Source: an uncultured Algoriphagus sp.
GTDB lineage: Bacteria; Bacteroidota; Bacteroidia; Cytophagales; Cyclobacteriaceae
Assembly: GCA_903952135.1 (NCBI GenBank)
Contig: CAJBER010000169.1
Span: 1 to 46,942, forward strand
Direction of reading: 5' to 3'
Length of the DNA stretch: 46,942 nucleotides
Shown here in pieces: positions 1 through 46,942 of the stretch; positions within the stretch are counted from its first letter, which is position 1, and every line of letters begins with the position of its first letter. The notes below the pieces were generated by a model. The model did no database searches. It was not told where the DNA came from and saw nothing but the letters and a program-made list of their open reading frames with translations. The position numbers and the translations under genes were made by a program.

Positions 1-136
1 CGTTCTTTTTACTTAAATTAAACTTATCCACTTTTATCAACAAATTATCAGTCTCCCCCCAGACCCCCCTCGTTGTTGTTAACTATGGCCTTATTATTAG
101 AATAATACTATTTTGTAAATCTAAAGGCGGTAGGCA
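1..136. other. Non-coding leader of the window, nothing recognised
   Basis: No convincing reading frame or RNA gene is seen here. The stretch is AT-rich, has two C-runs near 54-67, and a short AT-only hairpin (TATTATT/AATAATA) at 92-107 that is too weak to call a terminator. Together with the repeat at 137-292 it makes up the roughly 300 bases before the first gene. Confidence 0.5.
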
Positions 137-292
137 GGCTACGTGAAATAATAAAGGGAAATACAGTGGAAATAGACTACGCTGCGCTTCGTGAAATAAG
201 TGGAATTACGATTTGAACCCTATTTCCCTGAGCTTGCTCAGGTTATTTCCACCTTATTTCTATTATATTTCTACCCTATTTCCATCGTATCC
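137..292 (+). repeat. Composite inverted element, copy A (11-nt phased GAAATA words)
   Basis: The word GAAATA starts at 145, 158, 169 and 193. Its reverse complement TATTTC starts at 221, 244, 255, 266 and 277. Spacing is 11 nt (once 13), with one 23-24 nt step in each arm. The left long step holds GACTACGCTGCGCTTCGT; the right one holds the perfect hairpin CCTGAGC-TT-GCTCAGG at 227-242. The centre contains GGAATT. The element ends about 11 nt before the ATG at 304, so if transcribed it would lie in the 5' leader of the phosphatase gene. It is colinear with the inverted copy at 37796-37992. The pattern is read directly; any function is unknown. Confidence 0.75.
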
Positions 293-303
293 TTGACTAA
301 CTG

Positions 304-801
304 ATGAAACATTACTTTTTAGTATTCAGCTTCCTACTTATTCTAAGTGCCTGCACTGCTCAAAACTCTCCCAAAACGATCTACATCGTTCGCCATGCGG
401 AGAAGCAACTGGAAGGTAAAGACCCAGAACTCGCCTATGTTGGCGAAGTGCGTGCTAAAAAACTTGCGCAGATTCTAGAAAAGGAAGGAATCAAGCGGGT
501 ATTGTCAACGGATTACACCCGAACCAGAAATACCGCTCAACCCACTGCTGCCGCGGCAGGACTGGTAGTGGAGTATTATGATCCCAAAAATCAAGAGGCT
601 TTTGTCACCGACCTGCGTGGCAGCGAAGGCAATGTCCTGGTAGTCGGACACAGCAATACCGTCAGCCAGCTGGCCAATGCTTTTATCGATGAAGGGGAGA
701 AATTTGCAGACTTGACCGACCTTGAGTACGACTTTATCTATATAGTAACCTTAGAAAAAAACGGGGCTAAAGTGGTGCGGAAAACCTACAAGGATTTTTA
801 A
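304..801 (+). CDS. Histidine phosphatase (SixA/phosphoglycerate-mutase superfamily) lipoprotein
   Basis: The 165-residue protein opens with a lipoprotein signal: a charged start, a hydrophobic stretch and the lipobox LSAC with Cys17, so it is probably anchored in the outer or inner membrane facing the periplasm. The mature part has the superfamily's catalytic RHAEK motif near residue 31, where the His is transiently phosphorylated, and the second conserved histidine in VVGHSNT near residue 114. The length fits the short SixA-like branch rather than full phosphoglycerate mutases. The substrate cannot be read from sequence. It is followed by its own terminator at 833-859, so it is probably monocistronic. 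The ATG at 304 is chosen because it begins the signal peptide exactly. Confidence 0.8.
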   Translation: MKHYFLVFSFLLILSACTAQNSPKTIYIVRHAEKQLEGKDPELAYVGEVRAKKLAQILEKEGIKRVLSTDYTRTRNTAQPTAAAAGLVVEYYDPKNQEAFVTDLRGSEGNVLVVGHSNTVSQLANAFIDEGEKFADLTDLEYDFIYIVTLEKNGAKVVRKTYKDF

Positions 802-832
802 GGCGAGCAGCTCTTCGTTTGATGCAACCCAT

Positions 833-859
833 AAGCAAGGCAAAGTCCTTGCTTTTTTT
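833..859 (+). terminator. Rho-independent terminator after the histidine phosphatase gene
   Basis: An 8-bp perfect stem, AAGCAAGG/CCTTGCTT (833-840 with 847-854), has a 6-nt loop and runs straight into a T tract. It separates the phosphatase gene from the glycerol operon. Confidence 0.85.
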
Positions 860-926
860 GTAAGCAATTTCCACCTCCTTCTTTTTGTCCCCTTTCCTGA
901 GTACATTTCGTCTAGGGGTCAATCAC

Positions 927-2495
927 ATGAATCGAGAAAAAAATCTACAGCAGCTGCAAGACAAAACCAAGGTCTGGGACATCGCCGTCATCGGGGGTGG
1001 AGCATCTGGCCTGGGTGTAGCGCTGGATGCTGCATCTCGGGGCCTTTCCGTACTGCTGGTAGAAAAGGCCGATTTTGCGAAAGGCACTTCCAGCAGAAGC
1101 ACCAAATTGGTTCATGGAGGGGTGCGCTACCTCGCTCAAGGGCAACTCTCCCTGGTGTTTGAAGCACTTAAAGAGCGTGGGCTGCTTCTCAAAAATGCCC
1201 CTCACCTCACCCACAATCAGTCCTTTCTGATCCCGATCTATACCTGGTGGGACCGAATCCAATACAGTATTGGGCTGAAAATCTACGATTGGATGGCCGG
1301 CAAACTTGGCCTAGGCCCCTCCAACTTTATCTCCAAAGAGGAAGCCCTTCGGCGCATTCCTACCCTCCAACCTACCCGGCTCCAAGGTGCTGTGGTCTAC
1401 CAAGACGGACAATTTGACGATGCGCGACTGGCCATCCATCTCGCACAAACAGCCGATGAACTCGGAGCCTGCCTCCTCAACTACTCCAAAGTCACTGGAC
1501 TCAGCAAAGACCCAACTGGCAAACTCACTGGATTGACCTTTCAAGACGAAATGCAAAAAGAAAGCCATCGCATCCAAGCCAAAATGATCGTCAATGCCAC
1601 GGGCGTCTTTGCGGATAAAATCCTGCAACTCGACAATCCCAGTGCAGCCAAAACGATACAGCCCAGTCAAGGAATTCACCTGATTCTAGATTTGAGCTTT
1701 TTAGGAGGGACGGATGCACTGATGATTCCCAAAACCAAAGATGGGCGCGTGCTTTTTGGAGTTCCTTGGCACAACAAACTTCTCCTAGGTACGACCGATA
1801 CGATTCGAGAAAAAGCCAAACTTGAACCCGAAGCCTTGCAACAAGAAATTGATTTTGTGCTAGAAACTGCTGGAGGCTACCTGACCAAAAAACCAAGTCG
1901 AGAAGATGTGATTGCTGTATTTGCCGGCCTCAGACCCCTTGCCCGACCCAAGGAAGGCAGCACCAAAACCAAAGAAATCTCCCGCTCCCACAAAATCATT
2001 CTTTCTAAAAGTGGGCTGGTCTCCCTCACCGGAGGCAAGTGGACCACCTACCGAAAAATGGGAGAAGATACAGTGGCCTATTTCACCCGGATCAGCGGCC
2101 AAGCCCTACCAAAAAGCAATACCTCCACTCAAAAAATTCACGGGTGGACAGCAACTATTCCTGCAGGACACTGGGGTATTTATGGTTCGGATGCCGAAAA
2201 AATCAAAGCCCTAGCGAGCCAAAACTCGAGTTGGCAGGAGCGCATCCATCCCCAGTTCCCAAATATTTTAGTAGAGGTGGTCTGGGCCTGCGAGCAGGAA
2301 ATGGCCCTTACGGTAGAAGATGTGCTTTCTCGAAGAATCCGAATGCTCATCCTAGATCCAGAAGCCGCGTTGGCCTCCGCAGAATCTGTGGCCAGAACCA
2401 TGGCTGGGGTACTCCACAAGGAGGAGGACTGGATTACCACTGAATTAACTAATTTTAGAAAGATCGCTGCAAAGTATTTGATTTCGAAACACTAA
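927..2495 (+). CDS. glpD: Aerobic glycerol-3-phosphate dehydrogenase
   Basis: This FAD enzyme oxidises sn-glycerol 3-phosphate to dihydroxyacetone phosphate and passes electrons to quinone at the inner membrane. The N-terminal Rossmann motif [20 protein letters not shown] binds FAD. It is followed by the GlpD-typical [17 protein letters not shown] block and, towards the C-terminus, by GLRPLARP and [13 protein letters not shown] blocks. With the ATG at 927 the product has 522 residues, normal for the family. The frame can be extended upstream only to a TTG at 885, which adds 14 residues that do not look conserved. The gene begins a glpD-glpK-glpF cluster, so the cell can take up, phosphorylate and oxidise glycerol. 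Confidence 0.95.
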
Positions 2496-2529
2496 ATTCA
2501 AGCCAACATTACCAACCCAATCGCCCAAA

Positions 2530-4029
2530 ATGCCTGTTGACAAACCCTATATTTTAGCCTTAGACCAAGGTACTACGAGTTCCCGAGCCCTTATTTTTAA
2601 CCAAAAAGGAGAAATTGTCTCCGTAGCTCAGAAGGAATTTACCCAATACTTCCCACAGCAAGGATGGGTGGAGCACGACCCAGAAGAAATCTGGTCCAGC
2701 CAGTCCACTGTGCTCATGGAGGCGCTACTTCAAAAATCCATCCGGCCCGAGCAAGTCGCTGCCATCGGTATCACGAATCAACGCGAGACCACCATCGTAT
2801 GGGATCGGAAGACGGGCAAAGCCCTCTACAATGCCATTGTCTGGCAGGACCGCCGCACAGCAGCCTATTGCGATGCGCTCAAAGAAAAAGGGGTAGGACC
2901 TCAAATTGCGGATAAGACGGGATTGGTCATTGATGCCTATTTCTCTGCCACCAAAATTCGTTGGATCCTCGACCAAGTGCCCGGAGCACAGCAGCGCGCC
3001 GAAGCGGGGGAATTGGCTTTTGGAACAGTGGACTCCTGGCTGATTTGGAAATTAACTGCGGGGAAAAGTCACCTAACCGACATCACCAATGCCAGCCGGA
3101 CGCTGATTTTCAATATTCATACCCAACAATGGGATCAGGAGCTGCTGGACTTGTTCAACATTCCTGCTTCAATGCTCCCAGAGGTAAAAAGCTGCAGTGA
3201 GGTATTCACCGAGACGGCGGGAGATGTGCTCAACACCAAAATTCCAATTGCCGGCGTAGCCGGTGATCAGCAGGCAGCCCTATTTGGGCAACTCTGCACC
3301 CAGCCAGGCATGGCCAAAACCACCTACGGCACAGGTTGCTTCCTAGTCATGAATACCGGCAAGCAGGCCGTCCGCTCCCAAAATCAACTGCTCACCACCG
3401 TGGCTTGGAAGATTGGAAATGAAATCAACTACGCCTTGGAAGGATCGGTATTTATCGGCGGAGCGGCTATTCAATGGCTACGAGATGGGTTGAAGTTATT
3501 TACCGACGCTAAGGAAACCGAAAAACTGGCCACCAGCGTTTCGAGCAACGAAGGGGTATATTTTGTGCCTGCACTCGCAGGACTAGGTGCACCGCACTGG
3601 GACCAACAAGCCCGAGGGGCCTTTTTTGGAATTACCCGAGGCACCACCACGGCTCATTTCACCCGAGCAGCCTTGGAGGCCATCGCCTACCAGGTTTACG
3701 ATGTACTTAAGGCCATGGAAAAAGATTCGGGCAAGCCCACCCAAGAACTTCGAGTAGATGGTGGGGCCACCGCCAATAACTTTCTGATGCAGTTTCAAAG
3801 TGACCTGTTGAATTGCGAAATCAAGCGGCCAAAGATCATTGAGACCACGGCATTGGGCGCCGCATTTTTGGCTGGCTTGGCAGTAGGCTTCTGGAAAAAT
3901 CAGGAGGAACTCCAAAAATTATGGCAGCCAGACCAAACCTTTTCTCCAGCTATGGAAGATGGCAAACGAGAAAAATTAGTACATTTTTGGCATAAAGCAG
4001 TCGAACGAACTAAAAACTGGGAAGAATGA
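2530..4029 (+). CDS. glpK: Glycerol kinase
   Basis: ATP-dependent phosphorylation of glycerol to glycerol 3-phosphate, feeding the dehydrogenase encoded just upstream. The 499-residue protein is of standard length for the FGGY kinase family. It begins with the ATP-binding signature [15 protein letters not shown], has the substrate-contact block [13 protein letters not shown], the ITNASRT segment, and the C-terminal nucleotide-binding block [20 protein letters not shown]. The gene lies 34 nt after glpD, and its stop codon overlaps the start of glpF in an ATGA, so the two are likely translationally coupled. Regulation cannot be read from the sequence. Confidence 0.97.
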
Positions 4030-4760
4030 ATCCACTTGTAGCAGAATTTATCGGCACCGCAGTGGTGCTTCTTTTAGGAACAGGCGTAGTTGCCAACGTG
4101 ATCTTACCTGGTACCAAAGGGAATGGAGGCGGACTCATCGCCATCACCACCGCCTGGGCTTTTGCCGTGTTTTGTGGGGTGGTCATCGCTGGGCCTTCTA
4201 GCGGAGCACACCTTAACCCAGCTGTAACCATTGGATTGGCTGCTGTAGGTAAATTTGACTGGGCATTGGCTCCAGGATACATCTTGGCTCAATTTGGCGG
4301 GGCTATGCTCGGTTCGGGATTGGCCTGGGCGATGTACCGGCACCATTTTGACATGACGGACGATCCTGGATTGAAAAGAGGGGTCTTTTGTACAGACCCA
4401 ACGGTTCGGAATTTTTCAACCAGCGTACTCTCTGAAGCACTCGGCACTTTTGTACTGGTCTTTGTTATTCTGTACATCGCTGGAGCGCAACTTGAAGGAG
4501 ACCCCAAAACCCCAGTTGGATTAGGTTCCATCGGAGCCCTTCCAGTTACCTTATTGGTTTGGGGCATTGGCTTGGCCTTAGGAGGCACCACCGGCTATGC
4601 CATCAATCCTGCCCGTGACCTGGGCCCAAGAATCATGCATCAACTTTTGCCTATCAATGGCAAAGGAGACTCCGATTGGGGCTATGCATGGGTCCCTGTA
4701 GTGGGTCCCATTTTAGGCGCATTATTGGCTGCAGGATTGTTTCTTGCTGTAGAAAATTAG
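4026..4760 (+). CDS. glpF: MIP-family glycerol facilitator (aquaglyceroporin)
   Basis: Inner-membrane channel of 244 residues that lets glycerol (and probably water) equilibrate into the cell. Both half-helix NPA motifs are present: [11 protein letters not shown] near residue 64 and [13 protein letters not shown] near residue 196. An aspartate directly after NPAR is typical of glycerol-conducting members rather than strict water channels. Six hydrophobic segments are visible. Its ATG overlaps the glpK stop. The last position in the operon and the shared function make glycerol the most likely solute. A strong terminator follows at 4835-4877. Confidence 0.95.
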
Positions 4761-4834
4761 ATTTTACTTGATTAGAGACTGCCATCCAACTGTTTGAAGA
4801 AAAGCAAGTGAGATGGTAGTTGGGAAAAGTTTAA

Positions 4835-4877
4835 AAACCACATAGGCACATAGTTTTTCTAAGTGCCTATGTGGTTT
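4835..4877. terminator. Bidirectional terminator between glpF and the TPK-like gene
   Basis: A 15-bp perfect inverted repeat (4835-4849 with 4863-4877) is extended inward by three more pairs around a T5 loop. A and T tracts at its outer edges let it serve both the plus-strand glpF operon and the minus-strand gene ending at 4905. Confidence 0.85.
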
Positions 4878-4904
4878 TATTCTAAAATGGTTGAACAAAA
4901 AAGG

Positions 4905-5519
4905 TTAAACCCGTACCCGCTCTCCGATCCAAAAAATTCCCGTACTGGAGAAATTAGAAATACCTTCAGGAACTTCTAGTTGGGTCAAGTAGCACACCGG
5001 AAAAAGCAAGGATCCCTCAGCATTGGACACCTCCACCGGCTGGTTTTCAATTGCCAGAAGGCGGATTTCGGAGGGAGCAAACCATTTGGAAAACTTACCT
5101 CCTTTGACCGGATAGTATTTCCAATCCCCATCTACAAGCGTTAAATCCAGGTGAAGGATTTTCTCCTCCAATTGCTGGTGTTTTTGATGATCAAAACCCA
5201 CCAGATGCACCCCTTTGTGCTGGGATGCCAGGAGGTAATGGATGCCTTCCTCCAAGGTACTTCCGGTCGAAACTGTCAAAAACCGTAGCGGATACTGTTC
5301 TTCAAGCAAGTGCCTACTTTCACTTTGGAATGCTAAAGTACCCAAAACTACGTCAATTTTTATCCCCCAACTGAGTACTACCTCCACCGCTTCTTGAGCG
5401 ACTAGGAGGGTTGGGGACCATTCCAAAAGTGGGGCAACCGTCTCAAAAGAGATCCCTTCCACGGCCAATATAAATACGGCTGGCTCCTGCTGCTCCTTGA
5501 CAAAATGATGGCTAGACAT
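4905..5519 (-). CDS. Thiamine-pyrophosphokinase-like protein with degenerate active site
   Basis: The 204-residue protein has the layout of thiamine pyrophosphokinase: an N-terminal alpha/beta part (WGIKIDVVLG near 51-60 sits where the enzyme has G-I-x-P-D-x-V-x-G-D-x-D-S) and a C-terminal beta-rich part with GSLLFPVCYL and EGISNFSSTG, like the thiamine-binding domain. The acidic residues normally used for catalysis are missing: GDxDS reads GTLAF, and the D-x-D-x-T-D block reads VSTGSTLEE. It is therefore either a non-enzymatic relative or a divergent enzyme. The start chosen is the ATG overlapping the dipeptidase stop (TGATG); a TTG 9 nt upstream is less likely. The family assignment rests on my pattern recognition only. 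Confidence 0.5.
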   Translation of the reverse strand: MSSHHFVKEQQEPAVFILAVEGISFETVAPLLEWSPTLLVAQEAVEVVLSWGIKIDVVLGTLAFQSESRHLLEEQYPLRFLTVSTGSTLEEGIHYLLASQHKGVHLVGFDHQKHQQLEEKILHLDLTLVDGDWKYYPVKGGKFSKWFAPSEIRLLAIENQPVEVSNAEGSLLFPVCYLTQLEVPEGISNFSSTGIFWIGERVRV

Positions 5520-6505
5520 CAGCTCCAAAGGTTTTGGTAAAAGCGAAACACATTTTCATAGGCCAATTTCCGCAACTGCCCATCTGTCAACTCCTGACTT
5601 AGGCGCTCGAGAATGCTGGGGTACTTACTTGCATTTTCCGCCAAGGGAAAATAAAATGGATGACGGCTAGGGTCTGGGAAATCCTGGGTATAGAAAAAGT
5701 CTGCTCCAAAGGCGATAGCCTGTTCATTGAGTTTGGAGCCATAGATGAGGTGTTCAAATAATCTTTCAGGCTGCTCGCTATCCAAAAAGGCACGAAGAAA
5801 ATTGACCCCAATGATCCCTCCTCGGTGAATGATCTCTTGGGCAAATTCGTCTGTCAAATTCCGCTTATGATCCCAAATAGTTCGGAAATTGGAGTGGCTG
5901 GCAAGAATGGGAATAGGCAAATGATGCCGGTCAATGTGATGTAAAATTCCCTCCGCCAACAAGTCTGAGGTATGGGAAAGGTCTACTGGAATACGCTTGC
6001 CTGATAGGTAGTCGAGCAGCCTCTTTCCATCCTCTTTTAAACCAATTCCTTCGGTGTAGTTGCCTCCACCAAAGCGATTTTCGGTATGGTGGGTGAGGCT
6101 GATGTAGGCGAGTGACCCTACTTTTTCTAGTAGGGCATCGAATTGGGCATAGATCTCTGGCCAAGTAGCTGTTGGAGTACCAATCCCGGCAGCATTTTCA
6201 ATGGAAGCAATAATTCCCAGTTGCTCGGTAGTCTCCAACTTCTGCTGAAAGGCTGCATCCCATCGGCAAACCGTCTCGGGATGGTCTTCGAGAAGCTTCA
6301 CAAAGAGCTCCGCCTGCTGACTGGCCAACTGCATGCTTTCGGGATGAACATCCGTGTAGATGGCCAGCACTTGTGCCCGTACCCCGCCGGCTTTTAGCCA
6401 AGGAAAGGCACATGCGATTTGACTGGGGTCAAAGGGATCTGCCTTTGGAACCTTGGCCATAAAGGAAAGTAAATCACAATGAAGGTCCGCGACGGGAAAG
6501 TGCAT
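5519..6505 (-). CDS. Membrane dipeptidase family protein (peptidase M19)
   Basis: A zinc-dependent dipeptidase-like enzyme of 328 residues. The metal ligands of the M19 family are recognisable in order: HCD at residues 9-11, the glutamate of ASIENAAG, the histidine of VDLSHTSD, the histidine of LASHSNFR, and the aspartate of FGADFF. No signal peptide is visible, so it is probably cytoplasmic. The next gene overlaps its stop codon, suggesting a two-gene transcript. It differs clearly from the second M19 protein at 25971-27041, so the two are separate branches. The true substrate (dipeptide, D-amino-acid peptide or other) is not determined by the sequence. Confidence 0.82.
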   Translation of the reverse strand: MHFPVADLHCDLLSFMAKVPKADPFDPSQIACAFPWLKAGGVRAQVLAIYTDVHPESMQLASQQAELFVKLLEDHPETVCRWDAAFQQKLETTEQLGIIASIENAAGIGTPTATWPEIYAQFDALLEKVGSLAYISLTHHTENRFGGGNYTEGIGLKEDGKRLLDYLSGKRIPVDLSHTSDLLAEGILHHIDRHHLPIPILASHSNFRTIWDHKRNLTDEFAQEIIHRGGIIGVNFLRAFLDSEQPERLFEHLIYGSKLNEQAIAFGADFFYTQDFPDPSRHPFYFPLAENASKYPSILERLSQELTDGQLRKLAYENVFRFYQNLWS

Positions 6506-6716
6506 AATTTAAAGGGTCTTGATACAAATTAAGCCAAAAAAAGGAAAGCATGGACGGCACGGCGAAGACTTTGAACCAGTTTTGTAGGTATCTTTCGAAA
6601 AAAAACGAGTTAAATTTTCCGTTCAGCAAATTCCTCAGTCCAGATAAACTAACGCTGCATAAACAAAAGCTGTGCACATTGATTTTAAGAATAGACACCC
6701 AATACACTTTCCCAAA

Positions 6717-8006
6717 ATGACCCCGTACCCCAACTACCAATACAGCGAATCTTTTGCCAAAGAACTGGATGCATTGGACCCCTTGGCTCATTTTCGATCC
6801 CGCTTTCACTTACCTAAGATCGAAGGAAAAGACGCCCTGTACTTTTGTGGCAATTCGCTAGGCCTACAGCCAAAGACTGCTGCAGCCTACCTAGAGAAAG
6901 AGATGACCGCTTGGGCAAACATGGGGGTGGATGGGTATTTCCATGGGGAAGATCCTTGGTATTCCGTACGGAAGAAATCAAAACCCATTTTAGCTCAAAT
7001 CCTTGGCGCCTTGCCCGAGGAGGTGGTAGCCATGAATTACCTTTCGGTCAATTTGCACCTCTTGATGGTATCCTTTTACCAGCCTACTCCTACTCGATTT
7101 AAAATCATTGTGGAAGGCGGAGCCTTTCCATCAGACCAGTACATGCTGGAAACCCAAATCAAGTTTCATGGACTAGATCCCAAAGACGTGTTGGTGGAGC
7201 TTCAGCCCAGGTCTGGAGAATACACCTTGCGCACCGAGGATATCGTGGCAGAAATCAAAAAGCAAGGCAGTGCCTTGGCTATGGTCAACATGGCTGGAAT
7301 CCAGTATTACACGGGGCAACTATTCGACATCCAAGCCATCACTCAATCGGCTCATGAAGTAGGTGCGCTAGCAGGATTTGATTTGGCCCATGCGGTAGGG
7401 AATGCTCCCCTCCAACTGCATGACTGGAAAGTGGACTTTGCCACCTGGTGCAGCTACAAGTACCTGAATTCTGGTCCTGGCAATGTATCAGGAATTTTTG
7501 TTCACGAAACCTTTGCCGACCGTGCCGACCTTCCTCGATTTGCAGGATGGTGGGGCCATAAGGAAGACGAGCGTTTCAAAATGGAAAAAGGATTTCAACC
7601 CATGCATGGAGCCGACGGTTGGCAACTCGCATGTTCCAACGTCCTCGCCTTGGCAGTGCATCAAGCTTCTTTGGATATGTTTCAAGAAGCAGGCATGCCT
7701 GCCATTCGTGAAAAAAGCATACAGCTAACCGGCTACTTGGAATATTTGATTGAAGAGATTAGTGGCGATTCTGGCGTATTGGAGATCATCACCCCAAAAA
7801 ATCCAGCCGAGCGAGGATGCCAATTGTCCTTGTTAATCCACAAAGGAGGCAAAGCCGTCTTTGACGAATGGTACGGACATGGAGTGGTGGGAGATTGGAG
7901 AAATCCAAATGTGATCCGCTTGGCTCCAGCGCCACTCTACACCAGTTTTCAAGATGTGTATCGCTTTGCTCGAGTGCTGGAGCAATCGCTCAAGAAGTTT
8001 GCCTAA
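6717..8006 (+). CDS. kynU: Kynureninase
   Basis: PLP enzyme that cleaves kynurenine (or 3-hydroxykynurenine) to anthranilate (or 3-hydroxyanthranilate) and alanine in tryptophan breakdown. The 429-residue length is typical. Visible family blocks are YFCGNSLGLQPK near the N-terminus, the GFDLAHAVGN segment whose Asp contacts the PLP ring nitrogen, and CSYKYLNSGPG with the Schiff-base lysine. The ATG at 6717 is preferred over a GTG at 6672, which would add 15 unconserved residues. No other kynurenine-pathway gene is nearby, so it stands alone, bounded by a divergent dipeptidase gene and a terminator. Confidence 0.95.
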   Translation: MTPYPNYQYSESFAKELDALDPLAHFRSRFHLPKIEGKDALYFCGNSLGLQPKTAAAYLEKEMTAWANMGVDGYFHGEDPWYSVRKKSKPILAQILGALPEEVVAMNYLSVNLHLLMVSFYQPTPTRFKIIVEGGAFPSDQYMLETQIKFHGLDPKDVLVELQPRSGEYTLRTEDIVAEIKKQGSALAMVNMAGIQYYTGQLFDIQAITQSAHEVGALAGFDLAHAVGNAPLQLHDWKVDFATWCSYKYLNSGPGNVSGIFVHETFADRADLPRFAGWWGHKEDERFKMEKGFQPMHGADGWQLACSNVLALAVHQASLDMFQEAGMPAIREKSIQLTGYLEYLIEEISGDSGVLEIITPKNPAERGCQLSLLIHKGGKAVFDEWYGHGVVGDWRNPNVIRLAPAPLYTSFQDVYRFARVLEQSLKKFA

Positions 8007-8042
8007 GAAACCCCATCCGCTAGCCTCGGCTTAGTCCAGCAA

Positions 8043-8075
8043 AAAGCCCTACTTCATGAATTGAAGTAGGGCTTT
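8043..8075. terminator. Bidirectional terminator between kynU and ruvB
   Basis: A 14-bp perfect stem (8043-8056 with 8062-8075) and 5-nt loop has a T tract on each strand, so it can end both convergent genes. Confidence 0.9.
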
Positions 8076-8079
8076 CTTT

Positions 8080-9111
8080 TTAAATATCAAACAGGGTTCC
8101 GCTGGCCCCCGTTGGTTTTATTTTGAGGTGCTTGTAGGCAAGTTCGGTGGCCATTCTTCCCCTAGAGGTGCGCTTAAGGTAGCCTTCCTGAATTAGGAAA
8201 GGTTCGTACACTTCCTCTATCGTTTCGGCCTCTTCTCCGCAAGCGGTAGCAATGGTGCCCAATCCTACAGGTCCTCCTTTAAATTTCTCGATGATGGTCA
8301 ATAGGATGCGGTTATCCATTTCATCCAAGCCATTTTCATCCACATCCAAGGCATTCAAGGCCATTTTGGCAATCTCCAAGGTGATGGTCCCATTGCCCTT
8401 GATCTCGGCAAAGTCCCGGGTACGTCGAAGGAGCATGTTGGCGATACGAGGGGTACCCCGACTTCGACGGGCCAGTTCGAATGCTGCCACTTCGTCGATG
8501 GGTGTCTGCAAGATTCCTCCGGAGCGAAGGACAATATCGGTGAGCAACTTGGCATCGTAGTATTCCAAACGGGAATTGATACCAAAGCGAGCCCGCAAGG
8601 GAGAAGTCAACAGTCCAGAACGGGTGGTAGCCCCGATGAGGGTAAAAGGATTGAGTGAGATTTGAACCGAACGGGCATTGGGACCGCTATCCAGCATGAT
8701 GTCAATACGGTAATCCTCCATTGCCGAGTAGAGGTATTCCTCCACGATGGGATTGAGGCGGTGGATCTCATCAATAAATAGGACATCCCCCTCTTCCAAG
8801 TTGGTCAGGAGACCTGCCAAGTCAGAAGGCTTATCAAGAACGGGTCCTGAGGTGATTTTGATGCCAGCCTGCAGTTCGTTGGCAATGATATTGCTGAGCG
8901 TAGTCTTGCCCAAGCCTGGAGGGCCATGTAGGAGTACGTGGTCCAGGGGCTCATTTCTTTTCTTGGCCGCATGCACGAATACCCGAAGATTTTCGATGAT
9001 TTTGGCCTGTCCTGTAAAATCTTCAAAGCTAAGCGGCCGCAATGCACGTTCAAACTCTCGATCCTTAGGACCTAGATGTTCTTCATCGCCTGTCAAATAA
9101 TCTTCTCTCAT
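8080..9111 (-). CDS. ruvB: Holliday junction branch-migration helicase RuvB
   Basis: Hexameric AAA+ motor that drives branch migration of Holliday junctions together with RuvA. It contains Walker [11 protein letters not shown], Walker [10 protein letters not shown], sensor-1 GATTRSGLL, the arginine finger in PLRARFG, and the C-terminal winged helix ending in [12 protein letters not shown]. The chosen ATG at 9111 gives 343 residues, the normal size, starting [12 protein letters not shown] longer frame to 9240 would add 43 residues and run into the divergent neighbour, so it is rejected. A TAnnTTTG box lies 17 nt upstream. Confidence 0.97.
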
Positions 9112-9128
9112 GGGATATGCGCTAGTTA

Positions 9129-9136
9129 CAAATATA
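9129..9136 (-). promoter_or_regulatory. Candidate -7 box for ruvB
   Basis: Read on the minus strand the bases are TATATTTG, matching the Bacteroidota -7 consensus TAnnTTTG, 17 nt before the ruvB ATG. No clear -33 TTTG is seen at the usual distance. Confidence 0.45.
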
Positions 9137-9195
9137 GACAAAAACCGATGTAGGAATTGGCCTGAATCTTTCCAGTAAGGATAAAAAAAAGGTAG

Positions 9196-9203
9196 TAATT
9201 TTG
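9196..9203 (+). promoter_or_regulatory. Candidate -7 box for the ApbE-like gene
   Basis: TAATTTTG matches TAnnTTTG and lies 21 nt before the ATG at 9225. No -33 element was found at the expected spacing. It also argues for the ATG at 9225 over the TTG at 9201, which overlaps the box. Confidence 0.45.
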
Positions 9204-9224
9204 TTTTCAAATTTTCCCTTCCAA

Positions 9225-10280
9225 ATGAGCCCGAACGCAAAAAAGAATACCATCTACTCCCTAGTCTTGTTGGGCTTGGTGCTGATTGTCTATTTGTACA
9301 GAAATAGCACAGACAGTACAGCTACTAGCGAGGAAGTGGCTCGGCAAAAGGGATTAATCTCCTGGAACGGGAAGTTTATGAATCAGCCCTATCTTTTTCT
9401 ATTCTATCCCGAAAGACCCAACCTAAAGTCCAAACTTGATTCCTTACTTACCTATCAGGAACAGTTGTACTTGATGGAATCTCCCAGATCTGAATTGTAC
9501 CAACTCAACAGGCAAGATTCACTGCCTCAACCTTCCAAGGAACTAGTATCGCTACTAAAAATGGCAACCCAGGATACAAAAAATGCTGAAAATACCTGGG
9601 ATCCAAGTAGCGGAATTCTTTACCAAGGATGGGCCTTTTCTGCCTCCAGGGCCGCGATAAAGGATAGCGCCAACATAGAAGTGCTTCTCGAAAATGTAGG
9701 TATGAACAAGTTTATGCTTAGCGACACTTTAATTCGAAAAGCAAAATTAGGAGCCAAAGTTGATTTTTCAGACTATGGAAAGGCAATTGCCTTGGCTCAA
9801 GTAGCACGCTTACTTGAAAAAGAAGGCATTCAAAATTATTTTTTGCAGCTGGGTCGACATACCGTAGCCAAAGGGGTGAATGAGCGAAAAGAACTTTGGA
9901 AACACAAAACTCAGTATCCAGATAGTTTGGGAAAAGCCCAGGAGGGATTGATTGCGCTCCAAACGAAAGCCTTAGCCACTGCGGGAAATTTCACCCAATC
10001 CTACCCACAGGATTCGATTCGAAAGGCTTGGGTTTTGGACCCGCGTACAGGCTATCCCCTAAACCATGGACTTCTCCAAACGACCGTCTTTGCCAATGAT
10101 CCAAAGGCTGCCGCCATCTTATCCGAGTCCCTACTTGTTCGTGGCTGGAAAGAGGCCATACGAATTGACGAGGAGCGAAAGGATGTAGAGATGGTGCTCG
10201 TGTACTTTGAAAAAGGAAAAGGATTGACCACTTACTGCAGCCCTGAACTCAAATCATTCCTCTCTTTTCCAATTCAATGA
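9225..10280 (+). CDS. ApbE-like protein (FAD:protein FMN transferase fold), degenerate motifs
   Basis: The 351-residue protein has one N-terminal membrane segment (residues about 9-25), so it is probably anchored and faces the periplasm. The ApbE layout is visible: the SELYQLNRQ block, [11 protein letters not shown], a region aligning to the D-x-G-G-I-A-K-G block, [20 protein letters not shown] and [11 protein letters not shown]. Several positions key to flavin and magnesium binding are altered: DLGGIAKG is VDFSDYGKA, the LGG turn is LGR, and the C-terminal D-A-L-A-T metal-binding block is AILSE. Normal ApbE attaches FMN to threonine of proteins such as Nqr/Rnf subunits. Whether this copy still does so is doubtful, and no flavoprotein target is encoded nearby. 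Confidence 0.7.
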
Positions 10281-10311
10281 AAAGATAAATGCAACATTAT
10301 TGAATTTATCT

Positions 10312-10319
10312 TACCTTTG
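10312..10319 (+). promoter_or_regulatory. Candidate -7 box for the ZIP transporter gene
   Basis: TACCTTTG matches TAnnTTTG, 43 nt before the ATG at 10363, in the 82-bp gap after the ApbE-like gene. Confidence 0.45.
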
Positions 10320-10362
10320 TAAAAAATTCCTCCAACCTAGTACGCAGGAGGAGTCTTAACCT

Positions 10363-11094
10363 ATGGCGCTAAACTTCATTCTTCTTTTTTTTACGGCGCT
10401 ATTTGCGGGTCTTTTGGTGTTTGTTGCTCCAGTATTCAAGGAAAAATACTTCAAACTCCTACTGGTCTTTGCAGGCTCCTACCTTTTTTCCATAACCATC
10501 TTACACATCATTCCCGAACTTTTTGCGGGCAATTACAACCCTGGTCGAATGGGGTTCTATATTTTGCTGGGATTTCTTCTCCAGCAGGTTTTGGAATTTT
10601 GGTCAGCCGGCATCGAGCATGGCCACATCCACAAGCACCAAGCCGCTTCCTACAAAGGGGTGTTTACCTTGATGATAGGCTTATTTATTCATGCCTTTTT
10701 GGAGGGAACCTTGCTTACGCATAATGTTTCTGCCTTGCATACGCATAGTGACAAAACCATCTTGCTTGGAATCCTGATGCACAAAGGACCAGCAGCATTT
10801 GCGCTAGCAGCCGTACTTTCGGCTTCCCTGTCCAAAAAATGGACCCTTGTACTCCTGACCCTTTTTGCACTAGCCTCTCCATTGGGCATGATTTCTAGTA
10901 ATTTCTTTATCAATCAGGGTCTGCTCTCTACTGAAGGAATTGGAATTCTATATGGCTTGGTAACCGGTGGTTTCTTGCACATTTCAACAACCATCTTCTT
11001 CGAAAGCAGTCCACACCACAAGTTTCAACTCAACAAACTTGCTGTTACTTTTTTGGCCGCTGCTTTGGCCATGGCTTCAGAATATTTCATCTGA
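10363..11094 (+). CDS. ZIP-family divalent metal transporter
   Basis: Inner-membrane protein of 243 residues with about eight hydrophobic segments. The two adjacent metal-site helices of ZIP proteins are recognisable as LFIHAFLEGTLL near residue 107 and ILMHKGPAAFAL near residue 137. A histidine-rich loop (IEHGHIHKHQ near residue 87) and ALHTHSD near 124 are the usual ZIP metal-collecting loops. Zinc or iron import is the family role; the specific metal is not determined. It has its own candidate promoter, so it need not be cotranscribed with the upstream ApbE-like gene. Confidence 0.85.
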   Translation: MALNFILLFFTALFAGLLVFVAPVFKEKYFKLLLVFAGSYLFSITILHIIPELFAGNYNPGRMGFYILLGFLLQQVLEFWSAGIEHGHIHKHQAASYKGVFTLMIGLFIHAFLEGTLLTHNVSALHTHSDKTILLGILMHKGPAAFALAAVLSASLSKKWTLVLLTLFALASPLGMISSNFFINQGLLSTEGIGILYGLVTGGFLHISTTIFFESSPHHKFQLNKLAVTFLAAALAMASEYFI

Positions 11095-11285
11095 TTTTTT
11101 GAAGTCCTTCGTTTAGGGACACTTTTACAAACAAAAAAATAGTTACGCCTTCCATCCAAAACGAATCCCATCTTTGGAAAAATAGTCTTTTCCTCCTATT
11201 TTTTTGGTTAAATTACTCCCAGCAAAAAATCTGGTTTCCTTTTTTTGATTGGAAGCTCAATTAAACCCACACTAACCTACTTGTA
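11095..11285. other. 190-bp gap before the symporter operon, nothing firm
   Basis: The gap is AT-rich with several T runs (for example around 11200 and 11243). No clean terminator stem, RNA gene or TAnnTTTG promoter was found, although the promoter of the DUF4212-symporter-acs operon should lie here. Confidence 0.4.
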
Positions 11286-11549
11286 ATGTCATCCTCCCCT
11301 ACAAAAATGGAGCGGTATTGGAAAAAAAACCTCCAAACGCTCGCCTTACTCCTTTTCATTTGGTTCGTAGTCTCCTTTGGCTTTGGGATCCTCTGGGTGG
11401 AAGAGCTCAACACCATTCGCCTAGGAGGCTTCAAGTTGGGATTTTGGTTTGCGCAGCAAGGATCCATCTACTCTTTTGTGATCCTGATTTTTATCTATGT
11501 GATTCGAATGAATGCACTGGATCGGGAATTTAAGGTAAACGAAGACTGA
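11286..11549 (+). CDS. DUF4212 small subunit of a sodium/solute symporter
   Basis: An 87-residue protein with two hydrophobic helices separated by a short loop (LNTIRLGGFKLGFWFAQQGS). This is the hallmark of DUF4212, the small partner found directly before VC_2705-type sodium:solute symporters. It starts with ATG, its stop lies one base before the ATG of the large symporter gene, and the two almost certainly form a complex in the inner membrane. Its precise role, structural or regulatory, is not known. Confidence 0.9.
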   Translation: MSSSPTKMERYWKKNLQTLALLLFIWFVVSFGFGILWVEELNTIRLGGFKLGFWFAQQGSIYSFVILIFIYVIRMNALDREFKVNED

Positions 11550-11550
11550 T

Positions 11551-13236
11551 ATGGATTTATTGACCTGGACCTACCTACTCGTCGGGCTGAGTTTTGCGCT
11601 CTACATCGGCATTGCTATTTGGACAAGAGCAAGTTCTACCCAAGAATTTTACGTGGCTGGAGGCGGGGTATCTCCCTTAGCCAATGGCCTTGCTACCGCA
11701 GCGGACTGGATGTCTGCCGCTTCCTTCATGTCCATGGCGGGCATCATTTCTTTCTCTGGCTACGATGGATCGGTATACCTGATGGGCTGGACGGGAGGCT
11801 ATGTATTGCTGGCCTTGCTGCTTGCCCCCTACCTTCGGAAATTTGGCAAATTTACCGTTCCTGACTTTGTAGGTGACCGCTATTATTCCAACAAAGCACG
11901 TGTTGTGGCGGTGATATGCGCCCTGTTTATTTCCTTTATCTACGTTGCAGGACAGATGCGTGGAGTGGGAATCGTGTTTTCCCGCTACCTCGAACTTCCC
12001 ATCGAATGGGGAGTAGTCATTGGCATGGCCATCGTATTTTTCTATGCGGTTTTGGGCGGCATGAAAGGCATCACCTACACCCAAGTAGCCCAATACTGTG
12101 TGTTGATTTTTGCCTACCTGGTTCCCGCCATTTTTATCTCCATGCAGCTCACCGGCAACCCAATCCCTCAATTGGGTTTGGGTGGTAATGTAGCCGATGG
12201 GGTGCCGCTATTGGACAAGTTAGACGGGATTTTGGCTGACCTAGGATTTGAAGAATATACCTCTGGCAAAAAAAGTGCTTCCGACATGTTCATGATCACG
12301 TTGGCCCTGATGGTCGGTACCGCAGGTCTTCCCCATGTGATTGTTCGGTTTTTCACGGTGCCACGTGTGCGGGATGCGCGCCTTTCTGCAGGCTATGCCC
12401 TGGTATTTATTGCGATACTTTACACCGCTGCTCCCGCAGTGGCTGCTTTTGGAATTTACAATACCATCCAATCTACCTCCGAAAAACCCATCGATACCTT
12501 GCCAGCATGGGTGACCAATTGGCAGCAAACCAACCTCATCGGGATCGAGGATAAAAATGGGGATGGAAAAGTGCAGTACCTTGCCGACCCAGCCACCAAT
12601 GAACTGCGCATCGACAAGGACATCATGGTCTTGGCTAGCCCAGAGATTGCCTCATTGCCCAACTGGGTAGTAGGCCTTGTAGCCGCAGGTGCCATGGCTG
12701 CAGCCCTATCTACCGCAGCAGGCTTGCTGCTCGTGATCTCTACTTCGGTATCTCGGGATCTATTCAAAACTTTCCGACCTGAGATCTCGGAGAAAAAAGA
12801 ATTGCGCATCGCACGAATCGCAGCCGCTGGAGCCGTGCTGCTTGCCGGGTACTTTGGCATCAACCCTCCAGGTTTTGTGGCGGAAGTAGTGGCATTTGCC
12901 TTTGGCCTCGCCGCCTCCTCCTTCTTCCCTGTGATTCTATTGGGCATCTTTTCTACCCGGATCAACCGGGAAGGTGCCATCGCTGGGATGCTTGCAGGTC
13001 TCGTGTTCACCATCAGTTACATTTCTTACTTCAAATTCATTTCTCCCGAACTGAATACTGCTGACCATTGGTGGTGGGGAATCTCCCCAGAGGGAATTGG
13101 AACCTTGGGCATGGCCCTCAACTTCTTGTTCTGCTTTGGCGTCTCCTACCTCACCCCTCCACCGCCCAAAAATGTTCAGGACCTCATCCAAGAAATCCGA
13201 ATTCCAAAAGGTGCAGGAAAAGCGTACGACCATTGA
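11551..13236 (+). CDS. Sodium:solute symporter, VC_2705-like family (acetate/monocarboxylate type)
   Basis: A 561-residue inner-membrane permease of the SSS superfamily with about 13 hydrophobic segments. Recognisable blocks are the N-terminal EFYVAGGGVSPLANGLATAA sodium-site region, GYVLLALLLAPYLRKFGKFT, and AAALSTAAGLLLVISTSVSRD. A soluble insert between membrane segments contains DKNGDGKVQ at residues 334-342, resembling an EF-hand loop but with Ala at position 12. The gene is sandwiched between the DUF4212 subunit and acetyl-CoA synthetase, 24 bp before the latter. Acetate or another short carboxylate is therefore the best guess for substrate. Confidence 0.88.
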   Translation: MDLLTWTYLLVGLSFALYIGIAIWTRASSTQEFYVAGGGVSPLANGLATAADWMSAASFMSMAGIISFSGYDGSVYLMGWTGGYVLLALLLAPYLRKFGKFTVPDFVGDRYYSNKARVVAVICALFISFIYVAGQMRGVGIVFSRYLELPIEWGVVIGMAIVFFYAVLGGMKGITYTQVAQYCVLIFAYLVPAIFISMQLTGNPIPQLGLGGNVADGVPLLDKLDGILADLGFEEYTSGKKSASDMFMITLALMVGTAGLPHVIVRFFTVPRVRDARLSAGYALVFIAILYTAAPAVAAFGIYNTIQSTSEKPIDTLPAWVTNWQQTNLIGIEDKNGDGKVQYLADPATNELRIDKDIMVLASPEIASLPNWVVGLVAAGAMAAALSTAAGLLLVISTSVSRDLFKTFRPEISEKKELRIARIAAAGAVLLAGYFGINPPGFVAEVVAFAFGLAASSFFPVILLGIFSTRINREGAIAGMLAGLVFTISYISYFKFISPELNTADHWWWGISPEGIGTLGMALNFLFCFGVSYLTPPPPKNVQDLIQEIRIPKGAGKAYDH

Positions 13237-13260
13237 TTTACAACTTAGACTACCCCACTC

Positions 13261-15153
13261 ATGAGTGATCGATTACATACCCTCAGCGGATACTTCCACG
13301 AATACCAAAAAAGTGTGGCGCAGCCCGAAGAATTTTGGGCTAGAATCGCCGATTCATTTCATTGGAAAAAACGCTGGTCAAAAGTTCTGCAATGGAACTT
13401 TGAAGAACCCGATGTGCGCTGGTTTGTGGATGGGAAACTCAACATTACTGAAAATATCTTTGAGAAAAATCTCTACACCCTAAGTGATCGACCCGCCATC
13501 ATCTGGGAGCCCAATGAGCCGCAGGAGCAAGGGCGTACACTCACCTACAGCGAACTATTTGTGGAGGTGTGTCGATTTGCGAACGCACTCTTAGCCAAAG
13601 GCATTGGCAAAGGGGACCGAGTGATCATCTACATGCCCATGGTCCCTGAAGCTGCCATCGCGATGCTGGCCTGCGCACGCATCGGCGCCATCCATTCCGT
13701 GGTCTTTGCTGGTTTTTCTAGCAGTTCTTTGGCTGACCGAATTCAAGATTGTCAAGCCAAAGCCATTTTGACTTCAGACGGCAACTACCGGGGCAACAAG
13801 AAAATTAGCATCAAAGAAATCGTGGACGAGGCCTTGGAGAAGGTGGCCGTAGAAACCGTCATTGTATACCGCCGAACCGGTCAAGAAACTGCCATGCAAG
13901 CAGGTCGCGACTATTGGTGGAATGAAGTTCTGGAAGGACAATCCGCCCTCCACAAAGCCGCTGAAATGGATAGCGAAGACATGCTATTTATCCTCTACAC
14001 CTCTGGTTCTACGGGCAAACCCAAAGGGGTGGTGCATACCACCGGAGGCTACATGGTTTACACCAAATACTCCTTTGAAAATGTATTTCAATACACTCCA
14101 GGAGACGTGTACTGGTGTACTGCTGACATCGGTTGGGTTACTGGCCACTCTTACATCGTCTATGGTCCCCTACTTGCGGGTGCGACCACGCTGATGTTTG
14201 AAGGGGTACCCACTTATCCACATCCAGGACGTTTCTGGGAAATTATAGAAAAGCATCAAGTCAACATTTTTTACACCGCCCCAACGGCGATCCGAGCCCT
14301 TCAGGCATTTGGAACCGACCCCATCCAAGGACACGACCTGAGTTCCCTCAAAGTCCTCGGCTCCGTAGGCGAACCCATCAACGAGGAGGCTTGGCACTGG
14401 TACCACAACCATATCGGCAAGGGAAAATGCCCCATAGTCGATACCTGGTGGCAAACCGAAACAGGTGGAATTCTCATCTCTCCCCTCGCAGGCATCACGC
14501 CCACCAAGCCCGCTTATGCCACACTCCCCTTACCCGGCATCCAACTGAGCATTGTGGACGCCGAAGGAAATGAGTTGCGCGGCAATTCAGTAGAAGGCAA
14601 CCTCTGCATCAACTTCCCTTGGCCCTCCATGATTCGCACCACCTACGGGGACCACGAGCGCTGCAAGCAAACCTATTTTTCTACCTATAAAAACAAGTAC
14701 TTCACTGGAGACGGGGTCAAACGGGATCACGATGGCTACTACCGCATCTTGGGCAGGGTCGACGATGTCATGAACGTATCTGGCCATCGACTCGGGACTG
14801 CAGAAGTAGAAAATGCGATCAACGAACATCCCAAAGTCATTGAATCTGCAGTAGTCGGCTATCCGCATGAAGTCAAGGGACAAGGCATCTATGCCTACGT
14901 GATTTGTGATATGAGCAATCGCAGTGAGGAGAATCTCATTCAGGAAATCAAGGAAACCGTATCCAAAATTATTGGCCCAATTGCCAAGCCTGACAAAATC
15001 CAAATCGTACCAGGATTACCCAAAACCCGTTCAGGAAAAATCATGCGCCGAATTCTTCGCAAAATTGCCGAAGGTAGCCTAGACGGCATGGGAGATATCT
15101 CTACACTCTTGGACCCAGAGGTAGTCGAAAAAATCAAAGCGGGCAGAAAATAA
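13261..15153 (+). CDS. acs: Acetyl-CoA synthetase (AMP-forming)
   Basis: The 630-residue enzyme activates acetate with ATP and CoA to acetyl-CoA through an acetyl-AMP intermediate. Diagnostic motifs are the P-loop-like YTSGSTGKPKGVVHTTGGYM, WWQTETGG, the hinge YYRILGRVDDVMNVSGHRLG, and the C-terminal catalytic lysine in KTRSGKIMRRILRKIA. That lysine is the usual site of inhibitory acetylation in this family. Length and motifs fit the classical Acs. It ends the symporter operon, giving uptake plus activation of acetate, and is followed by a strong terminator. Confidence 0.96.
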   Translation: MSDRLHTLSGYFHEYQKSVAQPEEFWARIADSFHWKKRWSKVLQWNFEEPDVRWFVDGKLNITENIFEKNLYTLSDRPAIIWEPNEPQEQGRTLTYSELFVEVCRFANALLAKGIGKGDRVIIYMPMVPEAAIAMLACARIGAIHSVVFAGFSSSSLADRIQDCQAKAILTSDGNYRGNKKISIKEIVDEALEKVAVETVIVYRRTGQETAMQAGRDYWWNEVLEGQSALHKAAEMDSEDMLFILYTSGSTGKPKGVVHTTGGYMVYTKYSFENVFQYTPGDVYWCTADIGWVTGHSYIVYGPLLAGATTLMFEGVPTYPHPGRFWEIIEKHQVNIFYTAPTAIRALQAFGTDPIQGHDLSSLKVLGSVGEPINEEAWHWYHNHIGKGKCPIVDTWWQTETGGILISPLAGITPTKPAYATLPLPGIQLSIVDAEGNELRGNSVEGNLCINFPWPSMIRTTYGDHERCKQTYFSTYKNKYFTGDGVKRDHDGYYRILGRVDDVMNVSGHRLGTAEVENAINEHPKVIESAVVGYPHEVKGQGIYAYVICDMSNRSEENLIQEIKETVSKIIGPIAKPDKIQIVPGLPKTRSGKIMRRILRKIAEGSLDGMGDISTLLDPEVVEKIKAGRK

Positions 15154-15184
15154 AAAAAGGCAGATCGAATGATCTGCCTTTTTT
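15153..15184. terminator. Bidirectional terminator between acs and the DUF4403 gene
   Basis: The stem AAAAAAGGCAGATC/GATCTGCCTTTTTT has a GAAT loop and begins at the last base of acs. It faces the convergent gene ending at 15205. Confidence 0.9.
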
Positions 15185-15204
15185 AGTTTATTCAATCCCA
15201 TGCC

Positions 15205-16608
15205 TTACTTCCATTGAATGGCTGTGGTTCCCGTAGCCTGGAGCGGGATAGCCAAGCCTGTAGCCGTAGGATAAAAGCCGAGCGGCACAATCTGTAAATT
15301 CTGAATAGATAGGTTGGCAACTGGAGTTTGTAGGGATAGTCGCTCCTGTAGCCCTTGCAAACTCTCGGTGATCGTCTCCCCCAAAGGCATCTTCATGCGC
15401 TGGCTGAGTTGTCGATGGATTTTTCCCTTTTTGATCATCGTACCCAACATCGCTTTGGCGCTGCCACTTTTCATCACAAAATCCAGCTCTACGACCTGCA
15501 GCACGCGTGTAGCCGGATCGTAAACGGGTCTACCTACTAGGAATAACTCCCCTTTCAAATCACCCCCTTTAGTACTCACTGCGGTAAAGGCAACCGTGAT
15601 GCCCAATCGCTCTCCATAGGCTTGCGTACGGAATTGGGTGGCATTGAATCGGTAGGTTTTATTCATTGGGATGGACTGCCCACCAAAAGATTTTTGGATC
15701 AATGCATCCAGCTCCCCATAAGTAAATTCCAAGGGCAACTGCAAGTCGATCCGATTGCTCGCATCGGTATTGGGTGAAACTTTGGGAATTGGAAAGGCAC
15801 GGCTAGGAATGGCGTTGGACGGGTGTACTTGAACCTGCCCTTTTACGCCTAAGTCTAGGTGCAGTCCTTTGTTAGGCATCAGGTATTCCCGAATCTTCAC
15901 AGAATCTGGCCGGATAGACAACCCTGTTTTCTTGCCTTCCACCTCCACAAGCATTGGCTGGCCCACTTGATTCCAGACCGATTCCATGAGTGGTTTAAGT
16001 GGAAGTAAGTTGGGTTTGGAAGTTAGCTCTTGGTTTGCAAATCGACGAATCTCTTGACGGACAATCGGACTCAAGTCCAATTCTATCCCCAGCACAGAAA
16101 ATCTCAATTTGCCCCCTAAATCCAGCAATTCAAATTCCGGAATAGCCAAATACCAGTTGGATTGCAACTCAGGATTGATGACAAATACAGGAACCAAACT
16201 CATATTGATAGGTACCTTAGACTGCAGGAGATTTCGGAGGCCGCCCGGCTTAAGACCAACTTCCCCTTGGATTTTTAGCGGGAAGACCACCTCCAATCGC
16301 TGCTGATCTAGGGCGCGAAATTGGATTTTCCCATTTCTAGAAAATTCAAAATCTCCTACCAATCCATTGCCCAAATCCATTCCCCGCTGCTTAAATAATA
16401 CATTCGGCGTAGATCGGTTGGCCACAGCCGTCAAGGTGGTGAAAGGAATGTCTAGCGGTACATTGACTACCGAACTGGTTTTGGGAACCGTAGTCAAGGG
16501 GAGGCTCGCAGATGGATCTAAGGTTTTGCAGGACACAGCAAGAAGCCCTAGCACCAAGCAAAAAAGTAAGGATCTTTTAGTAGGGGAAAAGAAAGTTGGC
16601 ACAGTCAT
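15205..16608 (-). CDS. DUF4403 family lipoprotein
   Basis: The 467-residue product begins with a lipoprotein signal whose lipobox is LAVSC near residue 27, so it is exported and lipid-anchored. The rest is a long beta-rich protein with family-typical segments: an early SSVVNVPLDIPFTTL stretch, internal LDLSPIVRQEIRRFANQ, and a late VLQVVELDFVMKSGSAKAMLG. Bacteroidota carry many DUF4403 proteins of about this size; their function is unknown to me. The gene is convergent with acs and divergent from ytxJ, so it is probably transcribed alone. Confidence 0.75.
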   Translation of the reverse strand: MTVPTFFSPTKRSLLFCLVLGLLAVSCKTLDPSASLPLTTVPKTSSVVNVPLDIPFTTLTAVANRSTPNVLFKQRGMDLGNGLVGDFEFSRNGKIQFRALDQQRLEVVFPLKIQGEVGLKPGGLRNLLQSKVPINMSLVPVFVINPELQSNWYLAIPEFELLDLGGKLRFSVLGIELDLSPIVRQEIRRFANQELTSKPNLLPLKPLMESVWNQVGQPMLVEVEGKKTGLSIRPDSVKIREYLMPNKGLHLDLGVKGQVQVHPSNAIPSRAFPIPKVSPNTDASNRIDLQLPLEFTYGELDALIQKSFGGQSIPMNKTYRFNATQFRTQAYGERLGITVAFTAVSTKGGDLKGELFLVGRPVYDPATRVLQVVELDFVMKSGSAKAMLGTMIKKGKIHRQLSQRMKMPLGETITESLQGLQERLSLQTPVANLSIQNLQIVPLGFYPTATGLAIPLQATGTTAIQWK

Positions 16609-16612
16609 TGGA

Positions 16613-16644
16613 TTTGAGAGTTCAGGTTAACTAGGTTACCTTTG
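16613..16644 (+). promoter_or_regulatory. Candidate Bacteroidota promoter for the YtxJ gene
   Basis: The -33 element TTTG at 16613-16616 and the -7 element TACCTTTG at 16637-16644 are separated by 20 nt, the spacing expected for the primary sigma factor of Bacteroidota. The start codon is 33 nt downstream. This is the best-formed promoter seen in the window. Confidence 0.65.
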
Positions 16645-16677
16645 TGGATGCAACTACAAAAGTAGCGAAAAGAGGAC

Positions 16678-17016
16678 ATGAACTGGAACAAACTCACTTC
16701 AGAAGCGCAAATCGATCAGCTGATCTCCGAGAGTGACGAGAAGCCTGTGCTTATTTTCAAACACAGTACCCGCTGCTCAATCAGCAGCATGTCCTTGGAT
16801 CGACTGCTTCGCAATTGGAAGGAGGAGGACTCTGCCCAAATTACCCCCTATTACCTGGACCTAATCGCCTACCGTTCCCTTTCCAATTTGGTAGCCGAAC
16901 GCTTTGGTATACCACACGAATCTCCCCAAGTATTGCTCCTGAAAGATGGAAAAGTAACCTACCACGAAAGCCATTACGGTATTTCTTATGCCGAAATCAA
17001 GTTGCAAGCTGCTTGA
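16678..17016 (+). CDS. ytxJ: Bacillithiol system redox-active protein YtxJ
   Basis: A 112-residue thioredoxin-fold protein (DUF2847). The signature LIFKHSTRCSISSM near residues 24-37 places a single active-site cysteine in the position of a monothiol bacilliredoxin. The cis-proline equivalent is in HESPQVLLLKDGKV, and the conserved C-terminal HYGIS follows. The family is thought to work with bacillithiol, the low-molecular-weight thiol of Firmicutes and many Bacteroidota, perhaps in removing mixed disulfides. No bacillithiol biosynthesis gene lies in the window. It has its own well-formed promoter. Confidence 0.88.
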   Translation: MNWNKLTSEAQIDQLISESDEKPVLIFKHSTRCSISSMSLDRLLRNWKEEDSAQITPYYLDLIAYRSLSNLVAERFGIPHESPQVLLLKDGKVTYHESHYGISYAEIKLQAA

Positions 17017-17142
17017 TTTGGGATCTTTTAGACTGAAAATAAACCACTTATCCCTTAGAATTCCCATTCTAATTTTACTACTCACATCCTTTAAACCTTT
17101 TCCTGCTCCTTAGAGTCAAAGAAGGTGAACTATAACCAATTT

Positions 17143-20040
17143 ATGAAAACCTACCCCATTCTTATTTTTCTAGTTTTGTCATTTTTTGTGACGCTTTCCT
17201 CCTTTGGACAGCTCCCCACCGACCAAGCCCGTCCTGAACGAAAGTTTACGGGCCAGGTAATCGATGGCACGGCGAAGACCCCCATGATTGGCGCCAATGT
17301 CCTCATCAAAACCGTCACTGACTCCCTACTTCGAGGCACCGTCACGGGTGCGGATGGAAGATTTGAAATTGCAAGACCCTTTATCCCAGAAGTGAAGGTG
17401 GAAATCACCTTTTTGGGTTACAAAACCATCACCAAAATTCACAGCATGCGAGAACCAGTGGAACTTGGGGAACTAATCCTCCTAGAAGACACGAAGGTGC
17501 TCGGCGAAGTTTTAGTTCAGGGAGTAAGTGTGGTAGGTGAGCAAAAAGGGGATACCACCTCCTTCAATGCGAATGCCTTCAAAACGCAAACCAACGCACA
17601 GGCAGAAGACCTGATTCGAAAGATGCCAGGCATTACCTTCCAAGGAGGGCAAATTCAAGCCCAAGGGGAACAGGTTCAAAAAATCTTGGTGGATGGACGT
17701 GAATTTTTTGGGAGCGACCCAAATATTGCGCTTCGCAACCTGCCCGCAGATGCAATTGATCGGGTAGAAGTACTTGATCAGCGCTCGGACCAAAGCCGCC
17801 TCACCGGATTTGACGATGGAAGTTATACGAAGACCATCAACATTATTTTGCGCTCGGACAAGAAAAATGGCTCCTTCGGCAGAACTTACGCAGGCTACGG
17901 GAATGACGATCGCTATGCCGCGGGAGGAAGTGTCAACTTCTTCAAAGGGGATCAGCGCATCTCGGTACTAGGCCTTTTCAACAACATCAACCAACAAAAC
18001 TTCTCTAGTCAAGACCTTGCAGGATTAACCGCCAATGCGGCTGCAGGTGCTGGTCGTGGAGGACCAATGGGTGGTATGGGTGGAGGAGGATTTGGAGGTG
18101 GCCAATGGGGTGGCGGCGGAGGAAATAGCAACTTCTTAGTCGGCAATTCCGGAGGTATCGTGACTACGAATGCGATGGGCTTGAACTACTCTGACAAATG
18201 GGGTAAAAAAGTCAACGTAACTGGTAGTTACTTCTTCAACAATACCGCCAACTCCCTACGTCAAATCACCAACAGAGAAACGGTTGTAAACGCCAATCTC
18301 CGTCAGTTTTACGAAGAAAATCTGATCAATACGGTAAAAAATAACAACCACAGAGCCAACGCGCGAATCGAAGCAGATCTCAATGAGAAAAACTCCATCG
18401 TGCTTACGCCAAGCCTTTCCTTCCAGGATAACAGTACCTTCAGCGACAGAGATGCACTTACCCGCAATAGCTTGGGCGATTCGCTATCCGCACTTCGATC
18501 TATCAGCAATGCGACGACCAAAGCAGTTAACTTATCCAATAACTTGACCTACCGCTACAAATTCGACAAAAAGGGTAGAACGCTTTCAACTGAAGTATTT
18601 ACCGCCTGGTCCAACCGTGACCAAGATTCGGATCTTTTGGCTGCAAGCCGTGAATTCCGTAGAAACCTAGTAGATACGGCCACGCAAGAAACCTACTCCT
18701 TGAATGAAGGATTCAACTACCGGGTCAACCTGACTTTTACGGAGCAGTTGAGCAAAAATGCAATCGGTACCTTTGGCTACCAGGTAGGTAACAACGCCAC
18801 GGCTTCGGATCAAAAAACCTATCAGATTGACGAAGAACGCAAAGCTCTTCTAGATACGGCATTGAGTAATGAGTTTGACAACAAATTCATCACGCAACGA
18901 CTTCGCTCTGGCTATGCCTACAACAAGGATGCCTGGTCGGTCAACGTGAATATGGATTACCAAAATGCGCGACTCAACAACGAAGCCTTCTTCCCTGTGC
19001 CAGGAACCTTCAACCGTAGTTTCAACAACATACTACCGAGCGCAAACTTGAATTACCGCAACCGTGAAACAGGCTTTAGCTGGAGAGTGCGCTACAGAAC
19101 TAGCACCAACGAGCCTAGTGTCTCTGAACTTCAAAATGTGGTCAACAACCAAAACCCACTCAACCTACGCGTGGGAAATCCAGACTTGGGCCAAAGTTAC
19201 AACCACAACATCTTTGCAAACATCAGCAAAATCAACCTTGAGAAATCCAGAACACTATTCCTCTTTGTAACCCATTCGGTCACCTCTGATTTTATTGGAA
19301 ATAGTACCTTCTTGACTACCCGGGACACCCTAATCAACAACGAGATTTTGCTACGTTCTGGAGGTCAACTTTCTCGACCAGTCAATTTGGATGGCAACAT
19401 TCGCTCTAGTTTCTTCTTGACCTATGGCGCCCCACTCAAAAAATTGAAAACTCAGTTCAACATCAATACGCGGGTAAGTTTCAACCGTACGCCAGGTTTG
19501 ATTAATGGAGTTTCCAACATGAATGATAACACCACACTGAGTCAAGGATTGACCTTCAATTCAAACATTAGCCAAAATGTGGATTTCTCAATCAGCACTA
19601 CGGGTTCGTACAACATTGTCAACTCCTCCCTGCAGCAGAATCTAAACAATAACTACTACCAGCAGGAATCCACCATGCGTCTCTACTTCTCGTCCAAGAA
19701 TGGCAAGTTCTTTATGGGAAATAATGTCGCGCACTCCTTGTATTCCGGCCTTTCCGAAGGCTTTAATCAAAACTTTTGGCTTTGGAACATGGAAGGGGGC
19801 TTACGATTTGCGAAAAACAACAAGGCAGAAATCAAGACAGTCCTCTTTGATGTGTTGAACCAAAACAACAGCATCAGCCGTACCATTTCGGATGTGGCCG
19901 TGACCGACGTCTTTACGAATGTGCTGACCCGCTACGGGATGATCACCTTCACGTACATCCTAGGTAACTTCAAGCAGCCAGCAGCGCAGCCACAGGAGCC
20001 TTGGATGATGGGAAGACCTCAGGGCGGCAGAACTTGGTAA
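17143..20040 (+). CDS. Outer-membrane beta-barrel protein, TonB-dependent-receptor-like, with carboxypeptidase-regulatory-like domain
   Basis: The 965-residue protein has an N-terminal signal peptide ending near SSFGQ. A carboxypeptidase-D-like regulatory fold follows at about residues 33-115 (KFTGQVIDGTAKTPMIGANV), then a plug-like domain (AEDLIRKMPGITFQGGQI, VLVDGREFFG-like block, AIDRVEVL) and a long barrel typical of the OMP_b-brl_3 group. A glycine-rich stretch at about residues 302-330 is probably an external loop. There is no SusD partner, so a polysaccharide role is not indicated; the ligand is unknown. The ATG at 17143 is chosen over the GTG at 17125 because it begins the signal peptide properly. 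Confidence 0.85.
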   Translation: MKTYPILIFLVLSFFVTLSSFGQLPTDQARPERKFTGQVIDGTAKTPMIGANVLIKTVTDSLLRGTVTGADGRFEIARPFIPEVKVEITFLGYKTITKIHSMREPVELGELILLEDTKVLGEVLVQGVSVVGEQKGDTTSFNANAFKTQTNAQAEDLIRKMPGITFQGGQIQAQGEQVQKILVDGREFFGSDPNIALRNLPADAIDRVEVLDQRSDQSRLTGFDDGSYTKTINIILRSDKKNGSFGRTYAGYGNDDRYAAGGSVNFFKGDQRISVLGLFNNINQQNFSSQDLAGLTANAAAGAGRGGPMGGMGGGGFGGGQWGGGGGNSNFLVGNSGGIVTTNAMGLNYSDKWGKKVNVTGSYFFNNTANSLRQITNRETVVNANLRQFYEENLINTVKNNNHRANARIEADLNEKNSIVLTPSLSFQDNSTFSDRDALTRNSLGDSLSALRSISNATTKAVNLSNNLTYRYKFDKKGRTLSTEVFTAWSNRDQDSDLLAASREFRRNLVDTATQETYSLNEGFNYRVNLTFTEQLSKNAIGTFGYQVGNNATASDQKTYQIDEERKALLDTALSNEFDNKFITQRLRSGYAYNKDAWSVNVNMDYQNARLNNEAFFPVPGTFNRSFNNILPSANLNYRNRETGFSWRVRYRTSTNEPSVSELQNVVNNQNPLNLRVGNPDLGQSYNHNIFANISKINLEKSRTLFLFVTHSVTSDFIGNSTFLTTRDTLINNEILLRSGGQLSRPVNLDGNIRSSFFLTYGAPLKKLKTQFNINTRVSFNRTPGLINGVSNMNDNTTLSQGLTFNSNISQNVDFSISTTGSYNIVNSSLQQNLNNNYYQQESTMRLYFSSKNGKFFMGNNVAHSLYSGLSEGFNQNFWLWNMEGGLRFAKNNKAEIKTVLFDVLNQNNSISRTISDVAVTDVFTNVLTRYGMITFTYILGNFKQPAAQPQEPWMMGRPQGGRTW

Positions 20041-20104
20041 GCATAATTTGGGGTAATCGCTAAAGGAAACTCTTGAGCGATTACCCTAAAAATTTAGAAA
20101 TTGG

Positions 20105-20112
20105 TACCTTTG
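20105..20112 (+). promoter_or_regulatory. Candidate -7 box for pheS
   Basis: TACCTTTG matches TAnnTTTG, 22 nt before the pheS ATG. No clear -33 element is at the expected distance. Confidence 0.45.
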
Positions 20113-20134
20113 CCACAGGATTAACCGGCAACTC

Positions 20135-21163
20135 ATGTATCAGGAGAAAATCGAAGCACTCAAAGCTGCCATCGCCGCAGCAGACGCAAGTACCCCAGAC
20201 CAACTGGAGGCTTATCGAATGGAATTTATTTCCAAGAAAAGCGTCATTGGTGAATTGATGGGAGCCATGGGAAGCATTCCGAATGAGGAAAAGCGGGCAT
20301 ATGGCCAGTTGGTCAATGGTGTAAAACAACTAGCTGAAGAGAAGTTTCAAGTCCTAATCGAGAAAGTAGCCGCCTCCAACAAAAAAGAAAAAACTGCTGA
20401 CGTAGACCTCACCTTACCTGCCTCCAACTATCCTCTAGGGGCGATTCACCCATTGACAGCTACCCGCCAGCGCATCATCGAAATCTTTGAGCGCATCGGC
20501 TTCAACCTGTCTGAAGGGCCTGAGATTGAAGACGATTGGCACAATTTCACCGCACTCAACTTTCCTGAAAATCACCCTGCTCGAGAGATGCAGGATACTT
20601 TTTTTATTGAGAAAAATCCAGACATCGCCCTGCGGACCCACACTTCCTCCGTGCAAGTGCGCGTGATGGAAAATCAAAAACCGCCTATCCGAACCCTTTC
20701 TCCAGGACGCGTGTACCGAAATGAGGCGATCTCTGCCCGTGCACACTGCATTTTCCATCAGGTAGAAGGACTTTATGTAGATGAAAATGTTGGTTTTGCC
20801 GACCTGAAGAATACCTTATATCACTTCGCCAAAGAAATGTTTGGCAAGGAAACCAAGGTCCGATTCCGACCCTCATTCTTCCCCTTTACCGAGCCCAGTG
20901 CAGAGATTGACATCTCCTGCCTAATCTGTGGCGGCAAAGGTTGCAACGTATGCAAATACAGCGGTTGGGTAGAAATCGGTGGAGCAGGGATGGTGGACCC
21001 GAATGTCCTCGAAAATTGCGGCATTGACTCTACCAAGTACACGGGATTTGCTTTTGGGATGGGCATCGAGCGAATTGCCATGCTCAAAAACCAAATCAAG
21101 GATTTGCGTCTCTTTACTGAAAACGACGTCCGCTTCTTAAAGCAATTTAGGCCCATTTTATAG
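20135..21163 (+). CDS. pheS: Phenylalanyl-tRNA synthetase alpha subunit
   Basis: Class II synthetase catalytic subunit of 342 residues, forming an alpha2-beta2 enzyme with PheT. It has an N-terminal coiled-coil region, motif 2 (LSPGRVYRNEAISARAHCIF), the FFPFTEPSAEIDISC block, and motif 3 near FGMGIERIAML. A four-cysteine C-x2-C-x4-C-x2-C cluster (CLICGGKGCNVC near residue 262) is inserted after the FTEPSAE block, as in a number of bacterial PheS proteins, and may bind zinc. No pheT gene follows, so the two subunits are encoded apart, as is common in Bacteroidota. Confidence 0.96.
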   Translation: MYQEKIEALKAAIAAADASTPDQLEAYRMEFISKKSVIGELMGAMGSIPNEEKRAYGQLVNGVKQLAEEKFQVLIEKVAASNKKEKTADVDLTLPASNYPLGAIHPLTATRQRIIEIFERIGFNLSEGPEIEDDWHNFTALNFPENHPAREMQDTFFIEKNPDIALRTHTSSVQVRVMENQKPPIRTLSPGRVYRNEAISARAHCIFHQVEGLYVDENVGFADLKNTLYHFAKEMFGKETKVRFRPSFFPFTEPSAEIDISCLICGGKGCNVCKYSGWVEIGGAGMVDPNVLENCGIDSTKYTGFAFGMGIERIAMLKNQIKDLRLFTENDVRFLKQFRPIL

Positions 21164-21182
21164 GCTAAAGCAGCCAGAATTT

Positions 21183-21200
21183 CACAGAATCTGTGTTTTT
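21183..21200 (+). terminator. Possible weak terminator after pheS
   Basis: A short hairpin CACAG-AAT-CTGTG is followed by five T residues. The stem is only 5 bp, so it is a weak candidate. Confidence 0.3.
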
Positions 21201-21274
21201 CACGCAGATTTCTAGAGAAAAAACACGCAGATTTATTTTTCTTGGACTATTCCCACTCTTTAAATTTTTAGGCC

Positions 21275-22300
21275 ATGAATGAAAAGCGAAAAATTACCTT
21301 AAAGGACATCGCTAAGGAACTCAAGCTTTCCCCTTCGACGGTATCCAGAGCACTTAATGGCTACCCTTCCCTTTCAGAGGAAACCATACAGCTGGTCAAA
21401 GAATACGCAGCCAAGCACCAGTATGTACCCAATACGATGGCAGTCAATTTCCGAAAAAACCGGACTTCCATCTTGGGTATGATTGTGCCACAAATCGTGC
21501 ATCACTTTTTCTCCACCACCATCAGTGGAGCCTTGGAGGCCGCCAAAAAAAGAGGCTACAGCATCCTCCTCGCCCAATCCTACGACCACCTCAAAGATGA
21601 AGTCTTGGCCAGCCAATACCTCCTGGGTATGGGCGTGGATGGGCTCTTGATCTCTGTTTCCAACGAAACCAAAGAAGCCGAGCACTTGCAAGCATTTTTG
21701 GATGAAGGCAAGGCAGTGGTGCAGTTTGATAAAATCACGGAATCCTTATCCAGCCCGAAACTTGTAGTGGATGACTTTGAAGGTGCCTATCAGGCTACCA
21801 GCCACTTGATCCGTCAGGGCTATCGAAAAATCGCGCACCTCAGCGGAAGGATGGAAGTAAAAAATGCGGAGCAGCGCTTTTTGGGCTACAAAAAAGCGCT
21901 CGAAGACCATGAGCTTGAGCTACAAGAAGAATGGGTGAAGCCTTGCTTTGAAATCAGCGAAGAAGAGGGATTTTCCTTTACCAAGGCCCTGATGGAAAGT
22001 CAGAATCCACCAGACGCCTTATTCTGCATCACCGATTTGGTGGCTTTGGGCGCGATGAATTACCTCAAGTCAGCCAATTATTCCATCCCAAACCAAGTGG
22101 GACTTGTAGGATTTAGCAACTGGATGTTTGCTGAGTTTACCAGTCCTACACTCAGTTCAGTAGACCAGTTTGGGGAAGAAATGGGCGCCAAGGCAGTGGA
22201 AATGCTGCTTGACCAACTCCAAAATCCAGAATCGAGCAACACGGACACCGTCCAACTGAAAACCAAACTCCTGGTTCGAGGATCCTCTCAAAAGTCCTAA
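21275..22300 (+). CDS. LacI-family transcriptional regulator
   Basis: The 341-residue protein begins with the LacI helix-turn-helix (ITLKDIAKELKLSPSTVSRA) and the hinge region near residues 47-62. A periplasmic-binding-protein-like sensor domain follows (ILGMIVPQIVHHFFSTTISG onward), including the conserved PDALFCITDLVALGAM and VGLVGFSNW blocks. The ATG at 21275 gives the exact family start. It converges with the amylosucrase-like gene, with 8 bp between the two stops, so a role as local regulator of the transporter and amylosucrase genes is the simplest inference, with a sugar or sugar phosphate as effector. Confidence 0.93.
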   Translation: MNEKRKITLKDIAKELKLSPSTVSRALNGYPSLSEETIQLVKEYAAKHQYVPNTMAVNFRKNRTSILGMIVPQIVHHFFSTTISGALEAAKKRGYSILLAQSYDHLKDEVLASQYLLGMGVDGLLISVSNETKEAEHLQAFLDEGKAVVQFDKITESLSSPKLVVDDFEGAYQATSHLIRQGYRKIAHLSGRMEVKNAEQRFLGYKKALEDHELELQEEWVKPCFEISEEEGFSFTKALMESQNPPDALFCITDLVALGAMNYLKSANYSIPNQVGLVGFSNWMFAEFTSPTLSSVDQFGEEMGAKAVEMLLDQLQNPESSNTDTVQLKTKLLVRGSSQKS

Positions 22301-22308
22301 GCAAGTCC

Positions 22309-24264
22309 TTACCGAGGCTCCAAAATACAGAAGCCATAAGGTTCCAACACCAAATGCTCGTGATCGGGTCCTACCGAATAAGTTGTCTGCGTCCAGATAT
22401 CAAAAAGTTGGTTGGCAGATTCGCCTTGTTCCCGGAATGCATACCAGGTAAGCCCAGCAGGCTGATCACTGAAGTTGAACAAGCAGTAGCGTCTCTCCTC
22501 ACCCTTTCTACGGATCAGCCCCGCGATATGCTTGTTGTGTGGAGTCATCCACGACACATTGCTCAGATCAGCAAACAGGTCCTGAGATTTCCGGATGGCC
22601 AAGAGTTTTTTGGTTCCCTCAAAAAGTTGAAACTCCAAGGTGCCTTCTGTTTTTCGACGATTCACTTTTTCCCAATCCAGCATTGGACGATGCATCCAGC
22701 GGTTGTCGTAACTCTTGGAAGGATCCTGCTGGAAGCGGTAATCGTTGGTATAGCCAACTTCATCTCCGTAGAAGAGCATGGGCAGCCCTCCCAAAAAGAT
22801 GGAATGGGCTTGCATGAGCAGGATTTTTTGGATGCTTTGTTCGATTGCCGGTCCATTGCCCTCAAAGAGTGCCTTTTCCAAGCCGCAAAGTGAGGCGAGC
22901 GTGCCACTGATGCGAGCATCTCCCGTCTTGGGGTTGGAGGAGAACAGCGCTCCCCGGGCAGGACTCATCCATTGATCTCCAGAATAGGAATAGTATTCTT
23001 TCAAAAATTTGCGGTGCAGGTAGGGGTCTTTTCCTGTTTGTGCGATGCTGGCATCCTCGTAGCCGAGCCCGATGTCATCGTGGCAGCGGGTGTAGGTAAT
23101 CCAGGAGGTACCGTAAGGCTTTCTGAGAATGTCTCCTTGGGCCTGGAGCATCACGCTGGTATCTCCAGAGGCGAGCATGTCCCACTGAAGGGCCATCTGG
23201 GTGGCATTGTAGGCAAAATCACATTCTTGAGCCACAAAGTCTCCTGTTCCAAAGTAATTCATAATGTCTTTGGGCGCTACGATCGCCTCTCCGAGCAGTG
23301 CCATTCCTGGCGTAGCTACATGGACACATTGCTTGATTAATCGAAGGAGTGTGTGCGCTTGCGGAAGATTTTGGCAGGAGGTACCTGTTTGCTTCCATAT
23401 AAAGGCAGGCGCATCAATTCGAAGCAGGTCTACCCCAAGGTTGGCATAAAACAGCATGGTCTCCACCATCGCCTGTAAGACTTTGGGATTGCTAAAATTC
23501 AAGTCCCATTGGTAGTTGTGAAATACCGTCATCACCCAGCGCTTCATCTCCTCATTCCAGGTAAAGTTACCCGGAGCACTTTCCGGGAAAATCTCCGGCA
23601 TGGCCTGCTCAAATTCGTTGGGAATCCAGCGATTTTCGTAGGTGTAGTAGTAATTCTGGTATTCTTGATCGCCTGCCTTGGCCTTCATGGCCCAGTCGTG
23701 TAAGTGTGAGGTATGGTTGAGAACAATGTCCAACATCAGGTACATACCTTGGGAATGCATGGTCTTGCGCAGGTCCATCAAATCCTCCAAAGTCCCGAAT
23801 CGTGGATCTACCTTACGGAAATTGGAAACCGCATAGCCTCCATCACTTTCTCCCTGTGGGCTCTCGAAGAGTGGCATCAAGTGAAGAAAATTTACCCCCA
23901 AATCCTGCAGGTGCGAAAGTTTGGAAGGCATGGTTTTGAGGCTGCCTGCAAAGCGGTCCACGTACATGCTCATTCCTGCCAGGTTTTGACTCAAAAACCA
24001 ATTGCCTTCGGCGGCCTTATTTCGATCTCGCTCTCGAAGCGATTCTTCTCTCGCTTGGTAACCCAGTATCAGGCTTCGCAAAAGTTCGAGCAACTGAGAT
24101 TCGGCTTCCTCATGAACCCCATAGAGTTCTTGGAATAAGCCCTGAATTTTGGGAAGGCTGGTATGAAACCGGGTTACAAAATCCCGGTCTGCTCCCTGGG
24201 TATCTAGGGAATGGGCCTGGAAAAGTTGGTTAATTTTTTCAGTACGCGTGATTTCTACCGACAT
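22309..24264 (-). CDS. Amylosucrase-like alpha-glucan-active enzyme (GH13, subfamily 4 type)
   Basis: A 651-residue (beta/alpha)8 enzyme resembling amylosucrase over its whole length, including the helical N-terminal domain. The sucrose-binding aspartate is in ESDGGYAVSNFR (Asp141), the nucleophile in LLRIDAPAFIWK (Asp284), the acid/base in LLGEAIV (Glu326), and the transition-state pair is His395-Asp396 in RCHDDIG. The arginine of YDNRWMHRP (Arg522) matches the one contacting fructose in amylosucrase. Known relatives either build alpha-1,4-glucan from sucrose, releasing fructose, or hydrolyse sucrose; sequence alone does not decide between them. No signal peptide is visible, so it is cytoplasmic. 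It lies 34 bp after the transporter gene. Confidence 0.85.
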   Translation of the reverse strand: MSVEITRTEKINQLFQAHSLDTQGADRDFVTRFHTSLPKIQGLFQELYGVHEEAESQLLELLRSLILGYQAREESLRERDRNKAAEGNWFLSQNLAGMSMYVDRFAGSLKTMPSKLSHLQDLGVNFLHLMPLFESPQGESDGGYAVSNFRKVDPRFGTLEDLMDLRKTMHSQGMYLMLDIVLNHTSHLHDWAMKAKAGDQEYQNYYYTYENRWIPNEFEQAMPEIFPESAPGNFTWNEEMKRWVMTVFHNYQWDLNFSNPKVLQAMVETMLFYANLGVDLLRIDAPAFIWKQTGTSCQNLPQAHTLLRLIKQCVHVATPGMALLGEAIVAPKDIMNYFGTGDFVAQECDFAYNATQMALQWDMLASGDTSVMLQAQGDILRKPYGTSWITYTRCHDDIGLGYEDASIAQTGKDPYLHRKFLKEYYSYSGDQWMSPARGALFSSNPKTGDARISGTLASLCGLEKALFEGNGPAIEQSIQKILLMQAHSIFLGGLPMLFYGDEVGYTNDYRFQQDPSKSYDNRWMHRPMLDWEKVNRRKTEGTLEFQLFEGTKKLLAIRKSQDLFADLSNVSWMTPHNKHIAGLIRRKGEERRYCLFNFSDQPAGLTWYAFREQGESANQLFDIWTQTTYSVGPDHEHLVLEPYGFCILEPR

Positions 24265-24298
24265 GGGTGTAGGCTAGGGTGGTGGTGATTGGAATAGG

Positions 24299-25819
24299 TT
24301 AATGTCCTGAAGGGGCTTGTGAAGGCGAAGCGGTTGTTTTACTTCCTTTTATCCGCAACGTAGCTACCGCAGCGATCAGCAGCAATACCCCTCCAAAGAG
24401 GATGGCCTGCCCCGCATCGTTGTTTAAGAAGTTTTTGGAGATATAGCCAAAGGTCAGCGTCTGGAAGATCATGGGAATCACAATCATCATGTTGATGATG
24501 CCCATGTACACGCCGTAGCGTTCTTTGGGAATTTCGTTGACTACCAAGAGGTAAGGAATTCCCATCATACTGGCCCAGGCGATACCAAAACCGGTCATAG
24601 GGATAAACAAGGCATACTTATTTTCCAGCATAGGGAAAATCAACAAGCCGATTCCAGCAAGCAACAAGCAAATAAAGTGTACTCGCTTGGCCCCGTATTT
24701 TTGGGCCAGGGTAACTAAGAAGAAAGCAGAAAGGAAGGTCACAATGTTGTACCAGCCATTCACCAAGCCTGCCCATCCTACTGCTTCTTCGTAGGCAGCA
24801 GGATCAGAGGAAGGCGTCACTTTCCACACGGAAAGGGCGATACTCTTGGCGGAATTTTGCCAGTAGCAAAACAGGGCATACCATTGGAAAAGGTATACCA
24901 AAGCCAATTTCCACATTACGGAGGGCATGACTAAAATCGCCTCCAAGATCTCTAGATTTTGCGCAAAAAGCACGCGCAAAGCAGGTTTGCTGTCCACCCA
25001 AGAAAGTACTTTGCGAATCAGGCCACGATCAACTAGCGTAAATGGCAAAAGGATTAAAAAAGCGGCATATGCCACTAAGGTGCTTAGGATTGAAAGAAAA
25101 AACTGGATAGCAGGATGGGGCATGCCTTGGTTACGAATTTTTAGGGCTGCAAGCTCGGCTTCTGAGGGTGGGTATTCGGGCGTTTTAGACATGCTCCAAA
25201 GCACAGAAGTGATGGAGCAGACAGTTCCTAGGAAGAAGGAGGCATAGACCCAAACGGGGAGTGCGCCCCAACTGCCTTTGAAGTAGATTTGAAAAAAGAA
25301 GAGGGATAGATTGGCTAGCGTAATGCCAAGACCGGTGAAGAAACTTTGGGTCAGGAAGCCTTTTCCATGCTGTTCCTCGGGCAAGGAATCAGCAATCAAG
25401 GCCCGGTAAGGCTCCATGGCGGTATTGTTGGCGGCATCCAGCACCCAAAGCAAGCCTGCTGCCATCCACAAGGAACTGCTGAAAGGATAGAAAAATAAGC
25501 AGATGCTGCAAAGTAGCGCCCCAATAAAGAAATAGGGCTTTCGTCTCCCGTAGCGATCGCTCCAAGTACTGTCGCTCAGCGCACCAATAATCGGCTGAAT
25601 CAAGAGACCCGTCATCGGTCCAGCAAGGTTGAGTAGGGGAATCTCATCTGGGGCTGCTCCCAGCATGTCGTAAATGGGATTAACAGCACTTTGCTGAAGT
25701 CCAAAACTATACTGGATCCCAAAAAAACCAACATTCATGTTGATGATTTGGGAAAAGGACAAGGCAGGCTTTCGCATGGGCGATTTTGGGTTTTGGTCTT
25801 TTGGGCAATAATCCTTCAT
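24299..25819 (-). CDS. MFS sugar transporter, SLC45/sucrose-transporter-like
   Basis: The 506-residue permease has about 12 hydrophobic segments. The motif GALSDSTWSDRYGRRKPYF after the second helix, with RYGRRKP, is typical of the SLC45/plant sucrose-carrier-like group of the major facilitator superfamily. NTAMEPYRALIADSLPEEQ is another family block. It precedes the amylosucrase-like gene on the same strand, pointing to uptake of sucrose or a related alpha-glucoside. Two start codons are possible: ATG at 25819, or ATG at 25777, which gives 492 residues beginning MRKPALSFSQ. The second fits the family start better, but the longer frame is kept here. Confidence 0.85.
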   Translation of the reverse strand: MKDYCPKDQNPKSPMRKPALSFSQIINMNVGFFGIQYSFGLQQSAVNPIYDMLGAAPDEIPLLNLAGPMTGLLIQPIIGALSDSTWSDRYGRRKPYFFIGALLCSICLFFYPFSSSLWMAAGLLWVLDAANNTAMEPYRALIADSLPEEQHGKGFLTQSFFTGLGITLANLSLFFFQIYFKGSWGALPVWVYASFFLGTVCSITSVLWSMSKTPEYPPSEAELAALKIRNQGMPHPAIQFFLSILSTLVAYAAFLILLPFTLVDRGLIRKVLSWVDSKPALRVLFAQNLEILEAILVMPSVMWKLALVYLFQWYALFCYWQNSAKSIALSVWKVTPSSDPAAYEEAVGWAGLVNGWYNIVTFLSAFFLVTLAQKYGAKRVHFICLLLAGIGLLIFPMLENKYALFIPMTGFGIAWASMMGIPYLLVVNEIPKERYGVYMGIINMMIVIPMIFQTLTFGYISKNFLNNDAGQAILFGGVLLLIAAVATLRIKGSKTTASPSQAPSGH

Positions 25820-25891
25820 AAAATACGAAGATTCGCATTCTAAAAAACAGGAATAAGGAGAGAAGTAGCCGCTATTTTCAGAAAAGCCTTA

Positions 25892-25909
25892 GGAAATCGA
25901 TTGATTTCC
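25892..25909. promoter_or_regulatory. Candidate LacI-type operator upstream of the sugar transporter gene
   Basis: The perfect inverted repeat GGAAATC-GATT-GATTTCC contains the self-complementary core AATCGATT with a central CG, as LacI-family operators often have. It lies 73-90 bp upstream of the transporter start and has no adjoining T tract, so it is not a terminator. Assignment to the regulator at 21275-22300 is inference. Confidence 0.4.
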
Positions 25910-25970
25910 ATCCCTCTGAACTAAAAAAATAGTATCGGCGGCTAATCCTTTGGGTGAATTTCCAGAAATA

Positions 25971-27041
25971 TCAACTCCAAGCCTTTTTCAAAAAGCGAAG
26001 CCAATTCCCATGCATCACCTTTTGTACATCCTCATCTGAGTAACCTCTCGCCCGAAGTAGGTCGGGGATTTTTTGCAAGTCTGCGATGCTTTCCAAATCC
26101 GAAGGGCATTGTTCTTTTCCAAAGGCTCCATCCAAATCTGAGCCAATGCCGATGTGATTTGCATTGCCAGCAAGTTGACAGATATGATCGAAGTGATCCA
26201 ATAGGGTGTTCAAAGTCACGTTTCGCTCCTTTGGGGTACTTTCACCGCGTATCCAGCCGGGACTCAGCATCCAGGCATCAAATACCCCACCTATCACCGC
26301 TCCACGCGCGATCAAGGCTTTGATCATCTCATCGGAGAACTGGCGGTTGTGGTCTACTAGCGCACGGCAATTGTTGTGACTGGCCCAAACTGGCCCATGA
26401 AAATGATCCAAGGCATCCCAAAATGCCAAGTCACAGAGGTGGGTGGCATCTAGAATGATTCCCAATTCATCCATTTTGCGCAGCAAGTCCTTCCCCTGTT
26501 GGGCAAGTGGAGCAGATGAATCGGTTCCATAGGCATAGCGACCAGGACCATAGTGAGCAGGCCCTAGCGCCCTCAAACCATTTTCGAAGGCCGTTTCCAA
26601 ATAGTCGAGGGACACGATGGAGTCGGCTCCTTCTAGAGATAAGATGTAGCCAATCGCTTTTTGACTTTTATCTTCCCCAGCATTCCAGTAGGCCAAATGT
26701 GCCTCCAGCTCCTGCCAGTTCCGAATTTGCTTCAATTCACCCTGCTTTTCCATCGCCCGATACCAGGCAAGTTGCCCTTGGGTATGTGCCCATGCTTGCT
26801 GTGGCGAGTGCCAACCCGGAAGCGGATTGTCTGTCGCCACAAAGCGGGCAATTTGCGTAGCGACCACCAACCCCACATTCCCTTTGCGAAGCTCTGGTAG
26901 GGAGACAGTCCCATTTCCTCGATCGGGTTTGTCGGTCATCCCCTGCTCTCGGGCATTGATCTCCGCGAGTGGGCGGGTGAGGTCCCGGTTCCACTCCATC
27001 GCATTCATGCTCAGGTCCAGGTGTGCGTCGATGGTAAACAT
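25971..27041 (-). CDS. Membrane dipeptidase family protein (peptidase M19), second paralogue
   Basis: A 356-residue zinc dipeptidase-like enzyme. Family landmarks in order: the metal-binding H-x-D in TIDAHLDLSM at the start, the glutamate in LSLEGADSI, LDATHLCDLAFWD, VWASHNNCRAL, and the aspartate in IGIGSDLDGAFG. The last block is closer to classical renal-dipeptidase members than the matching region of the other M19 protein at 5519-6505. There is no signal peptide. The ATG lies one base after the stop of the upstream methyltransferase gene, so the two are probably cotranscribed. Substrate unknown. Confidence 0.88.
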   Translation of the reverse strand: MFTIDAHLDLSMNAMEWNRDLTRPLAEINAREQGMTDKPDRGNGTVSLPELRKGNVGLVVATQIARFVATDNPLPGWHSPQQAWAHTQGQLAWYRAMEKQGELKQIRNWQELEAHLAYWNAGEDKSQKAIGYILSLEGADSIVSLDYLETAFENGLRALGPAHYGPGRYAYGTDSSAPLAQQGKDLLRKMDELGIILDATHLCDLAFWDALDHFHGPVWASHNNCRALVDHNRQFSDEMIKALIARGAVIGGVFDAWMLSPGWIRGESTPKERNVTLNTLLDHFDHICQLAGNANHIGIGSDLDGAFGKEQCPSDLESIADLQKIPDLLRARGYSDEDVQKVMHGNWLRFLKKAWS

Positions 27042-27042
27042 T

Positions 27043-27753
27043 TTAGAAGGCTTGGAGGATAAATACGGTGGGAACTTTGTGTAGGTCTAGGGGGTGATTT
27101 TTCCAGTCCGAGATAGTTTTGGTTTGGATCAACTCATCGGCAGCGGTGAGGTTTTTGGCGATGCACAATTTCGTTTGTGGTGACAAGGACGAGAGCGCAT
27201 CGGCTAGCAATTGATTGTTGCGGAAGGGAGTTTCCATAAAGAGCTGGGCTCTTTTTTCGCGTAGCGATTCCTGCTCCAAGCGCTTCAAGGCAGTAGCTCT
27301 TTCTTTTTTATCGATGGGCAAGTAGCCATGAAAAGCGAAGGATTGGCCCGAAAAGCCAGAGCCCATCAGGGCCAGAAACATGGAACTCGGACCTGAGATA
27401 GGCACCACTTGAATGCCCTTTTGGTGCGCATAGGCCACGGCCAGGGCACCCGGATCAGCAATTCCCGGACAGCCTGCTTCAGAAATCACCCCAATATCGG
27501 CTCCATTCAGGAGCGGCATCATCAACCGGGACACTTGCTCGGGTGGGGTATCCTTGTCTAGAACTTCCATATGTAGTTCTTCGATGTTGATTCCCAACTT
27601 CAAACTAGAAATGTAGCGCCGAGCGGAGCGTGGATTTTCAACCAAAAAGATACGGGTATGGGCAATGACATCTTGAACTTGAGGAGAGATTACCCAGTGG
27701 GCCGTGTTTTCGGCCAGTACATTGGGGATTAAAAATAATTTTCCTTGAGGCAT
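27043..27753 (-). CDS. RsmI-like SAM-dependent methyltransferase (tetrapyrrole methylase superfamily)
   Basis: The 236-residue protein has the superfamily's N-terminal GKLFLIPNVLAEN, the SAM-binding IGVISEAGCPGIADPG block (RsmI proteins have a closely similar D-A-G-x-P-x-I-x-D-P-G), and VPISGPSSMFLALMGSGF. RsmI 2'-O-methylates C1402 of 16S rRNA; this shorter Bacteroidota variant is usually grouped with it, but the exact target is not certain. The ATG at 27753 is chosen; a frame reaching 27831 adds 26 residues of unlike character. It is followed by the dipeptidase gene one base later. Confidence 0.82.
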   Translation of the reverse strand: MPQGKLFLIPNVLAENTAHWVISPQVQDVIAHTRIFLVENPRSARRYISSLKLGINIEELHMEVLDKDTPPEQVSRLMMPLLNGADIGVISEAGCPGIADPGALAVAYAHQKGIQVVPISGPSSMFLALMGSGFSGQSFAFHGYLPIDKKERATALKRLEQESLREKRAQLFMETPFRNNQLLADALSSLSPQTKLCIAKNLTAADELIQTKTISDWKNHPLDLHKVPTVFILQAF

Positions 27754-27839
27754 GTACGGTAGGAATTGAATTCGAAAGTTAAAATTTAATGTGCGAAATC
27801 CGTACCTTAATCGGGCATATACTTTCTTCAAATTCAGCC

Positions 27840-29174
27840 ATGCTCAAAAAATCCCTCCTCTTCGCCTGCTTGCTTTTGCTTAGCATCCCCTCTTTTTCCC
27901 AACAAGTAAAAGCCTTGGTAGGGGGAACCTTGATCGATGGTTTTGGTGGTGCACCAATCCGCAATTCAGTAATTATCGTGGAAGGGGAACGGATCAAGGC
28001 CATTGGACAGGTGGGAAGCTTGGCCATTCCTGCTGGAGCAGAGGTGATTTCGACGGAGGGCATGAGTGTTTTGCCTGGGCTTTGGGACATGCACGTGCAC
28101 CTGATGCTTAATGGTCACAGCGATTACACGCATTGGGACAGCACCTACATCGATGTGTTTGAGTCGGTGATTATGCCTTCTTCAGCCCATCAATTGCTGA
28201 TGGCAGGTGTGACCTCTGCCCGAGACTTGGGCGCCCCACTTGAGGCCAGCATCAATGTCAAAAGACGCATCCAAAATGGAGAAATTCCAGGCCCCACAAT
28301 CTATGTATCTGGTCCATTTATCCAAAAAGCACCCTATCCCAACACAGAAGCCTTCCGCTGGGGGGTAAACGGCGCAGCAGACGCCCGAGCAAAAGTGAAG
28401 AAACTGATCGATGCGGGAGTCGATGTCATCAAACTCATCGACCAAGACCAAATGACCTTGGAAGAGGCCAAAGCCGTGGTGGACGAAGCACACAAGTATG
28501 GAAAAATGGTGGTAGGCCACTCTCACCGTCCTGATGAAATTCGAATCGGACTCCAAATTGGAGTGGATAATTTTGAACATACCGGTTTGAGCAGCGCCCC
28601 CGAATATCCAGAAGACATCATGAAGATGATGAAAGAGCGCGCAGCGAAAATGAACCTAGGTCCACTTTTCTGGACCCCAACCGTAGAAGGGCTTTTCAAT
28701 TACGAGTTTGTACGCGACAATCCAGAAAAACTAGACGACACCTCTTGGCATTTGGGGCTACCGGACTCTATCGTCAGAGACATTCGGGCCTCGCTCCGAT
28801 TCCCTGGTAGAATGTCCTACTTTCAATTGACTCCCGTGCGTAAACCGACCTTGGACCGGAAATTTGCCCAACTCAAAGAAAGTGGTGTGGTGATGCTCAT
28901 CGGTACGGATAGTGGGATTCCAATGAAATTTCATAGCCAAAGCACCTGGAATGAATTGGATGTATGGGTCAACCAGTTTGGAATGGATCCCCTGCTCACC
29001 ATCAAAGCAGCGACCTACTGGCCAGCCGTGGCCATGAAAGTGGAAAAAGATTACGGCACTATCTCTGAAGGAAAATATGCTGACATCATCGCCGTAAAAG
29101 GGGATGTATTGCGCTACATCAACTTGCTACAGGATGTGGACCTCGTGATGAAGCACGGGAAGAAAGTCAAGTAA
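27840..29174 (+). CDS. Secreted metal-dependent amidohydrolase (imidazolonepropionase-like)
   Basis: The 444-residue protein begins with a clear signal peptide (about 21 residues ending PSFSQ), so it acts in the periplasm or outside the cell. Amidohydrolase-superfamily landmarks follow: GLWDMHVHL with the metal-binding H-x-H at residues 85-87, KLIDQDQM near a probable bridging lysine, GHSHRPDEI, and LIGTDSGIP with the catalytic aspartate. A C-terminal beta-sandwich piece closes the fold (GTISEGKYADIIAVKGD). Known relatives hydrolyse peptides such as Xaa-Pro or imidazolone compounds; substrate not determined. The ATG at 27840 starts the signal peptide; an upstream frame to 27789 is rejected. 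Confidence 0.87.
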   Translation: MLKKSLLFACLLLLSIPSFSQQVKALVGGTLIDGFGGAPIRNSVIIVEGERIKAIGQVGSLAIPAGAEVISTEGMSVLPGLWDMHVHLMLNGHSDYTHWDSTYIDVFESVIMPSSAHQLLMAGVTSARDLGAPLEASINVKRRIQNGEIPGPTIYVSGPFIQKAPYPNTEAFRWGVNGAADARAKVKKLIDAGVDVIKLIDQDQMTLEEAKAVVDEAHKYGKMVVGHSHRPDEIRIGLQIGVDNFEHTGLSSAPEYPEDIMKMMKERAAKMNLGPLFWTPTVEGLFNYEFVRDNPEKLDDTSWHLGLPDSIVRDIRASLRFPGRMSYFQLTPVRKPTLDRKFAQLKESGVVMLIGTDSGIPMKFHSQSTWNELDVWVNQFGMDPLLTIKAATYWPAVAMKVEKDYGTISEGKYADIIAVKGDVLRYINLLQDVDLVMKHGKKVK

Positions 29175-29177
29175 ACC

Positions 29178-29936
29178 CTAGCCTAGAAAGTTACGGATTT
29201 CCTGAATCACCGCTTGCGGCTGCTCGGCATGTAGCCAATGCCCTGCATTGGGAATAGAGATCCAGGTACAATTAGGGAAATGATGCTTCATATCCAGAAC
29301 ATCTTTTTCTTGAATGTAGGAGGAATTCGCACCCCCCAAAAATAAGGTAGGCCCTTCAAAATCAGTTCCTTCATCCAAGGCTTTCCCCACCTCTTCGATG
29401 TGTTGAGAGATCACCGGAAGGTTGATTTTCCATGCAAATCCGTTCCCGTCCCTACCCAGGCTTTTGAGCAAAAATTGGCGGATTCCCAGTTCCGGAATGT
29501 AGGGTGCGAGGAGATCATCCGCCTCCTTTCTAGACTGGAGTTGGGAAAGATTCAGCGCATTCAATCCTTCCAAAATTACTTGGTGGTGAATGGGGTAGTA
29601 CCTAGGGGCAATGTCTCCAACGATGAGTTTACGTACCCGATCCGGGTAGCGCACCGCAAAATTCATCACCGTCTTCCCTCCCATGGAATGCCCCATCAAG
29701 TACACGGAATCCAAGCCCTCAGCATCCAGCAATTCCCGTAAATCCTCCACCATGACCCCATAATTCCATTCATTGGAATGGGGCGAATCCCCATGGTTGC
29801 GCTGATCTACGAGATACAGGGTATAGTGCTCCACTAGTTCCTTGGCAATGGAAAACCAGTTGTCTAATGAGCCAAAAAGTCCGTGAAGAATTACTAAAGG
29901 TGGGCCGGAGCCGGTTTTTTTGAAGTTTAGCTTCAT
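29178..29936 (-). CDS. Alpha/beta-hydrolase, YbfF-type esterase
   Basis: A 252-residue cytoplasmic hydrolase. The oxyanion segment LHGLFGSLDNW, the nucleophile elbow LMGHSMGGKTVMNFA with its serine, the VGDIAPRYYPIHH block and the catalytic histidine in NAGHWLHAEQP are all visible. This combination resembles the YbfF group of short acyl esterases more than lipases or haloalkane dehalogenases. Its stop lies 3 bp from the stop of the convergent amidohydrolase gene. Just upstream of its start is the 7-nt repeat array at 29944-29970. The physiological ester is unknown. Confidence 0.85.
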   Translation of the reverse strand: MKLNFKKTGSGPPLVILHGLFGSLDNWFSIAKELVEHYTLYLVDQRNHGDSPHSNEWNYGVMVEDLRELLDAEGLDSVYLMGHSMGGKTVMNFAVRYPDRVRKLIVGDIAPRYYPIHHQVILEGLNALNLSQLQSRKEADDLLAPYIPELGIRQFLLKSLGRDGNGFAWKINLPVISQHIEEVGKALDEGTDFEGPTLFLGGANSSYIQEKDVLDMKHHFPNCTWISIPNAGHWLHAEQPQAVIQEIRNFLG

Positions 29937-29943
29937 TTTGAAA

Positions 29944-29970
29944 GTACGAATTACGAAATACGAATTACGC
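29944..29970. repeat. Heptamer array (NTACGAA-type), short copy
   Basis: Four consecutive 7-nt units start at 29944: GTACGAA, TTACGAA, ATACGAA, TTACGCG. The same heptamer (GTACGAA on one strand) forms the flanks of the element at 37796-37992. It lies 8 bp upstream of the esterase start codon on the minus strand. Confidence 0.75.
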
Positions 29971-30010
29971 GGCTAATGTTAGCGTTAAGAAAATCGACCG
30001 TTGACATTTT

Positions 30011-30727
30011 TTACAGCTCCAACTGCCTGCGGTACAACTGGATCGTATTTTCCAAGCCGTAGTACAAGGCGTCACAGACCAAGGCATGTCCGATGGATAC
30101 TTCTTCTAAGAGCGGGATTTGCTGTTTCAAATAGGCCAAATTATGTAGATCCAAATCATGACCAGCATTGAGCCCTAATCCGAGTTCAGTGGCCAACTTG
30201 GCTACCTCCACATAAGGTTGTACAGCTCTCGCTCGATCTATTGGATAGCCAGTCGCATAAGGCTCTGTATACAATTCTACCCGATCCGTGCCAGTCAGTT
30301 TGGCGGGCTCAAAGAACCTTGCTTCAGGATTGATGAAAATCGATACGCGCGTGCCCATCTCCTGGAGTTCAGCCACAATATCTTGGAGCATAGATTGATG
30401 CTGGATGGTATCCCAACCGGTATTGGAGGTAATGGCCTCTGGGGGATCGGGTACGAGTGTGGCCTGAGCGGGCTTCACTTCTCGAATCAACTGCATAAAT
30501 CGCTTATCAGGATAGCCTTCAATATTGAATTCGGTGCGGACCACTTGTGCAAGGTCTAAGGCATCTTGGTAGCGAATGTGCCGCTCATCGGGGCGGGGAT
30601 GCACGGTAATTCCCTGTGCGCCAAATCGCTCACAATCCAGCGCCACCTGCACCACATTGGGATTGTTGGCGCCTCTTGCATTCCGCAGAGTGGCGATCTT
30701 GTTGATATTTACACTTAATTTTGTCAT
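30011..30727 (-). CDS. pdxJ: Pyridoxine 5'-phosphate synthase
   Basis: TIM-barrel enzyme of 238 residues that condenses 1-deoxyxylulose 5-phosphate with 3-amino-1-hydroxyacetone phosphate in the DXP-dependent vitamin B6 pathway. The start [18 protein letters not shown], the active-site block [13 protein letters not shown] with His43, [16 protein letters not shown], and the late [13 protein letters not shown] and ISIGHALV-like ([12 protein letters not shown]) blocks are standard. The ATG at 30727 gives the normal family start. It is divergent from the YqeY-type gene, and its transcript would run towards the heptamer array and the esterase gene. Confidence 0.96.
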
Positions 30728-30788
30728 TTAGGCACCAAAAAAAGGTATTTTTACTTTGTTGTCCTGGTATAACACAAAACTAAACCTT

Positions 30789-31241
30789 ATGGCTTTAAAG
30801 CAGCGAATAGAAACTGAAATAAAATCTGCGATGATCGCAAAGGACAAGGTACGCTTGACCGCCCTACGTGCAATCAAATCCTTAATCTTATTGGAAGAAA
30901 CAAAGGAAGGGTACTCTGGAACTTTGAGCGAAGAAGAAGAACTAAAATTGCTCACCAAAGCAGCAAAGCAGCGCAAAGATTCGGCTGAAATTTACGAAAA
31001 GCAGAATCGTGCCGATCTCTTAGAAGTGGAATTGGCGGAGCTGGCAGTCATTCAGGAGTTTTTACCCAAAGCCTTGTCAGAGGCAGAACTGATTCAGGCT
31101 ATCCAAACCATCATTGATACCTGTGGTGCTTCTGGGCCAAAGGATATGGGAAAAGTGATGGGGCTGGCGAGCAAGGAACTGGCAGGGAAAGCAGATGGCA
31201 AAGCCATCGCCGAACAGGTAAAAGCACTTTTGTCCAAATAA
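30789..31241 (+). CDS. GatB/YqeY domain protein
   Basis: The 150-residue protein matches the stand-alone YqeY family, related to the tail of the GatB amidotransferase subunit that contacts tRNA. Visible blocks are ALKQRIETEIKSAMIAKDK, RLTALRAIKSLI, a helical middle (RKDSAEIYEKQNRADLLEVE), LAVIQEFLPKALSE, and the final GPKDMGKVMGLASKELAGKADGKAI. The role in tRNA or amidotransferase biology is suggested by homology only. The ATG at 30789 is chosen over a TTG at 30756. The next gene begins one base after its stop. Confidence 0.92.
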   Translation: MALKQRIETEIKSAMIAKDKVRLTALRAIKSLILLEETKEGYSGTLSEEEELKLLTKAAKQRKDSAEIYEKQNRADLLEVELAELAVIQEFLPKALSEAELIQAIQTIIDTCGASGPKDMGKVMGLASKELAGKADGKAIAEQVKALLSK

Positions 31242-31242
31242 G

Positions 31243-31776
31243 TTGGAGCCGATTGATGTGGTCATCCTTCTGCTCCTAGCATTAGGAGCTTACGAAGGCT
31301 ACAAGAAAGGCCTCTTGATGAGTATAGTTGGCATCTTTGGCTTTGTGCTCGCCATTGTACTCGGTATTTACTTTATGGAATTTGTAGGCAATTGGTTGGC
31401 TTCAGAAACTGATCAGGAGGCCTTAGCACTTCCAATAATTGCTTTTTTACTCATTTTTTTTGGCACCCTTTTTCTAATCAACATCGCGGGCCGGGCATTA
31501 AAAAAAATGCTTGGACTAGTCCTACTAGGTGGTCTAGACAGCCTCGGCGGAGCAGTGCTAGGCATCGTCCGAACAGGGTTTTTTATCAGTTTGCTGGTTT
31601 GGGTTTTGGGAAAACTGGAACTGGAATCACTTAAAAAATGGCAAAACGATAGTGAGTATCTGGCCTTCATCGAACCCCTTACCCCAGAAGTCCTTGAATT
31701 ATTAGATCCAATTCTCCCTTCTGTCAAAGAAGCGAGCCAAGAGTTGATTCAAAAGATTGAAGGAGACACCAACTAA
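31243..31776 (+). CDS. CvpA family membrane protein
   Basis: Inner-membrane protein of 177 residues with four hydrophobic helices. The N-terminus IDVVILLLLALGAYEGYKKG is the family signature, followed by GIFGFVLAIVLGIYFM and the Gly-rich GGLDSLGGAVLGIVRTGF. The only in-frame start that keeps the signature is TTG at 31243, one base after the YqeY stop, so translation is probably coupled. The E. coli relative is needed for colicin V production; a general role in envelope homeostasis is suspected. A perfect terminator starts at its stop codon. Confidence 0.88.
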   Translation: MEPIDVVILLLLALGAYEGYKKGLLMSIVGIFGFVLAIVLGIYFMEFVGNWLASETDQEALALPIIAFLLIFFGTLFLINIAGRALKKMLGLVLLGGLDSLGGAVLGIVRTGFFISLLVWVLGKLELESLKKWQNDSEYLAFIEPLTPEVLELLDPILPSVKEASQELIQKIEGDTN

Positions 31777-31806
31777 AAAAGGCTTTCTCGAGAGAAAGCC
31801 TTTTTT
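31775..31806. terminator. Bidirectional terminator between the CvpA gene and lolA
   Basis: A perfect palindrome centred on CTCGAG (AAAAAAGGCTTTCTCGAG and its complement) is flanked by A and T tracts. It serves both convergent genes. Confidence 0.9.
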
Positions 31807-31822
31807 TGTAGAGTTCATTAAT

Positions 31823-32476
31823 TTACCTTAAATCAATCACTTCAATTCCAGGGTATTTTTTAAGATCAAAAGTGAAGTAACTCAAGGGAAGGCTGGGTGA
31901 TGCTTTCAAGTTTTTGAAGGAATAGGTAAATACGCCACCTTGCCCATCGAGCATTTCCCATCCCAACAGTTGCTGAGTCGCTTTTTCAATGAGCAAGCGA
32001 ACCTGCTTGAAAGGGGCATTGGATTTTATTGCAGTCAATTCCACTGTGGATATGGGCTTTCCTTGATACGTTTTGTCTGCCAAAAGCTTGTAGTTAAATC
32101 CAGATTGGTACAGGGTATAAATGTTGGAAGGGGTCAATTCGCCCTCCATCCCAGCGGCATCGTTGATGGTAACCTCTTTGTATCCACCTGTTTGGATGAA
32201 GGTCCAAACTGTCTTGCCGTCGTTGTAAATTTCTTGGTCAGGAAGCTTAAGGCGGTATTTGTCTCCAAGAACCGCTACTTCTCCACTCTGCCGATCACCT
32301 GTTCCAGCTTCATCTTGAAAGGTATAGTCAAAGCTTGCAGTAAAGCCCTTCATGCTTTGAAATTTTTGGCTCATGGCATCCAAGACTACTTTTGCCTTGG
32401 GGTCTTTCTGAGCTTGGCTAGGAGCCGCAAGAAAGCAAGAAGCTAAAAATGCAAAAAAAAGAATTTTACGATTCAT
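31823..32476 (-). CDS. lolA: Outer-membrane lipoprotein carrier protein LolA
   Basis: Periplasmic chaperone that takes lipoproteins from the LolCDE exporter to the outer membrane. The 217-residue product has a signal peptide of about 22 residues (MNRKILFFAFLASCFLAAPS, then QAQ). The mature part is the expected half-barrel sequence: KGFTASFDYTF, GDKYRLKLPDQEIYNDGKTV, a VELTAIKSN segment and a late PLSYFTFDLKKYPGIEVIDL end. The ATG at 32476 is preferred over 32497 because it begins the signal peptide. It lies 31 bp after ftsK on the same strand, a pairing also seen in other bacteria, so the two are probably cotranscribed. Confidence 0.9.
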   Translation of the reverse strand: MNRKILFFAFLASCFLAAPSQAQKDPKAKVVLDAMSQKFQSMKGFTASFDYTFQDEAGTGDRQSGEVAVLGDKYRLKLPDQEIYNDGKTVWTFIQTGGYKEVTINDAAGMEGELTPSNIYTLYQSGFNYKLLADKTYQGKPISTVELTAIKSNAPFKQVRLLIEKATQQLLGWEMLDGQGGVFTYSFKNLKASPSLPLSYFTFDLKKYPGIEVIDLR

Positions 32477-32507
32477 GGAATATACTGCAATAATCAATAA
32501 GCATTGC

Positions 32508-35027
32508 TTACAAACTACTCAATAACCGTTCCAAACTTACTTCATCTTGAATTAAAACCTCTCTAGCCTTGGATCCCTCAAAAGGACCTACCACTCCGGC
32601 TGCTTCTAACTGATCTACAATTCTACCCGCTCGGTTGTATCCTAGCTTTAACTTTCGCTGAATCAAAGAGGTACTTCCTTGCTGGTGCAACACAATCAGA
32701 CGAGCGGCCTCATCAAACAATGGATCACGGTCAGATAAGTCAATGTCCGCTCCTGAACCTTCGCCATCTTCCCCAACATATTCAGGAAGCAGGTAAGCAG
32801 AAGCATAGCCTTTTTGCTCTCCAATCCAATCACAGACCGCATCCACCTCCGGGGTATCTAGGAAGGCACATTGGATACGGGTCATTTCAGAACCGACTGA
32901 AAGGAGCATGTCTCCCATGCCGATCAATTGATCTGCTCCACCGGCATCCAAAATGGTGCGGGAGTCAATCTTGGAAGTAACACGGAAAGAAAGTCGAGCC
33001 GGGAAGTTGGCCTTGATCACTCCCGTGATCACATTCACGGAAGGACGCTGTGTAGCCACCACCAGGTGAATCCCAATGGCTCGAGCGAGCTGTGCCAATC
33101 GTGCAATAGGCGCTTCAATTTCCTTACCGGCTGTCATCATCAAATCCGCTAGCTCATCAATGACTAGTACGATGTACGGCATGAAGTAATGCCCATTTTG
33201 CGGATTCAACTTCCGTGCAACAAACTTGGCATTGTACTCCTTCAAATTTCGGCAACCAGCTTCTTTGAGCAAGGTGTAGCGGTTGTCCATCTCAATACAC
33301 AAGGAATTGAGTGTGTGGATTACCTTCTTAGTGTCTGTGATAATCGCCTCCTCCGCTCCAGGGAGCTTGGCAAGGAAATGCCGCTCAATTTTATTAAAAA
33401 GGGTCAATTCTACTTTTTTCGGATCGACCAAAACAAACTTCAGTTGGGAAGGGTGCTTCTTATAGATTAAGGAAGCCAAAATCATATTGAGCCCTACCGA
33501 CTTTCCTTGACCTGTCGCACCAGCCATCAACAAGTGTGGCATCTTGGCCAAATCGGCGACGAACACTTCGTTGGAGATGGTTTTACCCAAAGCAATCGGC
33601 AAGTCCTTATCGGACTTCATAAATTTTTCGGTTCCCAGCACCGCACGAGCAGGCACTAGTTCTCGATTTTTGTTCGGTACCTCAATGCCTATGGTCCCCT
33701 TACCAGGAATCGGGGCAATGATTCGAATACCTAAGGCAGCCAAACTCAAGGCGATGTCATCTTCCAAGTTTTTGATCTTGGAAATCTTTACCCCTGGATT
33801 GGGTACAATTTCATACAAGGTGACAGTAGGGCCAATGGTTGCTTGGATACCTTGAATGCCAATCTGAAAATTCTCCAAGGTCGTCACGATCTTGTCCTTG
33901 TTTTCTTCAAGTTCCTGGCGCGAAACGGTGACCTTCTTCACATCGTATTCGTTGAGCAAGTCTATCGTCGGATACTTGTATCGGGGTAGGTCTAAAGTAG
34001 GGTCGTAAGGATCCAAATTTTCTACCTCTTCGGCGGTCTTTTCTTCTTCAGGACCTTTCTGAACTGTAAAATTTCCATCTCGGAGAATTACCTGATCTTC
34101 CATTTCATCCTCCAGCAAATTCACTTGGGGAACATCAAAGACATCCTCTTCCAAGTCATCTGCCACTATAAATGGAGGGGTAGTAGGTGCTGCAGGCTCT
34201 TCGGCCAAACCGAAGTCAACCTTGTCTCCAGCCATTGGAAGATTGGGATCGTCTGATTTTACCTCCCAAGCAGTGCCGTCATCTTCAAACTCCTCTTCTT
34301 CCGGTTCTCTTGTTTCAAAAGGAGAAGGAATTCTGGAATCATTTCCTTCTTCAAGACTCAAGTCATCCGAAAGTTTTGGTTTCGGTGCAAACCAATTGAG
34401 TTGCTGGATTCCAAAAAATAGGATGATAAAAATAAACAGCGTGCCTCCAATCAGGAGCCAAGTACCCATCCCCAAAAAGTCATAGGAAAGTCTAGCCAAT
34501 TCGTAGCCCAACCCACCGGAAAGAAAACTCCAATTCGAATAGCCATCCACCAATATGCCCGCATAGCCCGTCACCAATCCAATCCAGGCGGTAAAGAATA
34601 GTGCTAATAGCGCATAGCGCGTCAGAGAGTATAGGGAGAGTTTGAAAGTCCAGCGGAAGCCTAGGAGAAACAAAAATGGCGGAACCAGAAAGGCTGCAAC
34701 CCCAAACCAGCGGAAAATCATCCAATGAGCAGCTTGAGCACCTAGGTAGCCCAACCAGTTTTTAGACTCCTTGGCTGCATCGCGAACAGCCTGGTCCGAA
34801 TTGTTCATGACCAAACTCTGATCTTGAGGGCCATTCAATAAATAAGAGGCAAAGGCAATCAACAAAAAAATACTGATCGAAATCAAAATAATCCCGAAGG
34901 TAATTCCTACCTGCTTGGTCTCTATTTTCCCAAAGGAAAAGGAAGGCTTTTTCGGTTCCGGACTTGCCTTGGGCGCGTTTTCAGATTTTTTTCGAAACGT
35001 ATTGGTCTTGGGTGATTCAGATGCCAT
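32508..35027 (-). CDS. ftsK: DNA translocase FtsK
   Basis: Septal DNA pump of 839 residues that clears chromosome DNA from the closing septum and activates dimer resolution. Four hydrophobic segments at about residues 38-215 anchor it. An acidic, low-complexity linker runs from about 225 to 340. The motor has Walker A GATGQGKSVG at about 503-512 and Walker B VLVIDELADLMM. The final 65 or so residues form the gamma winged helix (LIQRKLKLGYNRAGRIVDQL) that reads KOPS-type polarity sequences. Size and domain order are normal for Bacteroidota. Confidence 0.96.
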   Translation of the reverse strand: MASESPKTNTFRKKSENAPKASPEPKKPSFSFGKIETKQVGITFGIILISISIFLLIAFASYLLNGPQDQSLVMNNSDQAVRDAAKESKNWLGYLGAQAAHWMIFRWFGVAAFLVPPFLFLLGFRWTFKLSLYSLTRYALLALFFTAWIGLVTGYAGILVDGYSNWSFLSGGLGYELARLSYDFLGMGTWLLIGGTLFIFIILFFGIQQLNWFAPKPKLSDDLSLEEGNDSRIPSPFETREPEEEEFEDDGTAWEVKSDDPNLPMAGDKVDFGLAEEPAAPTTPPFIVADDLEEDVFDVPQVNLLEDEMEDQVILRDGNFTVQKGPEEEKTAEEVENLDPYDPTLDLPRYKYPTIDLLNEYDVKKVTVSRQELEENKDKIVTTLENFQIGIQGIQATIGPTVTLYEIVPNPGVKISKIKNLEDDIALSLAALGIRIIAPIPGKGTIGIEVPNKNRELVPARAVLGTEKFMKSDKDLPIALGKTISNEVFVADLAKMPHLLMAGATGQGKSVGLNMILASLIYKKHPSQLKFVLVDPKKVELTLFNKIERHFLAKLPGAEEAIITDTKKVIHTLNSLCIEMDNRYTLLKEAGCRNLKEYNAKFVARKLNPQNGHYFMPYIVLVIDELADLMMTAGKEIEAPIARLAQLARAIGIHLVVATQRPSVNVITGVIKANFPARLSFRVTSKIDSRTILDAGGADQLIGMGDMLLSVGSEMTRIQCAFLDTPEVDAVCDWIGEQKGYASAYLLPEYVGEDGEGSGADIDLSDRDPLFDEAARLIVLHQQGSTSLIQRKLKLGYNRAGRIVDQLEAAGVVGPFEGSKAREVLIQDEVSLERLLSSL

Positions 35028-35080
35028 TTGCAGATAAAATACGGAGGTTAATGTTAGCCAAAAGTGAGAAGAATGCCAAC

Positions 35081-36121
35081 TTACTTCGAGAATTTGAGCA
35101 GGAGACCCTTCTTGATTTTTTTGATTAAGGAAGGTCCCTCATAAATCATGCCTGAGTATACTTGAACTAGACTTGCGCCAGCTTCCAACTTCTCGATAGC
35201 GTCTTTAGCGGAGAACACACCCCCCACACCTACAATTGGAAAAGCGCCTCCAGACTGCTGGTGAAGGTAGCGAATCACTTCGGTGCTTCTTTTTTCCAAG
35301 GCCTTTCCACTCAGTCCTCCGGCACCAATTTGTTCTAGTTTCTGGGGATCTACCTGTAAGTTGGATCGATCCAAGGTGGTATTGGTGGCAATCACCCCTT
35401 CAATTTGCGTTTCTCGCACAATCTCAATGATGTCATCGAGCTGTCCATTCGTCAAGTCCGGGGCGATTTTCAGTAAAATAGGCTTGGGTTGCGGATGCTT
35501 TGCATTGGCGGTCTTGACACCTAGCAATAGCTTTTTCAAGGGCTCTTTTTCCTGAAGATCGCGGAGATTGGGGGTATTGGGAGAACTTACATTCACCACA
35601 AAGTAATCCACGTAAGGATGCAAGGCTTCTAGACAGAATAAGTAGTCGGAAAGTGCCTCTTCATTTGGAGTCACCTTGTTCTTGCCAATATTTCCACCTA
35701 CGATGACGGAAGATTTTCTCTTTTTCAGTCGCTCAATTGCGCCCAGCACTCCGCCATTGTTGAAGCCCATGCGGTTGATCAAAGCTTCGTCTTCGGGTAA
35801 GCGAAATAGTCGGGGTTGAGGATTGCCATCTTGGGACTTGGGAGTAAGCGTTCCGATCTCAATAAAGCCAAATCCCAGCATCGCCATCTCGTCAATGAGC
35901 TTCGCATCCTTGTCAAAGCCAGCTGCCAGTCCCACTGGATTTGAGAATTTCAAGCCAAACACCTCTCGCTCTAATCGGGGATCCTCCAAACGGAAGAGGG
36001 ATTGTAGGATAGACTTGAGCAGGGGAAAATTAAAGGCCCATTTGATCAGCCCAAAAGTAAAGTGGTGGGCAGACTCGGGCTGCTGTAAAAAAAGAATGGG
36101 TTTGATGAGCTGCTTGTACAC
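35081..36121 (-). CDS. pyrD: Dihydroorotate dehydrogenase (quinone), class 2
   Basis: FMN enzyme of the inner-membrane face that oxidises dihydroorotate to orotate in pyrimidine synthesis. The N-terminal amphipathic region, [19 protein letters not shown], is the quinone-binding part of class 2. Further blocks are [48 protein letters not shown] with the catalytic serine, and [15 protein letters not shown]. The start is not certain: GTG at 36121 gives 346 residues and matches the family start, while a longer frame to a TTG at 36199 would overlap the guaB terminator and is disfavoured. Confidence 0.93.
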
Positions 36122-36196
36122 GGGAGGATTCAGCTTGGGTTTACAAGGGATTGGGGCAATTCGCCCGATTAATTTAGCATTCGACTGCCTAGGAAA

Positions 36197-36226
36197 CAAA
36201 AAGAAACCGGCCCAAGGACCGGTTTC
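36197..36226 (-). terminator. Terminator after guaB
   Basis: Read on the minus strand, GAAACCGG and CCGGTTTC form an 8-bp stem that continues inward around a CCTTGG core and is followed by TTTTTGTTT. It lies just after the guaB stop at 36233. Confidence 0.85.
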
Positions 36227-36232
36227 CCGAGT

Positions 36233-37735
<1,503 letters not shown>

Positions 37736-37747
37736 CTATTTGCCCGT

Positions 37748-37755
37748 CAAAGTTA
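37748..37755 (-). promoter_or_regulatory. Candidate -7 box for guaB
   Basis: On the minus strand the bases read TAACTTTG, matching TAnnTTTG, 36 nt before the guaB ATG. No clear -33 element is visible. Confidence 0.45.
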
Positions 37756-37795
37756 CATGGAATTTGTGTTGGAATACTAGAATGTGAAAAATATT

Positions 37796-37992
37796 ATTGT
37801 ACAATGTACCATGTACTAAGTACCAGGTATGAAATATTGTAGAAATACAGAAGAAATAAACCCAGCAAGCTCGGTGAAATAGGGAATTCAGGTGCTATTA
37901 CCACCTATTTCACGAAGCTAAGCGAAGTCTATTTCTACCTTATTTTCATCGTATCTCGTACTTCGTACTTGGTACGTTGTACTTCGTACAAT
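37796..37992 (-). repeat. Composite inverted element, copy B, with heptamer-array flanks
   Basis: The outer ends are ATTGTAC (37796) and GTACAAT (ending 37992). GTAC begins at 37799, 37806, 37813 and 37820 on one side, and at 37958, 37965, 37972, 37979 and 37986 on the other: an exact 7-nt period in both. Inside, GAAATA begins at 37831, 37842, 37853 and 37876, and TATTTC at 37906 and 37930, with TATTTTC at 37941: 11-nt steps with one 23-24 nt step per arm. Read on the minus strand it is colinear with copy A (137-292), including GACTTCGCTTAGCTTCGT in place of copy A's GACTACGCTGCGCTTCGT. It fills the gap between the RsmB-like gene's stop and the guaB promoter. Confidence 0.8.
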
Positions 37993-37998
37993 TATTCC

Positions 37999-39186
37999 TC
38001 ACTTCTTCAACAATCGTGCAATATAAAACCCATCAAAGCCACTTTCTTGAGCCAATACCTTACGGTCTTCAATTAATTCAAAGTCTTTGCCCGCCTCGCT
38101 CGACAAAAATTTCTTGATCTGATCCTCATTTTCAGAAGGAAGCACACTGCAAGTAGCATAAACCAGCTGACCCCCCTTTTTCAACATGGAGGGATAGCTT
38201 TGGAGAATTTCCTGTTGCGTGGCTTGAACCTTCGCGATGGATTCTGCAGACAGCTTCCACTTCGTATCTGGATTTCTACGCAACACGCCCAAACCAGAAC
38301 AAGGTACATCCAAAAGCAGGCGGTCCGCAGATTCCTTGAGACGCTTGATGGTCTTGGATCCTTCGATGACCTTGGGTTCAAAAATTGACACCCCATTTCT
38401 ACGCGCTCGGAGCTTTGCCTGCTGCAACTTCCACTCTTCTACATCCATGGAGATGACCTTTCCTTTATTCCCCATCAGAGCGGCCAAATGCAATGACTTT
38501 CCTCCAGCGCCAGCACAGGCATCGATAACCCGCATGCCCGGCTCTACTTGGAGTGCGGCAGCGACTAGCTGGGAACTCGCGTCTTGAACTTCAAACAAGC
38601 CTTCCTTGAAAGAAGGGTGGCGAAACACGTTTTGTCGTTCTTCAAGAACCAGCGCATCGGGATAGCCTTTGACCAGGTAACTGCGGATGCCGTCGGCCTC
38701 TAGGAGATTTTTGAGTCGCTCCCGGGTAGTTTTTAGAGTATTCACGCGCAGTACCACCTCTGCCTCTTCGTTGAGCGCATGGATTTCAGCTTCCCACTTC
38801 TCCCCCAACTCTTGGGATCCTAACGTTTGGAGCCATTCGGGAATGGATTCGATTAATCCCGGATCGGAGATAGAATCGTATTTTGATTTGATTTTTTCGG
38901 GTTGCAGCCGCGCAAATTCATCCCAGGGGGGAAGTTCATTTCCCTGCATCAGCCAGTAGGTGCCGAAGAGGTCCCAAGGGTCCTTGGAAGGGCTGAGAAA
39001 ATTGATCAGACGCCACCAGCGCACCATCTCGTAGGTGGTCTCCGCAATGAAGGAACGGTCCTTGGCTCCCCACTTGGGGTTGGACTTTAGGGTGCGTTCA
39101 ATGACTTTGTCCGCATACTGACCTTCTACAAAAATTGCTTCCAAGGCCTGATGTACCCCGCGAATGGTGTTGTTGTGTAACTTCAT
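37999..39186 (-). CDS. RsmB/NOP2 (NSUN)-type RNA cytosine-C5 methyltransferase
   Basis: The 395-residue protein has an N-terminal NusB-like RNA-binding helical part and a C-terminal SAM-dependent domain. Motif I is VIDACAGAGGKSLHLAALMG. Motif IV LLDVPCSGLGVLRRNPD and motif VI YATCSVLPSENEDQ carry the two cysteines used in m5C formation. The E. coli relative RsmB modifies C967 of 16S rRNA; whether this one has the same site is not certain. Its stop is 7 bp from the repeat element, which could serve as the 3' end of its transcript. Confidence 0.9.
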   Translation of the reverse strand: MKLHNNTIRGVHQALEAIFVEGQYADKVIERTLKSNPKWGAKDRSFIAETTYEMVRWWRLINFLSPSKDPWDLFGTYWLMQGNELPPWDEFARLQPEKIKSKYDSISDPGLIESIPEWLQTLGSQELGEKWEAEIHALNEEAEVVLRVNTLKTTRERLKNLLEADGIRSYLVKGYPDALVLEERQNVFRHPSFKEGLFEVQDASSQLVAAALQVEPGMRVIDACAGAGGKSLHLAALMGNKGKVISMDVEEWKLQQAKLRARRNGVSIFEPKVIEGSKTIKRLKESADRLLLDVPCSGLGVLRRNPDTKWKLSAESIAKVQATQQEILQSYPSMLKKGGQLVYATCSVLPSENEDQIKKFLSSEAGKDFELIEDRKVLAQESGFDGFYIARLLKK

Positions 39187-39203
39187 AAATCAAAATTCTG
39201 AGG

Positions 39204-39211
39204 CAAAGGTA
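39204..39211 (-). promoter_or_regulatory. Candidate -7 box for the RsmB-like gene
   Basis: On the minus strand the bases read TACCTTTG, matching TAnnTTTG, 17 nt before the ATG at 39186. No -33 element is recognised. Confidence 0.45.
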
Positions 39212-39269
39212 CAACAATCCTAGGGAAAGCCACGAGTACAGACACCATTCGCTGCTTTTGAATGACAAT

Positions 39270-40298
39270 TCAACGGAGGTAGGAAAAGCAGGGCAGCACG
39301 CGTGAACGCTGCCCTCGAGACTTCGGGGTACCGTAGAAAAATTGGTAGCGCAAGCTCAATTCGTGAGAACCAAGCGTCTGCGATCCCACATCCGAAATCG
39401 GGTAATCGTAGCTGTAACCCATGGAAAGTCCATTGGAAAGGTTAAGTCCAAAAAGTGCGATCACCGATTCTCGCTTGGGGAGGTCGGATTGTATGGGCAT
39501 ATTTCGAAGGCCAGCGCCAAGGACAAGCTGATTGAGTAGCAACTGCAGTCCGAAGTCCACAAACTGGAATGGTCCTTGACGCTTGTAGTTGGCCATCAGG
39601 TGCACAAATTTTCCAGAGTCCTCCTCCCAAAATTCAGGTTCATCCAAGGGTATCGTATAGCCTGCTTGAAGGGAGTACTTGGGCCAATGCTGCGTGTGCC
39701 CATCGCGAACATAAAAGGCCAAATTGGGCCGATTCAAGTGGTGGCCTGCAACCCCAATCCAGAGCTTATCCCAGGTCAGCACTGTCCCTAGACCAATTGA
39801 AAAATAGTTGAAGGGTTCCAATCCCCCTACGGCATCGGCGGAACTTGGGAGATGGGATTGATTGAAGATATCGATTTGATCCCCAAAGAGTAGATTTTCA
39901 AGTGTTCCTCGTTTTTGATTGTAGGAAATCTGAGTTCCTACCTGCAAGGCTGCATCTTCAGAAAGTTGAAGGTTGTAGGCATAGTACCCTGAAATTTCCG
40001 TGGTATTGAGTTTCAAAAATTCCTCTGAAAAGGAACTCAAACTGAGTCCAATGCCACTTTTTTGATCAAAGCTGTAGTGATCCACATAGGCGGTAAAGGC
40101 CGTGAATTGGTAGTCCAGGCCTGGCCATTGATTGCGATACACCGATCCCATGCGGGTCTCTTGGCTGATGCCCGTCAGGGCGGGATTGAGGTACAGGGGT
40201 GCCGCATAAAATTGGGAGAACTGAAAATCCTGGGCATTTCCTGGGCTTAAAAGCAGGAGCATGACGAGCAGTGCCATGAGCTGTCTTCTTTTTCTCAT
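39270..40298 (-). CDS. PorP/SprF family type IX secretion-associated outer-membrane protein
   Basis: The 342-residue protein has a signal peptide (MRKRRQLMALLVMLLLLSPG, cut near NAQ) and then the PorP/SprF start DFQFSQFYAAPLYLNPALTG, with the family's YRNQWPGL and YAYNLQLSEDAALQVGTQ blocks and a beta-barrel-like pattern to the end. Family members are thought to hold or help secrete a partner adhesin. Here the partner is obvious: its ATG overlaps the stop of the SprB-like gene in an ATGA. The frame can be read 39 codons further upstream, but that part lies inside the neighbour and lacks a signal. Confidence 0.92.
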   Translation of the reverse strand: MRKRRQLMALLVMLLLLSPGNAQDFQFSQFYAAPLYLNPALTGISQETRMGSVYRNQWPGLDYQFTAFTAYVDHYSFDQKSGIGLSLSSFSEEFLKLNTTEISGYYAYNLQLSEDAALQVGTQISYNQKRGTLENLLFGDQIDIFNQSHLPSSADAVGGLEPFNYFSIGLGTVLTWDKLWIGVAGHHLNRPNLAFYVRDGHTQHWPKYSLQAGYTIPLDEPEFWEEDSGKFVHLMANYKRQGPFQFVDFGLQLLLNQLVLGAGLRNMPIQSDLPKRESVIALFGLNLSNGLSMGYSYDYPISDVGSQTLGSHELSLRYQFFYGTPKSRGQRSRVLPCFSYLR

Positions 40299-43200
40299 CG
40301 GGCCAAAAGAAAAGTGGAAGAAGAAGTAAAGACGCGGCCATCTGGAACCTGATAGCTCAACTTGTATACATATGTCCCTTCTGGGGCTTTTTGACCGGCG
40401 ACAGTGCCATCCCAACCCAGATCATCCACATCGCGGGAGCGGTAGATGAGTTCGCCCCAGGTATTCATCACCTGCAGCTTCAGGTGGGTAATGAATCGAA
40501 ACTTGGGGAAGAAGGTATCGTTGAGTTGATCCCCATTGGGGGTAAAGACGTTGGGGATTTGAATAAAGTAATCCAAGATGTCCAGCGTCTTGGACTGGAT
40601 GATTTGGCAACCCGAGTTGTCCAAGACCGTCAAGGTCACCGTATATTTTCCTTTGCGAGTGTAGGTATGCGTTGGGCTGGCTTCCGAACTACTGGCACCA
40701 TCTCCAAAATCCCAAGAGATCACTTGATGAGGCCAAGTACCTAAGGGGCGAAATACTCCCTTGAAGCCCACCAAATTTGCTTGGAATTGTACTTGACTTT
40801 CAAAGAGGGGCTCAAAATCTAAGGTGCCCGTAAGTCTAGGTGCGATGGTAATCGCTCGCTTTTCGATAAGGCCAAGTGCATCCCTCACTTCCACTTCCAA
40901 AATGCCAGATTCTCGAGTGGTGAATTGCATCCCAGTTGCTCTAACCGACCCCATGGTCCAGGTAATCTGGTAGGGAGCTAACCCATCGCGGATGGTAAGT
41001 CGAAGCGTGGATTCCTGACCCCCTTCCTCGCAAATAGGCACAGTATTTACGATCATGTCAATGGCTAAGGGAAGGGGGAGATTGACTACAAATTCTTTTT
41101 CTTGAACACAGCCCTTTGCGTCTTGAAGCTCGAGTGTGTAGGCGCCACTTTCAGTTACTGTGATTGCGGGAGTTGCTTGCCCTGAGCTCCAGCGGTAAGT
41201 ATAGGGCGGTGTTCCCCCTTGCACATCGGATTGGAGCAGTGCAGTGATTTGAAGGGTTGACTGGGTAGCTTGATAGGTCACCCTTCCCTCCAATCGAAGT
41301 GATGGAATCGGCAACAGGAAGTATTCGGCGGTTTGGGTACAGCCTCCTTGGTCCATTACCGTCACTCGATAGGTACCTGGACCAAGCGCAGAGGCAATTA
41401 GACCCGTCACTCCATGATCCCAACGAACTTGGTATGGGGGTACCCCTCCAGAAAGGGTCAATTCAATGCGCCCATCCCCTGCATCCGCACAGGTTTCTGA
41501 TTGGATTTGTGCAGTGAGGGCCAAGGTCGCTGGTTCGGTGATGGTTTGGGGTGCACCGGTAAGCATACAGCCGTTGGCATCCCTAACCGTCACTTGATAC
41601 CTTCCTGATACTAGATTCTGTGGGTTGGCTATCGAGGAACTAAAGTTGTCCGGTCCGGTCCAAGAATACCTATAGGGTGCCGTCCCTCCAGAGGCAATAA
41701 CCGTGAAGCTTCCCGTATTCCCTTGGAAGCAGACATTGTCCACCTTTCTCTGAGTGAGCGCAAGTGGAGTAGGTTCTGTGATCGTCAATTGCGGTCCAAG
41801 GATGCTACAGCCGTTGGCATCAGTAACCGTCACTTGGTAGGTTCCCGAAACTAGATTTTGTGGGTTGGCTAACGTGGAACTAAAGTTATTCGGTCCTGCC
41901 CAAGCATAACTATAAGGTGCTGTTCCGCCCGAAGTCGTCAACGTGATGCTTCCGGCACCGCCCTGGAAACAGACATTGTCCTCCTTGCTTTGCTTCAAGG
42001 AAATCGTGGTGGGTTCAGTAATTGTGATTGCAGAACCAAGAATGCTACAGCCATTCGCATCCCTTACGGTCACTTGATAGGTTCCCGAAATTAAGTTGTG
42101 AAGATCTTTTTCCATAGATCTAAATCCATTCGGCCCCGTCCAAGTGTAGGTGTACAGCCCAACACCACCTGAAGGTGTAATCGAAATGCTGCCCGAAGCT
42201 CCTTCAAAACACCCATTATCCTCCTTGGATTGGGAAAGTGTGAGTTTAGGGGGGTCTAAAATTGAAATTTGCGGACCTACAAGGCTACAGCCGTTGGCGT
42301 CTGTGACCGTAACTTGATAAGCACCTGAGGTTAAGTTTTGAGGATTCAGCTCCGTTGATTTAAATCCATTTGGCCCTGTCCAAGCGTAGCGGTAAGGTCC
42401 CACTCCCCCTGAGGCAAGTACTGACAAGCGCCCCGATGCATCTCCAAAGCAAAGGTTATCCACCTTTGATTGAGCAAGTAGCAAGGGTTCCGGTTCGGTG
42501 ATGGTGAAGCTTTGTTCGATGCTGCAACCATTTGCGTCGGAAACGCTGAGGAGGTAGGTTCCTGCCTTAAGCCCTTGAAGCAAGGAAGCATTTTCCATCC
42601 CGGTCGGAACCAGTCCCCCATCTCTCGCTGTCCAGAGAAGGGTTTTTTCTCCACTCCCTCCGCCCACTTCCACTTGTATTCGCCCAGATTTGCCTCCTGC
42701 ACAGGGTAAGGCTACCAAGCCCTCCGCAGGGGTAATTACTTTGATCGAAAGTGGCTCGGGTTGGGTGAGTGTGAGGCTTTTTTCTAGTACACAGTTGCCC
42801 GTACCTGTAGTAATTCGAACTTTATAAACTCCCGCCTGAAGCCCTTCCAAGTCTTTCGTTGTGGAGACAAATCCTTCTGGACCTGTCCAAGAATAGGTAT
42901 ATCGAAGTTCCTCTCCGGGTAAACTACCGCCGCTGGCATGGAGCTTGATTTTTCCATCTGCAGCTCCTGCACAGGAAACGCCAAAGCCTGCATAGTCAGA
43001 AAGTTCCTCTTCAATGACTAGGGGAGCCATTACAGTGATGGAGAAGGTATGTGGCGGCCCCGTACAAGAGATGCCTTGGAAATACCCTCTTGGGGTAACC
43101 GTAATCAGCGCCTGCTTTGAGCTAGAACCGCTGTTGATAGCCTGAAAGTCTGGAATTCGATGTCCTGTGCCACTGCGAAGACCAATGGAGGAATCCGAAA

Positions 43201-44284
43201 CCTCCCAGGAATAGGCAAGGGAGTCGCCCGTAAAGTTAGAGGCAAACTCAGGAACCGAAACCCACTCTCCTGCGCAAATGACCATGTCTTCTTGCGGGCT
43301 CACTTGTGGTGAGGGCAGCACTATAACCTCTAGACTTTCAGCGATACCATCACAGCCATTGAAGGAGGGATAGAAGGTGTAGCGAACCCGAGCGGGACTA
43401 GGACCTCGATTGACAAGGGTCTGGGAAATGGGAGTAAGTGTTGGGAGTGTCAACTGCCCCCCTTCTCCTAATTCCGAGACTTGACCGGAGAGCAGTGTCG
43501 CCGACCAGCGTACCTGCATGGGGCTAGTTCCCCAACTTTGGGGAAGTAGAGAGATGGAAAAGGGGGTGCCCGAACAAAGAATACTGTCCGAAAGGCTAGC
43601 CTCAATTCTGGCTAGGGGATTTACCAGTACTTCTACTGTATCCACAGGCCGAATGCATCCGTCGATCAGCGCTTGGAGTTGGTAGAAGAGTTTCGCCACC
43701 GTCTTACCCGTATTGACCAGGCTGTCTGAAATTTTGAATTGAGGAACTGTTGGGTTGGAAGTATAGCCGATCACTTCTCCTTCTTCAGGAGCCTGCAGCA
43801 GTTCTGCTGTCCATCGAATAGGCAAAGGATCCTCCGAATTAGCTTGATGCAGCTCGATAGTGGGGCTTTCTCCCGAACAAAGGGAAGTAGATCCATTGAC
43901 CTCGGTCTCTGGATCCGCGGGAAAACTTACTTCCAGGGTGTTGGTAACGGATGAAGGAGAAGTCACTCCCTCATTCACTGCTTTTACCCGATAGGTACCT
44001 GGTGGTAAGCTTGAGATTTGGGGCAACTGCTCCTTAATCAAACGGAACACCAGCCAACTGCTCGAGTCAAGGGTATCTAGCTTGAAGACATAGAAATCGT
44101 AGGGAGGAATACCTCCTGTAACTGCCTGAACGGAAATGGTCCTGGTGCACGAATCGAGTTCCCATTGCGTAATTTTAGGAGGCAGGGTATTGAAATCAAA
44201 AAATGAACTTGTCCTAGCCTTTAAAAAATCAATCGAAAAAATTCCCACAGCCAGGAGAAAAAATAGAAGTTCTCCTCGGTACAT
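40295..44284 (-). CDS. Giant SprB-repeat surface protein with PKD domain and gliding-motility C-terminal domain
   Basis: The 1329-residue protein begins with a hydrophobic export signal. Residues about 30-420 hold PKD/Ig-like domains (for example CSGESPTIELHQ, CSGTPFSISLLP). A run of SprB-type repeats follows, including four units of exactly 80 residues at 601-920, each with GGxxxYxYxWxGPxxF and YQVTVxDANGC. A PKD domain with ISWDFGDGASSSEASPTHTY lies near 1150-1230. The last 87 residues, IPNVFTPNGDQLNDTFFP to the end, form the CHU_C/gliding-motility domain, the sorting signal for type IX secretion (type B). It is predicted to be an exported adhesin; the ligand is unknown. The downstream PorP/SprF-like gene is coupled to it. 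Confidence 0.92.
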   Translation of the reverse strand: MYRGELLFFLLAVGIFSIDFLKARTSSFFDFNTLPPKITQWELDSCTRTISVQAVTGGIPPYDFYVFKLDTLDSSSWLVFRLIKEQLPQISSLPPGTYRVKAVNEGVTSPSSVTNTLEVSFPADPETEVNGSTSLCSGESPTIELHQANSEDPLPIRWTAELLQAPEEGEVIGYTSNPTVPQFKISDSLVNTGKTVAKLFYQLQALIDGCIRPVDTVEVLVNPLARIEASLSDSILCSGTPFSISLLPQSWGTSPMQVRWSATLLSGQVSELGEGGQLTLPTLTPISQTLVNRGPSPARVRYTFYPSFNGCDGIAESLEVIVLPSPQVSPQEDMVICAGEWVSVPEFASNFTGDSLAYSWEVSDSSIGLRSGTGHRIPDFQAINSGSSSKQALITVTPRGYFQGISCTGPPHTFSITVMAPLVIEEELSDYAGFGVSCAGAADGKIKLHASGGSLPGEELRYTYSWTGPEGFVSTTKDLEGLQAGVYKVRITTGTGNCVLEKSLTLTQPEPLSIKVITPAEGLVALPCAGGKSGRIQVEVGGGSGEKTLLWTARDGGLVPTGMENASLLQGLKAGTYLLSVSDANGCSIEQSFTITEPEPLLLAQSKVDNLCFGDASGRLSVLASGGVGPYRYAWTGPNGFKSTELNPQNLTSGAYQVTVTDANGCSLVGPQISILDPPKLTLSQSKEDNGCFEGASGSISITPSGGVGLYTYTWTGPNGFRSMEKDLHNLISGTYQVTVRDANGCSILGSAITITEPTTISLKQSKEDNVCFQGGAGSITLTTSGGTAPYSYAWAGPNNFSSTLANPQNLVSGTYQVTVTDANGCSILGPQLTITEPTPLALTQRKVDNVCFQGNTGSFTVIASGGTAPYRYSWTGPDNFSSSIANPQNLVSGRYQVTVRDANGCMLTGAPQTITEPATLALTAQIQSETCADAGDGRIELTLSGGVPPYQVRWDHGVTGLIASALGPGTYRVTVMDQGGCTQTAEYFLLPIPSLRLEGRVTYQATQSTLQITALLQSDVQGGTPPYTYRWSSGQATPAITVTESGAYTLELQDAKGCVQEKEFVVNLPLPLAIDMIVNTVPICEEGGQESTLRLTIRDGLAPYQITWTMGSVRATGMQFTTRESGILEVEVRDALGLIEKRAITIAPRLTGTLDFEPLFESQVQFQANLVGFKGVFRPLGTWPHQVISWDFGDGASSSEASPTHTYTRKGKYTVTLTVLDNSGCQIIQSKTLDILDYFIQIPNVFTPNGDQLNDTFFPKFRFITHLKLQVMNTWGELIYRSRDVDDLGWDGTVAGQKAPEGTYVYKLSYQVPDGRVFTSSSTFLLAR
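41525..42484 (-). repeat. Four tandem 240-bp coding repeats in the SprB-like gene
   Basis: Four adjacent units of exactly 240 bp (80 codons) encode residues 601-920. Long stretches of bases, such as the run coding for DANGCS and SGTYQVTV, are shared among units, which shows duplication rather than mere domain similarity. Further, less regular SprB-like units lie on both sides. Confidence 0.85.
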
Positions 44285-44443
44285 GATGGACTAAAACTGA
44301 AAGAATTAAGTTACGGATTTTGGTTGAATTTGTGCTGGTTTTTCAGGGAATTAAATTTTGGCAACATCTTGATTCATCTTTTTACGCTATCGGCCACTAA
44401 AATGACGGGGATGTGAGTCGAAGTTCCTATTTTTGACCACTCG

Positions 44444-45289
44444 ATGCACCCTACCCAGACTTATGCTGAATGGCTGGCCACTTTATCGGCTCAGCTCACC
44501 ACTTATTCCCAAGTGGAAGCAGAAAACCTTGTTTTTTGGTTGTTTGAACACCATGTAGGTCTTCGGCGGTCAGAGCTGCCACTTGCTATTCCGAGCGAAA
44601 CGAATAGGGAGCCCCTTCTAGGAGATTTTCAACGACTGTTGACGGGCGAACCCATCCAATACATCCTCGGTGAGGCTCCATTTTATGGGCGTAATTTTAT
44701 TGTCACTCGGGATACACTCATCCCTCGGAATGAAACCGAGGAACTGGTTCACCGAATCCTCAATGAGAATCCCAAGCCTAGACTTCGGGTTTTGGATTTG
44801 GGAACAGGTACCGGATGCATTCCCATCACGTTGGCATTGGAACTCAAAGATCCGGAGGTGTATGCGCTGGATGTATCTGTGGAGGCATTGGAAGTGGCTC
44901 GTCAAAATGCCCTAAATCTTGGAGCCAACGTGCAGTTTTTGGAAGGTGATCTATTAGGGCCAGCACCAAATTTTGCCCTTTTTGATGTACTGGTCTCCAA
45001 TCCTCCCTACGTGCCTTTACGCGATCAGGAAGAAATGCATGCCAACGTCCTGAATTTTGAGCCGCATCTAGCGCTTTTTGTTCCGGATGAGGACCCACTT
45101 TTGTTTTACCGAGCCATTGGCAGCTGGGGACAGCAGTTACTCAAAACGGGTGGAAAACTGTATTTGGAAATCTATGAGAATCTTGCGGATGAATTGGTAC
45201 AACTCTTGCGGTCGCTCGGATACAGCCAAGTGCAGGTACACCAAGACCTCAATAGCAAGAACCGCATGATTACCTGTCTTTGGCTATAA
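44444..45289 (+). CDS. prmC: Peptide chain release factor N5-glutamine methyltransferase
   Basis: SAM-dependent enzyme of 281 residues that methylates the glutamine of the GGQ motif in release factors. The N-terminal helical domain (residues 1-85) recognises the factor and includes GEPIQYILGEAPFYGR. The catalytic domain has motif I VLDLGTGTGCIPITLALEL and the diagnostic VSNPPYVP, whose N-P-P-Y binds the glutamine side chain. No neighbouring prfA is present. The stretch after it holds a broken copy of doxX. Confidence 0.95.
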   Translation: MHPTQTYAEWLATLSAQLTTYSQVEAENLVFWLFEHHVGLRRSELPLAIPSETNREPLLGDFQRLLTGEPIQYILGEAPFYGRNFIVTRDTLIPRNETEELVHRILNENPKPRLRVLDLGTGTGCIPITLALELKDPEVYALDVSVEALEVARQNALNLGANVQFLEGDLLGPAPNFALFDVLVSNPPYVPLRDQEEMHANVLNFEPHLALFVPDEDPLLFYRAIGSWGQQLLKTGGKLYLEIYENLADELVQLLRSLGYSQVQVHQDLNSKNRMITCLWL

Positions 45290-45298
45290 ATTCACTCA

Positions 45299-45397
45299 TA
45301 AATCCCAACACCGATGAAACTTCAAGACTTAGGATTACTATTTAGTGGAAGTCCTTTTTGCAGAAGTAGCCTGAGCTCTTTTGGTGTTGGCTGGTAA
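45299..45397 (+). pseudogene. Broken partial copy of the doxX gene
   Basis: Bases 45299-45339 match 46298-46338, the upstream leader and start of the intact doxX gene, with one mismatch. After a deletion of 119 bp relative to the intact copy, 45351-45373 matches 46469-46491 (the segment around CTTTTTGCAGAAGTAGCCTG) with one mismatch. The deletion shifts the frame, so the reading frame from ATG 45314 ends after 27 codons. Similarity fades beyond 45394. It lies directly after prmC. Confidence 0.85.
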
Positions 45398-45531
45398 TCG
45401 GAGGGATAAAAGGAATATTATCTTTTTTTCAGAGATATAAAAATTTCATTTTTTTAAATACTTTTGAAAATTGTAATGCTAGGCAGCTAGTTACTTATTT
45501 CAACTTTATAATTTTTAGACAAGGAAAAAAT
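45398..45531. other. AT-rich gap before the TPR gene
   Basis: This stretch is markedly more AT-rich than the surrounding genes, like the TPR gene it precedes. No clear promoter box of the TAnnTTTG type or terminator was found. Confidence 0.4.
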
Positions 45532-46251
45532 ATGATGATTAATTTCAAATTTAAAGAAATGAGATTTTTTTTAGTGGGCTTGCTATTATTGGCAAGTGGA
45601 GAGGCTTTTAGTCAAACGGCACTAGAATGGCTTAGTAGAGGTACTGCTAAAATGGATTTAGGCAACTTTAAAGAAGCTATTAATGAATTTGACAAGGTAA
45701 TTCAACTTCAACCCAATTTTGCAGATGCATATTATTTTAGAGGCTATGCAAAAAATAGTCTGCATGATTACGAAGGCGCTATAATTGAATACGACAAGGC
45801 AATAGAACTCAATCCTAATTATATTCAGGCTTTCAATAACAGAGGAAGTGTCAAATTTGAGATAGAAGACTATATAGGAGCTATCATTGATTACAATAAA
45901 GTTATTGAGCTTAATCCTAATTACGTAGATGCTTATTACAATAAAGGATTAGCCAAAACTAGAATAAAGGACTACGAAGGTGCGATAAATGATTTTAATA
46001 AAATTCTAGAGCTCAACCCTAATTATAGGGCAATCTTTTATGATAGGGGAATAGCTAGGTATAAGATCAAAAACTTCGAGGCAGCAATTGCCGATTTTGA
46101 TAAAGTTATTGAGTTCAATTCAAATTTTGACGAGGTTTTTTATTATAGAGGTTATTCTAAATTCAGCCTTGGAGACAATAAAGGAGCTTGCCTGGATTGG
46201 AAAAAAGCTGGGCAAATAGGGCTTGACCCACTAAATAGTTATTGCAAATAA
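45532..46251 (+). CDS. Secreted tetratricopeptide-repeat protein
   Basis: The 239-residue protein has a signal peptide (core FFLVGLLLLASGEAFSQ, ending near residue 28) followed by six consecutive TPR units of exactly 34 residues at 31-234, with AI.EFDKVIQLQPNF-type ends, and a 5-residue tail. TPR arrays bind protein partners; no partner or enzymatic domain is present. Its base composition is clearly more AT-rich than that of prmC and doxX on either side, and it sits between a broken and an intact copy of doxX, so it may be a late insertion. Several ATG codons (45532, 45535, 45559) could serve as the start; the first is kept here. Confidence 0.85.
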   Translation: MMINFKFKEMRFFLVGLLLLASGEAFSQTALEWLSRGTAKMDLGNFKEAINEFDKVIQLQPNFADAYYFRGYAKNSLHDYEGAIIEYDKAIELNPNYIQAFNNRGSVKFEIEDYIGAIIDYNKVIELNPNYVDAYYNKGLAKTRIKDYEGAINDFNKILELNPNYRAIFYDRGIARYKIKNFEAAIADFDKVIEFNSNFDEVFYYRGYSKFSLGDNKGACLDWKKAGQIGLDPLNSYCK

Positions 46252-46312
46252 CTTACTAATTCATTTGATCAATTATGGGTCGGCATTAAATCACCCTTAA
46301 ATCCCAACACCG

Positions 46313-46705
46313 ATGAAACTTCAAGATTTAGGATTACTCGTTGTTCGCCTTCTTTCTGGAGGTATGATGCTTACGCATGGACTCCCAAAGTTTGACCGCC
46401 TCTTCGGCGAGGGTCCTGTCAAATTTGCAGATCCCTTTGGACTGGGCCCGGAAATCAGTTTGGTGCTAGTTCTTTTTGCAGAAGTAGCCTGCTCTATCTT
46501 GGTCATGATTGGTTTTAAAACCCGATTGGCTACCATTCCACTGATGATTACCATGCTTGTAGCTGCTTTTTACATCCACGGCGCAGATCCTTTTGGGGAA
46601 AAAGAACTTCCCTTGCTCTTCTTCACTGTTTTTGGATCTATTCTGATTTCGGGAGCGGGAACCTATTCGGTGGACCAGGCGATTGGAGGGAAGAAGAAAA
46701 AATAG
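46313..46705 (+). CDS. DoxX family membrane protein
   Basis: The 130-residue protein has four hydrophobic helices and the DoxX-type pattern LLVVRLLSGGMMLTHGLPKF at the start, LFAEVACSILVMIGFKTRLA in the middle, and a lysine-rich C-terminal tail. DoxX-like proteins occur singly and have been linked to quinone or thiol redox chemistry, but no firm function can be assigned here. A partial broken copy of its 5' half lies 999 bp upstream. A terminator follows at 46731-46759. Confidence 0.88.
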   Translation: MKLQDLGLLVVRLLSGGMMLTHGLPKFDRLFGEGPVKFADPFGLGPEISLVLVLFAEVACSILVMIGFKTRLATIPLMITMLVAAFYIHGADPFGEKELPLLFFTVFGSILISGAGTYSVDQAIGGKKKK

Positions 46706-46730
46706 AAAGGCTTTAGATCACTAAAACTTC

Positions 46731-46759
46731 AACACCCAAAAAATTTTGGGTGTTTTTTT
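46731..46759 (+). terminator. Rho-independent terminator after doxX
   Basis: An 11-bp perfect stem, AACACCCAAAA/TTTTGGGTGTT, with a 2-nt spacer in its loop, is followed by a T tract. Confidence 0.9.
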
Positions 46760-46942
46760 ATGCTAAAAAGGAAGACCATTTCGCACAAGCCAATCTGGTG
46801 TACCGGTGGTGGATTAGGTGTGGTGATAGACTGCCCTAATTTTACTTTGATATATGTCCTAAGTATTAGATTAGAACTAATTAAGAAAACAAAATTATTT
46901 ACCTATATACCTATGCTAACTTATTAGAATCAAGAAAAATAA
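46760..46942. other. Non-coding end of the window
   Basis: No supported gene or RNA is seen in the last 183 bases. The final 90 or so are very AT-rich and may be the upstream region of a gene beyond the window. Confidence 0.45.

Follow-up and report, generated by a model that had tools for sequence, protein, structure and literature searches.

A dispersed intergenic repeat family with facing GAAATA arrays and hairpin modules in Algoriphagus and related Cyclobacteriaceae

Copy A, an intergenic element of phased GAAATA words and hairpin modules in an uncultured Algoriphagus sp., is a member of a dispersed repeat family. The best reading of this family is REP/BIME-like, with a new word-and-hairpin grammar. 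In its fuller form, that copy A belongs to a non-coding intergenic repeat of Algoriphagus and related Cyclobacteriaceae, REP/BIME-like and acting at the DNA level, we hold this reading with belief and doubt about evenly balanced.

Structure of copy A

The window, by which we mean the whole stretch of 46,942 nucleotides that was analysed, is the entire contig C169. Copy A lies upstream of a phosphatase gene; the gene before it in relatives we take to be a putative RluA-type pseudouridine synthase. Its parts are as follows.

137-292, no strand assigned: copy A, whole element, with ragged outer ends
158-260, plus strand: conserved core with the GNA-type module in the left arm; 112.1 bits with model R1, a self-inclusive score, copy A being among the 18 seed sequences
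145-150, 158-163, 169-174 and 193-198 (span 145-198), plus strand: left arm, GAAATA words
151-157, plus strand: 7-nt spacer ataaagg, a recurring spacer type
175-192, plus strand: 18-nt module, N-AC-TNC-GC-TNC-GC-TNC-GT
199-220, plus strand: centre, made up of a 4-nt spacer, the degenerate word GAATTA (203-208) and a 12-nt loop
221-226, 244-249, 255-260, 266-271 and 277-282 (span 221-282), minus strand: right arm, TATTTC words
227-242, no strand assigned: hairpin module CCTGAGC-TT-GCTCAGG, with one extra base at 243
304-801, plus strand: downstream gene, histidine phosphatase superfamily branch 1 (PF00300)

The nine words listed in a first-pass annotation of this DNA were all found where it had placed them (starting at 145, 158, 169 and 193, and at 221, 244, 255, 266 and 277), and the hairpin at 227-242 is perfect, as it had stated. 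Nine words in 156 nt compare with at most three in 20000 base shuffles. Successive words are 13, 11 and 24 nt apart in the left arm and 23, 11, 11 and 11 nt apart in the right, so that the 11-nt steps and the single 23-24-nt step per arm of the earlier description hold, while the 13-nt step that it gave to both arms occurs in the left arm only.

On the opposite strand the 18-nt module reads AC-GNA-GC-GNA-GC-GNA-GT. GNA between G-C pairs is the loop type of very stable DNA mini-hairpins, and a mini-hairpin reading of the module leans on this motif pattern and on what has reportedly been found for d(GCGAAGC). We did not retain it: the folding program predicted no fold for the copy A module with DNA or RNA parameters.

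Copies in the window, the genome and relatives

A second copy lies in the same window, flanked by IMP dehydrogenase and RsmB/F-type methyltransferase genes.

37831-37946, minus strand: copy B, with its core at 37842-37946 on the minus strand; 101 bits, copy B likewise being part of the model R1 seed

With at most one mismatch allowed, GAAATA-N5-GAAATA matched seven times in the window against 0.30 expected, four matches falling in copy A and three in copy B. The genome to which the window belongs is incomplete (2.84 Mb in 249 contigs, 89.9% complete). It contained 103 exact occurrences of this pair and none of its reversed control; the 10-nt step (N4) occurred 10 times, against twice for the corresponding control. 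Model R1, built from 18 cores, gave 37 core matches in this genome, where the palindrome can match on both strands, and these represent at least 20 distinct places; two contigs, C116 and C199, by eye apparently carry one copy at two contig ends. Several copies lie near contig ends, and GAAATA copies may add to contig breaks.

The model also matched 46 of 72 genomes of the genus (E <= 1e-4, stricter filters). Further copies in the 11-nt phase, to which the first-pass annotation had tied the idea of a real family, are thus present both in the genome itself and across the genus. Over 100 sources searched with default filters, there were 129 matches, 114 of them non-overlapping, which yielded 110 distinct cores. 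A three-word pattern, GAAATANNRTDGAAATANNRTDGAAATA, was found in 21 of the 58 genomes of a first sample of relatives and in 0 of that sample's 22 non-genus genomes; a wider sample of Cyclobacteriaceae had it in 31 of its 196 genomes, belonging to 14 of the 84 genera covered, and the reversed control stayed at zero in all rows of the count. Named carriers among the matches listed were mainly Algoriphagus, Belliella, Cecembia, Mongoliibacter, Indibacter, Aquiflexum, Cognataquiflexum and other Cyclobacteriaceae, and matches from other groups were a minority, most of them short. Longer, mostly one-armed GAAATA-type 11-nt arrays were seen at four loci (L124, L105, L134 and L139) in an Omnitrophica bin and, outside the main family, some Bacteroidota bins, which suggests that the simple unit array may spread wider than the composite element.

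A grammar of words and modules

The repeating unit has the 11-nt consensus GAAATA-N-R-R-T-D. Among 98 5-nt spacers from the own genome, collected with no base demanded, position 4 was T and position 3 a purine in 97% each, and 44 of the 98 were distinct; this set is free of the bias that partly affects the wider spacer statistics, for which the search patterns demanded R and T. Between same-strand words, modules of 5 nt prevailed (676 cases), with further short classes at 4 (87), 7 (12) and 8 nt (62) and longer ones at 10 (51), 12 (20), 17 (46) and 18 nt (92). The remaining lengths below 20 nt were 15 (12 cases) and 16 nt (55), with all others at nine or fewer each; by eye, the 16-nt modules are mostly two 5-nt spacers flanking a mutated word.

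Modules of 8, 10, 12 and 17 nt can be taken as hairpins of two, three, four and seven pairs, respectively, with one free base added. Perfect hairpins made up 15 of 30 unique modules at 8 nt, 20 of 37 at 10 nt, 5 of 12 at 12 nt and 20 of 33 at 17 nt, against shuffled means of 1.4, 0.7, 0.1 and 0.01. Only 4 of 80 unique modules in the 18-nt class were perfect 7-pair hairpins; within the core set, the TNC pattern N-AC-TNC-GC-TNC-GC-TNC-GT, with N free, describes 62 of 80 modules of this length. Close to the centre, a typical core carries an 18-nt module in one arm and a 17-nt hairpin in the opposite arm.

The arms face each other in a consistent way. Of 193 clusters, 92 had GAAATA on the left and TATTTC on the right, 5 the reverse and 1 a tie, and 95 were one-armed, so that the facing rule is kept in 92 of 98 two-armed arrays; the loci behind this count, as behind the module lengths and hairpin counts, include some from outside Cyclobacteriaceae. 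Some element modules at L043, L187 and L308 contain, by eye, palindromes rich in GC, CCCGCCGCGGCGGG being one example, as well as stretches rich in CTGCC. L066, L080 and L103, from other genera, carry GATATT-rich arrays (gatattggatattgatggatatt) mixed with GAAATA words.

Such regularity could also reflect an array used by the host, on which a nucleoid protein, a gyrase-like protein or a boundary factor oligomerises at GAAATA words about one helical turn apart, with the hairpins serving as spacers or cruciform anchors. The near-constant spacer bases (T at position 4 and a purine at position 3, each 97% of 98 own-genome units) are consistent with this, as is the excess of the 11-nt over the 10-nt step (103 vs 10). 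Against it, the phase is broken by other steps: beside the 676 steps of 11 nt there are 62 of 14, 51 of 16, 20 of 18, 46 of 23 and 92 of 24 nt, and a single continuous helix face is therefore lost unless the hairpins are extruded.

Turnover at fixed gene junctions

Orthologous junctions differ in what they carry. At locus A, the gap of one relative (G006) measures about 31 nt and contains a single word, other relatives have one or two elements, and the sequence of the nearest relative (G013) is a different one that includes two phased words. Copy B's element is found at locus B of G058 too, and G013 carries another repeat-rich insert there. CTTG-N3 heptad-like arrays stand at the junction of the GAAATA element in three locus A orthologs (L185, L192 and L196), and in two locus B orthologs (L218 and L220) CTTG-N3, CAAG-N3 and AGTA-N3 heptad-like arrays occupy the GAAATA-element junction, all of this as judged by eye.

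Sites common to at least two genomes held 103 of the 110 cores, a share raised by the choice of loci among top matches, many of them from close relatives; new insertions therefore look rare. The largest shared site (25 elements in 13 genomes) may merge neighbouring junctions. Both core orientations occurred at 6 of 16 shared sites. Median core identity was 0.840 for reversed ortholog pairs (n=63), 0.885 for same-orientation pairs (n=194) and 0.828 for a sample of 800 non-orthologous pairs, the ortholog pairs not being independent of one another. Counted per site, similarity was lower for reversed cores in 5 of 6 sites, which is not significant (p 0.16). Pure inversion of the core in place is accordingly disfavoured by the pair medians and not significantly so per site.

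Outside the core, words differed at 6.7% and spacers at 26.3% of positions in 122 ortholog pairs, a biased comparison in that words were picked as exact in one sequence and alignments favour words; the apparent conservation of words may in part come from alignments locking on to them. Taken with that bias, the difference would suit a host-used binding array. Evidence on the other side comes from the distribution of the copies: 26 of 72 genus genomes gave no model match under strict filters, and near relatives lack the copies at loci A and B or carry different ones. We regard a binding array maintained for the host as a real but lesser possibility.

Position beside genes, folding and covariation

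Gene contexts were taken from a simple ORF caller (>=100 aa), not from annotation. On this basis the 110 cores lay in 71 co-directional, 22 convergent and 7 divergent gaps, with 9 at edges and 1 inside an ORF, and control gaps of at least 80 nt from the same loci comprised 27 co-directional, 8 convergent and 14 divergent. Divergent gaps were depleted: they held 7 of 100 cores and made up 14 of 49 control gaps (Fisher p 8e-4). In a wider set of 193 clusters, gathered with looser criteria, 111 were co-directional, 18 convergent and 19 divergent, while 32 lay at edges and 13 within ORFs; the control counts were 255, 48 and 89. Co-directional cores lay at medians of 35 nt from the upstream stop and 64 nt to the downstream start, and showed no significant orientation preference (18-nt arm upstream in 42, downstream in 29, p 0.15). 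One site falls within an apparent his operon, where the genes on either side were interpreted as hisF and hisIE and a further His_biosynth gene precedes them; the element is thus no obligatory terminator there. Similar hisF-hisIE junctions on two contigs of one genome (L305 and L325; G058:C176 and C175) carry different, oppositely oriented cores, and perhaps one bin holds two strains.

The 17-nt hairpin covaries, both in the 110 cores and in the alignment of 18 cores, and in this respect the compensatory changes envisaged in the first-pass annotation were found. In the 18-core seed alignment, 3 of 17 outer-stem pairs had changed on both sides, and the covariation score of the whole structure was reached by 0 of 500 shuffles. 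The spacers of the two arms behaved otherwise in the 110 cores. Watson-Crick pairs numbered 41, 47, 56, 104 and 42 in the five arm-to-arm columns, against shuffled means of 41.5, 49.4, 46.2, 104.1 and 47.3, so that four of the five showed no covariation and the third was slightly raised (p 0.03). A long arm-to-arm stem under selection is, despite the three seed pairs, without support from these columns, and we rejected it.

These data bear on a structured RNA in leaders, 3' UTRs or operon junctions, which would affect stability, processing or attenuation. The siting of cores between co-directional genes and after stop codons fits such an RNA. Copy A is also more stable than its shuffles when folded as RNA (z -2.8 and -3.8 for the two strands), but the same holds when it is folded as DNA (z -3.4 and -2.9). 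Orientation, by contrast, shows no significant preference, and the 113 stem cells, few as they are, gave no signal of a wobble bias by transcript strand (G.U : A.C was 39:27 with the 18-nt arm upstream and 29:18 with it downstream). The arms covary little, and there is no Rfam match in the window. The more specific proposal that copy A folds as RNA in a 5' leader, made in the first-pass annotation, finds no support: cores also lie in convergent gaps (22 of 110) and close after stop codons, without significant orientation bias, the arm spacers lack covariation beyond one weak column, and the few stem cells gave no wobble signal by strand. A functional RNA of any of these kinds seems unlikely to us.

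Search for a carrier

RAYT-type genes (Y1 transposases) are common in the genus, with 261 matches in 64 of 72 genomes, and the hairpin modules and gene placement are REP-like, as would be expected of a REP family mobilised by RAYT. The loci and the counts point the other way. No GAAATA-N5-GAAATA pair was present at any of 32 RAYT loci examined among the 261 matches, and over the 72 genus genomes RAYT number and element number showed no rank correlation (rho -0.13, p 0.27). Genomes were discordant both ways, three having at least ten element matches and no RAYT match and twelve at least five RAYTs and no element, counts in which several assemblies are incomplete. We consider RAYT carriage very improbable. 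Larger assemblies hold fewer elements (rho -0.69), perhaps an effect of a single clade whose assemblies are small and incomplete. At two own-genome RAYT loci (L181 and L182), other palindromic repeats, gctccggaggagc and gtgccgtaggcac, were seen by eye in the flanks; these are perhaps the own REPs of the RAYT genes.

A classical MITE moved by a cut-and-paste transposase has only the slightest chance of being right, for all that the family is dispersed and non-coding and has inverted arms, because its ends are undefined (0 to >100 nt of further units on either side in 109 elements) and no direct repeat clearly beyond chance stood at the borders of the same 109. Carriage by phages or plasmids likewise drew no support from the collections searched: a viral collection gave one matching contig, AT-rich, whose 251 nt inspected lacked a facing arm, and the matches to 17 plasmid records (E up to 10) were short and weak, with less than 80% of the query covered in every case.

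A second family of phased words

Two further phased-word arrays lie in the window, with copy B between them.

37799-37823 and 37958-37989, facing each other: GTAC-N3 arrays

With its 7-nt step, GTAC-N3 occurred at 126 three-unit places in the own genome, against 0 for its reversed control. The middle base of the spacer was A or T in 95 of 96 cases and marks the arm, A in the left and T in the right; of five neighbouring run pairs, four had the A type left and the T type right, and the fifth had A then A. A broader and decidedly speculative proposal is that facing phased-word arrays form a DNA element class of their own, in which at least two unrelated families (GAAATA-N5 and GTAC-N3) share a plan with arm-marking spacers, are copied or exchanged by an orientation-blind factor that reads words and hairpins, and compete for gene junctions.

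Proposed mode of action

In favour of the REP/BIME-like reading are the copy number beside controls of zero, the facing rule, the preferred module lengths with their excess of perfect hairpins, the covarying 17-nt hairpin beside arm spacers that hardly covary, the placement relative to genes, and the two core orientations at shared sites. Counting against it are the apparent rarity of new insertions, the non-significant site-level result for reversed cores, the outer-stem changes of the seed alignment (not borne out in the larger set), the 18-nt module with no predicted fold and few perfect hairpins, and a word conservation that may partly be an alignment effect. Under this reading, we suggest that each GAAATA unit is read as sequence, either because a DNA-binding protein recognises it or because it serves as a word for annealing, and that the hairpins may extrude in single-stranded DNA at the replication fork. 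As the arms face, the element would look alike from both sides, and for this reason a core could be exchanged between copies, or could re-enter an existing array, in either orientation. Behind genes, at their 3' ends, copies would be either tolerated or put to use, like BIMEs.

The family is a compact and strongly patterned repeat system; no carrier gene for it, and no description of it, emerged from the searches made. Binding and mobility assays could build on the exactness of its preferred lengths and facing rule, and its cores, which change while the gene junctions stay fixed, are a natural record of palindromic-repeat turnover in bacteria.

Comparison with known systems

The first-pass annotation knew of no described family with this structure, and we likewise found no published description of the GAAATA word-and-hairpin grammar in the open-access literature; an Rfam 15 scan of the window gave no match above gathering score. 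MITEs are dispersed, non-coding elements with inverted arms. The GAAATA family resembles them in all three respects and differs in having no fixed ends and no target duplication (109 elements).

The nearest precedent for short intergenic words in Bacteroidetes is, in what the consulted part of PMC4679880 describes, the TAACTGA-type heptamer, which forms direct repeats in Beggiatoaceae, Cyanobacteria and some Bacteroidetes. As far as that part goes, the two share short intergenic word arrays, a patchy distribution and the presence of other heptamers alongside. They differ in that there the heptamer itself is directly repeated, whereas the GAAATA family combines a 6-nt word with a variable 5-nt spacer (an 11-nt unit, 44 of 98 spacers distinct), facing arms and hairpins.

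REP/BIME elements, GTAG- or CGTC-tagged, are covered in PMC3733652, in the consulted part of which CGTC repeats seem to be without a dedicated transposase and are present in Bacteroidetes among other phyla. RAYT-linked REPs usually exceed 100 copies per genome, against 103 unit pairs, 37 core matches and at least 20 distinct places in the own genome. Read directly, the modules between GAAATA words showed no GTAG or CGTC tag beside their hairpins, and these hairpins, unlike those of REP/BIME, have GAAATA words on both sides, within facing arrays phased at 11 nt. Since neither the tag nor the RAYT flanks that define RAYT-linked REPs turned up in the modules and the 32 RAYT loci examined, we do not file the family as a member. 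What it shares with REP/BIME, going by the same part of PMC3733652, is the short, palindromic, extragenic hairpin, placed mostly downstream of genes and built into composite arrays.
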